This document shows positions 1 to 64,000 of a stretch of 64,000 nucleotides of DNA, piece after piece (positions within the stretch are counted from its first letter, which is position 1; the number at the start of each line of letters is the position of its first letter). Location of the stretch: contig JAFYNL010000036.1 in the NCBI GenBank assembly GCA_017548075.1, positions 35,468 through 99,467 on the forward strand. The letters are read 5' to 3'. The notes beneath the pieces are model-generated. The model did no database searches. It worked only from the letters and a program-made list of their open reading frames with translations, and had not been told where the DNA came from. The stretch is from Bacteroidaceae bacterium. Its GTDB lineage: Bacteria > Bacteroidota > Bacteroidia > Bacteroidales > Bacteroidaceae. Position numbers and translations under genes: made by a program.

Positions 1-1
1 G

Positions 2-1051
2 TTCCCACTTCTCTTCGACTCGCACAAGACTGTTTATCTATTGGCAGATGGCACTTACTCCAACGAGCAAACCTCCATACAAGATGGTTCTGAGGAGCAT
101 CCGTTCGTAGTGAAGTCGGCAGCCGACCTCTCTAACCTGCTTAACAAACTCGTTTCTGGCCGCATGAACTATGTGGTAATGGAAGACGATGTTAATATGG
201 AAGGTGTAACAGATTGGACGCCTCTCTACGACATTCCCGATCAGTCGAATGGCTATCCTTACATTGACTTCGACGGTAAGGGTCATATTATCAGCAACCT
301 CACCTCCAACAGGAGCGGTTCTTATGCTTATTGCGGTGTCTTCGGTGTACTCTGCGGCAATGTTCGTAACCTTGGTGTAGAGAACGCTACCGTAGAATGT
401 GAAGGCGGTACAGGCATCTTGGCCGGCTATCTTGGTCACTCCTCTTATGGTCAACCTTGCTATATTGAGAATGTCTGGGTAACTGGTAAGATAACAGCCA
501 ACGGCTATTGCGGTGGTATGTTTGGTAATGTTGCCAACGAAGCCCACATCAAGAACTGCTACGCTAACGTAGAAGTGACTGGTTCTGGCGACCTCACTGG
601 CGGCATCATTGGCCGTGTTCGTGCAGAGGTTGACATGGAGAATGTCTATGCAGCCGGCAGCATCAACCGTGGCGGTGGCATCATCGGCGGAGGCTTCCAG
701 GATGCAACTGATGCAGGCTCTTACAAGAACGTAGCCGTTTGGAACAACACTGAGAAGAACTTCGGTCCTGCTCGCGAAAGCGACGTCCAGAGTGGCATCC
801 TCTACTACGACGGCACCAACTTTGCTGAGCTTCAGGAGAAAGTGGTAGCATGGGATCCTCAGGTTTGGTACTGCGATATGGAGGAAGGCAGCTATCCTAT
901 TCTGTCGGCCTTCGATCCTGATGGCATCAACGGCGTGAAGGCAGACGAGAACTACCAGTCCACTGGTATCTATAACCTCGCCGGTCAGCGTCTCCAGAAG
1001 ATGCAGAAGGGCATCAACATCGTAAACGGCAAAAAGATTATCATCAAGTAA
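2..1051 (+). CDS. GLUG-repeat secreted or surface protein, 5' truncated
   Basis: The frame is open to the left edge of the window, so only the C-terminal 349 residues or so are present and the start is missing. The body is built of imperfect Gly/Asn-rich beta-repeat units such as GGIIGRV, GGMFGNV and GILAGYLG. These fit the GLUG motif found in large surface and adhesin-like proteins of gut Bacteroidota. The last 25 residues or so (IYNLAGQRLQKMQKGINI, then NGKKIIIK) are the tail typical of secreted Prevotella proteins and may be a sorting signal. No catalytic motif is visible, and the ligand and role are unknown. The next gene starts 95 bp downstream. Confidence 0.7.
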   Translation, partial: FPLLFDSHKTVYLLADGTYSNEQTSIQDGSEEHPFVVKSAADLSNLLNKLVSGRMNYVVMEDDVNMEGVTDWTPLYDIPDQSNGYPYIDFDGKGHIISNLTSNRSGSYAYCGVFGVLCGNVRNLGVENATVECEGGTGILAGYLGHSSYGQPCYIENVWVTGKITANGYCGGMFGNVANEAHIKNCYANVEVTGSGDLTGGIIGRVRAEVDMENVYAAGSINRGGGIIGGGFQDATDAGSYKNVAVWNNTEKNFGPARESDVQSGILYYDGTNFAELQEKVVAWDPQVWYCDMEEGSYPILSAFDPDGINGVKADENYQSTGIYNLAGQRLQKMQKGINIVNGKKIIIK

Positions 1052-1146
1052 TCGAACACCAATACTGATGTAATATTATCGAGGTGGGGACTCTTTCATG
1101 GGTCTCCACCTTTGCAATCGAAAATCTTTCGAACAAACATATCATT

Positions 1147-1857
1147 ATGAAAAAGAGTATCAGCTTTATTGCTTTTTTGTTCCTGGCAATCGTAGCTTAC
1201 GGACAGTCCAATCACTACCTGACAAAGGAGGAAGCTCCCCTCGACACCACTTTCATGGGGCCTCCACCAGCATTCGGTTCGCTCCTTTTCGAGCAGGACT
1301 TCCATATGTATCAATATGGTAAAACCCTTCGCAAGACTGAGCGAGGCCAGCAGGCCATCAAGGATGCAAACACCTCGACAGCCAACATCCTCGAGGTCTT
1401 CTCTGAGGCCTTCGGCATGGAACTCTCAAAGGAGAAAACGCCTGAAATCTATGCGCTCATCAACCGAATGAAGGAGGATGCCGGAAGCTATGCAACTCGA
1501 TGCACAAAGAACCTCTACAAACGAATGCGTCCTTATGCGCTTTATAATGAGCCTACTGCAGTTCCAGAGGCTGAGGAAAGTCTTCGCAACAATGGCAGCT
1601 ATGTGTCTGGTCACAGCGCAATCGGCACCGCAGTAGCAATGGTGCTTGCCACCATCAATCCCGAAAGGCAGAATGAACTCTACAAACGAGGTCTCGACTT
1701 CGGAGAGAGTCGCTGGATTGTCGGTTTCCACCATTATAGCGATGTAAAGGCCGGCCAAATGGTTGGAGCACTCGTTCTTCCTGCTTTGCTCAACAATGCC
1801 GAGTTCAGAGAGCAGCTCTTCAAGGCCAAAGCCGAGTTTGAGCGCCTGAAAGAATAA
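1147..1857 (+). CDS. Secreted class A (PAP2-type) acid phosphatase
   Basis: Predicted nonspecific phosphomonoesterase exported to the periplasm. The PAP2 signature is complete in order: KRMRP, then SGHSA, then ESRWIVGFHHYSD with the catalytic His and supporting Asp. The start is taken at the ATG that gives MKKSISFIAFLFLAIVAYGQ, a clear signal peptide with likely cleavage after the Ala-Tyr-Gly-Gln region. The open frame runs 21 codons further upstream, but that extension has no signal character. The length of about 236 residues suits the class A family. A hairpin terminator follows at 1908. The substrate cannot be told from sequence. Confidence 0.85.
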   Translation: MKKSISFIAFLFLAIVAYGQSNHYLTKEEAPLDTTFMGPPPAFGSLLFEQDFHMYQYGKTLRKTERGQQAIKDANTSTANILEVFSEAFGMELSKEKTPEIYALINRMKEDAGSYATRCTKNLYKRMRPYALYNEPTAVPEAEESLRNNGSYVSGHSAIGTAVAMVLATINPERQNELYKRGLDFGESRWIVGFHHYSDVKAGQMVGALVLPALLNNAEFREQLFKAKAEFERLKE

Positions 1858-1871
1858 GGGAAATAAATCTT

Positions 1872-1886
1872 CCCAAAGTCCGCACC
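1872..1886. repeat. Outlying copy of the origin-type iteron
   Basis: The core CAAAGTCCGCACC lies just after the phosphatase stop codon. It is identical to the core of the long iterons in the replication region more than 12 kb away, including the CTCGCC that follows one of those copies (14894). Confidence 0.6.
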
Positions 1887-1907
1887 TCGCCGACTTAGAG
1901 AAACAAA

Positions 1908-1943
1908 AGAAGCCCTCAACATTTGCTGGGGGCTTCTGTGTTT
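1908..1943. terminator. Rho-independent terminator between convergent genes
   Basis: The stem AGAAGCCCTCA pairs with TGGGGGCTTCT around a short loop, followed by a T-rich run. It separates the phosphatase (+) from the DUF4332 gene (-). Confidence 0.7.
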
Positions 1944-1976
1944 TACTAAGACTATAATTCTGTCGTCTGTTGTCCG

Positions 1977-2384
1977 TTAGTAGGTCATCATTGGCTTCAG
2001 TTCCTTTGCCTGAGCAATCATCTTCTCCACTTCCTTTACAGAAGGAACACGGCGAACAAGATGCTTTGCAGCGTTAGTCTCCAAGAGTTTCTGAGCCAAG
2101 TTCTCGGCTACACGATGACGGAATTCCTTTACTGTGTCAACGCCAGCAGCCTCCAGCAATTCAGAGAACTGAGGACCTACACCCTTAATTCGGAAGAGGT
2201 CAGCATGATTGGTCCACTTCAGGATGAGCTTCTCGCTGATGCCAGTTGCTTCGGCCAAAGCTGCGCGACCTTTAGGTGCAGCACATTTCTTCAGCAAAGC
2301 ATCAACTGTTACAATACCAGCCTTGATGAGTTTCGGAGCATAAGCCTCGCCTACACCCTCGATGTCAATAATTTTGTAAGCCAT
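1977..2384 (-). CDS. DUF4332 helix-hairpin-helix protein
   Basis: A 135-residue cytoplasmic protein made of two tandem helix-hairpin-helix-like units, IEGVGEAYAPKLIKAGI (about 8-24) and IKGVGPQFSELLEAAGV (about 65-81). Both have the GxG hairpin expected for non-specific DNA or RNA backbone contact. This is the DUF4332 pattern; its biological role is not established. It is a stand-alone gene with its own promoter (2429-2459) and a short leader. The stop codon adjoins a stretch TCGTCTGTTGTCCGTTAG that resembles a small repeat also embedded in rpoN. Confidence 0.85.
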   Translation of the reverse strand: MAYKIIDIEGVGEAYAPKLIKAGIVTVDALLKKCAAPKGRAALAEATGISEKLILKWTNHADLFRIKGVGPQFSELLEAAGVDTVKEFRHRVAENLAQKLLETNAAKHLVRRVPSVKEVEKMIAQAKELKPMMTY

Positions 2385-2428
2385 AGTAATTAGGTATTAG
2401 GTAGTTAATAAATAGTACGTTACGAGCA

Positions 2429-2459
2429 CAAAGTTAAGGATTTTCAAGCAATGCACAAA
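2429..2459 (-). promoter_or_regulatory. Bacteroidota sigma-A promoter of the DUF4332 gene
   Basis: Read on the minus strand there is a -33 TTTG, 19 bp, then TAACTTTG as the -7 box, placing transcription start about 38 nt before the ATG. Confidence 0.65.
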
Positions 2460-2511
2460 AATATTTGCACTTTTTTTTCATTTTTATTCATTCATCGCTT
2501 GTTCCCCTAAG

Positions 2512-3975
2512 TCATGGTTCAGGCGGAAGGAAGAGCTGAACTTCGCTCAACAAAGGACAACTGGAGGCACTATTGACAGTCACTCTGAGGGCTTGAACTT
2601 CCTTTTCCGGTAAGCGAAGCAACCGCTGAGGGCCAATTGTGGTGCCTGTTGCAATCCCTTCCCACTCTCCTTCTTTTGTAAGCGCTTCAACTTGGAAACT
2701 TTCTATGCGCTGCCCCAATTGGATGGGTTCGCAAAGACGAAGGCGATAGAGCGAGACTGGCTTTTTCAGAGTCATAGTCAGAGTGGCTTCGCGAACATCA
2801 TCGTCCGTAGCCCAATAAGTCTTTCTGCCGCTCTTCGATACATTGCTTGCAGCAAAGCCTTTCCTTTCGTTTGTCGCCTTCCATGATTTGATGGCTTTTG
2901 CCTTCAAAGGACGGCTGAACTCCCTTTGCAAAGCCTCGCCAAAGGCCACCAATCGAGCCGAATCGATAGGATGAACCAGCCCTTCTTTCGTTGGCGGAAC
3001 ATTGAGAATGAGGTTTGCGCCCCTGCCCACAGAAGTATAATAGATGTCCATCAGTTGCTCAACTGTCTTCACCTTGTCATCCTCGCTCTGATGATAGAAC
3101 CAGCCTGGCCGAATCGAGACATCCACCTCGGCAGGTATCCAATGTGTGCCACCAACATCGCCATGCTGAAGACCATAGTTCTTCGCATTGCCTGGAGCAT
3201 AGTTGTTACGGTTCAGCGTCGCCCAGTTTGGATCGCCCACAGAACCTTTTTCATTGCCACACCAACGCGCATCAGGACCTCCATCGCTAAAGATGCAAGC
3301 CATTGGCTGCCACTGACGAATCAGACTGTCGGTCGTTGCCCAATCATAGTAAGTCTTATTGTCTATGGTACGCTTCTCCCGCAAACCTCCATAGTAGCCG
3401 TCGCCGCCATTTGCACCATCCTGCCAGACCTCGAAGATAGGCCCATATCCGATGAGCAATTCCTTCAGCTGACCTCGGAAATAGTCGATATAGGCAGGCG
3501 AGCCATAGCGCATATCATGACGGTCCCAAGGCGAGAGATAGACACCGAACTTCAGGCCAGCCCGCTTGGCTTCCGCAGCCAACGAGCCCACTACATCGCC
3601 CTTGCCATCGAGCCAAGGGCTGTGAACCACACTATAGTCCGTCAACTGGCTGGGCCAAAGGCAAAAACCATCATGATGCTTAGCCGTCAGCACCACACCC
3701 TTCATGCCCGCAGCCTTCAGCACCTCAACCCATTGACGAGGATTGAACTTCGTGGGCATGAACTCATCTGGCGAAGCATCTCCATAGCCCCACTCCACAT
3801 CCCTGTAAGTGGTCGTCGTAAAGTGGATGAAAGCATACATCTGCATATCATGCCAAGCAAGCTGCCGAGCCGTCGGCACAGGTCCGAATGGAGCCGGAGC
3901 ATTGGATTTCTTCCCCGCAAAGCTGACATTAAACGCAACCAAGAAAGAGAGGAGGAGAGAGAATTTCTTATTCAT
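2512..3975 (-). CDS. Alpha-L-fucosidase, GH29
   Basis: Predicted retaining alpha-L-fucosidase releasing fucose from host or plant glycans. A signal peptide (MNKKFSLLLSFLVAFNVSFA) sends it to the periplasm or surface. The N-terminal region WHDMQMYAFIHF, the AKHHDGFCLW segment and EVWQDGANG, which holds the probable nucleophile Asp, are typical GH29 signatures. A C-terminal beta-sandwich of about 130 residues follows. The 487-residue length suits the family, and the absence of a long loop region suggests the more linkage-specific GH29-B group (inference). It is monocistronic with a promoter-like element at 4019-4053. No SusC/SusD pair is nearby. Confidence 0.9.
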   Translation of the reverse strand: MNKKFSLLLSFLVAFNVSFAGKKSNAPAPFGPVPTARQLAWHDMQMYAFIHFTTTTYRDVEWGYGDASPDEFMPTKFNPRQWVEVLKAAGMKGVVLTAKHHDGFCLWPSQLTDYSVVHSPWLDGKGDVVGSLAAEAKRAGLKFGVYLSPWDRHDMRYGSPAYIDYFRGQLKELLIGYGPIFEVWQDGANGGDGYYGGLREKRTIDNKTYYDWATTDSLIRQWQPMACIFSDGGPDARWCGNEKGSVGDPNWATLNRNNYAPGNAKNYGLQHGDVGGTHWIPAEVDVSIRPGWFYHQSEDDKVKTVEQLMDIYYTSVGRGANLILNVPPTKEGLVHPIDSARLVAFGEALQREFSRPLKAKAIKSWKATNERKGFAASNVSKSGRKTYWATDDDVREATLTMTLKKPVSLYRLRLCEPIQLGQRIESFQVEALTKEGEWEGIATGTTIGPQRLLRLPEKEVQALRVTVNSASSCPLLSEVQLFLPPEP

Positions 3976-4018
3976 TTTTCAGTATCTTTTGTCGTTTCTA
4001 ATAATAGGAATCCTGCTG

Positions 4019-4053
4019 CAAAGATACGAAAAAGAATGTTTCAATCACACAAA
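4019..4053 (-). promoter_or_regulatory. Probable promoter of the GH29 gene
   Basis: The -7 box TATCTTTG on the minus strand is perfect. The nearest TTTG lies 23 bp upstream, slightly too far, so the -33 assignment is weak. Confidence 0.5.
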
Positions 4054-4094
4054 AAGTCGTCGAAAAATGCAGCAAGATGAAATAGAAACAAACC

Positions 4095-5345
4095 TTATCC
4101 CTTTTTAATCGCAAAGGTTTCCCCGTCGTGCAGTCTAACTACAGGCCAATCTTTGTCGAAAATCTTGACAAAATCATCTGGCTTGTCAGTATGAATAGGA
4201 ATAATTCCACTAGGTTGAAGCAAGGGAAAAAGTTCTCCGAGGCTCTTCATATCACAATGCCCGCTTGTATGCATATAAAGATAGTCTTTTCCTAATGAGT
4301 CGGCAAGTTTTGGGTTATAGGCATCACAATCCTCATTTACATATCCTTTCCACATCGATAGATACTTCTGCTTCTCGCCTGACAGTCGCTCAATCAAATG
4401 GTTGAACCTTTCATTTGCAGAAGCGATGAGCACGCATCCCTTTTGCTCCAATAGGTATTGGAATTTGTTCGCCATTCGAAATTCCCCATCTTCGTTATAT
4501 TGAAGTACTAACGGTTCGTATTCCTCACTATATTTATACATCTGAGATTTACCCCAAATAGGGTCTCGTCCAATTACAATATCCATTATCCGTTTCTGAT
4601 AACAGCTGACTATGAACGGTCGCCCAACTCTTGATGCAGCATGATACAGAGCAAACAGACGGTCTATATTGGTGGAAGAGAGGTAGACAATATTATTTTT
4701 ATGCTCTCTGAAAGCTGCTTCGAACTGACGTTGCAACTCATGCTCTGATTGGCTTGTAGCCTCAGGTCGAGCGATGTTGGTCCCTTCGCAAACCACATAA
4801 TTCACCTGTCCGATATACTTCTTGATGACATTTGGTAGCGTTTTGCTTCTGAATCCATGAGTGCGGAAGTCACCAGTATGGAAAACACTTACGTTATCTG
4901 CTGTGATTTTGAAAGCGGATGCATCGAAAGCAGAATGGTCAGCAACGATTGGCATGATGGTGAAAGGGCCGAAGGAGAATTCCACACCTGGAGAAAAGGT
5001 GTTCACAGACTTCAATCGTTCTGCCATCTGTTTCTGCTTCTCAACGACTGAGGACAAATGTTTGGAGGCTAATTGTTGAATCTCTCGTCCTACTTTGCTC
5101 ATATAAATGGGCAAAGATTTAGGCAATTCTGTAATATGCCCAATATGGTCGCCATGATAGTGTGTTATGAGCAATGCACTTTTGGAGAGGTCGCCATGAG
5201 TTAGTCTCTCTATCTGTAAGGGTTTCGACTTTTGAGCGCTTTGCAACTGTTCACCATAATCGACAAACAGCCGCCAGCCCTCATGCTCGTATTCTGTAAC
5301 ACAGCCACCTATCTGGTCTGTGCCGCGATGAATAGTTATGGTCAT
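4095..5345 (-). CDS. Metallo-beta-lactamase-fold (RNase J-like, beta-CASP type) hydrolase
   Basis: A 416-residue cytoplasmic protein. It has the MBL metal motif HYHGDH near residue 63, the metal-bridging Asp in HTGDFRTHG, and late motifs SGHCD and PIHTDKP that match the order seen in RNase J and other beta-CASP nucleases. A nucleic acid substrate is therefore plausible but unproven; a small-molecule hydrolase is the alternative. Only 4 nt separate it from the PD-(D/E)XK-like gene upstream on the same strand, so the two are probably co-transcribed and may act together on nucleic acid. It is less AT-rich than its partner. Confidence 0.75.
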   Translation of the reverse strand: MTITIHRGTDQIGGCVTEYEHEGWRLFVDYGEQLQSAQKSKPLQIERLTHGDLSKSALLITHYHGDHIGHITELPKSLPIYMSKVGREIQQLASKHLSSVVEKQKQMAERLKSVNTFSPGVEFSFGPFTIMPIVADHSAFDASAFKITADNVSVFHTGDFRTHGFRSKTLPNVIKKYIGQVNYVVCEGTNIARPEATSQSEHELQRQFEAAFREHKNNIVYLSSTNIDRLFALYHAASRVGRPFIVSCYQKRIMDIVIGRDPIWGKSQMYKYSEEYEPLVLQYNEDGEFRMANKFQYLLEQKGCVLIASANERFNHLIERLSGEKQKYLSMWKGYVNEDCDAYNPKLADSLGKDYLYMHTSGHCDMKSLGELFPLLQPSGIIPIHTDKPDDFVKIFDKDWPVVRLHDGETFAIKKG

Positions 5346-5349
5346 AGAA

Positions 5350-6051
5350 TTAGTTTGTTGCCTTAGTAATTACAAACTCTGCTTTTTTGTTTTTTGACAA
5401 AAAGAATGGAATTATATTTAACTTTTTCATGAGTTTATGTAAATAGATACGATCTTTATCCATGTACTCGTCATATTGCTTTTCTCCTTCAAAAACCAAT
5501 GGAGCAGCTTTAAGTTCATATGATTGTGGTATATTAAAATCACAAAAAAGTTTCTCTTTACATACAGTCCTTAGATAAGTATATCCCTCTAGTACACAGC
5601 GAAGCATAGATTCTGGTCTTTTACAATCTTTCTTCTTTAGTTCAAAAATATATACGCTCTTTTCTTGTTCATTAATTGCCAACAAATCTATTTCTCCCTC
5701 CTTGTCTTTTAGACGATTTTTTAGAGGTATTTGATAATCTTTAATGATAAGTCCATCGCTAAATGTCCCTTGATTAAAAATCTTTATAGCAATATTCTTT
5801 TCTGAATCTTCTTTTCCTTTTCCTAAAGTCCCCTTATGGTGACGATTATATGAACTTTCTCTTATGTGTAACTTTATTTCTGACAATTTTTCTATATTAT
5901 TCAGGAGCCATTCAGCTATAATCTCTGTATATAACTCATTTTTTCTTGTTTCACCACTATAATTTAGCATGCCCACGTTATAAAAGGACTTCATTTCTTT
6001 TGAAGCTTCTTCACACCAATTAATGATTTGTTCTTTAGTATAGTACCTCAT
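5350..6051 (-). CDS. PD-(D/E)XK nuclease-like protein
   Basis: A 233-residue protein, visibly AT-rich compared with flanking genes, which suggests acquisition. A nuclease-like core is seen as EIDLLAI followed by a strand and then FELKKKD (about 130-160), matching the D...ExK layout of the PD-(D/E)XK fold. No additional named domain is recognised. It is the first gene of a two-gene unit with the MBL protein. A -7 like box (TATCTTTG, minus strand) at 6089-6096 could drive the pair. A role in defence or in RNA/DNA turnover is inference only. Confidence 0.6.
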   Translation of the reverse strand: MRYYTKEQIINWCEEASKEMKSFYNVGMLNYSGETRKNELYTEIIAEWLLNNIEKLSEIKLHIRESSYNRHHKGTLGKGKEDSEKNIAIKIFNQGTFSDGLIIKDYQIPLKNRLKDKEGEIDLLAINEQEKSVYIFELKKKDCKRPESMLRCVLEGYTYLRTVCKEKLFCDFNIPQSYELKAAPLVFEGEKQYDEYMDKDRIYLHKLMKKLNIIPFFLSKNKKAEFVITKATN

Positions 6052-6134
6052 GATTCTATTTGTTTTATTGAATTATTATTTCTCGCTACAAAGATAGCTA
6101 TATTCTCTGATAATTTGATGAAATCATTGATTTT

Positions 6135-6347
6135 TCAACGACATTCCATTGGTTCTAGTTTTAGGATAACTATTTGTGTGTCTGCGCCATATCTTTTCGG
6201 CATATCACCAACAAGTTGTCTGACTCTTGCCAAGGCTTCTGTTTCACTTGCGCTATGCAGGTTTATCAATGCAGCCGATGTGTGAACCAAAGTACACAAT
6301 CTTCCTGCCATAAAGCCATACTCTACTCTAAACATTCTTACACTCAT
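6135..6347 (-). CDS. Small hypothetical protein, last gene of the sigma operon
   Basis: A 70-residue protein with no recognised family. It overlaps the end of the preceding gene by 20 bp in another frame, which supports translational coupling. It has a likely helix (ASETEALARVRQLVGDM) and a hydrophobic C-terminal strand (TQIVILKLEP). No signal peptide or catalytic motif is seen. It may be a small accessory or binding subunit. Confidence 0.5.
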   Translation of the reverse strand: MSVRMFRVEYGFMAGRLCTLVHTSAALINLHSASETEALARVRQLVGDMPKRYGADTQIVILKLEPMECR

Positions 6348-6786
6348 GATTCTTTCTTATTAATTCTGCATTTTCATTTAATTCTTTACATTCGTCAAAT
6401 TCAAATTTGGGTTGGCAGAGGGAGCTAATCGCATCCATCTGCTTCCAATATTCTTCCAGTTCTTGTTCCAGGCCTTCCGAACTTAAGGAAACCATTTTAC
6501 CTAATGACATATTCATTAGATACTTTGCAGCCATCTTGCTTAAACCCATTTCTTCACTAATCCTTCTGACCGCTTCTTCTGGGAACAAAGAACTTTTTAT
6601 TATTCGGACGAGGTTATCTATTTGAAGACGGCCTTCATCAATCTGGCATTTCAGTTCTTTAAGAATTCTTACTTTGTTTGCGATTGCTTTGCATACTTCA
6701 TTAAAGTTCTCGTCAAGAAGTTGATAGAAATCTATCTTGGTTATTAGCGTGGATTCCCCACCTTTGTTTCTGATTGTTGTTTCCAT
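6328..6786 (-). CDS. Hypothetical helical protein with a possible HTH-like segment
   Basis: A 152-residue, highly charged, mostly helical protein without an identifiable family. The stretch SEEMGLSKMAAKYLMNMSL (about 78-96) has the spacing of a helix-turn-helix or similar helical DNA-binding unit. The N-terminal half is probably coiled coil. It lies 31 bp after the phosphoesterase gene and overlaps the small gene that follows, so it belongs to the operon starting at 10201. No function can be assigned. Confidence 0.6.
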   Translation of the reverse strand: METTIRNKGGESTLITKIDFYQLLDENFNEVCKAIANKVRILKELKCQIDEGRLQIDNLVRIIKSSLFPEEAVRRISEEMGLSKMAAKYLMNMSLGKMVSLSSEGLEQELEEYWKQMDAISSLCQPKFEFDECKELNENAELIRKNHECKNV

Positions 6787-6817
6787 ATTATATACTCTTT
6801 AGTTTTGAACTTTGCTA

Positions 6818-7576
6818 TTATTGATATGTTTCCGTATCAAATATGTTCCCCTTGCTTGTTAGCAGGAATGCCCTACGACAATCCAGGCAAGCATATTGTT
6901 CTGTAATGACTGGCCCAGATTCCTGTTGGGTGTGGCCAAAGATTTGATATACATCTGGTATCCTTTCCTGCATATACTGGTGGTCAGAGACATCAGCCCA
7001 AACAGGCGATGGATAACTGGCATAGCCCCAACGTGAAACGGAAATATCCATTAGACCATTGAAAACAAAATCGTAAAGACTCTCTTCTGTTATCAGTTTG
7101 TCATTGAGAGATTTGCAGATGTCATACACATCATTTGGGTTGGCTTCTGGCATTCTGTACCTTAGCCAACCTATATCTACACCAGCATGAGTGAAGAGGA
7201 AATCCTTCTCTTCTGTCCTTATTGTCATAGCTAGTTTGAACAATGACAGATTCTCGCAGAAGAGTTGATGAATCTTCTCAAAGCGTCCTTTGTCTTTACG
7301 GCTGCTATTCATGTCCTTGTCAAAGTAATGGATGTCGTGATTGCCCAATAGTAGGGTTACCTTGTCCATATTGGCTTTCTTGAAATCAAGGATTTCCTTG
7401 AAATTCGCAAGAGCTTCACTTGGAAGGATTTCCTCGTAATATGTATATGGGTCAAGATAGTCTCCAAGGAAAATCACAGGCAAGTCAGGATACTTCCTTG
7501 TGGCTGATATCCAGAACAAACGTCCATGGATGTCAGGTATAATCAACAATATCGGTTTATTCTCTTTTTGTTTCAT
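6818..7576 (-). CDS. Calcineurin-like metallophosphoesterase
   Basis: A 252-residue protein with the ordered metallophosphoesterase motifs PDIHGR (DxH), FLGDYLDP (GDxxD), LLGNHD (GNHD), FTHAGVD and IFGHTQ (GHxx). It resembles the Ser/Thr phosphatase-like or ApaH-like group, so it could act on phosphoproteins or dinucleotides. The start is set at the ATG giving MKQKENKPILLIIPDIHGR, 10 nt after the preceding stop; the longer frame overlaps the upstream gene and carries unrelated sequence. It sits fourth in the sigma-led operon. No signal peptide, so it is cytosolic. Confidence 0.85.
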   Translation of the reverse strand: MKQKENKPILLIIPDIHGRLFWISATRKYPDLPVIFLGDYLDPYTYYEEILPSEALANFKEILDFKKANMDKVTLLLGNHDIHYFDKDMNSSRKDKGRFEKIHQLFCENLSLFKLAMTIRTEEKDFLFTHAGVDIGWLRYRMPEANPNDVYDICKSLNDKLITEESLYDFVFNGLMDISVSRWGYASYPSPVWADVSDHQYMQERIPDVYQIFGHTQQESGPVITEQYACLDCRRAFLLTSKGNIFDTETYQ

Positions 7577-7586
7577 GTGAGTAATC

Positions 7587-9092
7587 CTATACGTCATTCC
7601 CATTTTTATCAATAAAATGATAATCTCCAAAACGACTAGTCTGCACTCTAGCTTTTCCTTTAATGAAAAAAAGTACATTACTCCATTTACATGGTAGCAC
7701 CACTTTACCCATTTTATCAATGAAACCCCACTTTCCATTAGAATCCATTATTCCTGCCCATCCTTCGGAGAAAGAGTTGACTCCTTCCCACTGACATGGA
7801 ATTATAACCTTCCCCGTCTTATCTATAAATCCCCATTTGCCTTCGGAGTCTTGAACACCAGCTAAGCCTTCGCGAAAAACATATGCTCGATTCCATATGC
7901 ATGGAATTATCATTTTACCAGTTTTGTCAATGTAACCCCATTTGCCATTGATATCTTGTACTCCAACCAAACCTTCATAATAAGCTGAATTAACAAATTT
8001 CCACTGATAAGGTATTACCAATTTACCCTTCTGGTCTATGAATCCCCACTTTCCATTAAAGTCTTGTACCCCTGCCAAGCCTTCGGAGAAGAATAAGGCA
8101 TCTTTCCATTGACAAGGAATCACAACTTTTCCTCTTTGGTCAATGAAACCCCATTTACCATCAGAAACCTGTAGCAATACGATTCGATCATTCATATCAT
8201 AAAACATATACTTTTCTATTACTCGACTGACTGCGTGAGCTTTCAGGAAAGCTTTGGGATTGCTGACAAGCACGCCCCATACCCTTTCTGCCTCTTCTAT
8301 AGTGAGGTCTTTGAGGTTGGCAAAAAGTTCATTTTTGTAAGCCTCTACTTGCTCTACATCTCCTCTTTGAATAGAACGTCGAATATGGTTTCTTTCAACA
8401 GCCGTGCATCTAAAGCAGTCTTTTAGAATGTCGAGCATCTGTTCCTGATAAGCCAATAAGCCAAAGGTGGGAGCCATTATCTTGTCAAGTTGCACGATTC
8501 CTGTTGGCTTCCATTCTTCTTTACCTTCTTTCCGTCGAACATAACTGTCGAACAAATTCATTGTTTCTGGAAAACTGAGAGCATAACGGGCAATCTCGTC
8601 ATCAAGGTCATTTGGTATCTGCCTCTCTATCTTTTTGTTCAGATAGGGCGAAGGATTAACATCTTGAAACAGGCAACTTCTCACGGAAGCAATATCAAAG
8701 TCCTTTTCGTTTGCAACAAGAACTTCTTCAACTCTATTCATAAATTCGCCAAAGCGAGAGCTCTCGATGTCGAACTGGAACTTTGGGGGCTCATCGTTCA
8801 CGAATCGTTCTGCATGAAGTCCATACTTTATTGGGTCTATCTCCGTTAGTCCTAAGCAATAGCAAATTATGGATGAGGAGACTCCTCCACGAGCCCAATA
8901 GTTTATATCTTTCAACGATTGCCTGAAAATCCAGAAGGCCATCAAATAATAATCTACATATACCTCATTGATGATATATGCCAGTTCCCATATAATTCTT
9001 CGTTTAGTCAAATCATCAGGTTTTTCTCCATAGCGCCACTTGATGCCTGCTCCAACGAGTCCTTTCAATAAGTCTGTGTGTGTCTTTTCCAT
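7587..9092 (-). CDS. Degenerate DnaE-like palm/fingers domain fused to WG repeats
   Basis: A 501-residue protein with two parts. Residues 30-300 follow the DNA polymerase III alpha order: ARGGVSSS in place of the GRGSAAGS loop, then CLGLTEIDPIKYGLHAERF, then PPKFQFDIES where PDxDxD is expected (first catalytic Asp is Gln), then TFGLLAYQEQMLDIL, RRSIQRGD and PKAFLKAHAVSR. The N-terminal PHP domain is absent and the segment with the third catalytic Asp is shortened, so polymerase activity is unlikely. Residues 305-500 hold five WG repeats of about 35 residues (KWGFIDKTGKVIIP pattern) plus a degenerate sixth. It is third in the sigma operon, with 10-12 nt gaps to its neighbours. The role may be DNA or clamp binding (inference). 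Confidence 0.75.
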   Translation of the reverse strand: MEKTHTDLLKGLVGAGIKWRYGEKPDDLTKRRIIWELAYIINEVYVDYYLMAFWIFRQSLKDINYWARGGVSSSIICYCLGLTEIDPIKYGLHAERFVNDEPPKFQFDIESSRFGEFMNRVEEVLVANEKDFDIASVRSCLFQDVNPSPYLNKKIERQIPNDLDDEIARYALSFPETMNLFDSYVRRKEGKEEWKPTGIVQLDKIMAPTFGLLAYQEQMLDILKDCFRCTAVERNHIRRSIQRGDVEQVEAYKNELFANLKDLTIEEAERVWGVLVSNPKAFLKAHAVSRVIEKYMFYDMNDRIVLLQVSDGKWGFIDQRGKVVIPCQWKDALFFSEGLAGVQDFNGKWGFIDQKGKLVIPYQWKFVNSAYYEGLVGVQDINGKWGYIDKTGKMIIPCIWNRAYVFREGLAGVQDSEGKWGFIDKTGKVIIPCQWEGVNSFSEGWAGIMDSNGKWGFIDKMGKVVLPCKWSNVLFFIKGKARVQTSRFGDYHFIDKNGNDV

Positions 9093-9104
9093 ATTGTTTG
9101 TGTT

Positions 9105-9563
9105 TTATTGTTCAGTAATATCAATGCCGTTTCTCCAGTCCTTCCGCACCAATCGGCGGAAAGACTTTTTGTTGCTGCAAATCAGACGGATTCGGAGACG
9201 AAAGCGCAAGCGGTCGTTCAGTTCATAGAGCCAGCCGTGATTGGTCTCGAAGCACTCTGCCACATTGCGTTCCATATATTCATACTGCTCGGAAGTGAGT
9301 TGCTCGCCTGTGCGAAGATTGAGAAGAATGTAGTAATCTATGTGGCCCGTTTGTTGAGGGCGCTCGTGGAGCCAGGTTGAGAAGAGTGTGAGGAACTCTT
9401 CGTCGGATTCATCCTCCTGCTTCAGTTCCACAGCTTCGAAGCCGTCATTATCTGCCAGATACTCTACTTCATCGGGGCTGAAGATGCGTTTGTTCTTGAC
9501 TTTAAGTTGTTCGAGGTACTTACGGAATTCTGTTTTGTTGGTTGCGAGTGTCGATGTTATCAT
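9105..9563 (-). CDS. Hypothetical acidic protein in the sigma operon
   Basis: A 152-residue protein of no recognised family, acidic in the centre (QEDESDEEFLTLF) and basic at the C terminus (RFRLRIRLICSNKKSFRR). No signal peptide or membrane segment is seen. It sits 11 nt after the sigma gene and 12 nt before the DnaE-WG gene, so it is very likely translated from the same transcript. An anti-sigma or adaptor role would fit the position but nothing in the sequence proves it. Confidence 0.6.
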   Translation of the reverse strand: MITSTLATNKTEFRKYLEQLKVKNKRIFSPDEVEYLADNDGFEAVELKQEDESDEEFLTLFSTWLHERPQQTGHIDYYILLNLRTGEQLTSEQYEYMERNVAECFETNHGWLYELNDRLRFRLRIRLICSNKKSFRRLVRKDWRNGIDITEQ

Positions 9564-9574
9564 ATCTGTATTAT

Positions 9575-10201
9575 TTATAAGTTATTTATTCCCATTACAC
9601 GAAGTTTTCTGATAGCCTTTTCTCTAATCTGGCGGACTCTTTCTCGACTCAGTTCCAAGCCTTCGCCAATCTCTTCGAGTGTCATTTCCGACTGACCATT
9701 AAGGCCGAAGGTTCGTTCAATGATGAGTCTCTCTCGTTCGCCAAGCAAGCTAAGGGCATGATTCATTTCGATTGAAAGGCTTTCGCTGGTCTGATTTACA
9801 GGAGTGATAAGTGAATCAGGTGAAGGCAGTTCGTTGAGGAGTCGGCGAGCAAGATGTCTTTGTTCTGCTGCAAGAGCATGAAGAATCCTTTCGCGAATCC
9901 ACCAAACCGCATAAGTAATGAACTTGAGACCGCGCTTTTCGTCGAACTTCTCGGCTGCCTTTATCAGACCTACATTGCCTTCGTTGATAAGATCGGGCAG
10001 AGAGAGCCCTTGGTCCTGGTACTGTCTGGCCACACAAACAACGAAGCGAAGATTGGCTCGAACCAACTTGTCGAGAGCTTTACGATCTCCTTCGTGAATC
10101 TTCTTCGAGAGTTCTACTTCCTGTTTCTGAGAAAGGAGAGGTTCGCTACTGATTTCCTGAAGATACTTCTCGAGTGATAGAGTTTTACGTTCTTTCATCA
10201 T
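9575..10201 (-). CDS. Small sigma-70 factor lacking region 3
   Basis: A 208-residue group 2-like sigma factor. Region 1.2 (SLEKYLQEISSEPLLS) and region 2 (ANLRFVVCVARQYQDQGLS, INEGNVGLIKAAEKFDEKRG, FITYAVWWIRERI) closely match Bacteroidota RpoD. After the region 2 helix the protein moves through a short linker to region 4 (MTLEEIGEGLELSRERVRQI). The roughly 80 residues of region 3 found in the housekeeping factor are absent. Promoter -10 and -35 recognition surfaces are kept. It heads a tight six-gene operon, so it may direct that operon or a stress regulon (inference). Either of the two initial Met codons could be the start. Confidence 0.85.
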   Translation of the reverse strand: MMKERKTLSLEKYLQEISSEPLLSQKQEVELSKKIHEGDRKALDKLVRANLRFVVCVARQYQDQGLSLPDLINEGNVGLIKAAEKFDEKRGLKFITYAVWWIRERILHALAAEQRHLARRLLNELPSPDSLITPVNQTSESLSIEMNHALSLLGERERLIIERTFGLNGQSEMTLEEIGEGLELSRERVRQIREKAIRKLRVMGINNL

Positions 10202-10274
10202 ACATTTAATATATTTATAAGAGGGTTTTCAGAATGGTCCCCCATATATATATATCTTTATACGATGAAAAACA

Positions 10275-10320
10275 TTAAAAAAGCGGCATTTTTGCCACTT
10301 AATATGCAAAAACGCCGCAG
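10275..10320 (-). terminator. Terminator of the WYL / PD-(D/E)XK unit
   Basis: On the minus strand GCGGCGTTTTTGC pairs with GCAAAAATGCCGC and is followed by TTTTTT. It lies just past the stop codon at 10354 and before the sigma gene. Confidence 0.65.
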
Positions 10321-10353
10321 AAGAGAGGTGATTTTAATGTATTTTTTCAAGAA

Positions 10354-11280
10354 CTATTTCTTAATCCAAGGATATCTTCTCAACACTTCCTCCTTTGATA
10401 TAATAAAATCTTTGTACAAACCATATCCCATTAAACAAGAGATGAAGAATTTACAATTATCAACAGAAGACATATCGTTTTCTAAAACTTGTGTTAAATT
10501 TTCACTATATGGTTTGTAATTAGCCAAAAGATACATAAAGTCACATTCTTCTTCAACATTAGGAAGCTTACCATTTACAAAAAGATGTTCCAATCCTTTT
10601 ACTAATCCCATTTGAAATTTTTGATACAACACTTGTATCATATCTTTTTGAACTTTTAATACCACATCTCTATTAGAAACAAAAGACTCGAAATCTTTCA
10701 TGTGTTTAGCCAAACCGGCAGAACCTTTTAATGAATTCTCGCCTTGTTTCACTTCAATCAAACACATCTTCACGACTCGTCTTCTATGATCCATGTGTCC
10801 CCACTTAAAAGCAATGATATCAGCTCTACCATCAAACGACCTGTCTTCCCATTCTATATCAGCAATAAAGAAATCCGTATCTTCTGCATTCACCGAAAAA
10901 TTGTTCTCATACGCGACACGTTGTTGAATTTCTTTTTCACCTAATTTCCGAGCAATATTTTCTTCGTACCAATCTATCGCTCGCTTTGCTTTGCATATAT
11001 ATAATTCAAGTCCTTCTATTGTTGGTGTAGGCACAATTATAGGGCTTGCCAATTTTCTGCTTGGTTTGGAAATATATTTATGGTCTAATTCCTTTAGTGA
11101 CACATCATTATTATTGGGGTCATTAATTGTAAGTAGTTTTCCCCCTCTATAATAGATAATAACACTCTTCCCTCTTAATTCAACATCAAGAGAAGGGTCA
11201 TGCTTCACCTGTTCTATTATTTCATAGAACTGACCACCTTTGAGAAATTCTTTCAAAAAATCTTCATTTAATTGTCTCAT
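10354..11280 (-). CDS. PD-(D/E)XK-like protein downstream of a WYL regulator
   Basis: A 308-residue, AT-rich gene. The middle shows DGRADIIAF followed by CLIEVKQGEN, the D...ExK core of restriction-like nucleases, at about residues 150-185. The flanks are helical and not recognised. It starts 13 nt after the WYL-domain gene, so the two are co-transcribed. A WYL regulator with an AT-rich nuclease-like partner is a common layout in phage-defence islands, but no full known system is recognisable here. Its substrate could be DNA or RNA. Confidence 0.6.
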   Translation of the reverse strand: MRQLNEDFLKEFLKGGQFYEIIEQVKHDPSLDVELRGKSVIIYYRGGKLLTINDPNNNDVSLKELDHKYISKPSRKLASPIIVPTPTIEGLELYICKAKRAIDWYEENIARKLGEKEIQQRVAYENNFSVNAEDTDFFIADIEWEDRSFDGRADIIAFKWGHMDHRRRVVKMCLIEVKQGENSLKGSAGLAKHMKDFESFVSNRDVVLKVQKDMIQVLYQKFQMGLVKGLEHLFVNGKLPNVEEECDFMYLLANYKPYSENLTQVLENDMSSVDNCKFFISCLMGYGLYKDFIISKEEVLRRYPWIKK

Positions 11281-11293
11281 AATATTAATTGTT

Positions 11294-12202
11294 TTAGTAA
11301 AGGTTAAACATATTGTTAATTCTATTTTTCATTTCTTCTCTTAATGATGCTGGCTCCAGTACCTCTACCTTCTCCCCCATTGCGAGCAATTGGCTGACCA
11401 GTTCGGGAGTCACACATAATCTGTATGTAAACTCCGCAAATTCTCTATGCTTGGAGCGGCCTTCGGATTGGCTTTTGTGAAACGGAGTTGAGCGGAGATA
11501 TTCTGCCTGAGTGCCGTAAGCTCGGATTTTGACTTTCTCAACAGGCAAATCCTTATTCATAAAAATGCCGACAACATTTGCGAAATGCTTCTTTGCATCA
11601 AAATCCTCAGGTAGTTCAAAACTCGTCTTGAGTACTTTCAAATCGAGAATGCGATCTAAAGCAATAGTGCGAAGAGCACTCTTTTCCTTTATATATCCCA
11701 GCAGATACCAACGACGATTGAAGACCTTCAAAGCATAAGGCTGAATATGAAACTCTTGCAGATGTTCCTCTTGCTCGCCTTCATAACGCTGATAGTCAAC
11801 CTGCAACTCAACATTCTTCTGCATCGCATCAATAATGGAGTTCAGAAATGCCGTTCCAAGAGGAATCTCTTCCAGCAAAACTCTGTCCTTCATACTATTG
11901 AAGGTTATAAAGTCCCGGGGAATACTGTATTTCTGAAGCAACCACTTTCCAGGTTTCAGTTTGTCCAACACTTCAGGATTCTTGACGTAATAGACATTAC
12001 CTTTCGACCTATCACACAGAATGTCGACTCCAAACATCTCTTTGATGCCCTTCCTGTATTCGTGAAAAGAGCGAATAGCAAGTGGCCCATCAAATGCGGG
12101 ATTGTCCTCCCACATCATACATATGTCTTCAAAAGGAAGAGGATCGCTTGTGAGCAACAAATCCAAAAGCCAAATGTATTTGTAATATGTCTTGCTTATC
12201 AT
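11294..12202 (-). CDS. WYL-domain transcriptional regulator
   Basis: A 302-residue regulator. The N-terminal 90 residues contain a winged-helix-like region (YIWLLDLLLTSDPLPFEDI). The central WYL domain carries ALKVFNRRWYLLGYIKEKS and IALDRILDLKV, the ligand-sensing pattern of the family. A WCX-like C-terminal region of about 90 residues follows. WYL proteins bind nucleotide or nucleic-acid ligands and often control defence operons. It precedes the PD-(D/E)XK-like gene by 13 nt and probably autoregulates that pair (inference). Confidence 0.85.
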   Translation of the reverse strand: MISKTYYKYIWLLDLLLTSDPLPFEDICMMWEDNPAFDGPLAIRSFHEYRKGIKEMFGVDILCDRSKGNVYYVKNPEVLDKLKPGKWLLQKYSIPRDFITFNSMKDRVLLEEIPLGTAFLNSIIDAMQKNVELQVDYQRYEGEQEEHLQEFHIQPYALKVFNRRWYLLGYIKEKSALRTIALDRILDLKVLKTSFELPEDFDAKKHFANVVGIFMNKDLPVEKVKIRAYGTQAEYLRSTPFHKSQSEGRSKHREFAEFTYRLCVTPELVSQLLAMGEKVEVLEPASLREEMKNRINNMFNLY

Positions 12203-12269
12203 ATAAAGGTGGCAGCTTTCTCGATTGCAAATATACGATTTCTCTTTTGAAGCTATAAGGACAACGTTT

Positions 12270-12744
12270 TTATTTTTTTAATTTCTTTTTGTTCTGTAAT
12301 GCATTCTTTTCCTCACTTGCCAATCGTCTTTCGACCTTCTTCACGTCCTCAGCTGGGGGAAGATTCTCAGGTATAATGCCCCGCTGTACCAATACTTGGC
12401 GGACGGCAGCATTGTTGTCAATATGCTCTTGGGTGATAAGTGTTTCGCTATGCAAATCCTTCGATTGTACGTTGACGCTGGTCATTTCGGCTGCGAAATC
12501 CTTGGCCTTGATGCTGATGGTTGGCAACGATCATCTTATTGACGTCAATAAAATGATCCATAATAGGCTGACCTACATTGTCACATGCTTCTTTCGCCTT
12601 ACTAATAACCTTCGTAAAATTCTGCCAAAGACTATATCCAAGTAATACCTGTAAGTCCCTTGCACTCCAACATTCTATGCCATTCACTTCATGTGCAGCG
12701 CGTTCATACTCTTCAAAGAGTACTTGTATTTCTTCCCTCTTCAT
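12270..12744 (-). pseudogene. dinD: dinD-like gene with an internal deletion and frameshift
   Basis: Two fragments of the DNA-damage-inducible protein D family remain. The N-terminal piece (12744 to about 12530) has ECWSARDLQVLLGYSLWQNF and KAKEACDNVG. The C-terminal piece (12527-12270) has AAEMTSVNVQSKDL and DNNAAVRQVLVQRGI. A full DinD is about 270 residues; here the central 150 or so are missing and the reading frame changes at the junction near 12525. In E. coli DinD is an SOS gene product linked to RecA; this copy should be non-functional. It marks decay at the edge of the accessory island. Confidence 0.75.
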
Positions 12745-12915
12745 ACGTTTCTTTCATTATATGTCCGCAAATTTACGATTTATAATTCTTAATTCAAAAT
12801 TATTTTTTATAGTATTAGAAAAAAGTTGGCTTTTTATTCGTAAACCGCAATGGAAGTGTTGTAAATTCGCACCCAAAATGAGCGTGCTTTTTTGCGTGCT
12901 TTTGGGAGGGAAAAA

Positions 12916-12947
12916 TTTGCAGAAATGAAAAAAATGTTGTACCTTTG
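12916..12947 (+). promoter_or_regulatory. Promoter of the VapE-type helicase gene
   Basis: Exact Bacteroidota pattern: TTTG, 20 bp, TACCTTTG, about 50 bp before the ATG at 12998. Confidence 0.75.
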
Positions 12948-12997
12948 TGGAGCTTTTACAAAAGGAAAAACACTACTAACCTTAAAAACAAAAAAAC

Positions 12998-14206
12998 ATG
13001 GAAAACCAAACTAATCTTATCTCCGATTCATCCGAGGCGATGAACGAGATGCAGGACGTCATCTACCAGGTAGAGGCGTTCCTTAGTGAGAATTATCATT
13101 TGCGTCGTAACTTGCTGAGTGGCAAGACGGAACTGGCTCCTGTTGGCGATGAACCAAAGTGGGAACCCGTTACGGCAGAACTCCTGAACTCCATTGTGCG
13201 AAAGGCCAAGAAGGCTGGAATCGGAGGCAAGAAGTCTCCAAGACAGGAGATTGAGGAATACATCTGCTCCAACGATGTTCCCGCCTTCAATCCTATTCGC
13301 GACTATTTGGAGGCGTTGCCTGAATGGGATGGGAAGAATCATGTGGCCGAACTCTTTGGCCGCCTTCCTGGCATTACAACTGAGCAACTTTCCTGGTGCT
13401 CTGTCTGGATGCGTTCTGTCGTAGCTCATTGGATGGGTATGGACCCTCTTCACGGAAACGAGTGTGTGCCTGTTCTCATCGGACCTCAAGGCTGCGGAAA
13501 GAGTACTTTCGCAGTCCGACTTCTGCCAGAACATCTTCGTTCCTACTATCTCGACCACATCAACTTCGGCAACAAGTTTGACTGCGAGATGGCCCTCACC
13601 CACAATCTCATCGTCAACATCGACGAGTTTGCCAATATGGGACCTTCGCAACAAGCCAAACTCAAACAGACGCTTTCGAAAGTAAGGGTTAACGGACGAC
13701 CGATTTATGGGAAGTCGCAGGAAGACAGAGTCCGCTATGCGAGCTTCCTTGCTACGACCAACGACCCTCATCCGCTTTGCGATGTGACTGGCTCTCGCCG
13801 TTATCTGTGCTTGCGAATCAAGAAAGGTTTGCTCATCGACAACCTTACTCCCATCAATCACGCCCAACTTTATGCTCAGGTCTTGCACGAATTGAGGGAA
13901 GAGAAAGTGCCGTATTGGTTCAGTAATGATGAAGTTGCTCGCATCCAGGCTGCCAATCTTCCTTTCCTCAGAACCGATGATATGGAGGGAATCTTGCATC
14001 AATGTTTCCGTCTGCCAAACGGAGAAGAAGAGGGAACTTGGTTCACCTGCAAGCAGGTCAGTGAAGCGCTCATGAAGGTCTATCCCTCGATGAAGAGAGG
14101 CAATGCCACCAACATCCGCATCGGCCAAACGCTAAAGTATCTTGGCTGCGAGATGAAACACACAAAGATTGGGGCGGCATATAAGTTGATAGAGATTGCG
14201 GCCTAA
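12998..14206 (+). CDS. VapE-type (virulence-associated E) P-loop ATPase/helicase
   Basis: A 402-residue helicase-like ATPase of the VirE/VapE family found in plasmid, phage and island replication modules. Walker A is GPQGCGKST (162-170), Walker B is LIVNIDEF (204-211), a sensor-like LATTND follows, and GSRRYL supplies the likely arginine finger. The last 75 residues resemble DUF3874. The N-terminal primase portion seen in longer relatives is absent. It has its own promoter and stands beside the origin-like region, so it probably assists DNA unwinding or regulates replication of this replicon (inference). A large inverted repeat follows its stop codon. Confidence 0.8.
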   Translation: MENQTNLISDSSEAMNEMQDVIYQVEAFLSENYHLRRNLLSGKTELAPVGDEPKWEPVTAELLNSIVRKAKKAGIGGKKSPRQEIEEYICSNDVPAFNPIRDYLEALPEWDGKNHVAELFGRLPGITTEQLSWCSVWMRSVVAHWMGMDPLHGNECVPVLIGPQGCGKSTFAVRLLPEHLRSYYLDHINFGNKFDCEMALTHNLIVNIDEFANMGPSQQAKLKQTLSKVRVNGRPIYGKSQEDRVRYASFLATTNDPHPLCDVTGSRRYLCLRIKKGLLIDNLTPINHAQLYAQVLHELREEKVPYWFSNDEVARIQAANLPFLRTDDMEGILHQCFRLPNGEEEGTWFTCKQVSEALMKVYPSMKRGNATNIRIGQTLKYLGCEMKHTKIGAAYKLIEIAA

Positions 14207-14210
14207 ATTA

Positions 14211-14369
14211 AAAACACTCATCACTCGTCACCTATGCCACTTAAATCGCTGAATCACAGCGAAATACATAGGTGATGAGTTGGTGATGAGTCAAAAACCA
14301 CTCGTCACCTCCGTTATAGGCTAAAAATCAATAGGTTAGAGGTCATAGGTGATGAGTGACGAGTGTTTT
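14211..14369. repeat. Inverted repeat with GGTGATGAGT units
   Basis: The arms at 14211-14236 and 14344-14369 are complementary over 26 bp with two mismatches. The region between them repeats GGTGATGAGT (14271, 14282) and the opposite form ACTCGTCACC (about 14300), and includes a small hairpin TCGCTG / CAGCGA (14246-14262). Confidence 0.7.
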
Positions 14370-14401
14370 TGCAAAACTATCTACAGGTAATTCTCAAACA
14401 A

Positions 14402-14467
14402 CCTTAAGGTAAATCGCCTACGACCCACGTTAACTTTGCCATCGTAACACGTTAAAATCACAAACTA
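14402..14467. repeat. 22-bp tandem repeat locus A
   Basis: Two clear units (14424-14445 and 14446-14467) of the dispersed family with core CACGTTAA, preceded by a degenerate unit. It lies inside the origin-side intergenic region. Confidence 0.6.
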
Positions 14468-14572
14468 CACTAGTAAAGTTTTCTTTCCCGCCTGCATCTG
14501 AGCACCAGAGAGAAATTGGTTTTAAATGAGAAGAGCTTTTTTCTCCTCTCTCCCCATTCTGCGAAAATGTTC

Positions 14573-14945
14573 TCAAAGTCCGCACCTCAGGTTTTAGAAC
14601 ATCTGTCGACCTTCTGAATGCAATAAGTTAACCAATATACCCTTTTCTTGAAAATTGTTCCCAAAGTCCGCACCTCTGCTCCTCTCCCCTCCTTATTTCC
14701 TCACAATCACCTCTTAATATCATCCTTCTTACTTCTTACCTCTTACATCCACCCTCTCCCCTCTAGCTTCCTACCTCTCACCACCTTCTCCCCTACCCCT
14801 TTTCCCGCTTAAAATCAACAATTATGCCACAAAGGTGCGGACTTCAGGAAGACTTCAACACAAACTTCGTCTTCTTTTACGCAAAATCCTCCCAAAGTCC
14901 GCACCTCGCCCAAGCTTCCAAAGGTTCTGGTGCGGAATTTAGGAA
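14573..14945. repeat. Iteron cluster 1 with core AAAGTCCGCACC
   Basis: Direct copies at 14575, 14663 and 14894, an inverted copy at 14834 and a degraded inverted copy at 14929. Several are preceded by TTCTC or TTCCC. The stretch between copies near 14690-14820 is strongly pyrimidine-rich on this strand. Apart from the 22-bp repeats and inverted repeat listed separately, I see no gene between 14207 and 15242. Confidence 0.7.
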
Positions 14946-15242
14946 GATTTATCTCGACGCTAGTCAACACTTGTCAGCATGAACCCCAAAAGTGCTTCTC
15001 AAAACCGAAAAAAATGACGTAAACACCCCACCCTAGCTTCAAGATAACAACTACTTTGGGAAATATCCCGACAAATCAGGTGAAATCTTATCCTTTGGCT
15101 TGTCGCCTTAAGAACACTTTAAATAGAATGGCATGAAGCAGGCAAATATCTTCTCAATATTCGCACCAAAATCTTTACAGCTTTTTAAAAAGCACGGCAC
15201 TCCCCTACCCTATTTAGCCGTTTTGAGCCCCTTTTCGGGCAA

Positions 15243-15614
15243 TCAAACCCACTGATAGACAGAGTCTTCGTACTGTTCAATGATACGCTGAGATTCTGCA
15301 TCAAGTCCCTGGCCTTCCTTATAGTGTTGCTTCAGGAACTGATGGAGAGCCGCGCGAACCACATTCTGCTTCTCGAACTTCTGGCGGAAAGCAATGTAAT
15401 CCAATGCGTTACGATCATCTTCAGTGGTAAAGAAGCTGAAGCCCCCGACCTTCTGAATGGTACAAACCTTGCGCATTGGTTTAGCTGCTGGAGTCTCTTG
15501 CACAATCTGGTTTCGCACAACCTCATTGCTTGCTAAGGGCTTAGGACTCACATAGTTACGCGTTGCCTCCTCTGCCACTCGACTGATGTTCAAAGATTTC
15601 TTCTTAATAGCCAT
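15243..15614 (-). CDS. Probable ribbon-helix-helix partition partner of ParA
   Basis: A 123-residue basic protein starting MAIKKKSLNISRVAEEATRN. The C-terminal half has a beta strand GGFSFFTT followed by two helices (EDDRNALDYIAFRQKF and KQNVVRAALHQFLKQHY), the arrangement of ribbon-helix-helix DNA-binding proteins. The N-terminal 55 residues look unstructured, as in ParG-type centromere binders that stimulate ParA ATPase. It lies 99 bp downstream of parA, which fits a ParA/centromere-binding pair, although no family could be named with certainty. Confidence 0.6.
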   Translation of the reverse strand: MAIKKKSLNISRVAEEATRNYVSPKPLASNEVVRNQIVQETPAAKPMRKVCTIQKVGGFSFFTTEDDRNALDYIAFRQKFEKQNVVRAALHQFLKQHYKEGQGLDAESQRIIEQYEDSVYQWV

Positions 15615-15674
15615 AATCTTATTTCTTATGTTGTTTTGTATTTTCTAACTTGTTTCAGCAAATACCAAAATATA

Positions 15675-15717
15675 TAAAGACTCAAATAGTCACATATTTA
15701 GATATTCAAGTATTTAC
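15675..15717. promoter_or_regulatory. AT-rich candidate partition or operator site upstream of the RHH gene
   Basis: The gap between parA and its partner contains ATATTTAGATATTCAAG, a motif that recurs upstream of parA at 16801 and, inverted, near 16913. This suggests a common binding site; function is inferred. Confidence 0.4.
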
Positions 15718-16601
15718 ATGCTCCTTTCTCGTTTAAAACGTTCATAGGCAGCATTTGCTATCTGTCCCCACTTAGCCGGAGTCCAACTCTTGGGACGAGC
15801 CTTGCGGCCAATCATATACTCAGCCACTCGCATATAGTCGTCGGCCACAGGACTGTTGCTGGCATACTCGAAGAGAGACATCTCGTAAGCCACTGATTCT
15901 GTGCAACGTACGCTCTCGCGAACACTAACGGGGAAGAGCGGAGCCTTCACCTGATCTATATCGCTATAGTACTCTTTCACTTCGCGACTGATGCTGCGGT
16001 TCCTGTTCCAACGGACCAAAAGATAACCCATGATGGTAACAGGCGAATGAAGCTTAAGATGCACCCTGTCAATATAGTCGAGCAAACGGGGCAGACCTTG
16101 CAAACTATAGATGCCAGCTTCGGTCGGAACAATCACGAAGTCGCTGGCTACCAATGCGTTAGTGTTCATCAGCGTCTCGCCTCCAGGAGCACAGTCAATA
16201 AAGATATAATCGTACATATCGCGAATCTTGAGGCCGCAATCAGGATCTATCAGATCCAAAAACTCAGCCAAACGATACTCTCGATTGTACATCAACTGCA
16301 ACTCGGCATTAATATTGCTCATGCTATGGCTGCCAGGCACATAGTCGAGGCCGTCGTAACGAGTATAAATAGGTAAAGGTAGCTTTTCCGCAGCTTCAGC
16401 ATCGTGCATCCACTCATAAATAGTGCTATCAGCCTCCAAATGAACGGTCTTATCGACGGTATCAGTCAGATTGCATTGCGGATCAGTATCAATAAGCAAT
16501 ACCTTCTTGCCAAGCAACCAAAGCGCAAAGCCCAAATTGACGCAGGTAGTTGTCTTAGCGCAACCGCCTTTATCATGTAAAAGAGAAATAACTTGTGACA
16601 T
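15714..16601 (-). CDS. parA: ParA-family partition ATPase
   Basis: A 295-residue deviant Walker ATPase. The P-loop HDKGGCAKTTT with the signature lysine (about 10-20), the Walker A' region VLLIDTDPQCNLT and Walker B YIFIDCAPGG match plasmid and chromosomal ParA proteins. No N-terminal HTH domain is present, so it is the small type Ib-like form that works with a separate DNA-binding partner, probably the 123-residue protein downstream. A promoter-like element (16635-16666) and AT-rich repeats lie upstream, which may serve as centromere and operator. Confidence 0.9.
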   Translation of the reverse strand: MSQVISLLHDKGGCAKTTTCVNLGFALWLLGKKVLLIDTDPQCNLTDTVDKTVHLEADSTIYEWMHDAEAAEKLPLPIYTRYDGLDYVPGSHSMSNINAELQLMYNREYRLAEFLDLIDPDCGLKIRDMYDYIFIDCAPGGETLMNTNALVASDFVIVPTEAGIYSLQGLPRLLDYIDRVHLKLHSPVTIMGYLLVRWNRNRSISREVKEYYSDIDQVKAPLFPVSVRESVRCTESVAYEMSLFEYASNSPVADDYMRVAEYMIGRKARPKSWTPAKWGQIANAAYERFKRERSM

Positions 16602-16634
16602 ATTCTTCAGTCGTTATTGTTATGAATTCCGATG

Positions 16635-16666
16635 CAAAGATAGGGGTTTTCTAAATAAGATGCAAG
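16635..16666 (-). promoter_or_regulatory. Probable parA promoter
   Basis: Minus-strand -7 box TATCTTTG at 16635-16642 with CTTG 20 bp upstream as a weak -33 element. Confidence 0.5.
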
Positions 16667-16669
16667 AAA

Positions 16670-16934
16670 ATACCCAAATATTTTCACATATTTATATATT
16701 TTAGTATTTAAACACAATCCGTATCACACAAAGATTAGCTGATTTACAATACGATACGAAAACGAATAGCAATATAAGTATCTAGATAATCGGAAAGGCG
16801 AATATTTAGATATGTTGAAATATATGAAGACACAGGAACACAAAGACATGAGTAGGTATATATTAAAATATTTATATATTAAAGAAAGGATAAGGCAGAT
16901 ATTGAAAGATTTGAATATCTAAATATTTGGGTAT
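16670..16934. repeat. Perfect 14-bp inverted repeat and AT-rich tract upstream of parA
   Basis: ATACCCAAATATTT at 16670-16683 is the exact reverse complement of 16921-16934. The tract between them is very AT-rich, with repeated ATATTTA and AGATAT words. No gene is seen here. It may be the DNA-unwinding or centromere region. Confidence 0.55.
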
Positions 16935-16976
16935 GTAAGCATACAAATGTTTGAATAGGGGAAAAGAAAAAACTTG

Positions 16977-17430
16977 ACTGCGTCGACCATTTTGCAAAAA
17001 GGTTCCTAAAGTCCGCACCTGAACTGGTAAACATAATCAGGAAAGCGAAAAAGAAAGAAATCATCCTGAAGTCCGCACCAAATGCCATGTTTAAGGGCAC
17101 CAAATGTTCCAGACTTTCGCACCAGGTCTTCCTTATCTTCGCACAAAAGGAGACGTAATAGGCTCTGTATGAGAAAGTTAGCAGAAGCTATAATCAATAT
17201 AGCTATATACATTATTTAATTAGAGAGTTCTTTCTAAAATCTGTTTATCACATTATTGAGACTTATATAGATTATAGAAAGCCATAAGTCACTATAAATC
17301 AATTTGGTAGCATCTGGTTGGTGCGGACTTTGAGAAGATTTTGTGCGGCGAAAGGGAACAGTAGATGAACAGAGAGGGAAGAGTTGGTGCGGACTTTGAG
17401 AACGTTTTTGCAAAAATGGTCGACGAAGTC
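16977..17430. repeat. Large inverted repeat containing long iterons
   Basis: The left arm (16977-17019) reads through GTCGACCATTTTGCAAAAA to AAAGTCCGCACC. The right arm (17386-17430) is its near-complement. Additional iteron copies lie at 17068, 17111 (degraded) and 17320, with the orientation switching between 17123 and 17320. The layout is that of an initiator-bound origin. Confidence 0.7.
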
Positions 17431-17490
17431 AAGATTTGATTTAAAAGGAATAATGGAAGGGGACAGATGGTAAGGAATCGATTGATTTCT

Positions 17491-17989
17491 GTGCTAAGCT
17501 ATTGAAGAAAAGAAGTGTAGGGCACAGGAAAATTGTAGTGCCAGGCTGTAAGGGAGTAGAGTGCTAGACTATAGGTGGAATGAGGTGTTAGACTGCTGGG
17601 AAAGTGAGGTGCAAGGCTATGATATATTGATGTGCAAAGTTATAGGTGGAGTAGGGTGCAAAGATGCGTAATAATGGGGTGCGGGGCTATTGGTGGAGAT
17701 AAGTGCGATGGTATTGTGAGAGTAGGGTGCAGGTTTTTGGTGGATTAGGGTGCTAGGATGTGGAAAGAGTAGGGTGCGAGCTTGTAGTTGAAATGGGGTG
17801 TGAGGTGGTGGTAAGAATAAGGTGAGAGGGTATGGACAGAAAGAAGTGCTAAGTTATGGTTGGAGTGAGGTGCTAGCTTGTGGATGGAGTAGGGTGCGAG
17901 GGTGTTGGCTGAAAGAGGTGTTGGTGATGAGATAAAGCGAGGTGCGAATGAAAAAAGAGAACTTGGTGCGAGAGTTTGGAACACTTTAT
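17491..17989 (+). repeat. Array of 21 iterons with 23-24 bp spacing
   Basis: The word GTGC (or GTGT/GTGA), usually within AGGGTGCNAG, starts at 17491, 17515, 17538, 17561, 17585, 17609, 17632, 17656, 17679, 17703, 17727, 17750, 17774, 17798, 17822, 17846, 17870, 17894, 17918, 17942 and 17966. The array ends about 30 bp before the rep promoter, so it is likely the initiator-binding array and perhaps autoregulates rep. Confidence 0.85.
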
Positions 17990-18020
17990 TGATGAAAATA
18001 AAATATTTTCTTTAAAAAAA

Positions 18021-18052
18021 TTTGGTGGTTTCGATGAAATCGCTTAAATTTG
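18021..18052 (+). promoter_or_regulatory. Promoter of the replication initiator gene
   Basis: TTTG, 20 bp, TAAATTTG, an exact match. Transcription would begin near 18059, after the upstream candidate start codons (18022, 18034), so the ATG at 18079 is the start. Confidence 0.75.
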
Positions 18053-18078
18053 CAGCGGAAAACATTAAAAAGACGAAC

Positions 18079-19545
18079 ATGATAAAGAAAAAAGGGCCGG
18101 CTATCGTCAGTTCTGGAAACGAGTTGGTACAGCGGTTTGCGGACAATCGGGACAAGGATATTATTCTCAATCCTGTGAGTTACACGCAGATACGCGGTAA
18201 CTTCTCTTTGGTGCAGACGAATCTGATGATTGCCATCATTGCTCAACTGCAAGATAGGATACGCGAACAGCTCAGTGTGGGTGAGAGCACTTTCCTGTTC
18301 AAGCCAGAGGATTTGTCGGGTAATTTGCTCAACTTCGAGATTCCTCTGAAAGAGCTTGGCATCAATCCCAAAAAGTATGGCGAACTGGAGGCTGCTTGCG
18401 ATGCTTTGCTTCATGTCGATATGTCCTACAAACGCTATGACGAACACGAGCGTTTGGAGTATAATGTGAAGCAGAACATTTTTCATAGTATTGAGTTTCC
18501 GACGGCTGTACTCAATGCTGCTGGCGAGAAGGTTGCCTACAAAGGCGGTCAGCGCAGAAAGGGTGTCATTAAGATTCAAATGGTTGATGAGAGTGCTCGC
18601 GAAATCCTGAATCTTCGCAAAGGTTATACCCGACATTTGAGAGGCATCACTCAGCTTTGCCGCAGTCCTCGAACGCCTCGCCTCTACATCTATCTGAGTG
18701 CTTGGCGAAAGATAGGCGAGTGTACAGTCAACTACATCGACCTGAAGGAGTTCTTCGGAGTGCTCACTTTCAGCAAGGACCGCAAACGCATAGTTGACAA
18801 TAAGTACTTCAAGTACGGCGCTTTCCATCGAGATGTGCTCGATCCTGTGCTTCGTGAGATGAAGAAACTCTCGGACGAGGGCCAAATAGAGTTCTGCTTC
18901 GAGTACGAACCTGTTTATCCTTATGGCGTTCATCGAGGCGACCCAGACAGCATACATTTCACCATCATCGAAGGCAAGATGGGGCAGGCTCAGCAGCACG
19001 AAAACTACTTAGGCAAGATGCGTGCAAAACTCATTACTAGTTACAGGCTTCAGCCGAGTGAATGGGCAAAACTCGAGGACCTCATCTACGATGGTCTCGA
19101 CCTCAAGGAAGAGTTGGCTCGCATCGACAAACTCGTCGAAGAGAAGCAGCCCGACAATGTTCATGCTTATGTAACGGAGGTGCTTTATCGTTGGTTGAAG
19201 GAGCAGCAGAAGTTCAAAGGACAACCTGAGTTTACGGAAGCAGTCGAGGTGAAGGACGAAGAGCCGGATCGTCCTTATGTTCAGCCCATTTATCAAGAGA
19301 AGTGGAACCTCTGGATGGAGAAGGCTCGCGAACGTCTTGGCGATGAATTCTACAACACATATATGACTTGTGCCAGCCTTTGGGCTGTTCGCGAAAAGGA
19401 GAAACTGGTCTTTGTTTCGGTTCCCAACAAGTTCGTTTCAGAGCAGTGGGAGGAGCGAATCGGCGAGATTATCAGTTACTTCTATAGCGCTTTTGGAGCC
19501 GACAAGAAGATGACTTACATTTTCCAAGACCAGTTTTATAAGTAA
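18079..19545 (+). CDS. Rep_3-type replication initiator with DnaA domain-I-like C terminus
   Basis: A 488-residue initiator. The N-terminal half has the tandem winged-helix pattern of the RepB/Rep_3 family (NELVQRFADNRDKDI, SLVQTNLMIAII, LYIYLSAWRKIGE, VNYIDLKEFFGV). A charged linker leads to a C-terminal segment of about 80 residues, WNLWMEKARERLGDEFYNTY then FVSVPNKFVSEQWEERIGEI. This matches the order and key words of DnaA domain I, which recruits helicase and partner proteins. The start is fixed by the promoter at 18021-18052. It lies immediately after the 21-copy iteron array, its likely binding site, and the next gene begins at the adjoining nucleotide. It probably initiates replication of this molecule (inference). 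Confidence 0.85.
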   Translation: MIKKKGPAIVSSGNELVQRFADNRDKDIILNPVSYTQIRGNFSLVQTNLMIAIIAQLQDRIREQLSVGESTFLFKPEDLSGNLLNFEIPLKELGINPKKYGELEAACDALLHVDMSYKRYDEHERLEYNVKQNIFHSIEFPTAVLNAAGEKVAYKGGQRRKGVIKIQMVDESAREILNLRKGYTRHLRGITQLCRSPRTPRLYIYLSAWRKIGECTVNYIDLKEFFGVLTFSKDRKRIVDNKYFKYGAFHRDVLDPVLREMKKLSDEGQIEFCFEYEPVYPYGVHRGDPDSIHFTIIEGKMGQAQQHENYLGKMRAKLITSYRLQPSEWAKLEDLIYDGLDLKEELARIDKLVEEKQPDNVHAYVTEVLYRWLKEQQKFKGQPEFTEAVEVKDEEPDRPYVQPIYQEKWNLWMEKARERLGDEFYNTYMTCASLWAVREKEKLVFVSVPNKFVSEQWEERIGEIISYFYSAFGADKKMTYIFQDQFYK

Positions 19546-20013
19546 ATGGCGGAGCAGTTAATCATAAAAGGCGAGACAAAGCAGGAGCGATACGAAGCTC
19601 TTTTGCCTCAGATAAAGGCTGTGGTTGAAGACGAGCCCGACCTCATTGCCAATATGGCGAATGTTGCGGCTATGCTTCATGAGACTTTCGGCTTCTGGTG
19701 GACAGGCTTCTATCGCGTTGTTGATGAGGAGTTGGTGCTAGGTCCGTTTCAAGGTCCGATGGCTTGCACTCGCATCAAGAAGGGTAGGGGAGTCTGCGGA
19801 ACTGCTTGGCTGAAGGAAGAGACGCAAGTTGTTCCCGATGTCGATAAGTTTCCTGGTCATATTGCTTGCTCGTCGGCCTCAAGAAGCGAGATTGTCGTCC
19901 CTGTCTTTCAGGAGGGCAAAGTCGTCGCAGTCCTCGATATCGATAGTGCTCAGCTTGCCACTTTCGACGAGACAGACCGCCAATATCTAGAACGAATCGT
20001 ACAAATATTATAA
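19546..20013 (+). CDS. msrC: Free methionine-(R)-sulfoxide reductase, GAF type
   Basis: A 155-residue single-GAF-domain enzyme that reduces free methionine-R-sulfoxide in the cytosol. The three conserved cysteines are in GPMACTRI, GRGVCGTAW and HIACSSASRSEIVVPV; the family signature GKVVAVLDIDS follows. The length is normal. The ATG directly follows the rep stop codon (TAA-ATG), so it may be translationally coupled to rep, an unusual partner. The GH43 gene starts 6 bp after it. Confidence 0.9.
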   Translation: MAEQLIIKGETKQERYEALLPQIKAVVEDEPDLIANMANVAAMLHETFGFWWTGFYRVVDEELVLGPFQGPMACTRIKKGRGVCGTAWLKEETQVVPDVDKFPGHIACSSASRSEIVVPVFQEGKVVAVLDIDSAQLATFDETDRQYLERIVQIL

Positions 20014-20019
20014 TGTAAT

Positions 20020-21579
20020 ATGAAGAAGCTAACTATCCTGTTCTTTGTGTGCTTGGCAGCCTTTATGAGGGTTCAGGCACAAAATGTTTCGAGCAACGAG
20101 TTCGTCAATCCCATTGTTCGAGCCGACTTTCCTGATCCCGATGTCATTCGCGTCGGAACCACTTACTATATGGTAAGTACGACGATGTTCCACTTTCCTG
20201 GAGCCACCATTCTCAAGTCGCAAGACCTTGTGAATTGGGAGTATTGTTGTCAGCCTTTGAAGATGTTGCTCGACAACGATAAATACAACCTCAAGAACGG
20301 CGAGAATGCTTATGCAAAGGGCATGTGGGCGTCGTCGATGAAGTACCACAATGGCAAGATTTACCTCCTCATCAATGGCAACGATAACAGAGCTTGGCTC
20401 CTTTCGGCAGCCGATCCAGAAGGCGATTGGGAGGTGAAACGCCTTTCTCGCAACTACTATGATCCGGGTATGCTCTTCGATGGCGATAAGGTCTATATTG
20501 CTTGCGGCTACAACCATATTAATATGTGTGAGTTGGATGCCGATTTCAACTTCATTCGAGAGAAGGAAATTATCGTTCGCGAAAACTCTGGGCTCGAGGG
20601 TTGCCACCTTTATAAGATAGGCGAATACTACTATCTCTATTCCACTTATGGCGGCTATCCAAGCGGTCAGGTTGCTTTCCGTTCGAAGAATCCTTTTGGG
20701 CCTTTCGAGGAGAAAGTGCTTGTGGAGAAGCGATATGGAAGAGACATCAATACCATCCATCAAGGTGCTCTCTTGCAGGATGTTGCAGGCAATTGGTGGA
20801 CGGTAATGCAGGAGGATTTGGGTGCTCTTGGTCGCTTCCCCAATCTGTTGCCTGTCACTTGGGAAGATGGTTGGCCTGTAGTGGCTGGCGGCGTAAGACC
20901 TCCTGTCACTTTTGTCGATAAAATCAAAGGTCCTGCAAGTTCTGGCGACAAGAATGTCAAGCCTTTGCCCACTTCCGACGACTTCTCTGCTAAGGAGTTG
21001 GGAATGCAATGGCAATGGAATCACAATCCTGTCTCTGAGGCTTGGAGCCTTAGTGAGCGTTCAGGTTGGCTGCGACTCAAGACTGTTGGCGTTAATCAGG
21101 AACTTCATCAGGCTCAGGGAATGCTTACTCAGCGCATCTTTGCCGATAAGGAGAAGCCCAGCACAGGCACTATTCGACTTGATGTCAGGAAGCTCAAGGA
21201 AGGTGATCGGGCAGGCATCTGCATCTTCCAAGACCCTTATGCTCAGCTTTGTGTGGAGAAGACGAAGAAGGGTTATCAGTTGCTTTGGAGGCAGGATAAG
21301 GTTCGAAATGCTGGTAGAGGATTTGTGGCAGAAGAAATGAAGCAAACCATCAAGCCAAAGAAGGGAATAGTTTATCTGAGAGGTCTCATTCAGTATGGAG
21401 AGAATAAGGCTCGCTTCCAGTATTCTCTCGATGGAAAGACTTGGCAGGCCTTTGGTGGCGAGACGCAGCAGACCTTCAACCTCACGGTCTTTGTAGGTTC
21501 TCGCTTTGGCCTTTTCTGCTATGCCACAAAGAAGAACGGCGGTTATGCCGACTTCGATTGGTTTAGCACAGAACCTTAG
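20020..21579 (+). CDS. Secreted GH43 beta-xylosidase / alpha-L-arabinofuranosidase
   Basis: A signal peptide (MKKLTILFFVCLAAFMRVQAQ) precedes a GH43 five-bladed propeller. It starts NPIVRADFPDPDVIRV with the base Asp, has YDPGMLFDGDKVYIACG with the supporting Asp and SGLEGCHLYKI with the probable acid Glu. A C-terminal beta-sandwich of about 190 residues (LPTSDDFSAKELGMQWQWNH onward) is typical of xylan-active GH43 enzymes. The 519-residue length fits. It likely trims xylo- or arabino-oligosaccharides. No SusCD genes are adjacent. A 22-bp repeat locus and a terminator follow. Confidence 0.9.
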   Translation: MKKLTILFFVCLAAFMRVQAQNVSSNEFVNPIVRADFPDPDVIRVGTTYYMVSTTMFHFPGATILKSQDLVNWEYCCQPLKMLLDNDKYNLKNGENAYAKGMWASSMKYHNGKIYLLINGNDNRAWLLSAADPEGDWEVKRLSRNYYDPGMLFDGDKVYIACGYNHINMCELDADFNFIREKEIIVRENSGLEGCHLYKIGEYYYLYSTYGGYPSGQVAFRSKNPFGPFEEKVLVEKRYGRDINTIHQGALLQDVAGNWWTVMQEDLGALGRFPNLLPVTWEDGWPVVAGGVRPPVTFVDKIKGPASSGDKNVKPLPTSDDFSAKELGMQWQWNHNPVSEAWSLSERSGWLRLKTVGVNQELHQAQGMLTQRIFADKEKPSTGTIRLDVRKLKEGDRAGICIFQDPYAQLCVEKTKKGYQLLWRQDKVRNAGRGFVAEEMKQTIKPKKGIVYLRGLIQYGENKARFQYSLDGKTWQAFGGETQQTFNLTVFVGSRFGLFCYATKKNGGYADFDWFSTEP

Positions 21580-21659
21580 TTAAGTTCGCAAACGACTGCA
21601 GTTAAGTTGCCCAACTTAACACGTTAACTTTGCCAACGTAACTGGGGTTGTTTTGAGAC
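21579..21659. repeat. 22-bp tandem repeat locus B
   Basis: A partial unit at the GH43 stop, then full units at 21596-21617 and 21618-21639, then the tail AACTGGGGTTGTTTTGAG, which also closes locus C. Confidence 0.7.
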
Positions 21660-21666
21660 AAGCCAC

Positions 21667-21704
21667 AAAAAAGGGGAAGCCTTCAAAAGCCTCCCCTCTT
21701 TTTG
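21667..21704. terminator. Bidirectional terminator
   Basis: GGGGAAGCC and GCCTCCCC form an imperfect stem flanked by A-run and T-run, between the converging GH43 and GH20 genes. Confidence 0.6.
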
Positions 21705-21705
21705 T

Positions 21706-23421
21706 TTACTCAACCTCGTCGCAATAAACGACGCCCATTTTTTTGTAGAGCTTCTTCAACTGAGGCAGACGTTTCTTCCAATCCTCGAAGTCCTTCTGCT
21801 CTGGCTTGCACCATTGCACTTCGCTCATGGAAGCCAATCGAGGTAACAACTGATAGAGAGCGTGCTCGGGATAAGCTATATGCTCTGTCCAAAGGTTGGT
21901 CTGAACGCCAAGGATGTAGTCGCCTTCCTCTTCGCTCAGCTCTTCAGGAACAAGCGGTTCGAAGCTGTACATCTTCGAGCAGGAGACAACATAACTGTCA
22001 GTTGTTCGAGGTGACTTGCTGAGGTCGGCAAGCTGCGGATGGTCGATGTAGGCATAGACATTGGGGCTCATGATGACACGATGCTTCTGCTTGGCAGCTG
22101 CGACTCCGCCTTTGGTTCCGCGCCAAGACATCACAATAGCGTCCTCAGTCAGTCCGCCAGCAAGAATCTCGTCCCAACCAATCAGGCTGCGACCCTTTGA
22201 AGCGAGGAACTGCTCAATCTCCTGATTGATATAAGACTGGAGTTTGTTCTCGGCACTTCTGCCATCCTGACTACCTCTTTGGTCGCCGCCTTCCACCTTA
22301 ACATTCTCAGTCGTCAAGCCCAGCTCCTTGATCTTTGCCTGACACTTTGGACATTGCTTCCAGCGGTCTTTCGGACATTCGTCGCCACCAATGTGAATGT
22401 AGGGAGAGGGGAAGACATCGCAAAGCTCACCGAAGACGGTCTTCAAGAAGGTCAGCGTCTCAGGATTGCCTCCACAAAGCACTTCGCGCATCACTCCCCA
22501 ATGAGGAGCAACGGGATACGGGCCACCTGTGCAACCGAGATTCGGGAAGACATGAAGGGCGCTTTGCATGTGTCCGGGCATATCTATTTCAGGGACAACA
22601 TTGATGTAACGCTCAGCCGCATACTTAACGACTTCGCGACATTCTTCCTGAGTATAGTAGCCGCCATAAGGGATGTTGTCGTAGAGGCGCACTTTTGCTG
22701 CGGCGATGATGCTCTTCTCACGCACGCTACCTTTCTTTGCAAGGTCGGGCAGAGCCTTCACTTCGAAGCGCCAGCCCTGGTCTTCCGTCAAGTGCCAATG
22801 GAACTGATTGCAGCCATGAAGCGCCATTACATCGAGGAACTGCTTGATGAACTCGACTGAGAAGAAGTGTCGACCGCAATCCAGCAGGACTCCGCGATAA
22901 GTGAAGCGAGGCTGGTCGGTAATCTCTACATAAGGCATCATTCCCAAGTCGGGCCTTTCAGGAAGGCATTTGCGAAGCGTCTGGGCACCGCGGAACAGGC
23001 CAACAGGTTCGAAGGCAGTCAGCTCAATGCCCTTCTCTGTCACCTTCATGGTGTAGCTTTCTTTCTGTTGCTCAGTCAAAACGACGGGCTTTTTGCTCTT
23101 TTTGCCTTTAGGAGCGGTAGGAGAGACGAGACGCAACTGAATCTTGGCGTTCTTGTCATTGGGAGTCAACTGAAGGCTCAAGCCCGTAGCTTCCTTCGTC
23201 CATTCCTGCAGGAACTGAGCGATACGAGTGCACTCTGCATTGTTCGCGTCGTAGCTGATGCCCATTCCCTCTTTAAGCATAAAGAGTACCTTCTTGCTCG
23301 GGTCTGTCTTCACTTCCTTAGGGAGAGGGATGACGTTGTAATTGACTTCATACAGCTCGTCTGCCGAGACAAAAGAGCTAAAGAAAACAAGAAATGTAGA
23401 TAATAAAAGGAGTCTTTTCAT
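21706..23421 (-). CDS. Secreted beta-N-acetylhexosaminidase, GH20 (copy 1)
   Basis: A 571-residue GH20 enzyme with a signal peptide (MKRLLLLSTFLVFFSSFVSA). An N-terminal GH20b domain is followed by the TIM barrel: TYRGVLLDCGRHFF, FHWHLTEDQGWR, then HIGGDECPKDRW with the catalytic Asp-Glu pair, and late WDEILAGGL. It removes terminal GlcNAc/GalNAc by substrate-assisted catalysis. It lies 26 bp after the BACON-phosphoesterase gene and is probably co-transcribed. A second GH20 gene (31252-32847) has the same plan but is clearly divergent. Confidence 0.93.
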   Translation of the reverse strand: MKRLLLLSTFLVFFSSFVSADELYEVNYNVIPLPKEVKTDPSKKVLFMLKEGMGISYDANNAECTRIAQFLQEWTKEATGLSLQLTPNDKNAKIQLRLVSPTAPKGKKSKKPVVLTEQQKESYTMKVTEKGIELTAFEPVGLFRGAQTLRKCLPERPDLGMMPYVEITDQPRFTYRGVLLDCGRHFFSVEFIKQFLDVMALHGCNQFHWHLTEDQGWRFEVKALPDLAKKGSVREKSIIAAAKVRLYDNIPYGGYYTQEECREVVKYAAERYINVVPEIDMPGHMQSALHVFPNLGCTGGPYPVAPHWGVMREVLCGGNPETLTFLKTVFGELCDVFPSPYIHIGGDECPKDRWKQCPKCQAKIKELGLTTENVKVEGGDQRGSQDGRSAENKLQSYINQEIEQFLASKGRSLIGWDEILAGGLTEDAIVMSWRGTKGGVAAAKQKHRVIMSPNVYAYIDHPQLADLSKSPRTTDSYVVSCSKMYSFEPLVPEELSEEEGDYILGVQTNLWTEHIAYPEHALYQLLPRLASMSEVQWCKPEQKDFEDWKKRLPQLKKLYKKMGVVYCDEVE

Positions 23422-23447
23422 AGGAAATATAATGTTTTAAGTGATTA

Positions 23448-26417
23448 CTATTCAGTTGGCACGCCACCAAGACTTTGTACTTGAACATCCGAAAGGGCTT
23501 CCTTCCAGAAGCGAATCTCAGCAGTTTCGATAGCTTTCTCTTCCCCGTTATCATCGGCAAAGAAGAGGGCACCAGTACTGAGCTGCCAATGTTGTGAGCT
23601 GGCAGAAGTGCTTCGTCCAACCTTTGTTCCATCGATATAGACGGCACCATAGTTGTCCTTAACCACAAACATGACTCTATGCCACTTGCCAGGAGTAAGG
23701 CTGCCGTTGTAGCCAAGTCCTGCATTATTCAGTCCTACTTGAGCATTCTTAATGAAGAGGCTGCCGTCCTTTCCATTAGTAAGACCATTCTGAAGAAGTG
23801 GACTGTAGTCGGTAAGGTCTGTTGCACGAATATCCCACATAACAGAATAGGTGCTCATGCTTGACACTCCGAGGTTGGAAGTCATCATCAAGCTTGAGCC
23901 TTTGGGAAGAGCAAGTGCTTTGTTCTCTGCTGTCGGACCTGCCACAACAGAGATATTGGCTTCGGCAATTGTGTTGTATGTTGTTACGCTGCCATTTGAA
24001 TGTTTGGCTGCTTTGAGGGTGGCAACGCCAGTTCCTGCTAATATATCTGCAGTATTGTCGAATGTCCAAGAGCCTGTTGCTTCGGGAACAGTGACTGGTT
24101 CGGGAATCTCGTTTGGATTGACTTTACCGAGTTTCGTTACCTGACCATTGGTGAGAGCCTTATCCCAGAAACGAATCTCAGAGGTTTCTATTTGATGCTC
24201 CTCGCCATTCTCATCAGCAAAGAAGAGGACAGCTTTGCCCAGTTGCCAATGTACATCATTAGCAGAAGTGCTTTGACCGATGAGTGTTCCGTCGAGATAA
24301 ACCTTGATAGCATTGTTTTTAACAACAACGACTACGCGATACCATTTATCATTATCAAGGAAACCATTATAGCCCAAACCATTGGAGTTCAGACCAATTT
24401 TTCCGTTACTGATAAAGAGACTTCCGTCCTTGCTGTTCGTGGGATCATTCTGGAAGAGTGGTGTAAAGCCATCAAGCTCTGTAGAATGAATATCCATGAG
24501 CAAACTGTAAGTGCTAAGACTGGCAGCTTCAAGGTTGGTAGTCATCAAAAGACTCGAGTTCACGGGAACGACAATAGCTCCGTTTCCTTCAAAAGGACCA
24601 GTTACGGGAACAATGCCTAAGTCTTCAAGATCGAAGACATCTACATTGCCTTGGGAATGAGCTGTACCCTGAAGCGTTGCGACTCCTGTTCCAGCCAAGA
24701 GATCGTCTGGATTGTCGAAAGTCCACCAGCCAACAGGATCGGGTGCAGGAGCATCGTCGGCAATAGTCTTGAAGGTGGCCGTCAAAGGAACAGACTGATT
24801 GTCCCATGAGTCGTAGGCAGTCACTTCGGCAGTATATTCTGTTCCCTCGGCCAAGCCATCAATATTATAGGAAAGCGTTTGTGGCATATCTTTCGTAAGG
24901 TAGAACTGAGAGAAGACGAAAGCACTCTTGACTTCAGTTTCGCCTTTAAGGACACGAACTCTATAGCGGAAGACGCATTCATTGTCTCTGGCTTGCGGGA
25001 AGGTAATTGTCACATCATTAGGATAAGCGTCGATTTTCAGTTGAGCGCTTTTTGTGAATACAGGAGCGGGAAGTCCGTCTCGAAGAGGAACATTATTAGG
25101 ATTGTCGTCTGCATCACGAATGTCTGCGTATTCAAACATGCTGCCATCGAAGGGAGCCTTCAGTACCCAGCGATGGTCGGGATCAATCTCCAAGCCGCGA
25201 TAAGTATCGTAGCGACGTATCTCGATGTCGCCGTTGGGCTGCTCCGTGAGTATCATACCTTCAGTAACGTTCTTGAAGCCTTCAGGATGTATGCCTGCTT
25301 CTACTGCACCAGGATTAATCTCGGAATAGGTGATGCTACCAGTATTGATGCCGGTATAGTAATTGTTGCGAGAGCTATTAGGGTTGGCTCCTTGATGGAT
25401 GCTGCGGGGGTCGCCAAGTGGATAGTGGCTGTGACCGCCGAAGATAACGACTTGCGGGTATTGGTTCAGGACAGGGTTCAGCACCTTCATGGCCCAGGCT
25501 GCGCCCTCGATTTCTCCCCAAGAACTGTAACAAGTCCAGCGTGGAGGTACATGAGTGAAGACAAAGATGGGCTTGCCAGGAGCGTCCTCGGCAGCTTGCT
25601 TCAGGTAGCGTTTAAGGGTACTAACCACAGTAGAGGGATAGGAGGCCGTACCGTTGCTGGCATTATCGTCGTTGTTGGCAGAACCACGGACGCTTATTGT
25701 GATGAAGGGATAGCCTTTGATGAGGACATACTGGTCGAGAGGATAAGATTTGTTCCCGTTGAAGGCCTTCAGACCAGACTTGTAGTTGTTTTGTCCACTA
25801 CCATTGTAGTTGTCGTGGTTGCCCATCATGAAAAGGAAGTTGTCAACGGGATTAACGAAGTTCTCGCTATTGCCGAAGAGCTGCACAAATTCTGTGTATT
25901 GGTTCGTGTCGCCGTGATCGGTAAGGTCGCCAACGACAGCTAAAGCGTCGAGTTTGCTCAAACTTGTCAAATATTGAAGAGAATTTGAAACCTTTTCTGC
26001 ATATCTTCCGCCATAATTGTTGCCGACATGCGTGTCGGAGATGACTGCGAAAGCGAGTCGAGCCTCTTGCTTGACGGTAATGAGCAACGGATGGAAGTCC
26101 TTACTGCGAACTGAGAGAATGGCGGTTCGAACATCGTCGGAAGTGTTTTCTGTCACATTAAGAGTGAGTGTGCTAGCTGCGAAGGAAGCCTCGCACCAAT
26201 CGGCATTGCTCGTAACTGTTGCGTTTTGATTGGTCTCAACCTCAATGTTATGAGTCTTTGCGACGAATGGAAGAGTTATCACGCCCTCGACAATCTTGTC
26301 GGAGGAGAAAGTGGCTGAGCCAGGAGTGGCCAGCGAACTTACGACATAGTTCTGTGCCCAAGTCTGTGGCATCCACAAAGCGGCAAAGAACGAAAGGAGG
26401 AGAATATGTTTTTTCAT
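23448..26417 (-). CDS. Secreted BACON / metallophosphoesterase / LamG-like multidomain protein
   Basis: A 989-residue exported protein (signal MKKHILLLSFFAALWMPQTW). Order of parts: BACON-like domain (about 25-120, NADWCEASF and LITVKQEA); calcineurin-like phosphoesterase (about 122-420: VISDTHVG, VVGDLTDHGD, MMGNHDNY, FGGHSHYP); a fibronectin III-like domain; then two concanavalin/LamG-like domains of about 190 residues, similar to each other (RFWDKAL and RFWKEAL endings). The start is at 26417; the 8-codon extension lacks signal character. The substrate is probably a phosphoester on an extracellular glycan or nucleotide (inference). It sits between a small secreted protein and a GH20 on the same strand. 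Confidence 0.85.
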   Translation of the reverse strand: MKKHILLLSFFAALWMPQTWAQNYVVSSLATPGSATFSSDKIVEGVITLPFVAKTHNIEVETNQNATVTSNADWCEASFAASTLTLNVTENTSDDVRTAILSVRSKDFHPLLITVKQEARLAFAVISDTHVGNNYGGRYAEKVSNSLQYLTSLSKLDALAVVGDLTDHGDTNQYTEFVQLFGNSENFVNPVDNFLFMMGNHDNYNGSGQNNYKSGLKAFNGNKSYPLDQYVLIKGYPFITISVRGSANNDDNASNGTASYPSTVVSTLKRYLKQAAEDAPGKPIFVFTHVPPRWTCYSSWGEIEGAAWAMKVLNPVLNQYPQVVIFGGHSHYPLGDPRSIHQGANPNSSRNNYYTGINTGSITYSEINPGAVEAGIHPEGFKNVTEGMILTEQPNGDIEIRRYDTYRGLEIDPDHRWVLKAPFDGSMFEYADIRDADDNPNNVPLRDGLPAPVFTKSAQLKIDAYPNDVTITFPQARDNECVFRYRVRVLKGETEVKSAFVFSQFYLTKDMPQTLSYNIDGLAEGTEYTAEVTAYDSWDNQSVPLTATFKTIADDAPAPDPVGWWTFDNPDDLLAGTGVATLQGTAHSQGNVDVFDLEDLGIVPVTGPFEGNGAIVVPVNSSLLMTTNLEAASLSTYSLLMDIHSTELDGFTPLFQNDPTNSKDGSLFISNGKIGLNSNGLGYNGFLDNDKWYRVVVVVKNNAIKVYLDGTLIGQSTSANDVHWQLGKAVLFFADENGEEHQIETSEIRFWDKALTNGQVTKLGKVNPNEIPEPVTVPEATGSWTFDNTADILAGTGVATLKAAKHSNGSVTTYNTIAEANISVVAGPTAENKALALPKGSSLMMTSNLGVSSMSTYSVMWDIRATDLTDYSPLLQNGLTNGKDGSLFIKNAQVGLNNAGLGYNGSLTPGKWHRVMFVVKDNYGAVYIDGTKVGRSTSASSQHWQLSTGALFFADDNGEEKAIETAEIRFWKEALSDVQVQSLGGVPTE

Positions 26418-26465
26418 TGTTGTAAATGTCTTAAAAGTCAATATTCATGTTTCAAAGTTCTCTGT

Positions 26466-27209
26466 TTATGGAATTGCCACCTTGAAGGCCTTCTGAGGCA
26501 GTTTCACAAGGTAAACGCCTGTGGCCAAGCGAGTTGTGCGTGGCATTTCCTCGCCTTGAGAGTTGAACAACTGCCATTCAGGACAGCCTTTCACAGAGAT
26601 TCTTTTGTTCTTTACGCTGATAACTGGACGAACGGCCTGGGTTGTGGCGATTCCTGTCTCTATCTCAACTGGGAAGAACTTCCAGCCTACAATGGACGAG
26701 CTTGCATCCGACTCAGGATATGAAAGAGGTTCGCTCTCTATGTAGGCCGAAGCAAGACAACGATTCACGCCATCGTCCTCAACACTTTCCAACTGGAAAG
26801 CATCGTCGCCAAGCGAGGTGACTGTGAAGCCAGGAACGCTTCCATCCGCAAGCTTGGTTGCATTGAATTCTCCCATATTTGCGGAGATGTTGCTGATCTG
26901 ATTGCCTGTAGAACGATTGGTGATGATGATTTTTCCGTCTTCGCCAGCAGTAAGTTTCCATTGCGAATGGATGTCTTCCGTTTCTGTAGGCAGCAGATAA
27001 ATATAACTGAGATTAATATCCTCAGTCTCAGGGCCAAGGTCGGTCATTGCATATCCATCCATTCCTGTAGCAGCATTGCAGATTCGATACCAATAAGTGG
27101 TCTCGTCATTGCTCAACTGCAACTCGGAGTCAAAGTCTTGGGCAATTGCTGACAAAGAGGCCAGCAAAGCTACACCCAAAGAAATTGTTTTGAGCGATTT
27201 GTAGGTCAT
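26466..27209 (-). CDS. Secreted protein with C-terminal sorting-like domain
   Basis: A 247-residue exported protein (MTYKSLKTISLGVALLASLS). The body is an unrecognised beta-rich domain. The last 60 residues (VISVKNKRISVKGCPEWQLF, then RLATGVYLVKL) look like a type A C-terminal sorting domain of the type IX secretion pathway. The start at 27209 is chosen because the promoter (27254-27284) puts transcription start near 27247, which rules out the longer frame beginning at 27254. It leads a likely three-gene unit with the BACON phosphoesterase and GH20 genes. Confidence 0.65.
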   Translation of the reverse strand: MTYKSLKTISLGVALLASLSAIAQDFDSELQLSNDETTYWYRICNAATGMDGYAMTDLGPETEDINLSYIYLLPTETEDIHSQWKLTAGEDGKIIITNRSTGNQISNISANMGEFNATKLADGSVPGFTVTSLGDDAFQLESVEDDGVNRCLASAYIESEPLSYPESDASSSIVGWKFFPVEIETGIATTQAVRPVISVKNKRISVKGCPEWQLFNSQGEEMPRTTRLATGVYLVKLPQKAFKVAIP

Positions 27210-27253
27210 AGTTGCGAGTTTATTATTTATATATAATGTATGTATTTTCGCCA

Positions 27254-27284
27254 CAAAGATACTTAATTTTTCCTTTGTGCCAAA
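27254..27284 (-). promoter_or_regulatory. Promoter of the 27209-to-21706 unit
   Basis: Minus strand: TTTG, 19 bp, TATCTTTG. It decides the start codon of the first gene. Confidence 0.65.
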
Positions 27285-27300
27285 ACGAAAGCATGAAAAC

Positions 27301-27317
27301 CTTTGCCTCGGGCAAAG
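27301..27317 (-). terminator. Hairpin downstream of the DUF3109 gene
   Basis: CTTTGCC and GGCAAAG form a compact stem; on the minus strand it is followed by TTTTC. Confidence 0.45.
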
Positions 27318-27361
27318 AAAGCATGCTCTTTTTTTATGTGTTCAGCGAAAGACGCAAACAA

Positions 27362-27447
27362 CTGCAGTTAAGTTGGCCAACTTAACACGTTAACTTTGCA
27401 ATCGTAACGAGTTAAGTTTGCAATCGTAACTGGGGTCGTTTTGAGTC
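27362..27447. repeat. 22-bp tandem repeat locus C
   Basis: Three full units (27362-27383, 27384-27405, 27406-27427) and the same closing tail as locus B (AACTGGGGTCGTTTTGAG). Confidence 0.75.
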
Positions 27448-27450
27448 TAG

Positions 27451-28014
27451 TTAGAGTATCCCTTGTTTTTTAAGTTCGTTGGCGATGTTGCAAAGCTCGT
27501 CGTACCATTCCCTTCCAAAGCGTCTGATAAGTGGCTCTCGCAGGAATTCATAGAGGCGAATCTTGCGTTCAGTGCCAAGACGAATGGCTTCTTGACAGAT
27601 GTTCCAACGATGATAGTTTAGTCCTGTCAGCGTTCCCAACTTCTTTTCGCGAATGGGGTAGAGGTGGCAACTGATAGGTTTCTGTTTCAAGAGGCAACCT
27701 TGTGGACCTCTGAAAGCGCAATTGCCGCCTGAAACGATGCTCGTCACCAGTTCTCCTTCAGGGTCTGGATAGCAAACGCCCTGCTTGTCGATGACAGCCT
27801 GAGCACCTGCCGAGAGCTTCGGCCAAAGGTCGTCGAGCTGCGCTTCAATGTCCGCGATTTCATTCATCGTGACTGGCGCTCCTGCATCTCCCTCTTCGCA
27901 ACATTTCCCATGACAACTCTCGATATCGCAACAGAAGTACTCTGTCAGGATATCCGAGTGCAGGATGACGTCGCCGACCTCAATCAGATTACCAAACGAT
28001 TGGTTCCTGTCCAT
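27451..28014 (-). CDS. DUF3109 cysteine-rich protein
   Basis: A 187-residue cytosolic protein. Cys clusters CCDIESCHGKCCEEG, CAFRGPQGC and SCHLYPI match DUF3109, related to the YkgJ-type zinc or iron-sulfur binding families. The function of the family is not known. It overlaps the end of ung by 26 bp and probably depends on the gpmI promoter. Locus C of the 22-bp repeat follows its stop codon by only a few bases. Confidence 0.85.
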   Translation of the reverse strand: MDRNQSFGNLIEVGDVILHSDILTEYFCCDIESCHGKCCEEGDAGAPVTMNEIADIEAQLDDLWPKLSAGAQAVIDKQGVCYPDPEGELVTSIVSGGNCAFRGPQGCLLKQKPISCHLYPIREKKLGTLTGLNYHRWNICQEAIRLGTERKIRLYEFLREPLIRRFGREWYDELCNIANELKKQGIL

Positions 28015-28651
28015 GCTCGATGAGGTATTCGTTGCACTTTAGGAAATGCCCGTTGCCCATGAAGCCACGCATTGCACTTAGTGGGCTGGGGTGAGCACTT
28101 TGCAAAACCAAGTGGCGAGATTGGTCGATGAGAGCAGCCTTTCTGCCTGCCGGAGCACCCCAAAGCATGAAGACGAGGCCAGTTCGACCTCGATTGAGGG
28201 CAGCGATGGCGGCATCTGTAAACGTCTCCCAACCCTTGCCACTATGGCTGAAAGCCTGATGTTCGCGAACCGAAAGACAAGTGTTCAAGAGGAAGACGCC
28301 CTGCTTTGCCCATCTTGTCAGGTTGCCGCTTTGTGGAATGGGTGCTCCCGTCTCAGCCTTAATCTCCTTGAAGATGTTCTGAAGTGAGGGCGGAAAGGGT
28401 ATTCCGTCGTTCACGCTGAAGCAAAGTCCATGAGCTTGCCCAGGACCGTGATAGGGGTCTTGACCAAGAATGACGACGCGAACTTTGTCGAAAGGCGTCG
28501 TATCGAAAGCGTTGAAGATGAGCCTGCCAGGTGGATAGCAAGTACCCGAAGCATATTCCTGGCGCACAAACTGCGTCAGTTCTTGGAAGTAGGGCTTGTC
28601 GAACTCGCCCTGAAGTTGCTGCTTCCAGGAAGGCTCAATCTTGACGTCCAT
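27989..28651 (-). CDS. ung: Uracil-DNA glycosylase, family 1
   Basis: A 220-residue base-excision repair enzyme removing uracil from DNA. The water-activating loop GQDPYHGPGQAHGL and the minor-groove loop HPSPLSA with its preceding Leu are intact, and the length equals that of family 1 enzymes. The start codon overlaps the gpmI stop (TAATG), so translation is coupled to gpmI. Confidence 0.95.
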   Translation of the reverse strand: MDVKIEPSWKQQLQGEFDKPYFQELTQFVRQEYASGTCYPPGRLIFNAFDTTPFDKVRVVILGQDPYHGPGQAHGLCFSVNDGIPFPPSLQNIFKEIKAETGAPIPQSGNLTRWAKQGVFLLNTCLSVREHQAFSHSGKGWETFTDAAIAALNRGRTGLVFMLWGAPAGRKAALIDQSRHLVLQSAHPSPLSAMRGFMGNGHFLKCNEYLIEHGQEPIVW

Positions 28652-30168
28652 TATTTAATCAAGCACTTTCCAGTCATTTCCTTCGGCTGCTCCAAGCCCA
28701 TGATGTGCAGGATGCTCGGAGCAACGTCAGCGAGTACGCCGTTCTCTACCTTGACGTCCTTCTTATCAGTTACATAGATGAAGGGCACGGGATTGAGTGA
28801 GTGAGCTGTGTTGGGAGTGCCGTCTGGATTGAGAGCATTATCGGCGTTGCCGTGATCGGCGATGATGATGGCTTCGTAGCCTGTTGCCTTTGCTGCCTCG
28901 ATGACTTCGCCAACACACTTGTCGACGGCTTTCACGGCAGCCTCGATTGCCTCATAAACGCCTGTATGGCCCACCATATCGCCATTTGCGAAGTTGACCA
29001 CAATGAAGTCGTACTTGTTGAGTTTGATGGCCTCCACCAGCTTGTCCTTCACTTCGTAGGCACTCATTTCAGGTTTGAGGTCGTAAGTCGCAACCTTCGG
29101 ACTTGCCACGAGGATGCGCTCTTCGCCTTCGTAGGGAGCCTCTCTGCCGCCGTTGAAGAAGAAAGTAACGTGAGCGTACTTCTCCGTTTCGGCTGTGTGG
29201 AGTTGCTTCAAGCCCTTGCTGCTGATGTATTCGCCAAGCGTGTTCTCGACGTTCTCCTTCGGGAAGAGGATGTGCACGCCTGTGAAACTTGCGTCGTAAG
29301 GTGTCATGCAATAGTACTGCAGGCCTGGAATGGTCTTCATGCCCTGCTCGATCATATCTTGCTGAGTGAGGACGATGGTTAGTTCCTTAGCACGGTCGTT
29401 GCGATAGTTGAAGAAGATAACGACGTCGCCTTCCTTGATTGTGCCGTCGATCTTGCTGTTGTTGATGGGTTTGATGAACTCGTCAGTCACGCCTTCGTCG
29501 TAGCTTTCCTGCATGGCCTCGATGAGGTCGGTTGCCTGCTTGCCTTCGCCAGAGATAAGGAGGTCGTAGGCAATCTTCACACGCTCCCAACGCTTGTCGC
29601 GGTCCATCGCATAGAAGCGACCTATGATGCTGGCAATCTGAGCGTTACCTGCCTCTTCGCACTTAGCGAGGAGCTGCTCAATAAAGCCGATACCGCTCTT
29701 CGGGTCGGTATCTCTGCCGTCCATAAAGCAATGAACGTAAGTGTTCTTTACACCATATTCCTTGCCAATCTCGACGAGTTTGAAGAGGTGGTCGAGGCTG
29801 GAGTGAACGCCGCCGTTGCTGGTCAAACCCATCAGGTGGACGTTCTTGCCCTGCTGCTTAGCATACTCATAAGCGCTGACGATTTCAGGATTCTTGAGGA
29901 TGCTGCCGTCTGCACAAGCACGGTTGATTTTCACCAAGTCCTGATAAACGATGCGACCAGCACCAATGTTGAGGTGACCTACCTCGGAGTTACCCATCTG
30001 ACCGTCGGGCAGACCTACGTTCTCGCCGCTTGCCAAGAGTTGGCTGTGAGGATAGGTTGCATTAATCTTGTCGAGGTTTGGAGTGGGAGTGTTGAAGATG
30101 ACGTCCCCTTTGCCATGAGCGCCAATGCCCCAGCCATCGAGGATCATCAAAAGAGCTTTCTTTGCCAT
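28651..30168 (-). CDS. gpmI: 2,3-bisphosphoglycerate-independent phosphoglycerate mutase
   Basis: A 505-residue two-domain glycolytic enzyme interconverting 3- and 2-phosphoglycerate. LMILDGWG gives the first metal-binding Asp, [15 protein letters not shown] carries the catalytic Ser, [11 protein letters not shown] is in the transferase domain and ADHGNADNA closes the metal site. It is first in a gpmI-ung-DUF3109 unit with overlapping starts and has a strong promoter at 30209-30240. Confidence 0.96.
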
Positions 30169-30208
30169 AATGTATTCTGTTTTAATGTTATTCGTTTCTA
30201 TCGGGGTG

Positions 30209-30240
30209 CAAAGTTACGAAGAAAACGAGAGAAATACAAA
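30209..30240 (-). promoter_or_regulatory. gpmI promoter
   Basis: Minus strand: TTTG, 20 bp, TAACTTTG, a full match about 40 nt before the ATG. Confidence 0.75.
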
Positions 30241-30297
30241 AGAAAAGTATTTTCTTTTCAATTCTGGGTGCAAAAGTGGTTTTCGACGAAGTCAAAG

Positions 30298-31053
30298 TCA
30301 ACGCATCCAGCCTTCTACGGCATAGATTTTCTCGAGGAGTTTCCTTTCGTTCCCCTTCTTGTCCATGAACCAGACCTCTATTCTGGCGGCATAATACTTG
30401 CCCCAATCTCCCTCGTAGATGGTGAATTGCTTGCCGTCCACAAGACACGCAAAGTGGTCTGTGCCATTGGTTTGCTGACACGAAGCTCTTGCCAGACGAC
30501 TCTCAGACAGAGGCAAGTTCTCCGTCACTTCGTAGCATTTCAAATAGATGATGCCTTCGGGTAGTTTGGGGTAGTAGAAAGAGTACTCATAAATGCCGCC
30601 TTGAAAGCTGTTTCGAACCTGAAGATAGGTTGTTTCGTCCAACGAATCGACATCCTCCGACAAATCCGTTTTCTCTGCTTTTGGCGTGTAGTGGGGCAGG
30701 CCTTCAGGAACGGAATGTTCCATTGCAAAGCAAGTTGGAGCCGATTGCAGGGCAAGGCCTATGAAGCCATCGAAGAGGAACAGGATAAACCCTACGGCAA
30801 CGGCGAAACAGAACTGCACGATTTTGTCTCTATGCAACAGGAACAAAGTAGCAATAATATAGAGGAGGAAAATCAAAAGAGAATAGCCGCAATAGGTATT
30901 CGTCTTATAGGGGTCGACCTCCATAATCTTAAAGAGCTTCACATTCACAAGAACAGAAGCAATGGGGAGAATCGGCCAAAAGTACGAAAGCCCATCGCCC
31001 GCCTTGCAAATAACACTAAGAACCTTTTTGAAATAAAATTTCAGGGACTCCAT
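30298..31053 (-). CDS. Hypothetical membrane protein with a large soluble C-terminal domain
   Basis: About 251 residues if the internal ATG (MESLKFYFKKV) is used; the frame runs 19 codons further up. The N-terminal half has three or four hydrophobic segments (YFWPILPIASVLV, YSLLIFLLYIIATLFLL, FCFAVAVGFILFLF). The C-terminal 130 residues are soluble and beta-rich with no recognised family. It stands alone between gpmI and locus D of the 22-bp repeat. The function is unknown. Confidence 0.6.
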   Translation of the reverse strand: MESLKFYFKKVLSVICKAGDGLSYFWPILPIASVLVNVKLFKIMEVDPYKTNTYCGYSLLIFLLYIIATLFLLHRDKIVQFCFAVAVGFILFLFDGFIGLALQSAPTCFAMEHSVPEGLPHYTPKAEKTDLSEDVDSLDETTYLQVRNSFQGGIYEYSFYYPKLPEGIIYLKCYEVTENLPLSESRLARASCQQTNGTDHFACLVDGKQFTIYEGDWGKYYAARIEVWFMDKKGNERKLLEKIYAVEGWMR

Positions 31054-31149
31054 AACGATTTTCTTATAATAATAACGCACAAGAAACCATAATGTTATGC
31101 AGGGAAACAATTATTTATGATTAATTAACTATGGAGCAAACGCAAACAT

Positions 31150-31231
31150 AACACGTTACGATGGCTAACGACACACGTTAAGTTGCTCAACGTAACACGT
31201 TAAGTTTGGATTTTAACTGAGGGTTGTGGGG
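31150..31231. repeat. 22-bp tandem repeat locus D
   Basis: Units at 31150-31171, 31172-31193 and 31194-31215, then ACTGAGGGTTGTGGGG, a relative of the tail in loci B and C. Confidence 0.7.
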
Positions 31232-31251
31232 CAGCGGCGCTGAGCCTGCGG

Positions 31252-32847
31252 TTATGGGCGCTTGGTTTGCAGGGGACGGTACTGGATTCCCATGGCGTCA
31301 AGGCGTTGCAAATGGGCTTTCAAGCGGGGCAGGAAGTCGTCCCAGTTCTGCTCGTTTCTTGGTGTCCAAGCCTTTTCGGCAAGTGCCAGAGCTCTGGGGA
31401 AAACCATCCACTCCAGACGGGCTTCCGTAGGAATTCGCTCGCACCAAATGTTGCCCTGCATGCCCTTGATGAGCTTCAGTTGCTCGGGTGTGAGGTCGAC
31501 AGGAACGATGTCGCCGTCGTAGATGTGGCGGAGGGTATTGTCGTCCTGAGCATAGTCGAAATAGAGGAAAGTGAAGGGGCAGAGCACGACCTCGTTGCCC
31601 ATGGATGTTGACTTCTGAGTGACGTCGGGATGGTCGCCTCGCCACCAATGAACGGTAGCCGTTTTGGAGAGTCCGCCCTCGAGTATCTCGTCCCAACCAA
31701 GAATGCGACGGCCATGGGCGTTGAAGTACTTCTCCATCTTCTTGGTGAACCAGGCCTGCAACTCGCTGACGTCCTTAAGTCCTTCTTTTTCAATGCGTTT
31801 CTTGCACTCCTCGCATTCCGACCAACGACGGCGGTTCACTTCATCGCCACCAATGCTCACATATTCGTAGGGAAAGAGCTGGAAGACTTCGTCGTAGACC
31901 TTTTCTGCGAACTGGATGGTGCTTTCTCGACCAAGGCAGAGAGGCTCTACGCCATTCTGAGTGCAGCTGAGCCATTTGTAGCAGTAGCAAGCCGCTCCGT
32001 TGTGGCCTGGCATATCTATTTCGGGAATGATGTCGATGCCGCGAACTGCCGCATACTGCACCACATCGCGAATCTCTTCCTGAGAGTAGTAGCCGCCATA
32101 AAGCTCGCCATAGCCCTCAACCTCCTTGAAGAACTTCCAAGGGATGAGCATAGCGGGGTTGTTCTCCTTCGAGGCACGCTCGAGGCACTGGCGGTCGTGA
32201 TAGTTGAAATGGCGCCAAGCAACTGTGTCGGAAGTGAGCCCAGGATAGGCCTTGACTTCCATGCGGAACCCCTCGTTGTCGGAGAGGTGCCAATGGAACT
32301 TGTTGAGCTTATAAAGTGCCATTTCATCGAGCAATTTCTTGGTTTCCTCTACGGAAAAGAAGTGGCGAACGGGGTCGAGCATGAGGCCTCGCCAATGGAA
32401 ATTCGGACTGTCCTTGATGGTGACGGAGGGGATGGAGACTCCCTCTAAACCTCCCCGAGGGGAGGCTGGCAGTAGTTGTCTCAGCGTCGCAATGCCGTTG
32501 ATGATGCCGCGATAGCTGTGGGCATAGATGCGGATGCTTTTCTTGTCGCTGACAAACTCGTAGCTTTCGTCGTTTTCGTCTGTTCCCGTCAGGCTGAGCT
32601 GAATCTTGCCTTTGCCTGCTTTGGTCTTGAAGGAGAAGCCCGTTGTTTGTGTCAGTATCTCCTTCAGATAGTTGGCTGCAGGTTCAAGGCTCGCGTCGTT
32701 GTAGCCGATGGTGAAGCCTTTCTTGAGCCAGAATTCGCCCTCTTTCTCGACGACAGAAGTGGGCTTGGGAATGATGTTAACTTCCGCCATTGCCGAACCC
32801 AAGCACATAGTCAGGCAAACGGTCCATAAGGTGAGTCTCTTTCTCAT
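31252..32847 (-). CDS. Secreted beta-N-acetylhexosaminidase, GH20 (copy 2)
   Basis: A 531-residue GH20 with signal peptide MRKRLTLWTVCLTMCLGSAM. Domain plan as in copy 1: GH20b, then WRGLMLDPVRHFFSVEE, FHWHLSDNEGFRMEVKAYPG, SIGGDEVNRRRW with the catalytic Asp-Glu pair, and GWDEILEGGL. It differs enough from copy 1 to suggest another substrate (host glycan versus chitobiose-type; inference). It starts 24 bp after the FAD oxidoreductase stop and may be the last gene of a long operon. Confidence 0.93.
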   Translation of the reverse strand: MRKRLTLWTVCLTMCLGSAMAEVNIIPKPTSVVEKEGEFWLKKGFTIGYNDASLEPAANYLKEILTQTTGFSFKTKAGKGKIQLSLTGTDENDESYEFVSDKKSIRIYAHSYRGIINGIATLRQLLPASPRGGLEGVSIPSVTIKDSPNFHWRGLMLDPVRHFFSVEETKKLLDEMALYKLNKFHWHLSDNEGFRMEVKAYPGLTSDTVAWRHFNYHDRQCLERASKENNPAMLIPWKFFKEVEGYGELYGGYYSQEEIRDVVQYAAVRGIDIIPEIDMPGHNGAACYCYKWLSCTQNGVEPLCLGRESTIQFAEKVYDEVFQLFPYEYVSIGGDEVNRRRWSECEECKKRIEKEGLKDVSELQAWFTKKMEKYFNAHGRRILGWDEILEGGLSKTATVHWWRGDHPDVTQKSTSMGNEVVLCPFTFLYFDYAQDDNTLRHIYDGDIVPVDLTPEQLKLIKGMQGNIWCERIPTEARLEWMVFPRALALAEKAWTPRNEQNWDDFLPRLKAHLQRLDAMGIQYRPLQTKRP

Positions 32848-32871
32848 AGTATAATAGTTGTTTGTTAGTTT

Positions 32872-35800
32872 TTATTTGTAAATAGTCTTGCCTTTGGTGA
32901 CGTAGATGTTTCCCTTTGTGGGGAGCTTAGCCGGCTTGCCATCGAGGTCGTACCAGGTTTCTTTAAGGTTCTTAGAGTCTTTAAAGTCGTTAAGGCCTGT
33001 GGGGTCAATATAGGTAAGGATGGCGGAGAAGGCTGGTGCTTCGTCTGTCTTTTGGAAGGTGCCAACGATGGAATAATAAGGGTGTTGTCCATCAAACCTG
33101 TAGTATGCATCTTGAGTATATTCTTCCCTTGGAGAATCCTTTGTTACGCTCACATTCTCTAAAATGATGGGCGAGGGCAGAGCGTCTGTAGGACGAATAC
33201 GGAAAGGCCAACCGGCCTCTATTACATTAATCGGTAAGTATCGTGGCTGAGGATCGTATAACGTTCTTTGTCCTTCCTCGTTTCCTCCATAAATCCCAAG
33301 GGGTTCTAAGAATTCAACCTCTGTTCCCTTGCCGAAGATGGTCTCTATGTCGTTGGCATTCAGGGAGAAAGGGAAGCAGACGAACTGCCATTCGTTGTTG
33401 GTGAACTGCTTGTTCAGCACTACCTTATTATTATACGCGCGAGGGACAATCTCGTTCTCGGCTGAGTTTTCGTCATAAGTGACGGGCAGGTCGGAAACTT
33501 TCCAGGCACGAACCAAATCGACATAGAACTTGCCGTGATTGGCTCCTGCAGTATTGTTGCTTTCCAAGCCGTAGCCGCTCTTGACGCCTATCTCTAGGTC
33601 CTCGTTTTCGCCAACTTCAACATCAAGACTCATATCGTTGACTCTACCAGTGGTGGTGTTGGCAGAGAGACCTGCGAAGGTTGCCGTTTCGCCTTCTGTC
33701 AGAAGGTTTGCAGGGTATTTGTTCTCCACGCCATAGTATTGAACGCTCGTCTTGTCGCCAGCCTGACCATAAAGGCGAGTGATGCCCAACTTCGAAGCAT
33801 ATTGCCACATTCGAGCACTCACTTGATAGATGCCTGGCTCGAGTTCTTCGGAAGGGATTGTCTGATAGAGGCGAAAGTCGTTGGGAATGACGCTGTTCGA
33901 ACTTGCCACATAGCCTGCCCACTTCCATTCGAGGTTTGTGCCGTCAGAGACTCCGCCGTAGTTGTCCGTCCAGGCGTTGCTTTTCCAGCCATAGATGGGG
34001 CCATTGTTGGCCTCGTTGATGGTGGTCTTGAGGTTCCAGTCGTAGCTGATGCCTTGCGGATTCTTCTCGAAGTCGTAATTGGTCAGGACTTTATCGCAGA
34101 AGTCATCTTGGGCAACTGGCTTTCTTGCAAGCTTCTCCACATGGAAGTCATCGACCATGAAGTAACCTGCGCCAGCTTTATCGCTCCCCTGATTGGCACT
34201 ATTGGTGCGGATGCCAAGCAAGAGGTCGTCGCCATCCTGAAGGGTGATATAGACCACCATCCTTTGCATGTTTTGTGCTGTGGAGGAATTGAAACCGCCA
34301 GCATGACGGGCAAAGGTCGTCCTGTAATCAGTATAAGTAATGTTGTCGTAGCCGCTGGCTCCGTTGCGATAGTAAGGCTCCGTCGTCCAGTACTGAACAT
34401 TGCAGTTGTTGCCTCGCTGATTGTCGGCAAAAAGGCAAGCTGTTCCGTAGAAATCCTTCTCAATCCACATTCGGCAAGTGACCTTGTAGATGCCTGCACC
34501 CAACTTCTCTGCGGGAATCTGCTGATAGAGTTTGAGCGGTGTGTTGATGGTCTTGCCAGAAGCGGGTTTGCAGACGTAAGCTTGCTCGCCGTCTTTGTTC
34601 TTTGCGGTCTTGTTCATGCTGCGTTGCAAAGTCATTCCTTCAGGCGACTCCATCCAACCTGTTGGCGGCTGAGTGTTCTTTGTGAAGCTCTCCTCGAAAG
34701 AGGGATTGGCAAGGACGCGGCTTGTGATATCGACTGAGACGGAGTTCATCACCTCTGGCAACTCTTCGTAGCGCTCGAGGCTGAAGCCGTTCTCCAATTG
34801 TTCAATGCAACGGGAAGCGTCAACCTTCTGCACACAGCAGTCGTGCTCGTCGATGGCTTGAATGGCAGCCAAAGCCGTTGTCTCGCCCAAGACCATATAG
34901 ACGGGCTCCATACGAATGCTGCCGTAAGCGATGTGAGATGCTGAGAGACAGACGGGCACAATGACGTTCTTTGCCTCGCTCTCCTTGGGCGTTACGGCGC
35001 GATAGGAGATATTGTACGGCCCTTTCGTCAAGTGCCGCTGAACATCGCCTTCGTTCTTCACCATTCCGTTCACGACATATCTGCCGCAGTTGTGCGAGTC
35101 CATCGTATAGGCTCCCCAAGCAATCGGGTCGTCGGCTTCCTTGTTCTTGAGGCAATAGTCCTCAGTCATCACCATTCGGCCAATCATTCTTCGTGCCTCG
35201 CGGATGTAAAGTTGTGGAGTGAAGTTCTCGTTGTCCTCGTATTCATCGAGCGGATAGCCCCAAAGGTTGTACTCATCGCGAATGTTCTGAGGCACTCTGG
35301 GGTCAGTCCAGAGGATATAAAGGAGGCCTTTTGTGTAGTCCTCGTGGAGTTTGGCGATGGAGTCGCGTTGCTCGTAAGTTGCCTCTGGATAGTCCCAACT
35401 GTAGCCAATCATATCGGTTGAGAAAGCGCCATTATTGTTGTTGTCCGTCTTGTAGGCGTTCCATGAATTTGGCCCTGATGAGTCCTTCATATACGACCAC
35501 TTGATGCAGTCGCCATAGCCGCTCCAGCCTTTCTTCTCCATCCAGCGGAAGAGGAGTTCGTACTTCGATGGGTCGTAGTTGTCGGGCACCTTTGCAGTAA
35601 TAGAGCGGAAAGGTTTCGTCTTGGTCAAGGTCAGACGATAGTTATAGGCCTGAATGTGATTGTCGCCAGTTCCGTTGGCAGGCATGGGGTCGCTCATAAT
35701 GCCCCAAAGCAAGCCACTCGAAGGATCACCAGGAACGACGTAAGGATCAACGCCATCGAGGAACTGATGCTTGTTGAGGCATTGCGCTCCGTTCTCAGGC

Positions 35801-36429
35801 TCGTTGTATTTATTCTTGCCTTCGCGACCAACGGTATAAGTGATGCCAGCCCTCGCCATCAAATCGCCTTCGTAGCTGCAATCCATGAAGATGCGGGCAT
35901 GAACCGTCCTTTGAGGGGTTTCCTTTGGATTTGTGGCGTCTTCCAAGGTGATGCTCTTCACCTCGTTTCCTTCCTTCTCCGCACTCACGATTCGCCACTG
36001 ATACCAAATGTCTGTGCTGTCCTTCAAGCCGACTTCCGAGAGGAAACCCTTGAACGTAGCAAGCGCAACTTTGGGCTCGAAGTAGAAGGTTGGAGAAGCC
36101 ATTCCATAATGCTGACCTATGCGACGATAGAACTCGCGAGCAAAGCCTTTGATGATGCGCCTGTGGCTCGTGCTATCACCAATATCCGTCCAACCCAAGC
36201 CGCCAGCCGTCAAGCCGCCAATGCGTTTTGTAGGAGAGATAAGGAGAACGCTCTTACCCTTCACCTTGGCCGTATAAGCCGCCATAATGCCCGCAGGCGT
36301 ACTGCCATAAACGCAGATGTCGTAAAGCGTTTCTTCTGATGTGGTTGTTTCCTCAGGCTTTGCCTGAATGCTTGATGACAGCAGCAAAGCAACTGCCGAA
36401 AGCAAAAATGCTAGAGAATGTCGTGCCAT
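32872..36429 (-). CDS. Large secreted FAD-dependent oxidoreductase with C-terminal modules
   Basis: A 1185-residue exported protein; the start at MARHSLAFLLSAVALLLSSS gives a signal peptide, while the longer frame is a read-through of the rmuC region. Residues 35-560 or so form an FAD-dependent oxidoreductase of the FAD_oxidored type (CVYGSTPAGIMAAYTAKVKG Rossmann motif, RIGGLTAGGLGWTDIGD, MDCSYEGDLMARAGI). Two similar beta-sandwich modules follow, each with YQTIP or YQQIP, then a final domain with a Prevotella-type tail (YDLDGKPAKLPTKGNIYVTK). Relatives are annotated in carbohydrate-degradation settings, but the substrate is unknown. Confidence 0.8.
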   Translation of the reverse strand: MARHSLAFLLSAVALLLSSSIQAKPEETTTSEETLYDICVYGSTPAGIMAAYTAKVKGKSVLLISPTKRIGGLTAGGLGWTDIGDSTSHRRIIKGFAREFYRRIGQHYGMASPTFYFEPKVALATFKGFLSEVGLKDSTDIWYQWRIVSAEKEGNEVKSITLEDATNPKETPQRTVHARIFMDCSYEGDLMARAGITYTVGREGKNKYNEPENGAQCLNKHQFLDGVDPYVVPGDPSSGLLWGIMSDPMPANGTGDNHIQAYNYRLTLTKTKPFRSITAKVPDNYDPSKYELLFRWMEKKGWSGYGDCIKWSYMKDSSGPNSWNAYKTDNNNNGAFSTDMIGYSWDYPEATYEQRDSIAKLHEDYTKGLLYILWTDPRVPQNIRDEYNLWGYPLDEYEDNENFTPQLYIREARRMIGRMVMTEDYCLKNKEADDPIAWGAYTMDSHNCGRYVVNGMVKNEGDVQRHLTKGPYNISYRAVTPKESEAKNVIVPVCLSASHIAYGSIRMEPVYMVLGETTALAAIQAIDEHDCCVQKVDASRCIEQLENGFSLERYEELPEVMNSVSVDITSRVLANPSFEESFTKNTQPPTGWMESPEGMTLQRSMNKTAKNKDGEQAYVCKPASGKTINTPLKLYQQIPAEKLGAGIYKVTCRMWIEKDFYGTACLFADNQRGNNCNVQYWTTEPYYRNGASGYDNITYTDYRTTFARHAGGFNSSTAQNMQRMVVYITLQDGDDLLLGIRTNSANQGSDKAGAGYFMVDDFHVEKLARKPVAQDDFCDKVLTNYDFEKNPQGISYDWNLKTTINEANNGPIYGWKSNAWTDNYGGVSDGTNLEWKWAGYVASSNSVIPNDFRLYQTIPSEELEPGIYQVSARMWQYASKLGITRLYGQAGDKTSVQYYGVENKYPANLLTEGETATFAGLSANTTTGRVNDMSLDVEVGENEDLEIGVKSGYGLESNNTAGANHGKFYVDLVRAWKVSDLPVTYDENSAENEIVPRAYNNKVVLNKQFTNNEWQFVCFPFSLNANDIETIFGKGTEVEFLEPLGIYGGNEEGQRTLYDPQPRYLPINVIEAGWPFRIRPTDALPSPIILENVSVTKDSPREEYTQDAYYRFDGQHPYYSIVGTFQKTDEAPAFSAILTYIDPTGLNDFKDSKNLKETWYDLDGKPAKLPTKGNIYVTKGKTIYK

Positions 36430-36448
36430 AATTTTAATCCTGAAATGA

Positions 36449-37747
36449 TTATTCTGTTTCTTCTGTGCTCTCCAAAAGCGTTGGTGAGTTGAGCGATTTC
36501 TTCTTCTTGTTTTCCTGAGCGCCGTACTTGAGGAGGTTGCGTGCAGCGGTAGTGATGCTGGGCCCTGAAGGAGCAGTAACGACGGTGAGGTCATCGAAAG
36601 AGCGACGAGTTTTGTCGAGCAATTCGCCGACTCTGCCGAAGCGTTCTGCAAAGAGTTGTACGCGCTCAACCAGAGTGTTTGCACATTGCATCATCTTTTC
36701 CTGATTCTCCACTTGCCGAGTTTGTTTCCAAGTGAGTTCGAGCACACGCAAAGTCATATAGAGCGACTGGCTGCCAGAGATGACGACACCTTGGTCGTAA
36801 GCATCCTTCCAAAGGGTTGTGTCGCTTTGCAGAGCCAGTTGCAGAGCGCTTTCCTGAAAGACATACATCAAGACGAAATCGAGCCTGCCCTTATCACTCT
36901 TTGCATAGCGGAAGTACTGCTTCTGTGCCAACTCGCGGACGTGCTGCCTCATACTGGCAAGGTGGCGACGAAGAGCTTCACTCCGAGCATCTTCATCCTC
37001 CGCATTCATGTAATCAACGAAAGCTGTGAAGGACATCTTGCTGTCGATGATAACGTCTCTACCATCAGGGAAATGCAGGACGGCATCTGGAATCATCCGA
37101 CGTCCTTCCTCGCTGGTGATGGGACGCCCTTGAGCATCTCGCATCGTTTCCTGAGTGTCGTATTGCAAGCCGCGCTCCAGTTCCATTTGCTCAAGGATTT
37201 GAGTCAACTTGAGTTCGCCGAAGTTTCCCTGTACTTTGTTCTGTCCAGTCAGCGCCTGAGCAATGCGTTCCGTCTGCTCGCCCATAGCCCGTTCGCGCTC
37301 CATATTTATCTGAATGGCAGCCTTCAACTGACGCAAGGAATCGTCGTGGTCTCTCTGCATCTTTTCCGTTTGTGTCCGCATTTGCTGAAGGTCTTGCTGA
37401 AGCGGATTGAGAATCTTGGCGAGTTGCTCGCTATTGACGGCTGAAAGCTCTACTGCACGCTCTTTGAGGACGCGCTCCGAAGTGGTGCTCATCTGCTCTC
37501 GAAGCAAAGCCATTTGTTGCGCCATTTGTTGCTGCTGAGCTTCCTGCTGCGTTCGTATCTGTTGCTGCTGCGACTCTTGCAGAGCCTTCATTTGCTGGCG
37601 GAAAGTCTCTTGCTGATCGTGCATCTGTTGCTCAGTAGAAGCGTTTCGCTCCTTAGCAGCCAGCACCCTAGAGTGCATGGCAAAATAAACTCCCACAGCC
37701 CCTATTGCAATGCCGATGAGAAGGAATAAAAGATAATAAAGTTCCAT
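36449..37747 (-). CDS. rmuC: DNA recombination protein RmuC
   Basis: About 432 residues. An N-terminal membrane anchor (YYLLFLLIGIAIGAVGVYFAM) leads into a long Gln-rich coiled coil (about 25-150), then the conserved RmuC nuclease-like domain: QGNFGELKLTQILEQMEL, VIIDSKMSFTAFVDYM, PDAVLHFPDG and SQSLYMTLRVLELTW. The family limits DNA inversion rearrangements in E. coli and is linked to phage defence. The start at 37747 is preferred over 37759. It sits between ispG and the FAD oxidoreductase on the same strand. Confidence 0.9.
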   Translation of the reverse strand: MELYYLLFLLIGIAIGAVGVYFAMHSRVLAAKERNASTEQQMHDQQETFRQQMKALQESQQQQIRTQQEAQQQQMAQQMALLREQMSTTSERVLKERAVELSAVNSEQLAKILNPLQQDLQQMRTQTEKMQRDHDDSLRQLKAAIQINMERERAMGEQTERIAQALTGQNKVQGNFGELKLTQILEQMELERGLQYDTQETMRDAQGRPITSEEGRRMIPDAVLHFPDGRDVIIDSKMSFTAFVDYMNAEDEDARSEALRRHLASMRQHVRELAQKQYFRYAKSDKGRLDFVLMYVFQESALQLALQSDTTLWKDAYDQGVVISGSQSLYMTLRVLELTWKQTRQVENQEKMMQCANTLVERVQLFAERFGRVGELLDKTRRSFDDLTVVTAPSGPSITTAARNLLKYGAQENKKKKSLNSPTLLESTEETE

Positions 37748-37748
37748 A

Positions 37749-37782
37749 AAACTATGCACTATGAATTATGAACTATGAACTC
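37749..37782. repeat. Short tandem ATGAACT-type microrepeat
   Basis: Imperfect heptamer repeats (CTATGAATTATGAACTATGAACT) fill the gap between ispG and rmuC and reach into the 3' end of ispG. Confidence 0.5.
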
Positions 37783-38951
37783 TTTTGCAGGTCGTTGTCG
37801 ATGAAGGCGATGAGGCGTTCTACGGCTTCTTCCTCTGGAATGTTCTTCTCGATGCACTCTTTGTTCTTGTAGAGCGAGACTTTGCCTCGAGCTGCACCCA
37901 CGTAACCATAGTCGGCATCGGCCATTTCGCCTGGGCCGTTCACAATGCAACCCATGATGCCAATCTTGAGGGTACGATAGCGAGCATCTGTCTTGGCTTT
38001 CTCCTCGACGGCGGCTTTGATGCGACGAATGGTGTCCTGCAAGTCGTAGAGCGTACGTCCGCAACCTGGACAGGAAATGTATTCCGTCTTGTGCATCTGT
38101 ACTCGAGCCGCCTGCAAAATGCTTTGTGCCACAGGAATCTCGCATTCAGGTTCTTCGCTGAGGCTGACACGAATGGTATCGCCAATGCCGTCGATGAGCA
38201 GAGCCCCAATTCCAACGGCACTCTTCAGCCTGCCGTCTTCGCCTTCGCCAGCTTCTGTAACGCCCAAGTGCAGAGGATAATCCATCCCCTCTTTCTCCAT
38301 CTGTTGACAGAGAAGTCGAACGCTCTGAACCATGATGACTGTGTTCGAAGCCTTGATGCTCACAACCACATCGCGGAACTTCTCGCGCTCGGCTATGCGA
38401 AGGAACTCCATACAGCTCTCCACAATGCCTTCGGGCGTATCGCCATAGCGACTCATGATGCGGTCTGAAAGGCTGCCATGATTCACACCAATGCGGATGG
38501 CAGTCCCATGCTCGCGACAGATATTGAGGAAGCGGCAGAAGCGTTCATCCAGTCGGGCAAGCTCCTGCTGGTACTCCTCGTCCGTATATTCCAAAGTCTT
38601 GAACTGGCGGGCCGGATCGACATAATTGCCTGGATTGATGCGCACTTTCTCCACAATCGTCGCAGCCACATCGGCCACATTGGGATTGAAGTGAACGTCG
38701 GCACAAAGAGGAATGTCGCCATAGCCTCGAGCCGCAAGCCCAGCCTTGATGTTTCGCAGATTCTCGGCTTCGCGAGTGCCTTGAGTGGTGAGTCGAACCA
38801 ACTGCCCACCTGCCTCGATGATGCGAATGGCTTGCTCTATGCAGCCCTCAGTATCGAGGGTGGAGCAAGTGGTCATGCTCTGCACAGCCACCCTGTTTTC
38901 GCCACCAATGCGCAGCTTGCCAATCTTAACTTCGTGCGTCTTTCGTCTCAT
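37773..38951 (-). CDS. ispG: (E)-4-hydroxy-3-methylbut-2-enyl-diphosphate synthase, short form
   Basis: A 392-residue MEP-pathway enzyme. The TIM-barrel words ADVHFNPNVADVAA, RINPGNYVDP, RIGVNHGSLSDRIMSRYGDT and KASNTVIMV are those of Bacteroidota IspG. The 4Fe-4S ligands are in CPGCGRT and MGCIVNGPGEMADADYGYVG. From memory, most Bacteroidota IspG proteins exceed 600 residues because of an insertion between barrel and Fe-S domains; here IPVAQSILQAARVQ joins directly to EYISCPGC. It starts 1 nt after purE, in the rpoN-to-GH20 gene string. Confidence 0.94.
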   Translation of the reverse strand: MRRKTHEVKIGKLRIGGENRVAVQSMTTCSTLDTEGCIEQAIRIIEAGGQLVRLTTQGTREAENLRNIKAGLAARGYGDIPLCADVHFNPNVADVAATIVEKVRINPGNYVDPARQFKTLEYTDEEYQQELARLDERFCRFLNICREHGTAIRIGVNHGSLSDRIMSRYGDTPEGIVESCMEFLRIAEREKFRDVVVSIKASNTVIMVQSVRLLCQQMEKEGMDYPLHLGVTEAGEGEDGRLKSAVGIGALLIDGIGDTIRVSLSEEPECEIPVAQSILQAARVQMHKTEYISCPGCGRTLYDLQDTIRRIKAAVEEKAKTDARYRTLKIGIMGCIVNGPGEMADADYGYVGAARGKVSLYKNKECIEKNIPEEEAVERLIAFIDNDLQKSS

Positions 38952-38952
38952 T

Positions 38953-39459
38953 TCAGTTTGTCTTGAAGTTGTATTTCACCTCCTTCAGTTCCGCATTTGC
39001 CTTGACAATCTTGTCCTTGAGGCCCTGCTTGTAGTCGCGGAGCTTCTTGGCGAGTTCTTCGTCGCTCAAGGCAAGCATTTCTGCTGCGAGGATAGCGGCA
39101 TTCTGAGCACCATTCACGCCAACGGTTGCAACGGGGATTCCAGGAGGCATCTGGATGATGCTGAGCATGGCATCGAGTCCGTCGAGCATTCCCTTGATGG
39201 GGACTCCAATGACGGGCAGAGTAGTGCTTGCAGCCACAACGCCAGGCAGAGCCGCAGCCATTCCTGCTCCTGCAATGATGACCTTCAGTCCTCGCTCTTC
39301 AGCAGAACGGGCAAAGGCTTCAACTTCCTGAGGCGTACGATGTGCGGAGAAGGCGTTCATCTCGAAATAAATGCCCATTTCATCGAGAAATTTGGCTGCT
39401 TTCTCCATAACGGGCAGGTCGCTTGTGCTGCCCATGATAATGCTTACGATAGGTTTCAT
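38953..39459 (-). CDS. purE: 5-(carboxyamino)imidazole ribonucleotide mutase
   Basis: A 168-residue purine biosynthesis enzyme (class I PurE). The active site is seen in IIMGSTSDLPVMEKA, SAHRTPQEV and AGMAAALPGVVAA; GVPIKGMLDGLDAMLSI is also typical. The length is normal. It is adjacent to ispG (1 nt) and 62 bp downstream of the PAP2 membrane gene. Confidence 0.95.
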   Translation of the reverse strand: MKPIVSIIMGSTSDLPVMEKAAKFLDEMGIYFEMNAFSAHRTPQEVEAFARSAEERGLKVIIAGAGMAAALPGVVAASTTLPVIGVPIKGMLDGLDAMLSIIQMPPGIPVATVGVNGAQNAAILAAEMLALSDEELAKKLRDYKQGLKDKIVKANAELKEVKYNFKTN

Positions 39460-39521
39460 AATTTATTTATCATTTAATCATTTTCTATTCAGGTACTCCC
39501 CCGGGGGAGCGGAAAGGGGGC

Positions 39522-40133
39522 CTACATTAGTATTGTTCCAACTATGCCGCAGATGATGCCGATGAGGGTGCCGCCAAGCACTTGCCCAAGGGTGTGCTGA
39601 CGAAGTATCATTCGGCTGGTCATCACGCAACCTGCCACGAAAATTGCCAGCGAGAGCCACCAAATGGGATTGAAGCCGAAGATGGCCGAATAGGCGATTA
39701 TAGCGCCGATTACACCACCTGCTCCTGCCGAGTGCGTACTGACTTTCCACCAGATGTTCACCACGATGCAGGTGCATTGAATGAGCAGCGAAATGCCGAC
39801 GATTGCCATCAGGAAATGTGGCATGTGAGTGACGGCGAAGATGTGCATCAGACAGAGGTAGCAACAGATGTTTATGATGTAGGGAACGGCGCGTTTGTGG
39901 CGTTTGCGAAGCTCGAAAGCGCTCCAGCCATGAAGTCTGCGATAGATGTAGATGCCGAGTGCCGGCAGGCAGAAAGTGAAGACATAGACGAGTGCAAGAA
40001 TCCAGAGTTTGAAGCTCCATGGAAAGAGATTCAAGTAGGTGAAACTCAGCAAGATGACCGTTCCCACTGTGGGATAGTACGACGGACGGAAGATGGCCGA
40101 GAAGATGCGTGCTATGATAAGGACACTTTTCAT
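39522..40133 (-). CDS. PAP2-like integral membrane phosphatase
   Basis: A 203-residue protein with five or six membrane segments. The C-terminal half keeps the PAP2 words STHSAGAGGVIGA and SRMILRQHTLGQVLGG with the catalytic His, while the first motif (KxxxxxxRP) is not obvious, so activity is uncertain. It may act on lipid phosphates such as undecaprenyl pyrophosphate. It is 9 nt after rpoN, so it is likely co-transcribed. Confidence 0.75.
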   Translation of the reverse strand: MKSVLIIARIFSAIFRPSYYPTVGTVILLSFTYLNLFPWSFKLWILALVYVFTFCLPALGIYIYRRLHGWSAFELRKRHKRAVPYIINICCYLCLMHIFAVTHMPHFLMAIVGISLLIQCTCIVVNIWWKVSTHSAGAGGVIGAIIAYSAIFGFNPIWWLSLAIFVAGCVMTSRMILRQHTLGQVLGGTLIGIICGIVGTILM

Positions 40134-40142
40134 TTGCGGGGT

Positions 40143-41573
40143 CTATTTTCTCATTCTTGCTATGGGTATTCCCATCAGTTCCCTGTATTTTGCTACTGTT
40201 CTGCGAGCTATGCTGAAGCCGTCGGCATGGAGCATTTGTGTGAGGCGTTCGTCGCTCAGCGGTTGCCGCTTGTCTTCCTGCTCAATGTAGCGTCGCAGAG
40301 CCGCCATCACCTGTCTGGCAGTCACATCGTCGCCCTCGTCGTTCTGCGTGGCTTTGTGGGTGAAGAACCACTTCAGCGGGAATGTTCCGTAGGAAGTTTC
40401 TACGTACTTGCTGTTCGCAGCTCGGCTGATGGTACTGATGTCGTAGCCCGTCGCCTCTGCCACATCGTCCAGTTTCATAGGCCGCAGCAATGTCTCGTCG
40501 CCTTCCTGGAAGAACGGCTTCTGCAGTCTGACAATGGCCTGCATGGTGCGCATCATCGTCTCAGAGCGTTGCTGCAGGGCGTTGATGAACATCTGTCCGC
40601 GCTCCACATACTGACGGACGAAGGCGTCCTGCTGCCCTTCCACATCGGGACTGATGATGAGCGAAGGCTGGTTGCCGCGACTCAAAGTGACGGTAATCGT
40701 GCCGTTCTCGTCCGTATCCACATAGAAGTCGGGCTGGATGCTTTGGGCGCGATCAGCACTCTTGGCGCCAAGCGTTCCTCCAGGCCTCGGATTGAGCTTC
40801 AGAATCTCGCGTTGCAGCTGCTCGGCTTGAGCATGACTGATGTGCAGTCGCCCTTCAATTCTCGACCAGCGCTTGTGGATGAAGTCGTCGAAACACTTGT
40901 CCAGCAGCTTTTCGAGCAACTCTTTGTGCGGATTGTCCTCGTCCCTTCTCACCTGAATGAGCAGGCATTCCTGCAGCGAACGGGCTCCAATGCCAGGCGG
41001 GTCGAACTGCTGAAGGACCTGCAGCACCTTTTCCAGCTCCTCCGCGTTCGTATCGAGGTTCTGATAAATCTCAGCCTCGTCGGCAAGGATGGTGAGCGAT
41101 TTCTTCAAGAGGCCGTCCTCGTCGAGCGACCCGATGAGGTATTCCATCAGCTCCTTCTCGTGGTCCGAGAGGTCGAAATCCGCCATCTGCTCGCGCAACT
41201 GGTCGGTCAGCGAAAGCGTATCGTCGTAGGCCATGAACTCAGCCGCATTGTTGCTGTGGCTCGCCCCCGTCAGGAAGTCAGGAATGTCCTCCTCGCTCCT
41301 GTAGTCGTAGGAAGCGTCCCCAGCCGTCGCATCGTTGTAGGAATCATCCGCCTCTCCGTTGTCCGTGGTCAATTCTCCGTTGTCTGTAGTCTGTTGTCCG
41401 TTGTCCTTTTTTTCCAGCCACGGGTTCTCCAGGCACTCCAGCTCCACGCGATGCTGCAGGCTTTCCACAGGCATTTCCATCAGCCTGACGAGCATGACCT
41501 GCTGAGGCAACAACTGTTGCGTTTGCACCTGTTGCTGCGTCTGTTCCTGCGTCTGTACGTTTCTCTGAATCAT
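40143..41573 (-). CDS. rpoN: RNA polymerase sigma-54 factor
   Basis: About 476 residues. The Gln-rich N-terminal activator-binding region (MIQRNVQTQEQTQQQ, then QQLLPQQVMLVRLMEMP), the core-binding middle and the C-terminal HTH with the RpoN-box-like ARRTVAKYRELMGIP are present. Residues 57-74 hold a repeat-derived insert (DNGQQTTDNGELTTDNGE). The start is set by the promoter at 41585-41615; the longer frame overlaps it. It leads rpoN-PAP2-purE-ispG-rmuC. No sigma-54 activator (AAA+) gene is in the window. Confidence 0.93.
   Translation of the reverse strand: MIQRNVQTQEQTQQQVQTQQLLPQQVMLVRLMEMPVESLQHRVELECLENPWLEKKDNGQQTTDNGELTTDNGEADDSYNDATAGDASYDYRSEEDIPDFLTGASHSNNAAEFMAYDDTLSLTDQLREQMADFDLSDHEKELMEYLIGSLDEDGLLKKSLTILADEAEIYQNLDTNAEELEKVLQVLQQFDPPGIGARSLQECLLIQVRRDEDNPHKELLEKLLDKCFDDFIHKRWSRIEGRLHISHAQAEQLQREILKLNPRPGGTLGAKSADRAQSIQPDFYVDTDENGTITVTLSRGNQPSLIISPDVEGQQDAFVRQYVERGQMFINALQQRSETMMRTMQAIVRLQKPFFQEGDETLLRPMKLDDVAEATGYDISTISRAANSKYVETSYGTFPLKWFFTHKATQNDEGDDVTARQVMAALRRYIEQEDKRQPLSDERLTQMLHADGFSIARRTVAKYRELMGIPIARMRK
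41352..41405. repeat. TTGTCCGT-type microrepeat inside rpoN
   Basis: Repeated CCGTTGTCCGT/TCTGT words encode the TTDNGE tandem in RpoN; a related piece lies at 1959-1978. Confidence 0.6.
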
Positions 41574-41584
41574 CGTTTCGCGTA

Positions 41585-41615
41585 CAAATTTACGAAGAAC
41601 TCCGCAAACCACAAA
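41585..41615 (-). promoter_or_regulatory. rpoN promoter
   Basis: Minus strand: TTTG, 19 bp, TAAATTTG, giving a leader of only a few bases before the ATG at 41573. Confidence 0.65.
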
Positions 41616-41778
41616 AGAAAAACTCATTTTTCTTTTAATTTCCCGCCAGAAGATAAAGATGGGAAGCCTTGGAGATTTAACTCGCAAATTGCCTGACAGA
41701 AATAAATAGTTAAAGAAAATGTAAGGATTTTGGATGTGAATATTTGAATATTTTCAATGACTGTTTCGTTGGTCATTT

Positions 41779-41844
41779 TACGTGTTACGATGGCAAACGT
41801 AACATGTTATGTTGACCATTTTAACATGTTAAGTCTGCCGTTTT
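41779..41844. repeat. 22-bp tandem repeat locus E
   Basis: Units at 41779-41800, 41801-41822 and 41823-41844; the last two carry the palindrome AACATGTT instead of AACACGTT. Confidence 0.65.
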
Positions 41845-42340
41845 CACTGCATGTCTTCACCGACGAAGCACAGACAATGAACCGCTTGCCTAACATTCTA
41901 TTAGAAATGTAAAGACTTTTTACGACAAATAATATAGGACTATTTCCCTGGCATAAGGGGGGGGGGGAAGGTTGCAGGTTACACAATTATGTAACCGAAA
42001 ACACATACCCTATCTCACACATTTTATATCTATTATTATTTATAATAATAGAATTACTTCTCTATAGTATGGTCACACTTTTTGGTTACAGATACCTGTA
42101 TACCTTGTTGCTCGAAAATGCCATTTTTGGTCACTTTTGTTTTCTTCGTTCTCAACCTTCAACGAGGACACCCTCAGAAATGCCCCTAAAATGCCCCAGA
42201 ATCGATTTTCTCCCCTTGGGTGGATACATTACTCCCGACCCGAGAAACGCGCTCAGAGGTGCCTTAAAATGCGAAATAGAATTTCTATTAAGTCCAAAGG
42301 ACTTAAAATCTCTTTTTCTCGCAATTCTTGGGAGTAATGA
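41845..42340. other. Non-coding stretch with hairpins and a G9 run
   Basis: No convincing gene. A run of nine G lies at 41959-41967, a GGTTACA/TGTAACC hairpin at 41977-41996 and an AT hairpin at 42030-42051. The one plus-strand open frame over 42069-42428 looks spurious. Confidence 0.5.
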
Positions 42341-42504
42341 TTGGACAATTGGACACTTTGGACAAATTGGACAAGCACAAAAGAGCCACATACACAAAAT
42401 CCTATATAATATTACTAATTACATTTAGTTAATATAATATATTATATATAGTGAGTGTCTCTCTCTTGGAAACAGTTGTCCAATTTGTCCAATTTGTCCA
42501 AAAG
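42341..42504. repeat. Inverted arrays of a 9-bp unit (TTGGACAAT / TTGTCCAAT)
   Basis: About four units run forward at 42341-42375 and three run in the opposite sense at 42475-42502. The second array ends at the stop codon of the transporter fusion gene. Confidence 0.65.
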
Positions 42505-42507
42505 TAT

Positions 42508-44439
42508 TTACACTTCGAACACGTAGCCGAAACCTTGTCTGCTGACAATATAATTGGCATAAGGGCCGAGCTTCTTGCGGAGACGAGTGATGTGGACGTC
42601 GATTGTGCGGTCTGTTACGACGACATCTGCCCAAATGGTGTCCATAAGTTGCTGACGTGAAAGCACTTGGCCTCTATTGGAGAGAAGCAGTTGAAGCAAG
42701 TCGAACTCTGTGCGAGTAAGGCTGACTGGATTGCCGTCGATGGTGACTGACTTGCGTCCGAGATTCACTTGCAGCCCTTGAAAAGAGAGGACGCGCTTGC
42801 CCAGACGGGCTTCCACGACGTTCATCACATAGTCGCCCAGTCTTTCGCATTCGGCGATAATGTCGCTGTAGATGGAGCCAAGCGTGTATGAATATTCGTG
42901 ACTGTCCGCAGTTTCTCGGATACTTTCGGCTTTAAGCTGGTCGCGAAGGGCATTGAGTTCTCGCTCTATCTCGACAGAGGTCTCGATGGTGAGGCTGTCT
43001 CTTCGTCCGCTTACGACGACCATCATTTGCGTGAGAGCCTCGCCAGCCAACTGCATCATTTCGTGCAAATGAGTATATTGCTGAGGAATGAAGTCCTCGC
43101 GACTCTCTCTGCGATGCTGGATGAGACGGGCTATCTTGTAGCAGGAGTCACCAATGGATTCCAGTTCACCTATTTCGCGAAGCATGTTTCGAATCTTTGC
43201 CTTCGTCTCGTCGGACAGGTGTTCGTTGCTGACTTCATCAAGATAGTTGGCAATCTCAATCTCCATATTGTCCGCTATCTCCTCGTACTTTTCGATGCGC
43301 TCAAACTGTCCTTCGAACTCTTTCTTGTCCTTTTCATCGAGAAGAACTCGGGCTATTCCGAACATTCGCTGCATACGTTCTGCAAAGTGAACAATCTCTT
43401 TTTGTGCCTGAAGCACGGAGATTTCGGGAGTTGCCATCAGTCCCTTGTCGATGTACTGCAGGCGACTGACGTTCTTTTCCTGCTTCTTGTCCTTGATGAC
43501 CCACTTTACGAAGCGCTCTATCTGCGGAATGAAGCCGATGAGCAGCGAGGTGTTGATGAGATTGAAACAGGTGTGGAAGGTAGCGAGAACGACGCTCAGA
43601 TTGTTGCCTGCGAGGGAGCAGATGAAGTTGACAAACGGATGGAAGAAGCAAAGAACCCAGCAAACGCCAAAGATATTAAAGAACATGTGGGCGAAGGCTG
43701 CTCGACGGGCTTGCGTAGAGGCAGTAAGTGCTGCGAGATTCGATGTGACGGTTGTGCCGATATTCTCGCCCATCACAAGCGCGATGCCTTGATGAATGGG
43801 CATTGCACCTGAGGAACAAAGCACCATTGTAATCGCCATGACTGCTGCTGATGACTGCACACACATCGTCAGAACGCCGCCGATAAGCAGGAAGACTAAG
43901 GTCGTGACGATACTATCAGGGTCGAACGAGCTGAAGAAACCTATCACAGCTTCGTTCTCGCCAAGATTCATGTCGGCTCCTGTCTGACGCAAAGTTCCCA
44001 ATCCAAGAAAGAGGAAAGCAATGCCGAAGAAGAAGTATCCGGCTGTCTCGTGCTTCTTCTTGTAAATGAGCAACATGGCGAGAATGAACAAAGGCCACAC
44101 GAAATTGGCAATGTTGAACGATGCTTCGCCCGCCATAATCCAGGCTGTAAGCGTCGTGCCTATGTTTGCACCCATGATGATGCTGATGGCCTGCCCCAAA
44201 GTGAGCAAGGAGGCATTGACGAAGGAAACGGTCATAACCGTCGTCGCCGTTGAACTCTGTACCGCAGCCGTCACGCCCATTCCCGTCAGCATACCTGTGA
44301 AGCGGTTGGTTGTCATTCGGGCCAAGACGTGCCTCAACTTCGGTCCAGCCATCTTCTGCAACGCATCGCTCATCGTCTTCATGCCGAAGATGAGAAGCGC
44401 AAGCGAACCAAGCAGAGTGAAAACAGTTGTAATCGTCAT
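42508..44439 (-). CDS. Na/Pi cotransporter - PhoU-like - OmpR/PhoB winged-helix fusion
   Basis: A 643-residue inner-membrane protein in one uninterrupted frame. Residues 1-310 are a Na+/phosphate cotransporter with two inverted halves, each with the QSS motif (AAVQSSTATT about 59, CVQSSAAVM about 193). Residues 335-545 are PhoU-like helices (GELESIGDSCYKIARLI, AECERLGDYVMNVVEA). Residues 551-643 are a complete PhoB/OmpR-type DNA-binding domain: LTRTEFDLLQLL, VLSRQQLMDTIWAD, RTIDVHITRLRKKLG and RQGFGYVF. Ordinary relatives stop after PhoU. There is no receiver domain, so the protein may couple phosphate transport directly to transcription from the membrane (inference). It lies downstream of the CCA-enzyme gene in the same direction. 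Confidence 0.88.
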   Translation of the reverse strand: MTITTVFTLLGSLALLIFGMKTMSDALQKMAGPKLRHVLARMTTNRFTGMLTGMGVTAAVQSSTATTVMTVSFVNASLLTLGQAISIIMGANIGTTLTAWIMAGEASFNIANFVWPLFILAMLLIYKKKHETAGYFFFGIAFLFLGLGTLRQTGADMNLGENEAVIGFFSSFDPDSIVTTLVFLLIGGVLTMCVQSSAAVMAITMVLCSSGAMPIHQGIALVMGENIGTTVTSNLAALTASTQARRAAFAHMFFNIFGVCWVLCFFHPFVNFICSLAGNNLSVVLATFHTCFNLINTSLLIGFIPQIERFVKWVIKDKKQEKNVSRLQYIDKGLMATPEISVLQAQKEIVHFAERMQRMFGIARVLLDEKDKKEFEGQFERIEKYEEIADNMEIEIANYLDEVSNEHLSDETKAKIRNMLREIGELESIGDSCYKIARLIQHRRESREDFIPQQYTHLHEMMQLAGEALTQMMVVVSGRRDSLTIETSVEIERELNALRDQLKAESIRETADSHEYSYTLGSIYSDIIAECERLGDYVMNVVEARLGKRVLSFQGLQVNLGRKSVTIDGNPVSLTRTEFDLLQLLLSNRGQVLSRQQLMDTIWADVVVTDRTIDVHITRLRKKLGPYANYIVSRQGFGYVFEV

Positions 44440-44525
44440 GATAACTTACGTGTTAGATTTCGAGAGCAAAAGTACAAAGAAATCCTCAAGACTTTATAAA
44501 AAGTGAGGTTACGTTTCGGTTACAA

Positions 44526-46019
44526 TTACAGACTTCTGGGTTTGAGGCCCATTTCGGAGGCTCTTTGGAGCATGAATTGGAAGGCGGAGTCGTGGTCGTT
44601 GGGGATGACGGAGTCCCAAATGGCGTCTTTGACGGCTTGCTTCAGAAGGCCGATTTCTCTGCAGGGCTGAAGGCCGAAGGTTTCCATGATTTCCTCGCCT
44701 GAGATGGGGTTGTGCCAGGTGCGATAGTTGTCGCGAGCCTGCAGGTCGACAAGTTTCTCGCGGACGAGTTGGAAGTTCTGCAGGAAACGCTGCTTCTTTT
44801 CGCGATTCTTGCTGGTGATGTCCGCTTCGCAAAGCCGCATCAGGTCGTCGATGTCCTCGCCTGCCTCGAAGAGCAAACGGCGGACTGCACTATCGGTCAC
44901 GACGTCGTCTGCAATGGCGATGGGGCGCATGTGAAGGCCTACGAGTTTCTCGACATAAGTCATGCGTTCGTCCATCGGCAGTTTCATTCTGCGGAAGAGC
45001 GGCGCCACCATTTTCTGGCCGATGTAGTTGTGGTTGTGGAACGTCCAGCCAGCCTGGTTGTCCCACTTTTTGCTGCGAGGTTTGCCAATGTCGTGAAGCA
45101 AGGCTGCCCAACGAAGCCAGAGGGAAGCCTCCGCCGTCTGGCATACATTATCCAGCACTTCGAGGGTGTGGTAGAAGTTGTCCTTGTGGGCACGGCCGTT
45201 GCGAGTCTCTACGCCTTCGAGGGCTGCGACTTCGGGCAGGATAATGGGGAGCAGTCCGCTGCGGCTGAGTTCGATGAAACCGATGCTTGGCGTTGGTGTC
45301 ATCATGATTTTGTTCAGCTCGTCGATGATGCGTTCCTGCGAGATAATCTTGATGCGTTCGGCATTTCGCTTCAGGGCCTCCGCCGTTTCTTCCTCTATCT
45401 CGAAGCGCAGTTGGGTGGCAAAACGGATGCAGCGAAGCATGCGAAGTGGGTCGTCGCTGAAGGTGATATCTGGGTCGAGAGGTGTGGCGATGATGCCGTC
45501 CTCGAGGTCGAGCAAACCATCAAAAAGATCGATGAAATGGCCGAATTTTGCTTCATTGAGGCAAACGGCAAGGGCGTTGATGGTGAAGTCGCGGCGATGC
45601 AGATCGTCGTCGAGCGTACCGTCCTCTACAATAGGTTTACGGCTTTCGCGATGATAGCTCTCACGACGGGCTCCTACGAACTCAACCTCATGCTCGTGCC
45701 ACTTGAGCTGCGCTGTGCCAAAGTTGCGGAAAACGCTGACGTGAGCGCCTCTGCCAAGGTCCTTTGCAAGGGCTTGAGCAAGTTTGATGCCAGGGGAGGT
45801 TTCGTGGGGGCTGACGACAACAACATCTATGTCCTTCGAGGGCCGTTCGAGGATGATGTCGCGCACATAACCTCCTACCACATAGCACTCCAGTCCCAAC
45901 GCATCGGCAACCTCGCCAATGCGGTGGAGCAACTTGTTGTCGATGGCTTGAAGAGAGTCTGTCTGACGTTCTCGCTGCCGAAAGTTGTCGTATTCCTGTA
46001 TGGCCTCTTGGATGGTCAT
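44526..46019 (-). CDS. CCA tRNA nucleotidyltransferase-family protein with HD domain
   Basis: A 497-residue class II nucleotidyltransferase. The head VVGGYVRDIILERPSKDIDVVVVS holds the catalytic Asp pair, followed by RRDFTINALAV, DPLRMLRCIRFA and an HD domain (LHDIGKPRSKKW). This is the usual CCA-adding or poly(A) polymerase-type enzyme of Bacteroidota; the exact activity cannot be told apart by eye. It begins 14 bp after the small lipoprotein gene, just beyond a CCTAAT-type microrepeat. Confidence 0.9.
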   Translation of the reverse strand: MTIQEAIQEYDNFRQRERQTDSLQAIDNKLLHRIGEVADALGLECYVVGGYVRDIILERPSKDIDVVVVSPHETSPGIKLAQALAKDLGRGAHVSVFRNFGTAQLKWHEHEVEFVGARRESYHRESRKPIVEDGTLDDDLHRRDFTINALAVCLNEAKFGHFIDLFDGLLDLEDGIIATPLDPDITFSDDPLRMLRCIRFATQLRFEIEEETAEALKRNAERIKIISQERIIDELNKIMMTPTPSIGFIELSRSGLLPIILPEVAALEGVETRNGRAHKDNFYHTLEVLDNVCQTAEASLWLRWAALLHDIGKPRSKKWDNQAGWTFHNHNYIGQKMVAPLFRRMKLPMDERMTYVEKLVGLHMRPIAIADDVVTDSAVRRLLFEAGEDIDDLMRLCEADITSKNREKKQRFLQNFQLVREKLVDLQARDNYRTWHNPISGEEIMETFGLQPCREIGLLKQAVKDAIWDSVIPNDHDSAFQFMLQRASEMGLKPRSL

Positions 46020-46053
46020 CGAATCCCTAATCCCTAATCTCTAATCTCTACTC
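46020..46053. repeat. CCTAAT/TCTAAT microrepeat
   Basis: Tandem CCCTAATCCCTAATCTCTAA-type units overlap the last codons of the lipoprotein gene (GVEIRD) and reach the start of the next gene. Confidence 0.5.
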
Positions 46054-46384
46054 CTTTCTTCAGATCTTCCTGCAACTTGCGCTCGAAGAACTGCCTCTTC
46101 ACATCGAGCCTTTCCCACTCTTCGCCAGTCACCAGTTTGAGGCTATCGGCAGCGGCACTCATCTCGATGCTGTCGAGCAGGAGAATGGCTTGGCGACGAG
46201 CTTCGATGGCCGTTGGACAATTGCGACGAAGCGAGAAAATGGTGTCGCGAGCCTCGTTCCAAAGGTGGTGATGGAGAGCATATCGAGCTTCCCTCAACAT
46301 CAAGGCAGCCCGCTTTTCGGGCGTCTCCTTCGAGCAAGCGGCCAACAAAGTGGCTACGAGGATTAAGGCAAAGAACTTTTTCAT
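46034..46384 (-). CDS. Small lipoprotein downstream of rseP
   Basis: A 116-residue predicted lipoprotein (MKKFFALILVATLLAAC with lipobox LAAC). The rest is helical and charged (two repeat-like helices), with no recognised family. Its ATG overlaps the rseP stop by 4 bp, so it is translated together with the protease. The longer frame upstream is a shadow of rseP. Confidence 0.7.
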   Translation of the reverse strand: MKKFFALILVATLLAACSKETPEKRAALMLREARYALHHHLWNEARDTIFSLRRNCPTAIEARRQAILLLDSIEMSAAADSLKLVTGEEWERLDVKRQFFERKLQEDLKKGVEIRD

Positions 46385-47799
46385 AAGCCGAAGAGGGGGA
46401 AGATGAAGTTGCGAACGTCGTTGCTCAGGGCAAGTACCATGAGTGCGATGATGATGAAGAGACCTATCTTTTCTATCCATTCCATCGCTTTGTCCGAGGG
46501 TTGACGGCCTGTGATGCCTTCGTAGAAGAGCAGGACAATGTGTCCGCCGTCGAGTCCAGGAATGGGCAGAATGTTCATGACTGCAAGGATGATGCTGATG
46601 AAGGCCGTGAGCATCCAGAACTGTTGCCAGTTCCACGAGTCTGGGAAGATGTTGCCGATGGTGATGAACGAACCCACGCTCTTGGCTCCATCGGCGCTTG
46701 CCACATATTTCAGGTCGTTCACATAGCTCTTCAGCACTCGCCAGCCATAGCTCAGGCCTGCAGGGAAGCAGTTGGCGAGGTTGTAGCTGAGGTGCTCCTT
46801 CTTGAGGTCAGGGAATTGCCGAGTGACGCCCATCATATAGTTCTCGTCGAGATGCAGGCTGACGGAATCGATGCGACTTCCGTCGGCTGAGGCAAAGACG
46901 GCATCGAGGGTGCGCCATTTCAGACTGTCGGCTGCCGTGCAATCGGGCGAGCCAAGCACATCCTCGCGACGCAGAGTCACTTCTTTGTCGAAGTCTCCCC
47001 AAGTGCTGATTTCCTTTCCGTTGACAGACAAGAGCCTCATGCCTTTCTCTATGCCTGCTTTATCGGCTACAGAACCAGGTACGACAGAATCGATGAAAGC
47101 TTCTGCCAGAGGCGTCAGGAACTGCGGTTGCGACTGGAGCATCTGCAACATAGAGAGTCCTTCTTCGGGCATCTTCAGCACGATTTCCTCACCTTGGCGC
47201 AAGACTGTAATGGTCTTTGCGTTCGAGATGGTTCGCATTACGGCCGTACTGAACTCCACAATCTCTTTGCCGTCGGCTGCAATGGGAATATCGCCGTCCT
47301 GGAAGCCGATAGAGTGTGCTTGCTCGTTGTATTCGAAGCCGTTCTCGATGCTCGTCATCGGGTAGTAGTCGCGTCCCCAAGCAAGGAGCACGAGCGAATA
47401 GATAACCCAAGCTGTGATGAGGTTCATCAAGACGCCGCCAAACATGATGAAGAAGCGCTTCCAGACCTTCTGCGAGCGGAACTCGTTGGCTTTTGCGGGT
47501 TGCTTCATCTGTTCCGTATCCATGCTCTCGTCTATCATTCCCGCAATCTTGACGTAGCCGCCAAGGGGAATCCAGCCGATGCCGTATTCCGTTTCGTTGT
47601 CCTTGAAATGTGGGAAGAGTCGGGTGAACCACTTGCTCTTGGTGCTGAAGAGTTTGAACTTGTAGTCGAAGAACATGAAGAATTTCTCGACTTTCACGCC
47701 AAAGAGTTTGGCAAAGCCGAAGTGGCCGCCTTCGTGCAGAACAACAAGCAACGAGAGGCAAAGCAGAAGTTGAAGAGTTTTGATTAAAACGATATTCAT
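46381..47799 (-). CDS. rseP: RseP-type site-2 zinc metalloprotease
   Basis: A 472-residue intramembrane protease. The zinc site HEGGH is in the first membrane helix (LLVVLHEGGHFGFAKLFGV); NILPIPGLDGGHI supplies the third ligand in a late helix. Two PDZ-like regions lie between (SVVPGSVADKAGIEKGMRLL). It cleaves membrane anchors such as anti-sigma factors or signal-peptide remnants. It sits 12 nt after dxr in the conserved murA-rimM-dxr-rseP string. Confidence 0.93.
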   Translation of the reverse strand: MNIVLIKTLQLLLCLSLLVVLHEGGHFGFAKLFGVKVEKFFMFFDYKFKLFSTKSKWFTRLFPHFKDNETEYGIGWIPLGGYVKIAGMIDESMDTEQMKQPAKANEFRSQKVWKRFFIMFGGVLMNLITAWVIYSLVLLAWGRDYYPMTSIENGFEYNEQAHSIGFQDGDIPIAADGKEIVEFSTAVMRTISNAKTITVLRQGEEIVLKMPEEGLSMLQMLQSQPQFLTPLAEAFIDSVVPGSVADKAGIEKGMRLLSVNGKEISTWGDFDKEVTLRREDVLGSPDCTAADSLKWRTLDAVFASADGSRIDSVSLHLDENYMMGVTRQFPDLKKEHLSYNLANCFPAGLSYGWRVLKSYVNDLKYVASADGAKSVGSFITIGNIFPDSWNWQQFWMLTAFISIILAVMNILPIPGLDGGHIVLLFYEGITGRQPSDKAMEWIEKIGLFIIIALMVLALSNDVRNFIFPLFGL

Positions 47800-47811
47800 T
47801 TTAGATGTGAT

Positions 47812-48960
47812 TTATTTCAGAATTTCATTGGCGACGACTCGCGACTCGCGGTCACAATCGAGGTAATCTTGCAGAGTAGGTTTCTCCTGATGAGGAACGC
47901 GCTTGAGCGTCTCCTCTATGACATCAGCCATTTGCAGGAAACTGCAACGCTCCTGACGGAAAGCGAGGTTCACAACTTCGTTGGCGGCATTGACAATGCA
48001 GGCTGCATTTCCGCCCATCTTTATCGCTTCGTAAGCCATTTGCAGGCAGCGGAACTTCTCTGGGTCAGGCTTCTCGAAGGTGAGGTCTTTCAGGTTCCAC
48101 CAATCGATGCGAGGGAAGGTGCTCTTCAGGCGCTTGGGGTAGGAGAGGGCAAACTGAATGGGCACTCGCATATCTGGTGCACCAAGCTGTCCCTTCACGG
48201 CTCCGTCCTCGAACAGAACTGCGCTGTGGAGAATGCTTTGCGGATGAACCACGACCTGAATCTTCTCAGGCGTTACATCGAACAACCAGCGAGCCTCAAT
48301 CACCTCGAAGCCTTTGTTCATCATCGAGGCACTGTCGATGGTAATCTTCGCACCCATGTCCCAGTTGGGGTGCTTCAAGGCCTGAGCGGGTGTTACGCTC
48401 TTGAGTTGGTCGAGGGTAAAGGTGCGGAAAGGCCCTCCGCTGGCAGTCAGGATGATCTTCTCGATGGGACTCACTTCGCCCATCAGACTTTGGAAGATAG
48501 CACTGTGCTCGCTATCGACGGGCAACAGAGGCACTTTGTGCTCCAGGCAAAGCTGGGTGATGAGTTCGCCAGCCACAACAAGCGTCTCTTTGTTGGCAAG
48601 AGCAATGGGCTTTCCTGCCTTGATGGCACTAATGGTGGGACGCAATCCGCTGAAACCAACAAGGGCCGTCAGCACGATGTCTATCGGCTCCATTTGCACC
48701 ACTTGACAGAGGGCATCGGCTCCAGCATAAACCTGAATCGGTTCGTCCTTCAAAGCTTCCCTGACATAGTCGTACTTGCTCTCGTCGGCAATGACAACGC
48801 ATTGAGGCTGGTATTGCTTTGCCTGCTGGATGAGCAAATCGGCCTTCGAGTTTGCCGTCAAGACATAAGCCTCAAAGAGGTCTGGGTGCTCGGAAATGAC
48901 TTGCAGCGTCTGTGTCCCAATGCTACCAGTCGAACCTAATATGCATATTTTTCTTTTCAT
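47812..48960 (-). CDS. dxr: 1-deoxy-D-xylulose-5-phosphate reductoisomerase
   Basis: A 382-residue enzyme making MEP, the committed step of the isoprenoid pathway. NADPH motif GSTGSIGTQTLQVI, metal and substrate residues in PVDSEHSAIFQSL, ASGGPFR, and HPNWDMGAKITIDSASMMNK are all present. It overlaps rimM by 4 bp. It is the fosmidomycin target. With ispG it shows that the cell uses the MEP pathway. Confidence 0.96.
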   Translation of the reverse strand: MKRKICILGSTGSIGTQTLQVISEHPDLFEAYVLTANSKADLLIQQAKQYQPQCVVIADESKYDYVREALKDEPIQVYAGADALCQVVQMEPIDIVLTALVGFSGLRPTISAIKAGKPIALANKETLVVAGELITQLCLEHKVPLLPVDSEHSAIFQSLMGEVSPIEKIILTASGGPFRTFTLDQLKSVTPAQALKHPNWDMGAKITIDSASMMNKGFEVIEARWLFDVTPEKIQVVVHPQSILHSAVLFEDGAVKGQLGAPDMRVPIQFALSYPKRLKSTFPRIDWWNLKDLTFEKPDPEKFRCLQMAYEAIKMGGNAACIVNAANEVVNLAFRQERCSFLQMADVIEETLKRVPHQEKPTLQDYLDCDRESRVVANEILK

Positions 48961-49466
48961 AAGTCAAGTAAACCTTCGGGGAGCGACATTCGGATGGTTC
49001 GCTCCTTGTGGTTGATGTCTGTAATCCATTCTTCGGCAGCAGGGATGAGACGCGTCCCTACCTGAAAAAGGACGTTTTGTGTGCTCTCATCTATGCGGTC
49101 TATATTGCCAATTAGACCTGCTTTCTCGTCGTAGAGAGCAAAGCCTGTGAAATATCGCCAAGTGTATTCCTCGTCTTCTCCCATCTCTGGAGTCAAAGCA
49201 TGAGGGAAGAAAACCTCGCAACCAATGAGGAACTGCACATCGTTGGCAGAGTCGTAATCGAGGAACTTAACAAGCGCCGTACTATCACTTCGGAAGCGGT
49301 ATTCCTCGAGGAAGAAAGGCACGAGAATGCCTTCCACACGCAGGAAAAGGTATTCCGCTTCGGCTCTATCCCAAACATCATCTGTGAAGTTGAACGTCAC
49401 CTCACCCTTGATGCCATGAGTCCGGCCAATCTGTCCTATCTTATAAACGTCCTGCTCGCTAATCAT
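48957..49466 (-). CDS. rimM: 16S rRNA processing protein RimM
   Basis: A 169-residue 30S maturation factor that works with ribosomal protein S19. GQIGRTHGIKGEVTFNF is the N-terminal signature; LIGCEVFF and YFTGFALYDEKAGLIGNIDRI mark the PRC-barrel half. Starts and stops overlap those of murA and dxr by 4 bp each. Confidence 0.93.
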   Translation of the reverse strand: MISEQDVYKIGQIGRTHGIKGEVTFNFTDDVWDRAEAEYLFLRVEGILVPFFLEEYRFRSDSTALVKFLDYDSANDVQFLIGCEVFFPHALTPEMGEDEEYTWRYFTGFALYDEKAGLIGNIDRIDESTQNVLFQVGTRLIPAAEEWITDINHKERTIRMSLPEGLLDL

Positions 49467-50770
49467 TCCACTCTCTTTATCTTTGCACCAAGGGCACAGA
49501 GGCGTCCTTCGATGTTCTCGTAACCTCTGTCTATCTGTCCGATATTGTCGATTCGGCTCGTTCCTTGAGCACTCATAGCTGCGATGAGGAGGGCAATACC
49601 AGCACGAATATCAGGGCTCGTCATGCGGCCTGCATGAAGCTGACGCTCGTGGTCGTGACCTACTACAACGGCTCTGTGTGGGTCGCAAAGGATGATTTGT
49701 GCACCCATATCGATGAGTTTATCGACGAAGAACAGGCGGCTTTCGAACATCTTCTGATGGATGAGGACAGAGCCTTTGGCTTGCGTGCTGACCACAAGCA
49801 GAACGCTCAAAAGGTCAGGAGTAAAGCCAGGCCAGGGAGCATCGCTCAGCGTCATGAACGAGCCATCGATGAAGCTCTCTATCTCATAATGTTCCTGCTT
49901 TGGGATGAAGAGGTCGTCGCCGTCTTTTTCTATGCGGATGCCCAACCTTCTGAAGGTGTTTGGGATGATGCCCAAATGCTCTGGGGCAACGTTGCGAATG
50001 CGAACGCCATCGCCCACCATTGCTGCCATTCCGATGAACGAACCTACCTCAATCATATCAGGAAGGATGGTGTGTTCTGTGCCGTGAAGACTTGAGACGC
50101 CTTCGATGGTGAGCAAGTTGCTTCCAATACCTGCGATGCGGGCTCCCATCTGGCAAAGCATCTTGCACAACTGTTGGATGTAGGGTTCGCAAGCAGCATT
50201 GTAGATCGTTGTGACGCCTTGAGCCAGAACAGCCGTCATAATGATGTTTGCAGTACCAGTCACAGAGGCTTCGTCCAAGAGCATATAGGCTCCCTTGAGT
50301 CCGTCGGCTTCCACATTGTAGAGATGAAAGGCTTCGTCGTAAGTGAAACGGCCTCCAAGCTTCTGTATGCCGTGAAAGTGTGTATCGAGTCTTCGCCTAC
50401 CAATCTGGTCGCCTCCAGGTTTCGCGACGATTGCTTTACCTCGACGCGCCAACAGAGGACCAAGCATCATCACACTGCCTCGCAATTGTCTGCAACGCTC
50501 TATATAAGCCTCGCTCTGGAGGTATTGGTCGTTGAGTTGTTTGGCGGAGAAAGTGTAGTCGTGCTCATCATGCTTCGTCACCTCCACACCCATATCTTCC
50601 AGAAGCTTTATCTGGTTGTTTACATCGACAATGTTGGGGATGTTCTTGATGCGAACAGGCTCGTTAGTCAGCAGAACTGCACAAAGCACTTGCAGCGCTT
50701 CGTTCTTCGCTCCTTGAGGCGTAATCTCGCCCTTAAGCCTGTGCCCACCTTCTATGATAAATGATTCCAT
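49463..50770 (-). CDS. murA: UDP-N-acetylglucosamine 1-carboxyvinyltransferase, Asp at the catalytic-Cys position
   Basis: A 435-residue enzyme for the first step of peptidoglycan precursor synthesis. GAKNEALQVLCAVLL and the repeated alpha/beta fold are typical. The active-site loop reads KPGGDQIGRRRLDTH; the Cys that fosfomycin alkylates in most MurA enzymes is Asp here, as known for naturally resistant Mycobacterium and Chlamydia enzymes. Intrinsic fosfomycin insensitivity follows by inference. It begins 2 nt after the DUF4290 gene. Confidence 0.95.
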   Translation of the reverse strand: MESFIIEGGHRLKGEITPQGAKNEALQVLCAVLLTNEPVRIKNIPNIVDVNNQIKLLEDMGVEVTKHDEHDYTFSAKQLNDQYLQSEAYIERCRQLRGSVMMLGPLLARRGKAIVAKPGGDQIGRRRLDTHFHGIQKLGGRFTYDEAFHLYNVEADGLKGAYMLLDEASVTGTANIIMTAVLAQGVTTIYNAACEPYIQQLCKMLCQMGARIAGIGSNLLTIEGVSSLHGTEHTILPDMIEVGSFIGMAAMVGDGVRIRNVAPEHLGIIPNTFRRLGIRIEKDGDDLFIPKQEHYEIESFIDGSFMTLSDAPWPGFTPDLLSVLLVVSTQAKGSVLIHQKMFESRLFFVDKLIDMGAQIILCDPHRAVVVGHDHERQLHAGRMTSPDIRAGIALLIAAMSAQGTSRIDNIGQIDRGYENIEGRLCALGAKIKRVE

Positions 50771-50772
50771 GC

Positions 50773-51369
50773 TTACTTCTTTCTTTTACGTTTCTTTCCG
50801 CCTTCAGAACGCTGCAAAGGAGACTCTCCAACCGTTTCGAAAGTGAAGTTGTCGAGGTCTATGTTGAGCTTTCCGTCAGTATAGCGTTCGATGTCCTGAG
50901 CCACGAGTGCATTATCCATAGAATCGCGATTCCAAATGAAGAGGTCTTGCTTCATCTGATTGGCAATACTTTTGGTGAAAGCGTCTCGCAGTTCCCCTTC
51001 TGGGAGCGTCTTTGCATAGTCGAGGGCTTGCTCCACAAGATAACCATAATGGCGACGCTTGATGGCCTTCATGGGATAGGGGAGCGGAGCAGGATGAGCC
51101 TGCACTTCTTCCTGAGGAACAATGTTGACGGGATAGTCGATATCGAGCTGGTAGTGAGCGATACGAGCAAGATGATTCCAAAGGCGATGCTCTTCGTCTT
51201 CCTTACTGGTTGTAGAGGGAAGAATGCTCGACATAATCTTGACGATTGCCTGAGCACATCGCTGGCGTTCTTCGCGATTCTCTATCTTGACGGCTAAATC
51301 GACCATCATCTGAATGCCGCGACCATACTCGGGCATTACCATTTGTTCTCTTTGTGTATTGTATTGCAT
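50773..51369 (-). CDS. DUF4290 protein
   Basis: A 198-residue cytosolic protein (QMVMPEYGRGIQMMVDLAVK) of a family restricted to Bacteroidota and regularly found just before murA. Its function is not known. It ends with a basic tail (EGGKKRKRKK). It directly follows tsaB with no gap. Confidence 0.9.
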   Translation of the reverse strand: MQYNTQREQMVMPEYGRGIQMMVDLAVKIENREERQRCAQAIVKIMSSILPSTTSKEDEEHRLWNHLARIAHYQLDIDYPVNIVPQEEVQAHPAPLPYPMKAIKRRHYGYLVEQALDYAKTLPEGELRDAFTKSIANQMKQDLFIWNRDSMDNALVAQDIERYTDGKLNIDLDNFTFETVGESPLQRSEGGKKRKRKK

Positions 51370-52062
51370 TTACAGTAGGTTTTTAGACTTTATCGCGACG
51401 AACTCCTTCAGGTAGAAGGGCTCGAAATATGCCACATCTTGTTTTTCTCCGAGGTGAAGGGAACGCTCTGCAAGAGGGAACATCCACTTGGCAAGCGGCA
51501 CAATTCCTTCGATGAAATGGGCATTTTTGTGCTGAATGACGCTTTTGCACTTAGTGGAACCATTGCCGAAGAAATAGACGGGATGCTCTTCGAGATAAGG
51601 AAGATAAGTGTCTGCATCCACAATATCTGCGCCAATTGGACGAGCCTCACGAAGTGCTCTATCATAGACGGCACTATAGACTTCCATCCTTCGCGCGTCA
51701 ATCATGGGAATGAGGAGTGCGTCTTCAGGTAATTCCTCTTTGCCTAGCAGAACGGGAACGCACAACAGTTTGAGCGTTGGAACACTCAAAAGAGGAAGGT
51801 CTCGCCCATAGCAAACGCCTTTTGCAAGCGAAACGCCAATTCGCAAACCTGTATAACTGCCTGGTCCTTCGCTTACTGCAACTGCATCGACAGGAATGGC
51901 GTGAGAGTTCGCAAAGGAGAGCGCTTCGTCCACAAAAACGCCGCAAACGACTGCATGATTCGGCCCCTCCAAGTCTTCCTTGTGGAAGATGAGTTGACCG
52001 TTCTCGCTCAGAGCCACAGAACAGGCCTTCGTGCTCGTTTCTATATGCAGGATGCAGGACAT
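51370..52062 (-). CDS. tsaB: tRNA t6A-modification protein TsaB
   Basis: A 230-residue ASKHA-fold protein that scaffolds TsaD in making N6-threonylcarbamoyladenosine in tRNA. LHIETSTKACSVALSE and VAVSEGPGSYTGLRIGVSLA are the signature parts. It leads the tsaB-DUF4290-murA-rimM-dxr-rseP operon, facing away from yicC; a -7 box lies at 52091-52098. Confidence 0.93.
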   Translation of the reverse strand: MSCILHIETSTKACSVALSENGQLIFHKEDLEGPNHAVVCGVFVDEALSFANSHAIPVDAVAVSEGPGSYTGLRIGVSLAKGVCYGRDLPLLSVPTLKLLCVPVLLGKEELPEDALLIPMIDARRMEVYSAVYDRALREARPIGADIVDADTYLPYLEEHPVYFFGNGSTKCKSVIQHKNAHFIEGIVPLAKWMFPLAERSLHLGEKQDVAYFEPFYLKEFVAIKSKNLL

Positions 52063-52090
52063 TCTTTGCTTCTTCTTTATTTTCGCGCTG

Positions 52091-52128
52091 CAAATTTACG
52101 AAATTCTCGCTAAATAGTTGTATCTTTG
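52091..52128. promoter_or_regulatory. Divergent promoters of tsaB and yicC
   Basis: Minus-strand TAAATTTG (52091-52098) points to tsaB; plus-strand TATCTTTG (52121-52128) points to yicC. Neither has a clear TTTG at -33. The yicC box places its transcript start near 52135, supporting the ATG at 52149. Confidence 0.6.
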
Positions 52129-52148
52129 CAGCAAAATTGTTCGTAAAG

Positions 52149-53027
52149 ATGATATTATCGATGACTGGATACGGCAAAGCCTCGGCCGAATTCCAAGGAA
52201 AGAAGATTACAGCAGAGGTGAAGTCGCTCAACAGTAAGGCTCTCGACCTTTCCACTCGCGTCGCTCCCGTCTATCGAGAGAAGGAAATGGAGATACGAGC
52301 TATGGTGACGCAGGCTTTGGAGCGAGGGAAGGTGGAGTTCAACCTTTGGATTGAGCAACAGGAACAGGCGAATGCTTGTCCCATCAATGGCGAATTGGTG
52401 GCTGCTTATCGTCGTCAAATGCAGGAGATTTCGGCTAAGTACGACATTCCTGAACCCGATGACTATTGGCGCACAATCATCCGAATGCCTGATGTGCTTT
52501 CGAAGAACGATGCTCAGCAGGAACTCTCTGAAGATGAGTGGGTTGTGGCTCGAAGTGTTGCTCAACAGGCTATTGATCAGCTCGTTGCTTTCCGTCGCCA
52601 GGAAGGTGAGGCTTTGCAGCATAAGTTCGAGGAAAAGTTGGACAATATCGCAGCCCTTCTTGCCAGCATTGAACCATACGAGAAACTCAGAGTGGAGAAG
52701 ATTCGTCAACGCATCATCGATGGACTGGCCTCTATTCCTGATGTCGAGTACGACAAGAATCGCCTCGAGCAAGAGATGATTTACTACATCGAAAAGCTGG
52801 ATATCAACGAGGAAAAGCAACGTCTGGCCAATCATCTCGACTACTTCCGCAAGACGATGGAAGAAGGTCACGGACAAGGGAAAAAGCTCGGTTTCATCGC
52901 TCAGGAAATGGGTCGTGAGATCAATACGACTGGCAGCAAAAGCAACTTGGCTGAGATGCAAAACATCGTGGTCAAGATGAAGGACGAACTCGAGCAAATT
53001 AAGGAACAAGTTTTAAATGTAATGTAG
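52149..53027 (+). CDS. yicC: YicC-family endoribonuclease
   Basis: A 292-residue protein. The start ILSMTGYGKASAEFQGKKIT is the family signature and the C-terminal DUF1732 region (GKKLGFIAQEMGREINTTGS) is intact. YicC of E. coli is an RNase affecting sRNA stability. The upstream TTG start is rejected because of the promoter position. It is 2 nt from gmk. Confidence 0.93.
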   Translation: MILSMTGYGKASAEFQGKKITAEVKSLNSKALDLSTRVAPVYREKEMEIRAMVTQALERGKVEFNLWIEQQEQANACPINGELVAAYRRQMQEISAKYDIPEPDDYWRTIIRMPDVLSKNDAQQELSEDEWVVARSVAQQAIDQLVAFRRQEGEALQHKFEEKLDNIAALLASIEPYEKLRVEKIRQRIIDGLASIPDVEYDKNRLEQEMIYYIEKLDINEEKQRLANHLDYFRKTMEEGHGQGKKLGFIAQEMGREINTTGSKSNLAEMQNIVVKMKDELEQIKEQVLNVM

Positions 53028-53029
53028 AA

Positions 53030-53611
53030 ATGGGACGCCTAATTATCGTTTCAGCTCCTTCTGGAAGCGGCAAGAGCACAATCGTAAACTTCCTGATGAA
53101 AGAGCATCCTGAGTTCAAGCTCGCATTCAGCGTAAGTGCCACCAGCAGGCCTCCGAGAGGTAAAGAGCAGGATGGTGTGGACTACTATTTCCTGTCGCCT
53201 GAAGAGTTCCGCAGCCATATTGAAAAGGACGATTTCCTCGAGTACGAGGAGGTTTATGCAGGTCGCTTCTATGGCACTCTCAAGTCGCAAGTCGAGGAGA
53301 AACTGGCTGCAGGTATGAATGTGGTGTTCGATGTCGATGTGAAGGGCGGCATAAATATAAAGAAATATTATGGTGAGGATGCTTTGAGTGTCTTCATTCA
53401 GCCCCCCTCGATTGAAGTTTTGCGAGAGCGTTTGATACGGAGAAATACCGATGAAATGGCGCAAATTGAACAAAGATTGGCAAAAGCAGAGTATGAAATG
53501 ACGTTCGCTCCGCAGTTCGATAAAATCCTTATTAATGACGACCTTAGTGTCGCAAAACAGGAGGCAGTTGCCCTGCTGAATGAATTCCTGCAGTTAAGTT
53601 CGCAAACATAA
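53030..53611 (+). CDS. gmk: Guanylate kinase
   Basis: A 193-residue enzyme phosphorylating GMP to GDP. P-loop APSGSGKST, GMP-binding SATSRPPRGKEQDGVDYYF and lid RNTDEMAQIEQRL are seen. The last seven codons (LQLSSQT and the stop) are encoded by the first unit of a 22-bp tandem repeat, so the normal end of the gene has been replaced or extended. Confidence 0.95.
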   Translation: MGRLIIVSAPSGSGKSTIVNFLMKEHPEFKLAFSVSATSRPPRGKEQDGVDYYFLSPEEFRSHIEKDDFLEYEEVYAGRFYGTLKSQVEEKLAAGMNVVFDVDVKGGINIKKYYGEDALSVFIQPPSIEVLRERLIRRNTDEMAQIEQRLAKAEYEMTFAPQFDKILINDDLSVAKQEAVALLNEFLQLSSQT

Positions 53612-53719
53612 CACGTTAAGTTCGTCAACGTAGCACGTTAACTTTGCCAACGTAACACGTTACGTTTGGATTTTAACCACGCTACGTTTGCCATCATAAC
53701 ACGGCACATTTCCAATTTA
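53588..53719. repeat. 22-bp tandem repeat locus F, six units
   Basis: Six consecutive 22-bp units start at 53588, 53610, 53632, 53654, 53676 and 53698. The first (CTGCAGTTAAGTTCGCAAAC) is in the gmk coding frame. The array ends 6 bp before the nadD ATG. Confidence 0.85.
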
Positions 53720-53725
53720 ACCTAA

Positions 53726-54334
53726 ATGGCCAGAAAAAAGAGACTCATCACAGGTATTTACGGAGGCAGTTTCAACCCCATTCACGAAGGGCATATCTGC
53801 TTGGCGAAAGCGCTTGCTGATAGCGGTTTGGTGGATGAAATGTGGCTTCTTGTCTCGCCTCAGAATCCCTTTAAAGTCGATGCTGACCTCCTCGACGATG
53901 ATGAACGTTTGCGTCTGGCCAGATTGGCTGTGGCGGAAGTGCCTGGTGTGGAGGTCTGCGACAGAGAGTTCTCCCTGCCTCGACCTTCCTATATGTATAA
54001 TACGCTCCAGGCCTTGAGCGAGGAGCATCCCAATCGCGAGTTCGTTCTTGTTATTGGAGCCGACAATTGGGAACGCTTTCCTGATTGGTATCGTAGCAAG
54101 GATATTCTCGTCTCTTATCGTGTAATCATCTATCCCAGACCAGGTTACGAGCTTGGGAAACTGCCTCGAAGAGTGAAACTTGCAGATACTCCGTTGCTCG
54201 ATATCAGCAGTACTGAGATACGAAATCGCATAGCCTCCGAACCCTCTTATAATGGCGAGGGACTTCCTCCAGTTGTTTGGAAGGAAATCAAAGAAAAAAG
54301 GTACTATCGTGCGAAAAAGACCAAAATTATTTGA
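53726..54334 (+). CDS. nadD: Nicotinate-nucleotide adenylyltransferase
   Basis: A 202-residue NAD-biosynthesis enzyme. GGSFNPIHEGHICLAKA is the nucleotidyltransferase HxGH region and ISSTEIRNRI is the second signature. It follows gmk with only the repeat array between them, so the array must be transcribed if the two share an operon. Confidence 0.94.
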   Translation: MARKKRLITGIYGGSFNPIHEGHICLAKALADSGLVDEMWLLVSPQNPFKVDADLLDDDERLRLARLAVAEVPGVEVCDREFSLPRPSYMYNTLQALSEEHPNREFVLVIGADNWERFPDWYRSKDILVSYRVIIYPRPGYELGKLPRRVKLADTPLLDISSTEIRNRIASEPSYNGEGLPPVVWKEIKEKRYYRAKKTKII

Positions 54335-54361
54335 CTAATTGCTCGCAGAATCTTATCTTTG
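54330..54361 (+). promoter_or_regulatory. Promoter of the PCMD-nspC unit
   Basis: TTTG, 20 bp, TATCTTTG; it overlaps the end of nadD and sets the downstream ATG at 54373. Confidence 0.75.
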
Positions 54362-54372
54362 CGCCCAAAATT

Positions 54373-55323
54373 ATGAATATGAAACGAAATAAAGTCCTAT
54401 TTGCAGCATTTTGTTGCCTGTTTTCTATCAGCATTTTTGCAGAAGAAGAACTCCTGAAGTTCGGTAACTTCGATTCGTGGATAACCCGTTCAATAAAGGA
54501 AAGCGTGCTTGTTGGCGGTAAGACGCAAACACTCTATGAGATTGGTCCGAAAGGCACTTTCGATGGAGCCAAAGCCTACACCAATCAGGGTGGCTCACCT
54601 TGGGGCAACAGTAACGTTTATGCAAAGGTTGCTGGTGTGGTCAAGACCAATGTTAGCGTCTATCCAGATAAGCATCAAGGCGGCCAATGTGCAAAGCTTG
54701 CAACTCATATCGTCAGTTGCAAAGCCATTGGTGTGGTCAACATCAGCGTCCTTGCAACTGGTAGCATCTTCCTCGGAACGCTTTTGGAACCCATTACAGG
54801 CTCGAGCAATCCTATGAGTAAGATGAGCATCGGCATTCCTTTCACCAAGAAACCAAAGGCTGTGAAGTTCGATTACAAGTACAATTCCCCTGGTACTGAG
54901 CGCATTCGTGAAACGGGTTTCAGCAAGCGTCAGAAAGTGAACGGAAAGGATATGGGACAATGTCTTTGCCTCTTGCAGAAGCGATGGGAAGATGCTGAGG
55001 GCAACATTCATGCTCTTCGAATAGGCACTATGCGTCAACGCTTCAGCCAGAACTGCGATTGGAAGGAAGGTCAGAGCTTCAACATCCATTATGGCGACAT
55101 CACTCACGAAAGCTTCTATCAGGCAGATATGGGCTTGAACGCCAGCGGTTTCTATGCCCTGAATAGTAAGGGAAAGAATGTGCCCATCAAGGAAGAAGGT
55201 TGGGCTGAGGCTGATGAAGAACCCACTCACATCATCCTGAAGTTCGATAGCAGTTATGGCGGAGCGTACGTCGGAACTGTCGGCAATACCCTTTGGTTGG
55301 ACAATGTGAAGCTTGTGTATTAA
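54373..55323 (+). CDS. Secreted PCMD-domain protein
   Basis: A 316-residue exported protein (signal NKVLFAAFCCLFSISIFA). The domain starting LLKFGNFDSWITRSIKES and running through GAKAYTNQGGSPWGNSNVYA to GNTLWLDNVKLVY matches the putative carbohydrate metabolism domain (PCMD) of Bacteroidota surface proteins. The ligand is unknown. The start is fixed by the promoter; the longer frame overlaps nadD. The next gene follows directly (TAA-ATG). Confidence 0.75.
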   Translation: MNMKRNKVLFAAFCCLFSISIFAEEELLKFGNFDSWITRSIKESVLVGGKTQTLYEIGPKGTFDGAKAYTNQGGSPWGNSNVYAKVAGVVKTNVSVYPDKHQGGQCAKLATHIVSCKAIGVVNISVLATGSIFLGTLLEPITGSSNPMSKMSIGIPFTKKPKAVKFDYKYNSPGTERIRETGFSKRQKVNGKDMGQCLCLLQKRWEDAEGNIHALRIGTMRQRFSQNCDWKEGQSFNIHYGDITHESFYQADMGLNASGFYALNSKGKNVPIKEEGWAEADEEPTHIILKFDSSYGGAYVGTVGNTLWLDNVKLVY

Positions 55324-56472
55324 ATGCGTCCATATTATCTCGTTCAGGAGTCGTTGCTTCGTAAGAATCTGCAACTTATCAAGAGAGTCGCAGACGAAGC
55401 TGATGTGGAGATAATCCTCGCTTTCAAGGCCTTTGCTTTGTGGCGAACATTTCCAATTTTCCGCGATTTCATCGAGAAAACTACGGCAAGTAGTCTTTGC
55501 GAAGCGCGACTTTCGTTGGAGGAGTTTGGCTCTCTTGCTCACACTTATAGCCCAGCTTACGAGGACGAAGAATTCGACGAGATACTGCGTTGCAGCGGTC
55601 ATGTGACCTTCAACTCTCTCTCGCAATATGAGCGAATGCTGCCCAAAATGTCCCATTTCATCGAGCATTCTGTGTCTTATGGCCTTCGAGTCAACCCTGA
55701 ATATAGTGAGATAGAAACTGAACTTTACAATCCTTGTGCACCTGGAAGCAGGTTTGGTGTGCTTGCAGAACAATTGCCTGAAAAGCTTCCTGTAGGTATC
55801 GAGGGTTTCCATTGCCATTGTCATTGCGAAAGTCCTGCTTCTGCATTGGAGCATACACTTGAGCATCTCGAAGCGAAGTTCTCTCGTTGGTTCCCACAAC
55901 TGAAGTGGCTGAATCTCGGAGGCGGACATCTGATGACTCGCAAAGACTACGATGTGGAACACCTTATTAATATATTAAAGGGGCTGCATCAACGCTATCC
56001 TCACTTGCACATCATCCTCGAGCCAGGTAGTGCTTTTGCTTGGCAGACAGGACCTCTTGTTTCTCAAGTGGTTGATATTGTTGAGAATCATGGCATCCAA
56101 ACTGCCATCCTCAATGTCTCTTTCACTTGCCACATGCCCGATTGCTTGGAGATGCCTTATCAGCCGGAAGTTCGTGGAGCCGAGAGTCTGCCTTTTGAAG
56201 CCGCTTCTCAACCTGGTGCGAAAGAGCAGAACATTTATCGACTTGGCGGAAACAGTTGCCTAAGTGGCGATTATATGGGCAGTTGGCGATTCCCTAAGTT
56301 TCTTGAAGTAGGTCAGGAAATCATCTTCGAGGACATGATACACTACACAACCGTCAAGACCACGATGTTCAACGGCATCATGCATCCCTCTATTGTCCTT
56401 GAGCACGAAGACGGCACTCGAGAGACTTTGCGCGAATACGCCTACGAAGACTATAGAGACAGGATGGATTGA
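55324..56472 (+). CDS. nspC: Carboxynorspermidine decarboxylase
   Basis: A 382-residue PLP enzyme (alanine racemase-like fold) that makes norspermidine or spermidine. IILAFKAFALWRTFP holds the PLP lysine, NLGGGHLMTRKDYD and EPGSAFAWQTGPLV the phosphate and substrate parts, and HMPDCLEMPYQPEV is the family signature. The partner carboxynorspermidine synthase gene is not in the window. It is coupled to the PCMD gene with no gap. Confidence 0.92.
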   Translation: MRPYYLVQESLLRKNLQLIKRVADEADVEIILAFKAFALWRTFPIFRDFIEKTTASSLCEARLSLEEFGSLAHTYSPAYEDEEFDEILRCSGHVTFNSLSQYERMLPKMSHFIEHSVSYGLRVNPEYSEIETELYNPCAPGSRFGVLAEQLPEKLPVGIEGFHCHCHCESPASALEHTLEHLEAKFSRWFPQLKWLNLGGGHLMTRKDYDVEHLINILKGLHQRYPHLHIILEPGSAFAWQTGPLVSQVVDIVENHGIQTAILNVSFTCHMPDCLEMPYQPEVRGAESLPFEAASQPGAKEQNIYRLGGNSCLSGDYMGSWRFPKFLEVGQEIIFEDMIHYTTVKTTMFNGIMHPSIVLEHEDGTRETLREYAYEDYRDRMD

Positions 56473-56535
56473 AGCTTTAGGACATTTCCCCTTTTGTTTA
56501 GGGAAAATCCTCGTTTTTCTGTTGTATTATTGCCT

Positions 56536-56543
56536 TACCTTTG
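56536..56543 (+). promoter_or_regulatory. -7 box upstream of the Gly/Ser-rich gene
   Basis: TACCTTTG, 50 bp before the ATG; no clear -33 TTTG. Confidence 0.5.
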
Positions 56544-56592
56544 CAGTGTGAATTAGAAATCGCATTGTCAAACAATACAAAAAGATACAACT

Positions 56593-57681
56593 ATGAAAAA
56601 GTTCATTCTTTCCTTCGTAATCATGATGGCAGCCTGGATGGGTGTCAATGCAATGAGTTTCGAACGTGCTCAGGCAGAGGCTCTCTACCTGACCGATAAG
56701 ATGGCGTATGAGCTCAACCTCAACGACCAGCAGTATAACGATGCTTATGAGATCAACCTCGATTACTTCCTTCGTATCGATTCTCCTTCCGATCTCTATG
56801 GCAGCTACTACAGCTATCGCCTGTACGACCTTCGTTGCATCTTGCACGACTGGCAGTACAACCTCATGGTGGCAGCTGATTACTTCCTCCGTCCAATTGT
56901 TTGGCGTGCAGGTGGTTGGTACTTCCCCATCTACAGCTATTACAATCGCGGTTACTTCTACTACAGCCGTCCTTCTGTATGGGTTTCCTATTATGGCGGA
57001 CATGGTCGTAGCTACTATCACAACGGCTTCTATGGCGATCGTCGTCCACATTGGAATGGAGGTCTGAGAGGTCATGATATGAATCGAGTAGTAGGACATC
57101 GCGTTGATCATAATGGTGGTCGTCGCATAAACGGGAACGGTTACCATATTGACATGAACGGAAATCGTGGTGGCAATCGTCCTGATGGAGGCAACCATGG
57201 TGGCATGAACTCTGGGAATCACGATAACCACGGAAATGTTGGAGGCGGTCACAATGGTGGCATGAATCCTGGTGGAAGTGGTAACCACAACGGTAACGTG
57301 AATTCTGGTAGTGGTCACTCTTCTGGAAGCAGCGTAGGTCGCGGAAGTAGCATGAGTCGTGGCAACTCCTTCGATGGCAGCAGCTCAAGGGCAAGTAGCG
57401 TCAACAGAGGTTCTAGCTTTGGGAATAGCCCTCGTAGCAGTTACGAAAGTAGTTCTCGCAGCGTATCTCGCAATATGGGCGGCTCAAGCATGAGCAGTTC
57501 TCGTAGTGGCAGCTTCGGAGGCAGTTCTCGTGGTTCCAGCATGGGTAGCTCTCGCAGCGGTGGCATGAGTAGCGGTTCTCGCGGAGGTGGCTTCAGTGGC
57601 GGCGGTAGTCGTGGTGGAGGCAGCTTCGGAGGAGGTTCCCGTGGAGGCGGTGGTGGCAGCCGTAGTGGTGGTCGCAGATAA
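56593..57681 (+). CDS. Secreted Gly/Ser/Asn/Arg-rich low-complexity protein
   Basis: A 362-residue exported protein (MKKFILSFVIMMAAWMGVNA). Residues 21-130 form a Tyr-rich folded part (SFERAQAEALYLTDKMAYEL, YGSYYSYRLYDLR). From about 150 onward the sequence is nearly all Gly, Ser, Asn, His and Arg (NHGGMNSGNHDN, then SGGMSSGSRGGGFSGGG). The tail probably stays disordered or binds surfaces. No family with known function is recognised. A strong terminator follows at 57707, so it is monocistronic. Confidence 0.75.
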   Translation: MKKFILSFVIMMAAWMGVNAMSFERAQAEALYLTDKMAYELNLNDQQYNDAYEINLDYFLRIDSPSDLYGSYYSYRLYDLRCILHDWQYNLMVAADYFLRPIVWRAGGWYFPIYSYYNRGYFYYSRPSVWVSYYGGHGRSYYHNGFYGDRRPHWNGGLRGHDMNRVVGHRVDHNGGRRINGNGYHIDMNGNRGGNRPDGGNHGGMNSGNHDNHGNVGGGHNGGMNPGGSGNHNGNVNSGSGHSSGSSVGRGSSMSRGNSFDGSSSRASSVNRGSSFGNSPRSSYESSSRSVSRNMGGSSMSSSRSGSFGGSSRGSSMGSSRSGGMSSGSRGGGFSGGGSRGGGSFGGGSRGGGGGSRSGGRR

Positions 57682-57706
57682 GCACAAGTTCATAAGATAA
57701 TTGTTG

Positions 57707-57740
57707 GGCCGGCATCCTTTTCAGGGTGTCGGTCTTTTTG
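57707..57740 (+). terminator. Rho-independent terminator
   Basis: GGCCGGCATCC pairs with GGGTGTCGGTC around TTTTCA, followed by TTTTTG. Confidence 0.8.
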
Positions 57741-57777
57741 TATTGAGACCGACTATGTGCAAAAAACTTGCTGATAA

Positions 57778-57809
57778 CTTGACTTGTAAAGCTAAAAGTC
57801 CTATCTTTG
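57778..57809 (+). promoter_or_regulatory. Promoter of the GH78 gene
   Basis: CTTG, 20 bp, TATCTTTG, 25 nt before the ATG. Confidence 0.65.
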
Positions 57810-57834
57810 TACCATCATTCAAAACGAGATTGCT

Positions 57835-60549
57835 ATGAATAGACACGATTCCCTTTGCAGATTCCTTTGTTCAGTCTTTATTGTGATGCTTCCTATCACC
57901 GTTTCGGCTCAACTGATTGTGACGCATCTCACTACGGAACACATGACCAATCCCTCTACAGTAGATGAACTTCATCCGCGTTTGTCGTGGGTTAATGAGG
58001 TGAAGAGCGAGAAAGTGCGAGGCGAGGTTCAGACGGCTTATCGCATAGTGGTGGCTTCGTCAAGACAGAAACTCGAGGCTGGCGATTTCGACCTTTGGGA
58101 TACAGGGAAAGTGAAGGACGGCTGTTCAACACTGATTCCTTACAATGGTAAGCCTCTTACCTCTGGTCAGGATTGCTTCTGGAAGGTGCAGACGTGGAAT
58201 CGTAAAGGAAAGGTTTCGGCTTGGAGCGAACCTGCCAGTTGGGGAATGGGATTGCTCAATCCTTCTGACTGGAAAGCTCAGTGGATAAGTGCCGGGCAGG
58301 AGAAAGGTGCTCCGCTTTTCCGCAAAGCATTTGCCTTGAAACAGAGCATTCGTCAGGCAAAAGTCTTTGTGACTGGTGGCGGTTACTTCGAACTTTATAT
58401 GAATGGTCAGCGAGTTGGTGACGATTACTTGGTGCCCAACTTCACGAACTATACGACTCGCAAAGACCTCGACAAAGGCTATTTGGCGATTGATCCCAGG
58501 TTCACAGCCTATCGCATCCTCTATCTGGCTTACGATGTGACGTCCCTGCTTCATCAAGGTCAGAATGCTGCTGGAGCAATGTTGGGCGATGGTTTCTACC
58601 GCAGTTCAAGTGGTTGGGTGCGTTCTTTTGGCGAGCCTTGTCTTTTAGTGCAGATAGAGGTTACTTACGAAGACGGCTCGAAGGAGGTTATTGCAACCGA
58701 TGGCTCTTGGCTCACAAAGCCTTCTCCTATTACGATGACGGGTGTTTATGACGGAGAAATCTACGATGCTCGCTTGGAGACTCCCGGGTGGGCAGAAGCA
58801 GGATGCGACGAGACTGGTTGGAAGCCTGTCAAGATGGCTCAGGCTCCTGTAGGCAAGCTAACAGCCCAAACTTCGCCAGCGGATAAGATATGCGAGGTGT
58901 TGAAGCCTGTCAAGTTCACTCGTAATGATGATGGCGACTACGAAGTGGAGTTCGAAAAGGAGATTTCAGGTTGGCTGCGACTGAAGGACATCGAGGGCGA
59001 ATCGGGGAAGAAGATGGAAGTGAAGTACGTTTGCGAATCGCCTATTGGCATAGAGGAATACTTGTTCAAAGGTGCTGGCAAAGAGACCTATGCACCTCGC
59101 TTCACTTGGTATGTCTTCTCGAAGGCCGTCATCAAAGGCGTGCAGAACCTTAGCAAGGAACAAGTGCAGGCAGAGGCTGTCAATACCGATGTCCGCATCA
59201 ATTCCGAGTTCCAGACGAGCAACGAACTCTTCAATACCATCAATCGCATCTGGCAACGCTCTCAGATGGACAACATGCATGGCTGTATTGCCAGCGATTG
59301 CCCTCATCGCGAACGTTCTCCCTATACTGGCGACGGACAGATTGCAGCGGCTCAAGTGATGCTGAACTTCGATGCTGCAGCCTTCTATCAGAAGTGGATG
59401 CGAGATATGCGAGATGCTCAGAACCCCGAGAGCGGCTATGTGCCGAATGGTGCTCCCTGGCAGCCTGGCTGCGGTGGTGGAGTGGCTTGGGGAGCTGCCA
59501 TGAACGTCATTCCGTGGGAATATTATCTCCAGTATGGCGACCTCAAGGAACTCGAACGGAACTACCAACCGATGAAGGACCAGCTGAGACATATGCTCAC
59601 TTGGCTCACTCCAGAAGGCACCATGAACCAGCAGAAACTCAACCAAGAGACAAAGGAAGTAGGCTACTGGTTCAACCTAGGCGACTGGGTGCCTCCCTTC
59701 GAAATGCCCAAGGACGAAATCGTCCACACTTTCTATCTCTGGCTCTGTGCCGAGAACACGGCTTTAGCTGCGCAGGTGCTGAAAAAGACCGATGAAATGG
59801 CACATTTTCACAATATTGCGGAGAAAGTGAAGGCTGCTTTCCACAAGAAATTCTACAACGAACAGGAGAAGACCTACGGCGACTGCGGCCCCAACATTCT
59901 TGCTTTGTGGATGGGTGTGCCAGAGGAAAGGAAGGCCGATGTGGTGGCTTCACTTCGCAAAGAGATTATGGAGACGCATGGAGGACACATCAATACTGGT
60001 TTTGTCACAACGAAATTCTTCTTTGAAACCCTTTCCAACAACGGACTTCACGATGTTGCGATGACTGTGATGAACAAGACCGACTACCCCAGCTATGGCA
60101 ATTGGATTCGACAAGGTGCAACCGTCACTTGGGAGCGATGGGATGGTGAGAAGTCGCGCAATCATCCGATGTTTGGTGGCGGTCTCACATGGTTCTCACG
60201 CCATTTGGCAGGCGTGAATGTCACGAAAGAAGGTGCAGGTTATCGCCATTTCGAGGTTCGACCTATGCCTGCAAATGGGCTGGATAGTGTTTATTATAGC
60301 CTGCAGTCACCTCAAGGCCTTGTCAGTTCAAAAGTGCTGAGCAAGAGTGGCAACTTGCGTCAACTTGTAGTTACTGTTCCCGTTGGCAGTACTGCAACCG
60401 TCTTCCTCCCAGCCGAAGCCAAAGTCCTCAAGGAAAGTGACCGTCAGTTGAAAGCAGGGAAGGCTGGCATCCTCAGCGTTGCTCCCCCTCAGAACGGATT
60501 CATCAAGGTTGAAGTCTCTCAAGGCACCTATCGCTTCGAGGCAGAATAA
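57835..60549 (+). CDS. Secreted alpha-L-rhamnosidase, GH78
   Basis: A 904-residue exported enzyme releasing L-rhamnose from pectic or flavonoid glycans. After a signal peptide come a fibronectin-like domain, a carbohydrate-binding region (VTGGGYFELYMNGQRVGD, ILYLAYDVTSLL), then the (alpha/alpha)6 barrel with SDCPHRERSPYTGDGQIAA carrying the catalytic acid, and a C-terminal sandwich. Length and order are typical. No SusCD or rhamnose-catabolism genes are adjacent. Confidence 0.93.
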   Translation: MNRHDSLCRFLCSVFIVMLPITVSAQLIVTHLTTEHMTNPSTVDELHPRLSWVNEVKSEKVRGEVQTAYRIVVASSRQKLEAGDFDLWDTGKVKDGCSTLIPYNGKPLTSGQDCFWKVQTWNRKGKVSAWSEPASWGMGLLNPSDWKAQWISAGQEKGAPLFRKAFALKQSIRQAKVFVTGGGYFELYMNGQRVGDDYLVPNFTNYTTRKDLDKGYLAIDPRFTAYRILYLAYDVTSLLHQGQNAAGAMLGDGFYRSSSGWVRSFGEPCLLVQIEVTYEDGSKEVIATDGSWLTKPSPITMTGVYDGEIYDARLETPGWAEAGCDETGWKPVKMAQAPVGKLTAQTSPADKICEVLKPVKFTRNDDGDYEVEFEKEISGWLRLKDIEGESGKKMEVKYVCESPIGIEEYLFKGAGKETYAPRFTWYVFSKAVIKGVQNLSKEQVQAEAVNTDVRINSEFQTSNELFNTINRIWQRSQMDNMHGCIASDCPHRERSPYTGDGQIAAAQVMLNFDAAAFYQKWMRDMRDAQNPESGYVPNGAPWQPGCGGGVAWGAAMNVIPWEYYLQYGDLKELERNYQPMKDQLRHMLTWLTPEGTMNQQKLNQETKEVGYWFNLGDWVPPFEMPKDEIVHTFYLWLCAENTALAAQVLKKTDEMAHFHNIAEKVKAAFHKKFYNEQEKTYGDCGPNILALWMGVPEERKADVVASLRKEIMETHGGHINTGFVTTKFFFETLSNNGLHDVAMTVMNKTDYPSYGNWIRQGATVTWERWDGEKSRNHPMFGGGLTWFSRHLAGVNVTKEGAGYRHFEVRPMPANGLDSVYYSLQSPQGLVSSKVLSKSGNLRQLVVTVPVGSTATVFLPAEAKVLKESDRQLKAGKAGILSVAPPQNGFIKVEVSQGTYRFEAE

Positions 60550-60593
60550 TTAGACAAAGAAAGACAGAAAATAATAACGCTGTTCTTTCTTTA

Positions 60594-60631
60594 ATTACGA
60601 CTTTTTTCGTTACGACTTTTTTCGTAATCGG
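60594..60631. repeat. Short tandem repeat ACGACTTTTTTCG
   Basis: Two copies in tandem in the gap after GH78; no gene seen in the gap. Confidence 0.6.
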
Positions 60632-60729
60632 TGAAAAGGTAAAGTTTTTCTTAGAAAGTGCCAAATAATTAACTAAAAAAAGGTTTTACCATAAATATTC
60701 ATGTAAGTAAAATAAAAAAGGAAATAAAA

Positions 60730-60765
60730 AAGGCCTGTCGAAAAGAACGGCAGGCCTTTGTTGTT
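60730..60765. terminator. Bidirectional terminator between GH78 and the CsgG operon
   Basis: AAGGCCTGTCG pairs with CGGCAGGCCTT; T-runs follow on both strands. Confidence 0.8.
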
Positions 60766-60792
60766 TAAAAAGATTTTTTTATGTGTACTTCT

Positions 60793-61467
60793 TTATTTAA
60801 CAGTTGCTTTTATATAACTTTTTCCAGCGGGTAGTTGTTGGTCTTTATCAAATTTCATTCCATATTGACCTTCTGGCATATCACTCAATACATAAACAGT
60901 GCATTTGCGTCCAGCTACGACCTTATCTGTTGCAGCCGTAGCAATTGCAGTTGCGGCAAGATCTGCTAATGCGCCAAACATACCTCCGCCAGCGGTATGA
61001 ACACTTGTGTCTACGCTTATTAAACCTTCACGCCGATATAGTGTTTCGCCAGTTTTTGTGGAGCGCAGAATATATTCGACTCCGGCGGTCAATTTCCCGC
61101 CAAGTTTGTTTCTCTTCCAAGATTTAATAATAGTAAACATGGCGGCATCAGCCCCAAGTACATTGCGGAACTGAGAAAGGTCTGCCTCTATAAATTGCTC
61201 TGCATCGTATGCGCTCTCTGTCTGGAATAATTCCATTGTCATCATGGGAGAATACACATAATAACCTTTTTCGCAAAGAGGGGCGTATAGTGTTGTATAG
61301 AAATAGTCCTTTGCTTCAACAAAGTTTGTCTGATTGATGGGAGGCATCACTACAATAGATAAAGGTTTCTCCTCATATATTTTGGGGTATTGAGCCAGAC
61401 GCGTAACCTGTTGAGCGCATGATGACATCAATAATGTCACCAAGCCAAGAATGATATATTTTTTCAT
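60793..61467 (-). CDS. DUF799 (GNA1162-type) lipoprotein
   Basis: A 224-residue lipoprotein (IILGLVTLLMSSC lipobox). VVMPPINQTNFVEAKDYFY and TTLYAPLCEKGYYVY are the DUF799 signature words; the family structure resembles TolB-N/CsgG-like folds and is probably outer-membrane associated. It is the last gene of a four-gene operon and overlaps the DUF4810 gene by 4 bp. Confidence 0.85.
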   Translation of the reverse strand: MKKYIILGLVTLLMSSCAQQVTRLAQYPKIYEEKPLSIVVMPPINQTNFVEAKDYFYTTLYAPLCEKGYYVYSPMMTMELFQTESAYDAEQFIEADLSQFRNVLGADAAMFTIIKSWKRNKLGGKLTAGVEYILRSTKTGETLYRREGLISVDTSVHTAGGGMFGALADLAATAIATAATDKVVAGRKCTVYVLSDMPEGQYGMKFDKDQQLPAGKSYIKATVK

Positions 61468-61808
61468 TTTTCCAACTGATTTATTATTCTTGAAATGAAT
61501 GTCTTCGATTCAGGATAGGCTGTGATTTCTGCGCGAAGTAGTGTCAAGCCTTCTTCTTTTTTTCCAGCCTTGTATAAAAGATAGCCGTACTCGGCGTTTA
61601 CACCTGGCGGAACTGTTTTGCGCAATCCCTTTTGTTTGCTTATAACTTTTTCATACTGAGCCATTGCTTTAGTAAGTGTCTCTTCCGTATTACGCTTAAC
61701 ATACATGTAAGTCGCATCTTCGGAATTATACCAAGAATAAAGCGATTGTTGCGTTTCGCATGAAGCTAAAGCCATCGTTCCGATGGCTAAAAGAATGATT
61801 CTTCTCAT
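61464..61808 (-). CDS. DUF4810 lipoprotein
   Basis: A 114-residue lipoprotein (LLAIGTMALASC). LYSWYNSEDATYMYVKRNTE and PGVNAEYGYLLYKAGKKEE match DUF4810, with a TPR-like helical repeat. It is regularly found between CsgG and DUF799 genes. It overlaps both neighbours by 4 bp. Confidence 0.85.
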   Translation of the reverse strand: MRRIILLAIGTMALASCETQQSLYSWYNSEDATYMYVKRNTEETLTKAMAQYEKVISKQKGLRKTVPPGVNAEYGYLLYKAGKKEEGLTLLRAEITAYPESKTFISRIINQLEK

Positions 61809-62152
61809 GGTAAATTAATTATTTTAGTTTCTTGACTTGATAGGAATAATTGTTTTTGGTATACTGTTTGTCCTTCAAACATAACAGTAATGTTTCTACG
61901 ACCAGTAGCAACTCCATACTGAGTTCCTTTTCTGTTAGCTGTCTTTGGCTTGACTACTTTGGCATCAAAAGTGGTTCCATCAACATTTACCTGTACGGTT
62001 TTTAAGCCATTCCTGTAAGTTTTCAAAGGACCAACAAACACTAAGTATGCCATATCTTCCTTTCCGCTCTGTTGAGCAACAGGATAGTTCGCTTTGCACG
62101 CCACTAATAAACTGGCGATTGCGATTAATGGGAAAAAGATTTTATTTTTCAT
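61805..62152 (-). CDS. Hypothetical lipoprotein in the CsgG operon
   Basis: A 115-residue predicted lipoprotein (FPLIAIASLLVAC). A small beta-rich domain follows (LKTVQVNVDGTTFDAKVVKP, NITVMFEGQTVYQKQLF) with no recognised family. It is an extra member not in the usual CsgG-DUF4810-DUF799 trio, 8 nt after csgG. Confidence 0.65.
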   Translation of the reverse strand: MKNKIFFPLIAIASLLVACKANYPVAQQSGKEDMAYLVFVGPLKTYRNGLKTVQVNVDGTTFDAKVVKPKTANRKGTQYGVATGRRNITVMFEGQTVYQKQLFLSSQETKIINLP

Positions 62153-62160
62153 ACAATCAG

Positions 62161-63096
62161 CTATTTTATTTCCTCGATGTAGTAATCTGTTAGTTTTTCT
62201 GCGTCAATCGTTACGCCATCACCTGAGAAATTAACAAATGAATATTCTGTTTCAGGTGTGTCACCGCCTGTATCAGTAACGGTTACCGTTCCTATTTGTT
62301 TGCCGGGAAGTTCTACCATGACACCAGTCTGAGGATTCTTTACCTGCTTACCTTTTGTTTTTACGGCAAAGACGTCTCCCTTTTTAATCCCTTGACTTGC
62401 ACCTCCTGCTATTAATTGTGCGTCGTTATCATATGACAGGAAGAATGTTCTCCATGGCTTATCAGTACATTTGTTAATAATATTTTCTACGAGTTGACCA
62501 ATTGCTTCTGAAATAGCCTTGTCGCTAAGTGTTGCATCATAGTCTGCTTTACCCCCAAGACCCATTGATGTTTTTGTTGTTAGTTCCGCTGAACCTTTTC
62601 CTTCATCTGAGTATATGATGAGTCCTGTAGCGACATCGACCAATCGAACGGCAACGGCTGCTTCTACGATTTGTGTCTTAACATTTGTGAAGGTACTTTG
62701 TTTACCAATATTTTTACGACCAAATTCCGTAACAGATCCGATAATCATATAATCCGCTCCTATTGTAGAAAGTCCCGTTTCACTCTTTTTTGCTTCTTCC
62801 AAAAGAGATGCCAAGTCGTTCCTCTCTAACAACAAGAATTTCCCGGAAGCAGCTAATTTAGCTGAAAGAATGTCGAGAGCCTGTTTTCCCATTGGATCAT
62901 TTTCCTTGTCGTAGAAAATACCCTTCGCATATTGTGTTTCATTACTGAAACGTCCAATAGCTACCTTACGTTTTATCACACGACCACCTGTGTCTGCCAA
63001 ATCTTGCTTTACAGGTTCCACTATCTCTACTTTGCGTTGCGCCTGAGCAAATGCAGAAATCGAGAAAATGAAAATAAACAAAATAAAGTTTTTCAT
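62161..63096 (-). CDS. CsgG/HfaB-family secreted protein
   Basis: A 311-residue exported protein (signal MKNFILFIFIFSISAFAQAQ; no lipobox Cys). The CsgG domain is seen in RKVAIGRFSNETQYAKGIFY, FLLLERNDLASLLEE, ADYMIIGSVTEFGRKNI and VAVRLVDVATGLIIYS. A small C-terminal domain follows (GGASQGIKKGDVFAVKT). True CsgG is a lipoprotein nonamer pore for curli; with DUF4810 and DUF799 partners and no curlin genes, this is more likely an envelope-maintenance complex. First gene of the operon. Confidence 0.85.
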   Translation of the reverse strand: MKNFILFIFIFSISAFAQAQRKVEIVEPVKQDLADTGGRVIKRKVAIGRFSNETQYAKGIFYDKENDPMGKQALDILSAKLAASGKFLLLERNDLASLLEEAKKSETGLSTIGADYMIIGSVTEFGRKNIGKQSTFTNVKTQIVEAAVAVRLVDVATGLIIYSDEGKGSAELTTKTSMGLGGKADYDATLSDKAISEAIGQLVENIINKCTDKPWRTFFLSYDNDAQLIAGGASQGIKKGDVFAVKTKGKQVKNPQTGVMVELPGKQIGTVTVTDTGGDTPETEYSFVNFSGDGVTIDAEKLTDYYIEEIK

Positions 63097-63159
63097 TACT
63101 AATTATTTTAGGTTAATACTAATCTCTTTCATCAAGTCAGCGTTAACTTATAGGCATAA

Positions 63160-63341
63160 GAAAAGCGCAGACTCCTCACATAATTCCCAGACAGGTCTGC
63201 AACAACCTCACTACATATTATGGATTAGCCTGCGCATATAGCACAAGCTCCATTCATGTCGTGATTGCCCGTTATTTCCTTTCGGTGTTGCAGTTCGTCT
63301 GGGAAAATTGAGCAAATAAATGTTGTGTCTCGTACGAAACA
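63160..63341 (-). ncRNA. Candidate structured RNA (6S-like in size and shape)
   Basis: Read on the minus strand, a promoter-like element (63348-63378) is followed by about 180 nt without a gene. It contains a long stem (TTCCCAGAC... / ...GTCTGGGAA with TGCAACA / TGTTGCA continuing it) around a central bulge and a small apical region, ending in GTCTGCGCTTTTCTT. A long, nearly unbranched hairpin of this size is what 6S RNA looks like, but a leader RNA of the csgG operon is also possible. Confidence 0.45.
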
Positions 63342-63347
63342 CGTTGC

Positions 63348-63378
63348 AAAAATACACATTATTATAATATGATGCAAG
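63348..63378 (-). promoter_or_regulatory. Promoter of the candidate RNA / CsgG operon
   Basis: Minus strand: CTTG, 19 bp, TATTTTTG. Confidence 0.5.
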
Positions 63379-63419
63379 AAAAGAGAGAAAATTCTGCGTT
63401 GAAGGACTTGTTATCCCCC

Positions 63420-63985
63420 TTAATGACTAATGACTTGATGACTTAATGACTGCATCCTCCATAGGCAGTCTCCCGAATTGGGAGGGTGCTCTCGTTGATG
63501 ACGATTGCTTTCTTTTTGGCTGACGCCCTGAATCAGGGCCTCAGCTTTGTCCTTTTCGTCTCTGACCTGAGTGAACGAATCGTTCACCCAGCTTGTCTTC
63601 GTCCTTTCGTGTCGATGAGTCCCCATTTTAGGGAGTCATCCCTATCAACATGCATTTTAATGGCTTTTTGTTTTCTTTCGATGGAATCGCGAATTGCGAT
63701 TGTATGTGTAAGCAGTGCCCCGAATCAGGGCAGTGCTTTGACCTGAGGTAGCGAAACGCGACTCCAGGGGGAGACGATTCGTCCACCCCCTTTTTACCGG
63801 TAAAGTACAAAAATTTGACAAAGGCATGGAAGGGTGAATGGAAATTTACCGAGCGAGGGTTGGAAAGCGATGGCCGGTGGGACGGAAGGATGGATTTCGG
63901 TGCGAAATGGCTAATGGCTTGATAATGAGCATATTACATTTTTGCCAAGTAATTTAGTCATTAGTCATTAAGTCATTAAGACCTC
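63420..63985. repeat. Hairpin-rich non-coding element flanked by inverted TAATGACT microrepeats
   Basis: The left border has TAATGACTAATGACTTGATG (from 63421) and the right border (63949-63982) its inverted counterpart. Between them lie palindromes centred on GAATC/GATTC: CTCCC/GGGAG (63472), GCCCTGA/TCAGGGC (63526), GTGAACGA/TCGTTCAC (63570), GCCC/GGGC (63717), GACGA/TCGTC inside GGGGG/CCCCC (63757-63783), the last followed by TTTTT. Short open frames here look spurious. Confidence 0.5.
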
Positions 63986-64000
63986 TCCAACTTGCAGAGA

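Follow-up and report, generated by a model that had tools for sequence, protein, structure and literature searches.

A single reading frame in the window (as we call the whole stretch of 64,000 nucleotides that was analysed) encodes a Na/Pi cotransporter, a PhoU-like region and the DNA-binding half of the response regulator PhoB in one polypeptide, and we consider it probable that this protein is a self-regulating phosphate transporter, that is, a one-component switch which arose from a collapsed two-component system. The fusion would apparently replace a three-gene signalling pathway. A bolder reading, for now a tentative one that may well prove too strong, is that the transporter acts as its own gene's transcription factor, that the whole pathway has collapsed more than once in one family via different junctions (A, B and C/D), and that these proteins form a new class of regulator.

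Domain architecture of the fusion protein

The frame comprises 643 codons from its ATG with no internal stop, and its features are collected in Table 1. The first-pass annotation had described one frame holding a Na/Pi cotransporter, PhoU helices and a complete winged helix (wHTH); Pfam, NCBIfam and an AlphaFold2 model agree with that description, and the sequence words which it cited were all found in the 643-aa translation. Pfam places Na_Pi_cotrans (2.6e-56) and PhoU (4.3e-10) on two stretches each, and Trans_reg_C (1.4e-23) is covered over all 77 of its model positions. The NCBIfam model TIGR00704 exceeded its cut-off, and residues 547-642 cover positions 129-225 of NF053854, the model for Bacteroidetes PhoB, with 116.6 bits, a score below the cut-off of 270 set for the entire protein, as one of its halves should give. 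The C-terminus is, as these matches indicate, the effector half of PhoB without its receiver. No Response_reg domain was found in the fusion protein by Pfam at E <= 1, and the phospho-acceptor receiver of PhoB/OmpR response regulators is missing from it; nor did Pfam find a histidine kinase domain of the kind that CbrA-type transceptors carry.

Table 1. Features of the fusion gene and its promoter, in window coordinates
Feature	Position	Strand	Basis or remark
Fusion Na/Pi cotransporter - PhoU - PhoB effector domain	42508..44439	-	643 aa; ORF, Pfam, NCBIfam, AlphaFold2 model
Transporter part, residues 1-316, two Na_Pi_cotrans repeats	43492..44439	-	boundary from model helices
PhoU-like helices, residues 338-546	42802..43428	-	Pfam and model
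Two PhoU stretches	42811-43068 and 43123-43389	-	Pfam
PhoB/OmpR effector domain (wHTH), residues 547-643	42511..42801	-	Pfam, NCBIfam, model, structure matches
Recognition helix, residues 610-630, DRTIDVHITRLRKKL	42550..42612	-	model and residue alignment
Pho-box-like direct repeat TGTAACC-GAAA-CGTAACC, 11-bp period	44507..44524	-	just upstream of the fusion gene
-7 match TACTTTTG	44467..44474	-	50 bp downstream of the start of the Pho-box-like repeat

The transporter part is a predicted Na/Pi cotransporter II (PF02690, TIGR00704), whose two repeats carry the QSS motifs Q61-S62-S63 and Q195-S196-S197, unchanged across 36 aligned fusions. The AlphaFold2 model built from these 36 (mean pLDDT 78.6, pTM 0.44) has helices over residues 3-314, PhoU-like helices over 338-546 and a winged helix over 550-641, the placement of the domains being unsure because of the pTM value. 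At the junction the last PhoU helix runs to residue 546 and the first wHTH strand starts at 550, which leaves a linker of about three residues. Foldseek against the PDB ranked the PhoB effector domain highest, both free and on Pho-box DNA (1gxq, 1gxp; target TM 0.84-0.87), and also matched PhoU (1t72_G; target TM 0.84). As in NptA-type proteins, PhoU lies C-terminal of the transporter (Pfam, model, 1t72 match).

The fusion thus has the effector fold in common with PhoB (1gxp, 1gxq) and also most of its DNA-facing residues, and differs from it in being tied to a transporter and having no receiver. At the contact positions, given in E. coli numbering, W184, T194, R203 and Y223 are invariant in all 59 distinct fused wHTHs and R201 is kept in 58 of them. 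The E. coli contact R193, present in all of 34 separate PhoBs, is replaced by H in nine and by S in two of the 59; N is the usual residue at D196, and E. coli R219 is unconserved in fused wHTHs and separate PhoBs alike. The loss of DNA-contact residues, which the first-pass annotation had named as an outcome that would count against a regulator, was not seen: the contacts are mostly kept, with R193 changed in 11.

An apparent operon ancestor, probably repeated fusion and the loss of PhoR

A search for relatives with one genome per species gave 138 related loci, the best 80 of which were examined. Among these best 80, transporter and wHTH share a single frame at 37 (one ends at a contig edge), and the transporter is unfused at 43, with phoB immediately behind it in 6 of the 43. 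An artefact of assembly or strain is ruled out by these 37 other fusion loci among the best 80 of 138. Four of the fusion loci (L007, L019, L028 and L033) come from apparent isolates, judging by record titles; L033 belongs to the D31d record of Xylanibacter ruminicola. The carriers are many rumen-type Prevotella-like bacteria: a survey of the genus found a frame of >600 aa in 15 of 108 genomes, and in a survey of the order (294 genomes, 87 with a match) the fusion was found only in the window genome, the longest other frame being 327 aa. Among close pairs, the dN/dS of the wHTH was 0.00-0.15 in 14 of 15 (the fifteenth was not computable) and that of the transporter-PhoU part 0.02-0.10, values which indicate that the wHTH is under purifying selection. 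The conservation that the first-pass annotation had proposed to look for is thus present, both in the 37 other loci and in the selection acting on the wHTH.

Shortened or incomplete forms occur as well: PhoU-wHTH without the transporter (L092), a PhoU tail with the wHTH (L093), an early portion of the transporter joined to the end of PhoU (L126), and a form without part of the wHTH (L127). They suggest decay or misassembly in some genomes. Separately, a record named 'Bacillota bacterium' (L071) holds a Prevotella-like Na/Pi-PhoU protein with 61% identity and is probably a mislabelled metagenome bin.

At 23 loci, which we call the tandem class, an unfused nptA-phoU is followed on the same strand by a phoB with both receiver and effector domain, and a PhoR-like kinase ORF lies downstream of phoB in all 23, domain identity having been confirmed by domain scan for one PhoB and one PhoR. 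The nptA-phoU/phoB/phoR operon is the apparent ancestral arrangement. Unfused proteins stop a few residues past VVEARLGK, and it is there that the type-A fusions (the type of the window) continue into the PhoB effector domain, with identical spacing throughout. The simplest path would be a deletion of the transporter stop, the intergenic bases, the receiver and its linker, with phoR lost too. That a deletion had joined two neighbouring genes was the alternative offered in the first-pass annotation, and the relatives in which nptA-phoU, phoB and phoR are separate and adjacent agree with it. Its other suggestion, a membrane-tethered regulator that would read the state of transport or of PhoU and bypass the PhoR/PhoB phosphorelay, is compatible with such an origin. 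A further idea of that annotation, that separate genes in relatives would reduce the fusion to an accident, holds as far as the ancestral arrangement is concerned and fails as regards a strain-specific accident, given the 37 fused loci.

Four types of linker were distinguished: A, B (G019, G077, G097 and G106), C (G276 and G213) and D (G202 and G283). When transporter and wHTH were combined in one tree (54 of 78 rows after removal of near-duplicates), a single clade of all fusions was rejected (p-AU 0.006), as were A+B (0.009) and B+C+D (0.020), and both A+C+D (0.057) and A alone (0.065) went unrejected. The free tree divides type A into two parts although type A shares one junction; because the trees split type A in this way, the transporter half may have recombined or been exchanged. 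In a tree of the wHTH only (97 columns) a single fusion clade was not rejected (p 0.55), and the transporter tree carries a warning of long branches meeting, namely those of B and L133. Types C and D form one clade with support 100 and may represent a single fusion event. Overall, more than one fusion is likely from these comparisons.

The fate of the other phosphate genes was followed in 199 genomes of the family, each with a completeness of 90% or more apart from the window genome, with a PhoR threshold of E <= 1e-60. The wHTH model matched in 156 of the 199: 14 with a full fusion, each confirmed by reading the locus, 2 with fragments and 140 others. PhoR was found in 140 of the 140 PhoB-positive genomes without a seen fusion versus 2 of the 14 fused ones (Fisher 4e-16), the absence of a fusion in the 140 being read from frame length among the matches listed, outside which 12 of the 140 fell. 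It was found in neither of the 2 fragment genomes and in 1 of the 43 genomes without a wHTH match. A separate PhoB is likewise encoded elsewhere in the two fused genomes with PhoR, G090 and G140. PstB at 300 bits or above was seen in 4 of the 14 fused genomes (G018, G037, G077 and G097) versus 0 of 13 with operon-type PhoR, and therefore the fusion is no simple replacement for Pst.

The window genome, which is 88% complete, has three Trans_reg_C proteins, namely the fusion, a full response regulator beside a kinase (C53) and an odd one (C25). The odd protein (L003) has an N-terminal Trans_reg_C in an ORF of 237 aa in which no receiver was found. The first-pass annotation had raised the question of whether phoB and phoR exist elsewhere in this genome, and neither was found in its 88%; the search returned no PhoR-like kinase at E <= 1e-30, no PstB at 1e-60 and no PiT. 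Because of the 88% completeness, the missing PhoB, PhoR, Pst and PiT are no proof of absence. A second Na/Pi-PhoU protein of 568 aa, without a wHTH, is encoded on contig C7, and no site with fewer than 3 mismatches was found within 300 bp of it. An initial impression that PhoU is confined to the fusion gene in this genome was wrong, as the C7 paralogue has a PhoU-like half that Pfam missed.

A Pho-box-like repeat at a fixed distance from the promoter

Ahead of the fused genes lies a direct repeat, TGTAACC-GAAT-TGTAACC and close variants, with the core TGTAAC-N5-TGTAAC, whose occurrence at these genes is new here and whose 11-bp period is also that of the E. coli Pho box. Taking the best match in 250 bp, a repeat with at most one mismatch was present at 44 of 60 fused, 12 of 23 tandem and 1 of 40 other promoters, and shuffled fused promoters reached the same level in 4 of 3000 cases. 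The sequence TAnnTTTG, which we take to be the Bacteroidota -7 consensus, is matched by TACTTTTG. When up to two mismatches are allowed, the first base of the site falls 49-50 bp ahead of the -7 element in 47 of 50 promoters of type A, in 15 of 18 of the tandem class and in 1 of 26 of other transporters, counts which omit promoters without a -7 match (3 type-A, 5 tandem and 14 other). Other distances are nearly empty. The sole 'other' promoter with a site at 49-50 bp is that of L054, and in the same class L098 and L136 have phoB nearby in an arrangement that is not tandem. Since operons that encode full-length PhoB have the site at the same distance, it is most likely that the fusion took over both the binding site and the activation mode of PhoB. 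The Pho-box-like sites which the first-pass annotation had proposed to look for take the form of this conserved repeat, which sits at the fusion's own promoter at a fixed distance from -7, so that at the level of sequence a direct-repeat site lies upstream of the putative target promoter as it does for PhoB.

A canonical site at the right place was seen in 0 of 3 type-B and 0 of 2 type-D promoters. Three type-B loci without it (L094, L096 and L097) have, by eye, a variant repeat, TGTTAA/ATTAAG-N5-TGTTAC, of the same period, which in L096 and L097 lies 55 bp before the -7 element.

The combined pattern of site plus -7 element was searched in 37 chosen genomes, in which its backward control gave no match. 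It occurs exactly once, before the fused gene, in 11 of the 13 type-A genomes searched, the window genome included. Of the remaining two, G090 has one additional match, and in G280 (L006/L114 and L196) the pattern is absent at the fusion and its only match lies before an unfused Na/Pi-PhoU gene, an arrangement in which control in trans would be possible. Because of the patterns in G280 and G090, action at other genes is possible. Both type-C genomes have a match at the fused gene plus others (2 and 3 in total), one type-D genome has two matches, neither at the fused gene, and the other lacks any, no match occurs in the three type-B genomes searched, and tandem genomes have 0 to 5 each. Further phosphate transporters, PHO4/PiT (L200) and Na/Pi-PhoU (L196), are also preceded by the pattern. 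It is likewise seen before CDP-alcohol phosphatidyltransferases and pairs of small PepSY-like proteins (L186, L193, L194; L187, L188, L197), one protein of each kind having been scanned and the rest assigned by eye; these are candidate members of the phosphate regulon in the family. The position of the pattern before these further transporters and the other genes supports our reading of the repeat as a phosphate box. A wider regulon in the window genome is unsupported: the site alone has one exact match there, and the 4 further matches at one mismatch fall below the 19 of the backward control.

A proposed direct path from PhoU to DNA and its alternatives

The following course of events would account for these observations. 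A deletion of the transporter stop and the PhoB receiver in an nptA-phoU/phoB/phoR operon would have placed the PhoB effector domain directly behind the last PhoU helix, PhoR being lost too, and the product would, by its expected topology, remain in the membrane. PhoU, on the cytoplasmic side, would signal phosphate import to PhoR in the operon form, and in the fusion it would control the attached wHTH directly; because PhoR and the receiver are gone, PhoU acting on the attached wHTH is the step that remains. When phosphate, the presumed signal, is plentiful, the wHTH would be held back; when it is scarce, wHTHs would pair on TGTAAC-N5-TGTAAC, to which they presumably bind, and recruit RNA polymerase to the gene's own promoter, probably as activators rather than repressors, so that more transporter is made. 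This promoter would be the only or main target.

The sign of the effect is the point at which an alternative first presents itself. If the wHTH were a membrane-bound repressor or brake, by which the phosphate-loaded transporter restrains its own transcription or keeps its gene anchored to the membrane, the identical domains and site would suffice, and the site does adjoin the promoter. It starts, however, 49-50 bp before -7 and ends ahead of the -33 region at its usual position in promoters, as it does in operons with full-length PhoB. Activation at low phosphate is the sign to be expected, by analogy, from the position of the site and from the role of PhoB in B. fragilis, where it activates pst (PMC3547664), and a brake therefore seems unlikely to us.

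Rather less chance is given to the idea that regulation is exerted by a soluble fragment, with the wHTH either released by a protease or translated from an internal start codon, Met539, by the junction. Of 64 fused ORFs, with duplicates counted, 55 have M at residue 539, in the last PhoU helix (codon and neighbours at window 42821-42829), as against V or I in 57 of 58 readable unfused ones and M in 1 of the 58. Met539 is, however, confined to type A and is preceded by no enrichment in A (third-position A 0.14, in fused and unfused alike), and the linker of about three residues between helix and wHTH in the model offers no obvious cleavage site by eye. An accessory role, in which the fusion would serve a two-component system with an unrecognised kinase or response regulator, is very improbable: C53 encodes a kinase next to its full response regulator, C16 has a weak match to HisKA, and G090 and G140 have PhoB/PhoR besides their fusions, all of which leaves room for a partner, yet the fusion has no receiver domain and no PhoR-like kinase was found in the window genome at E <= 1e-30. 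Finally, that the gene is purely a transporter and its wHTH the passenger of a neutral or decaying deletion, as the apparently ancestral tandem genes and the shortened versions could be taken to mean, is scarcely credible against 37 other loci, a dN/dS of 0-0.15, kept DNA-facing residues and a kept site.

The reading we prefer, in which the transporter itself carries the switch, has partial counterparts elsewhere. CadC and ToxR consist of an N-terminal wHTH, one membrane helix and a periplasmic sensor, and the fusion departs from this layout in that its wHTH is C-terminal and its membrane part a multi-helix transporter. What they have in common with the proposed fusion mechanism is an OmpR-type wHTH that works in the membrane without a phosphorelay (PMC7888679, PMC6320335). 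CadC depends on a separate permease, LysP (PMC6978683), whereas in the fusion the permease carries the wHTH at its own C-terminus. The transceptors CbrA and SLC5-STAC kinases likewise unite transporter and signalling domain in one polypeptide, but their output is a histidine kinase which needs a response regulator (PMC13022988, PMC7096432), and that of the fusion is a DNA-binding domain. In NptA of S. aureus, too, transporter and PhoU form one chain. Its PhoU domain conveys the phosphate state and influences the expression of nptA, and in alkaline medium it is said to repress PhoR (PMC13170248); NptA signals to a two-component PhoR, whereas in the fusion the PhoB effector domain follows PhoU. 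In E. coli, PhoU connects the transporter with PhoR (PMC6978683). Each half of the idea is therefore already known, in transceptors with a kinase (CbrA) and in membrane one-component regulators (CadC, ToxR). In full-text searches of open-licence papers, a coverage that makes for weak evidence, we found neither a description of a transporter-PhoU-wHTH protein nor a transporter with its own DNA-binding domain.

Taken together, if the proposed mechanism is true, these bacteria offer a natural experiment on phosphate-import signalling, in which PhoU and the PhoB effector operate without kinase, phosphoryl group or receiver. It would mean that the conformation of PhoU alone can carry the signal, something that is hard to isolate in the usual PhoU-PhoR-PhoB systems. 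Since the switch would be one protein that apparently has one target promoter, it could moreover be transferred to laboratory strains as a phosphate sensor. In this family, the transition from a two-component to a one-component system, with its operon ancestor, its common promoter site and the loss of its kinase, would then be visible in living relatives.
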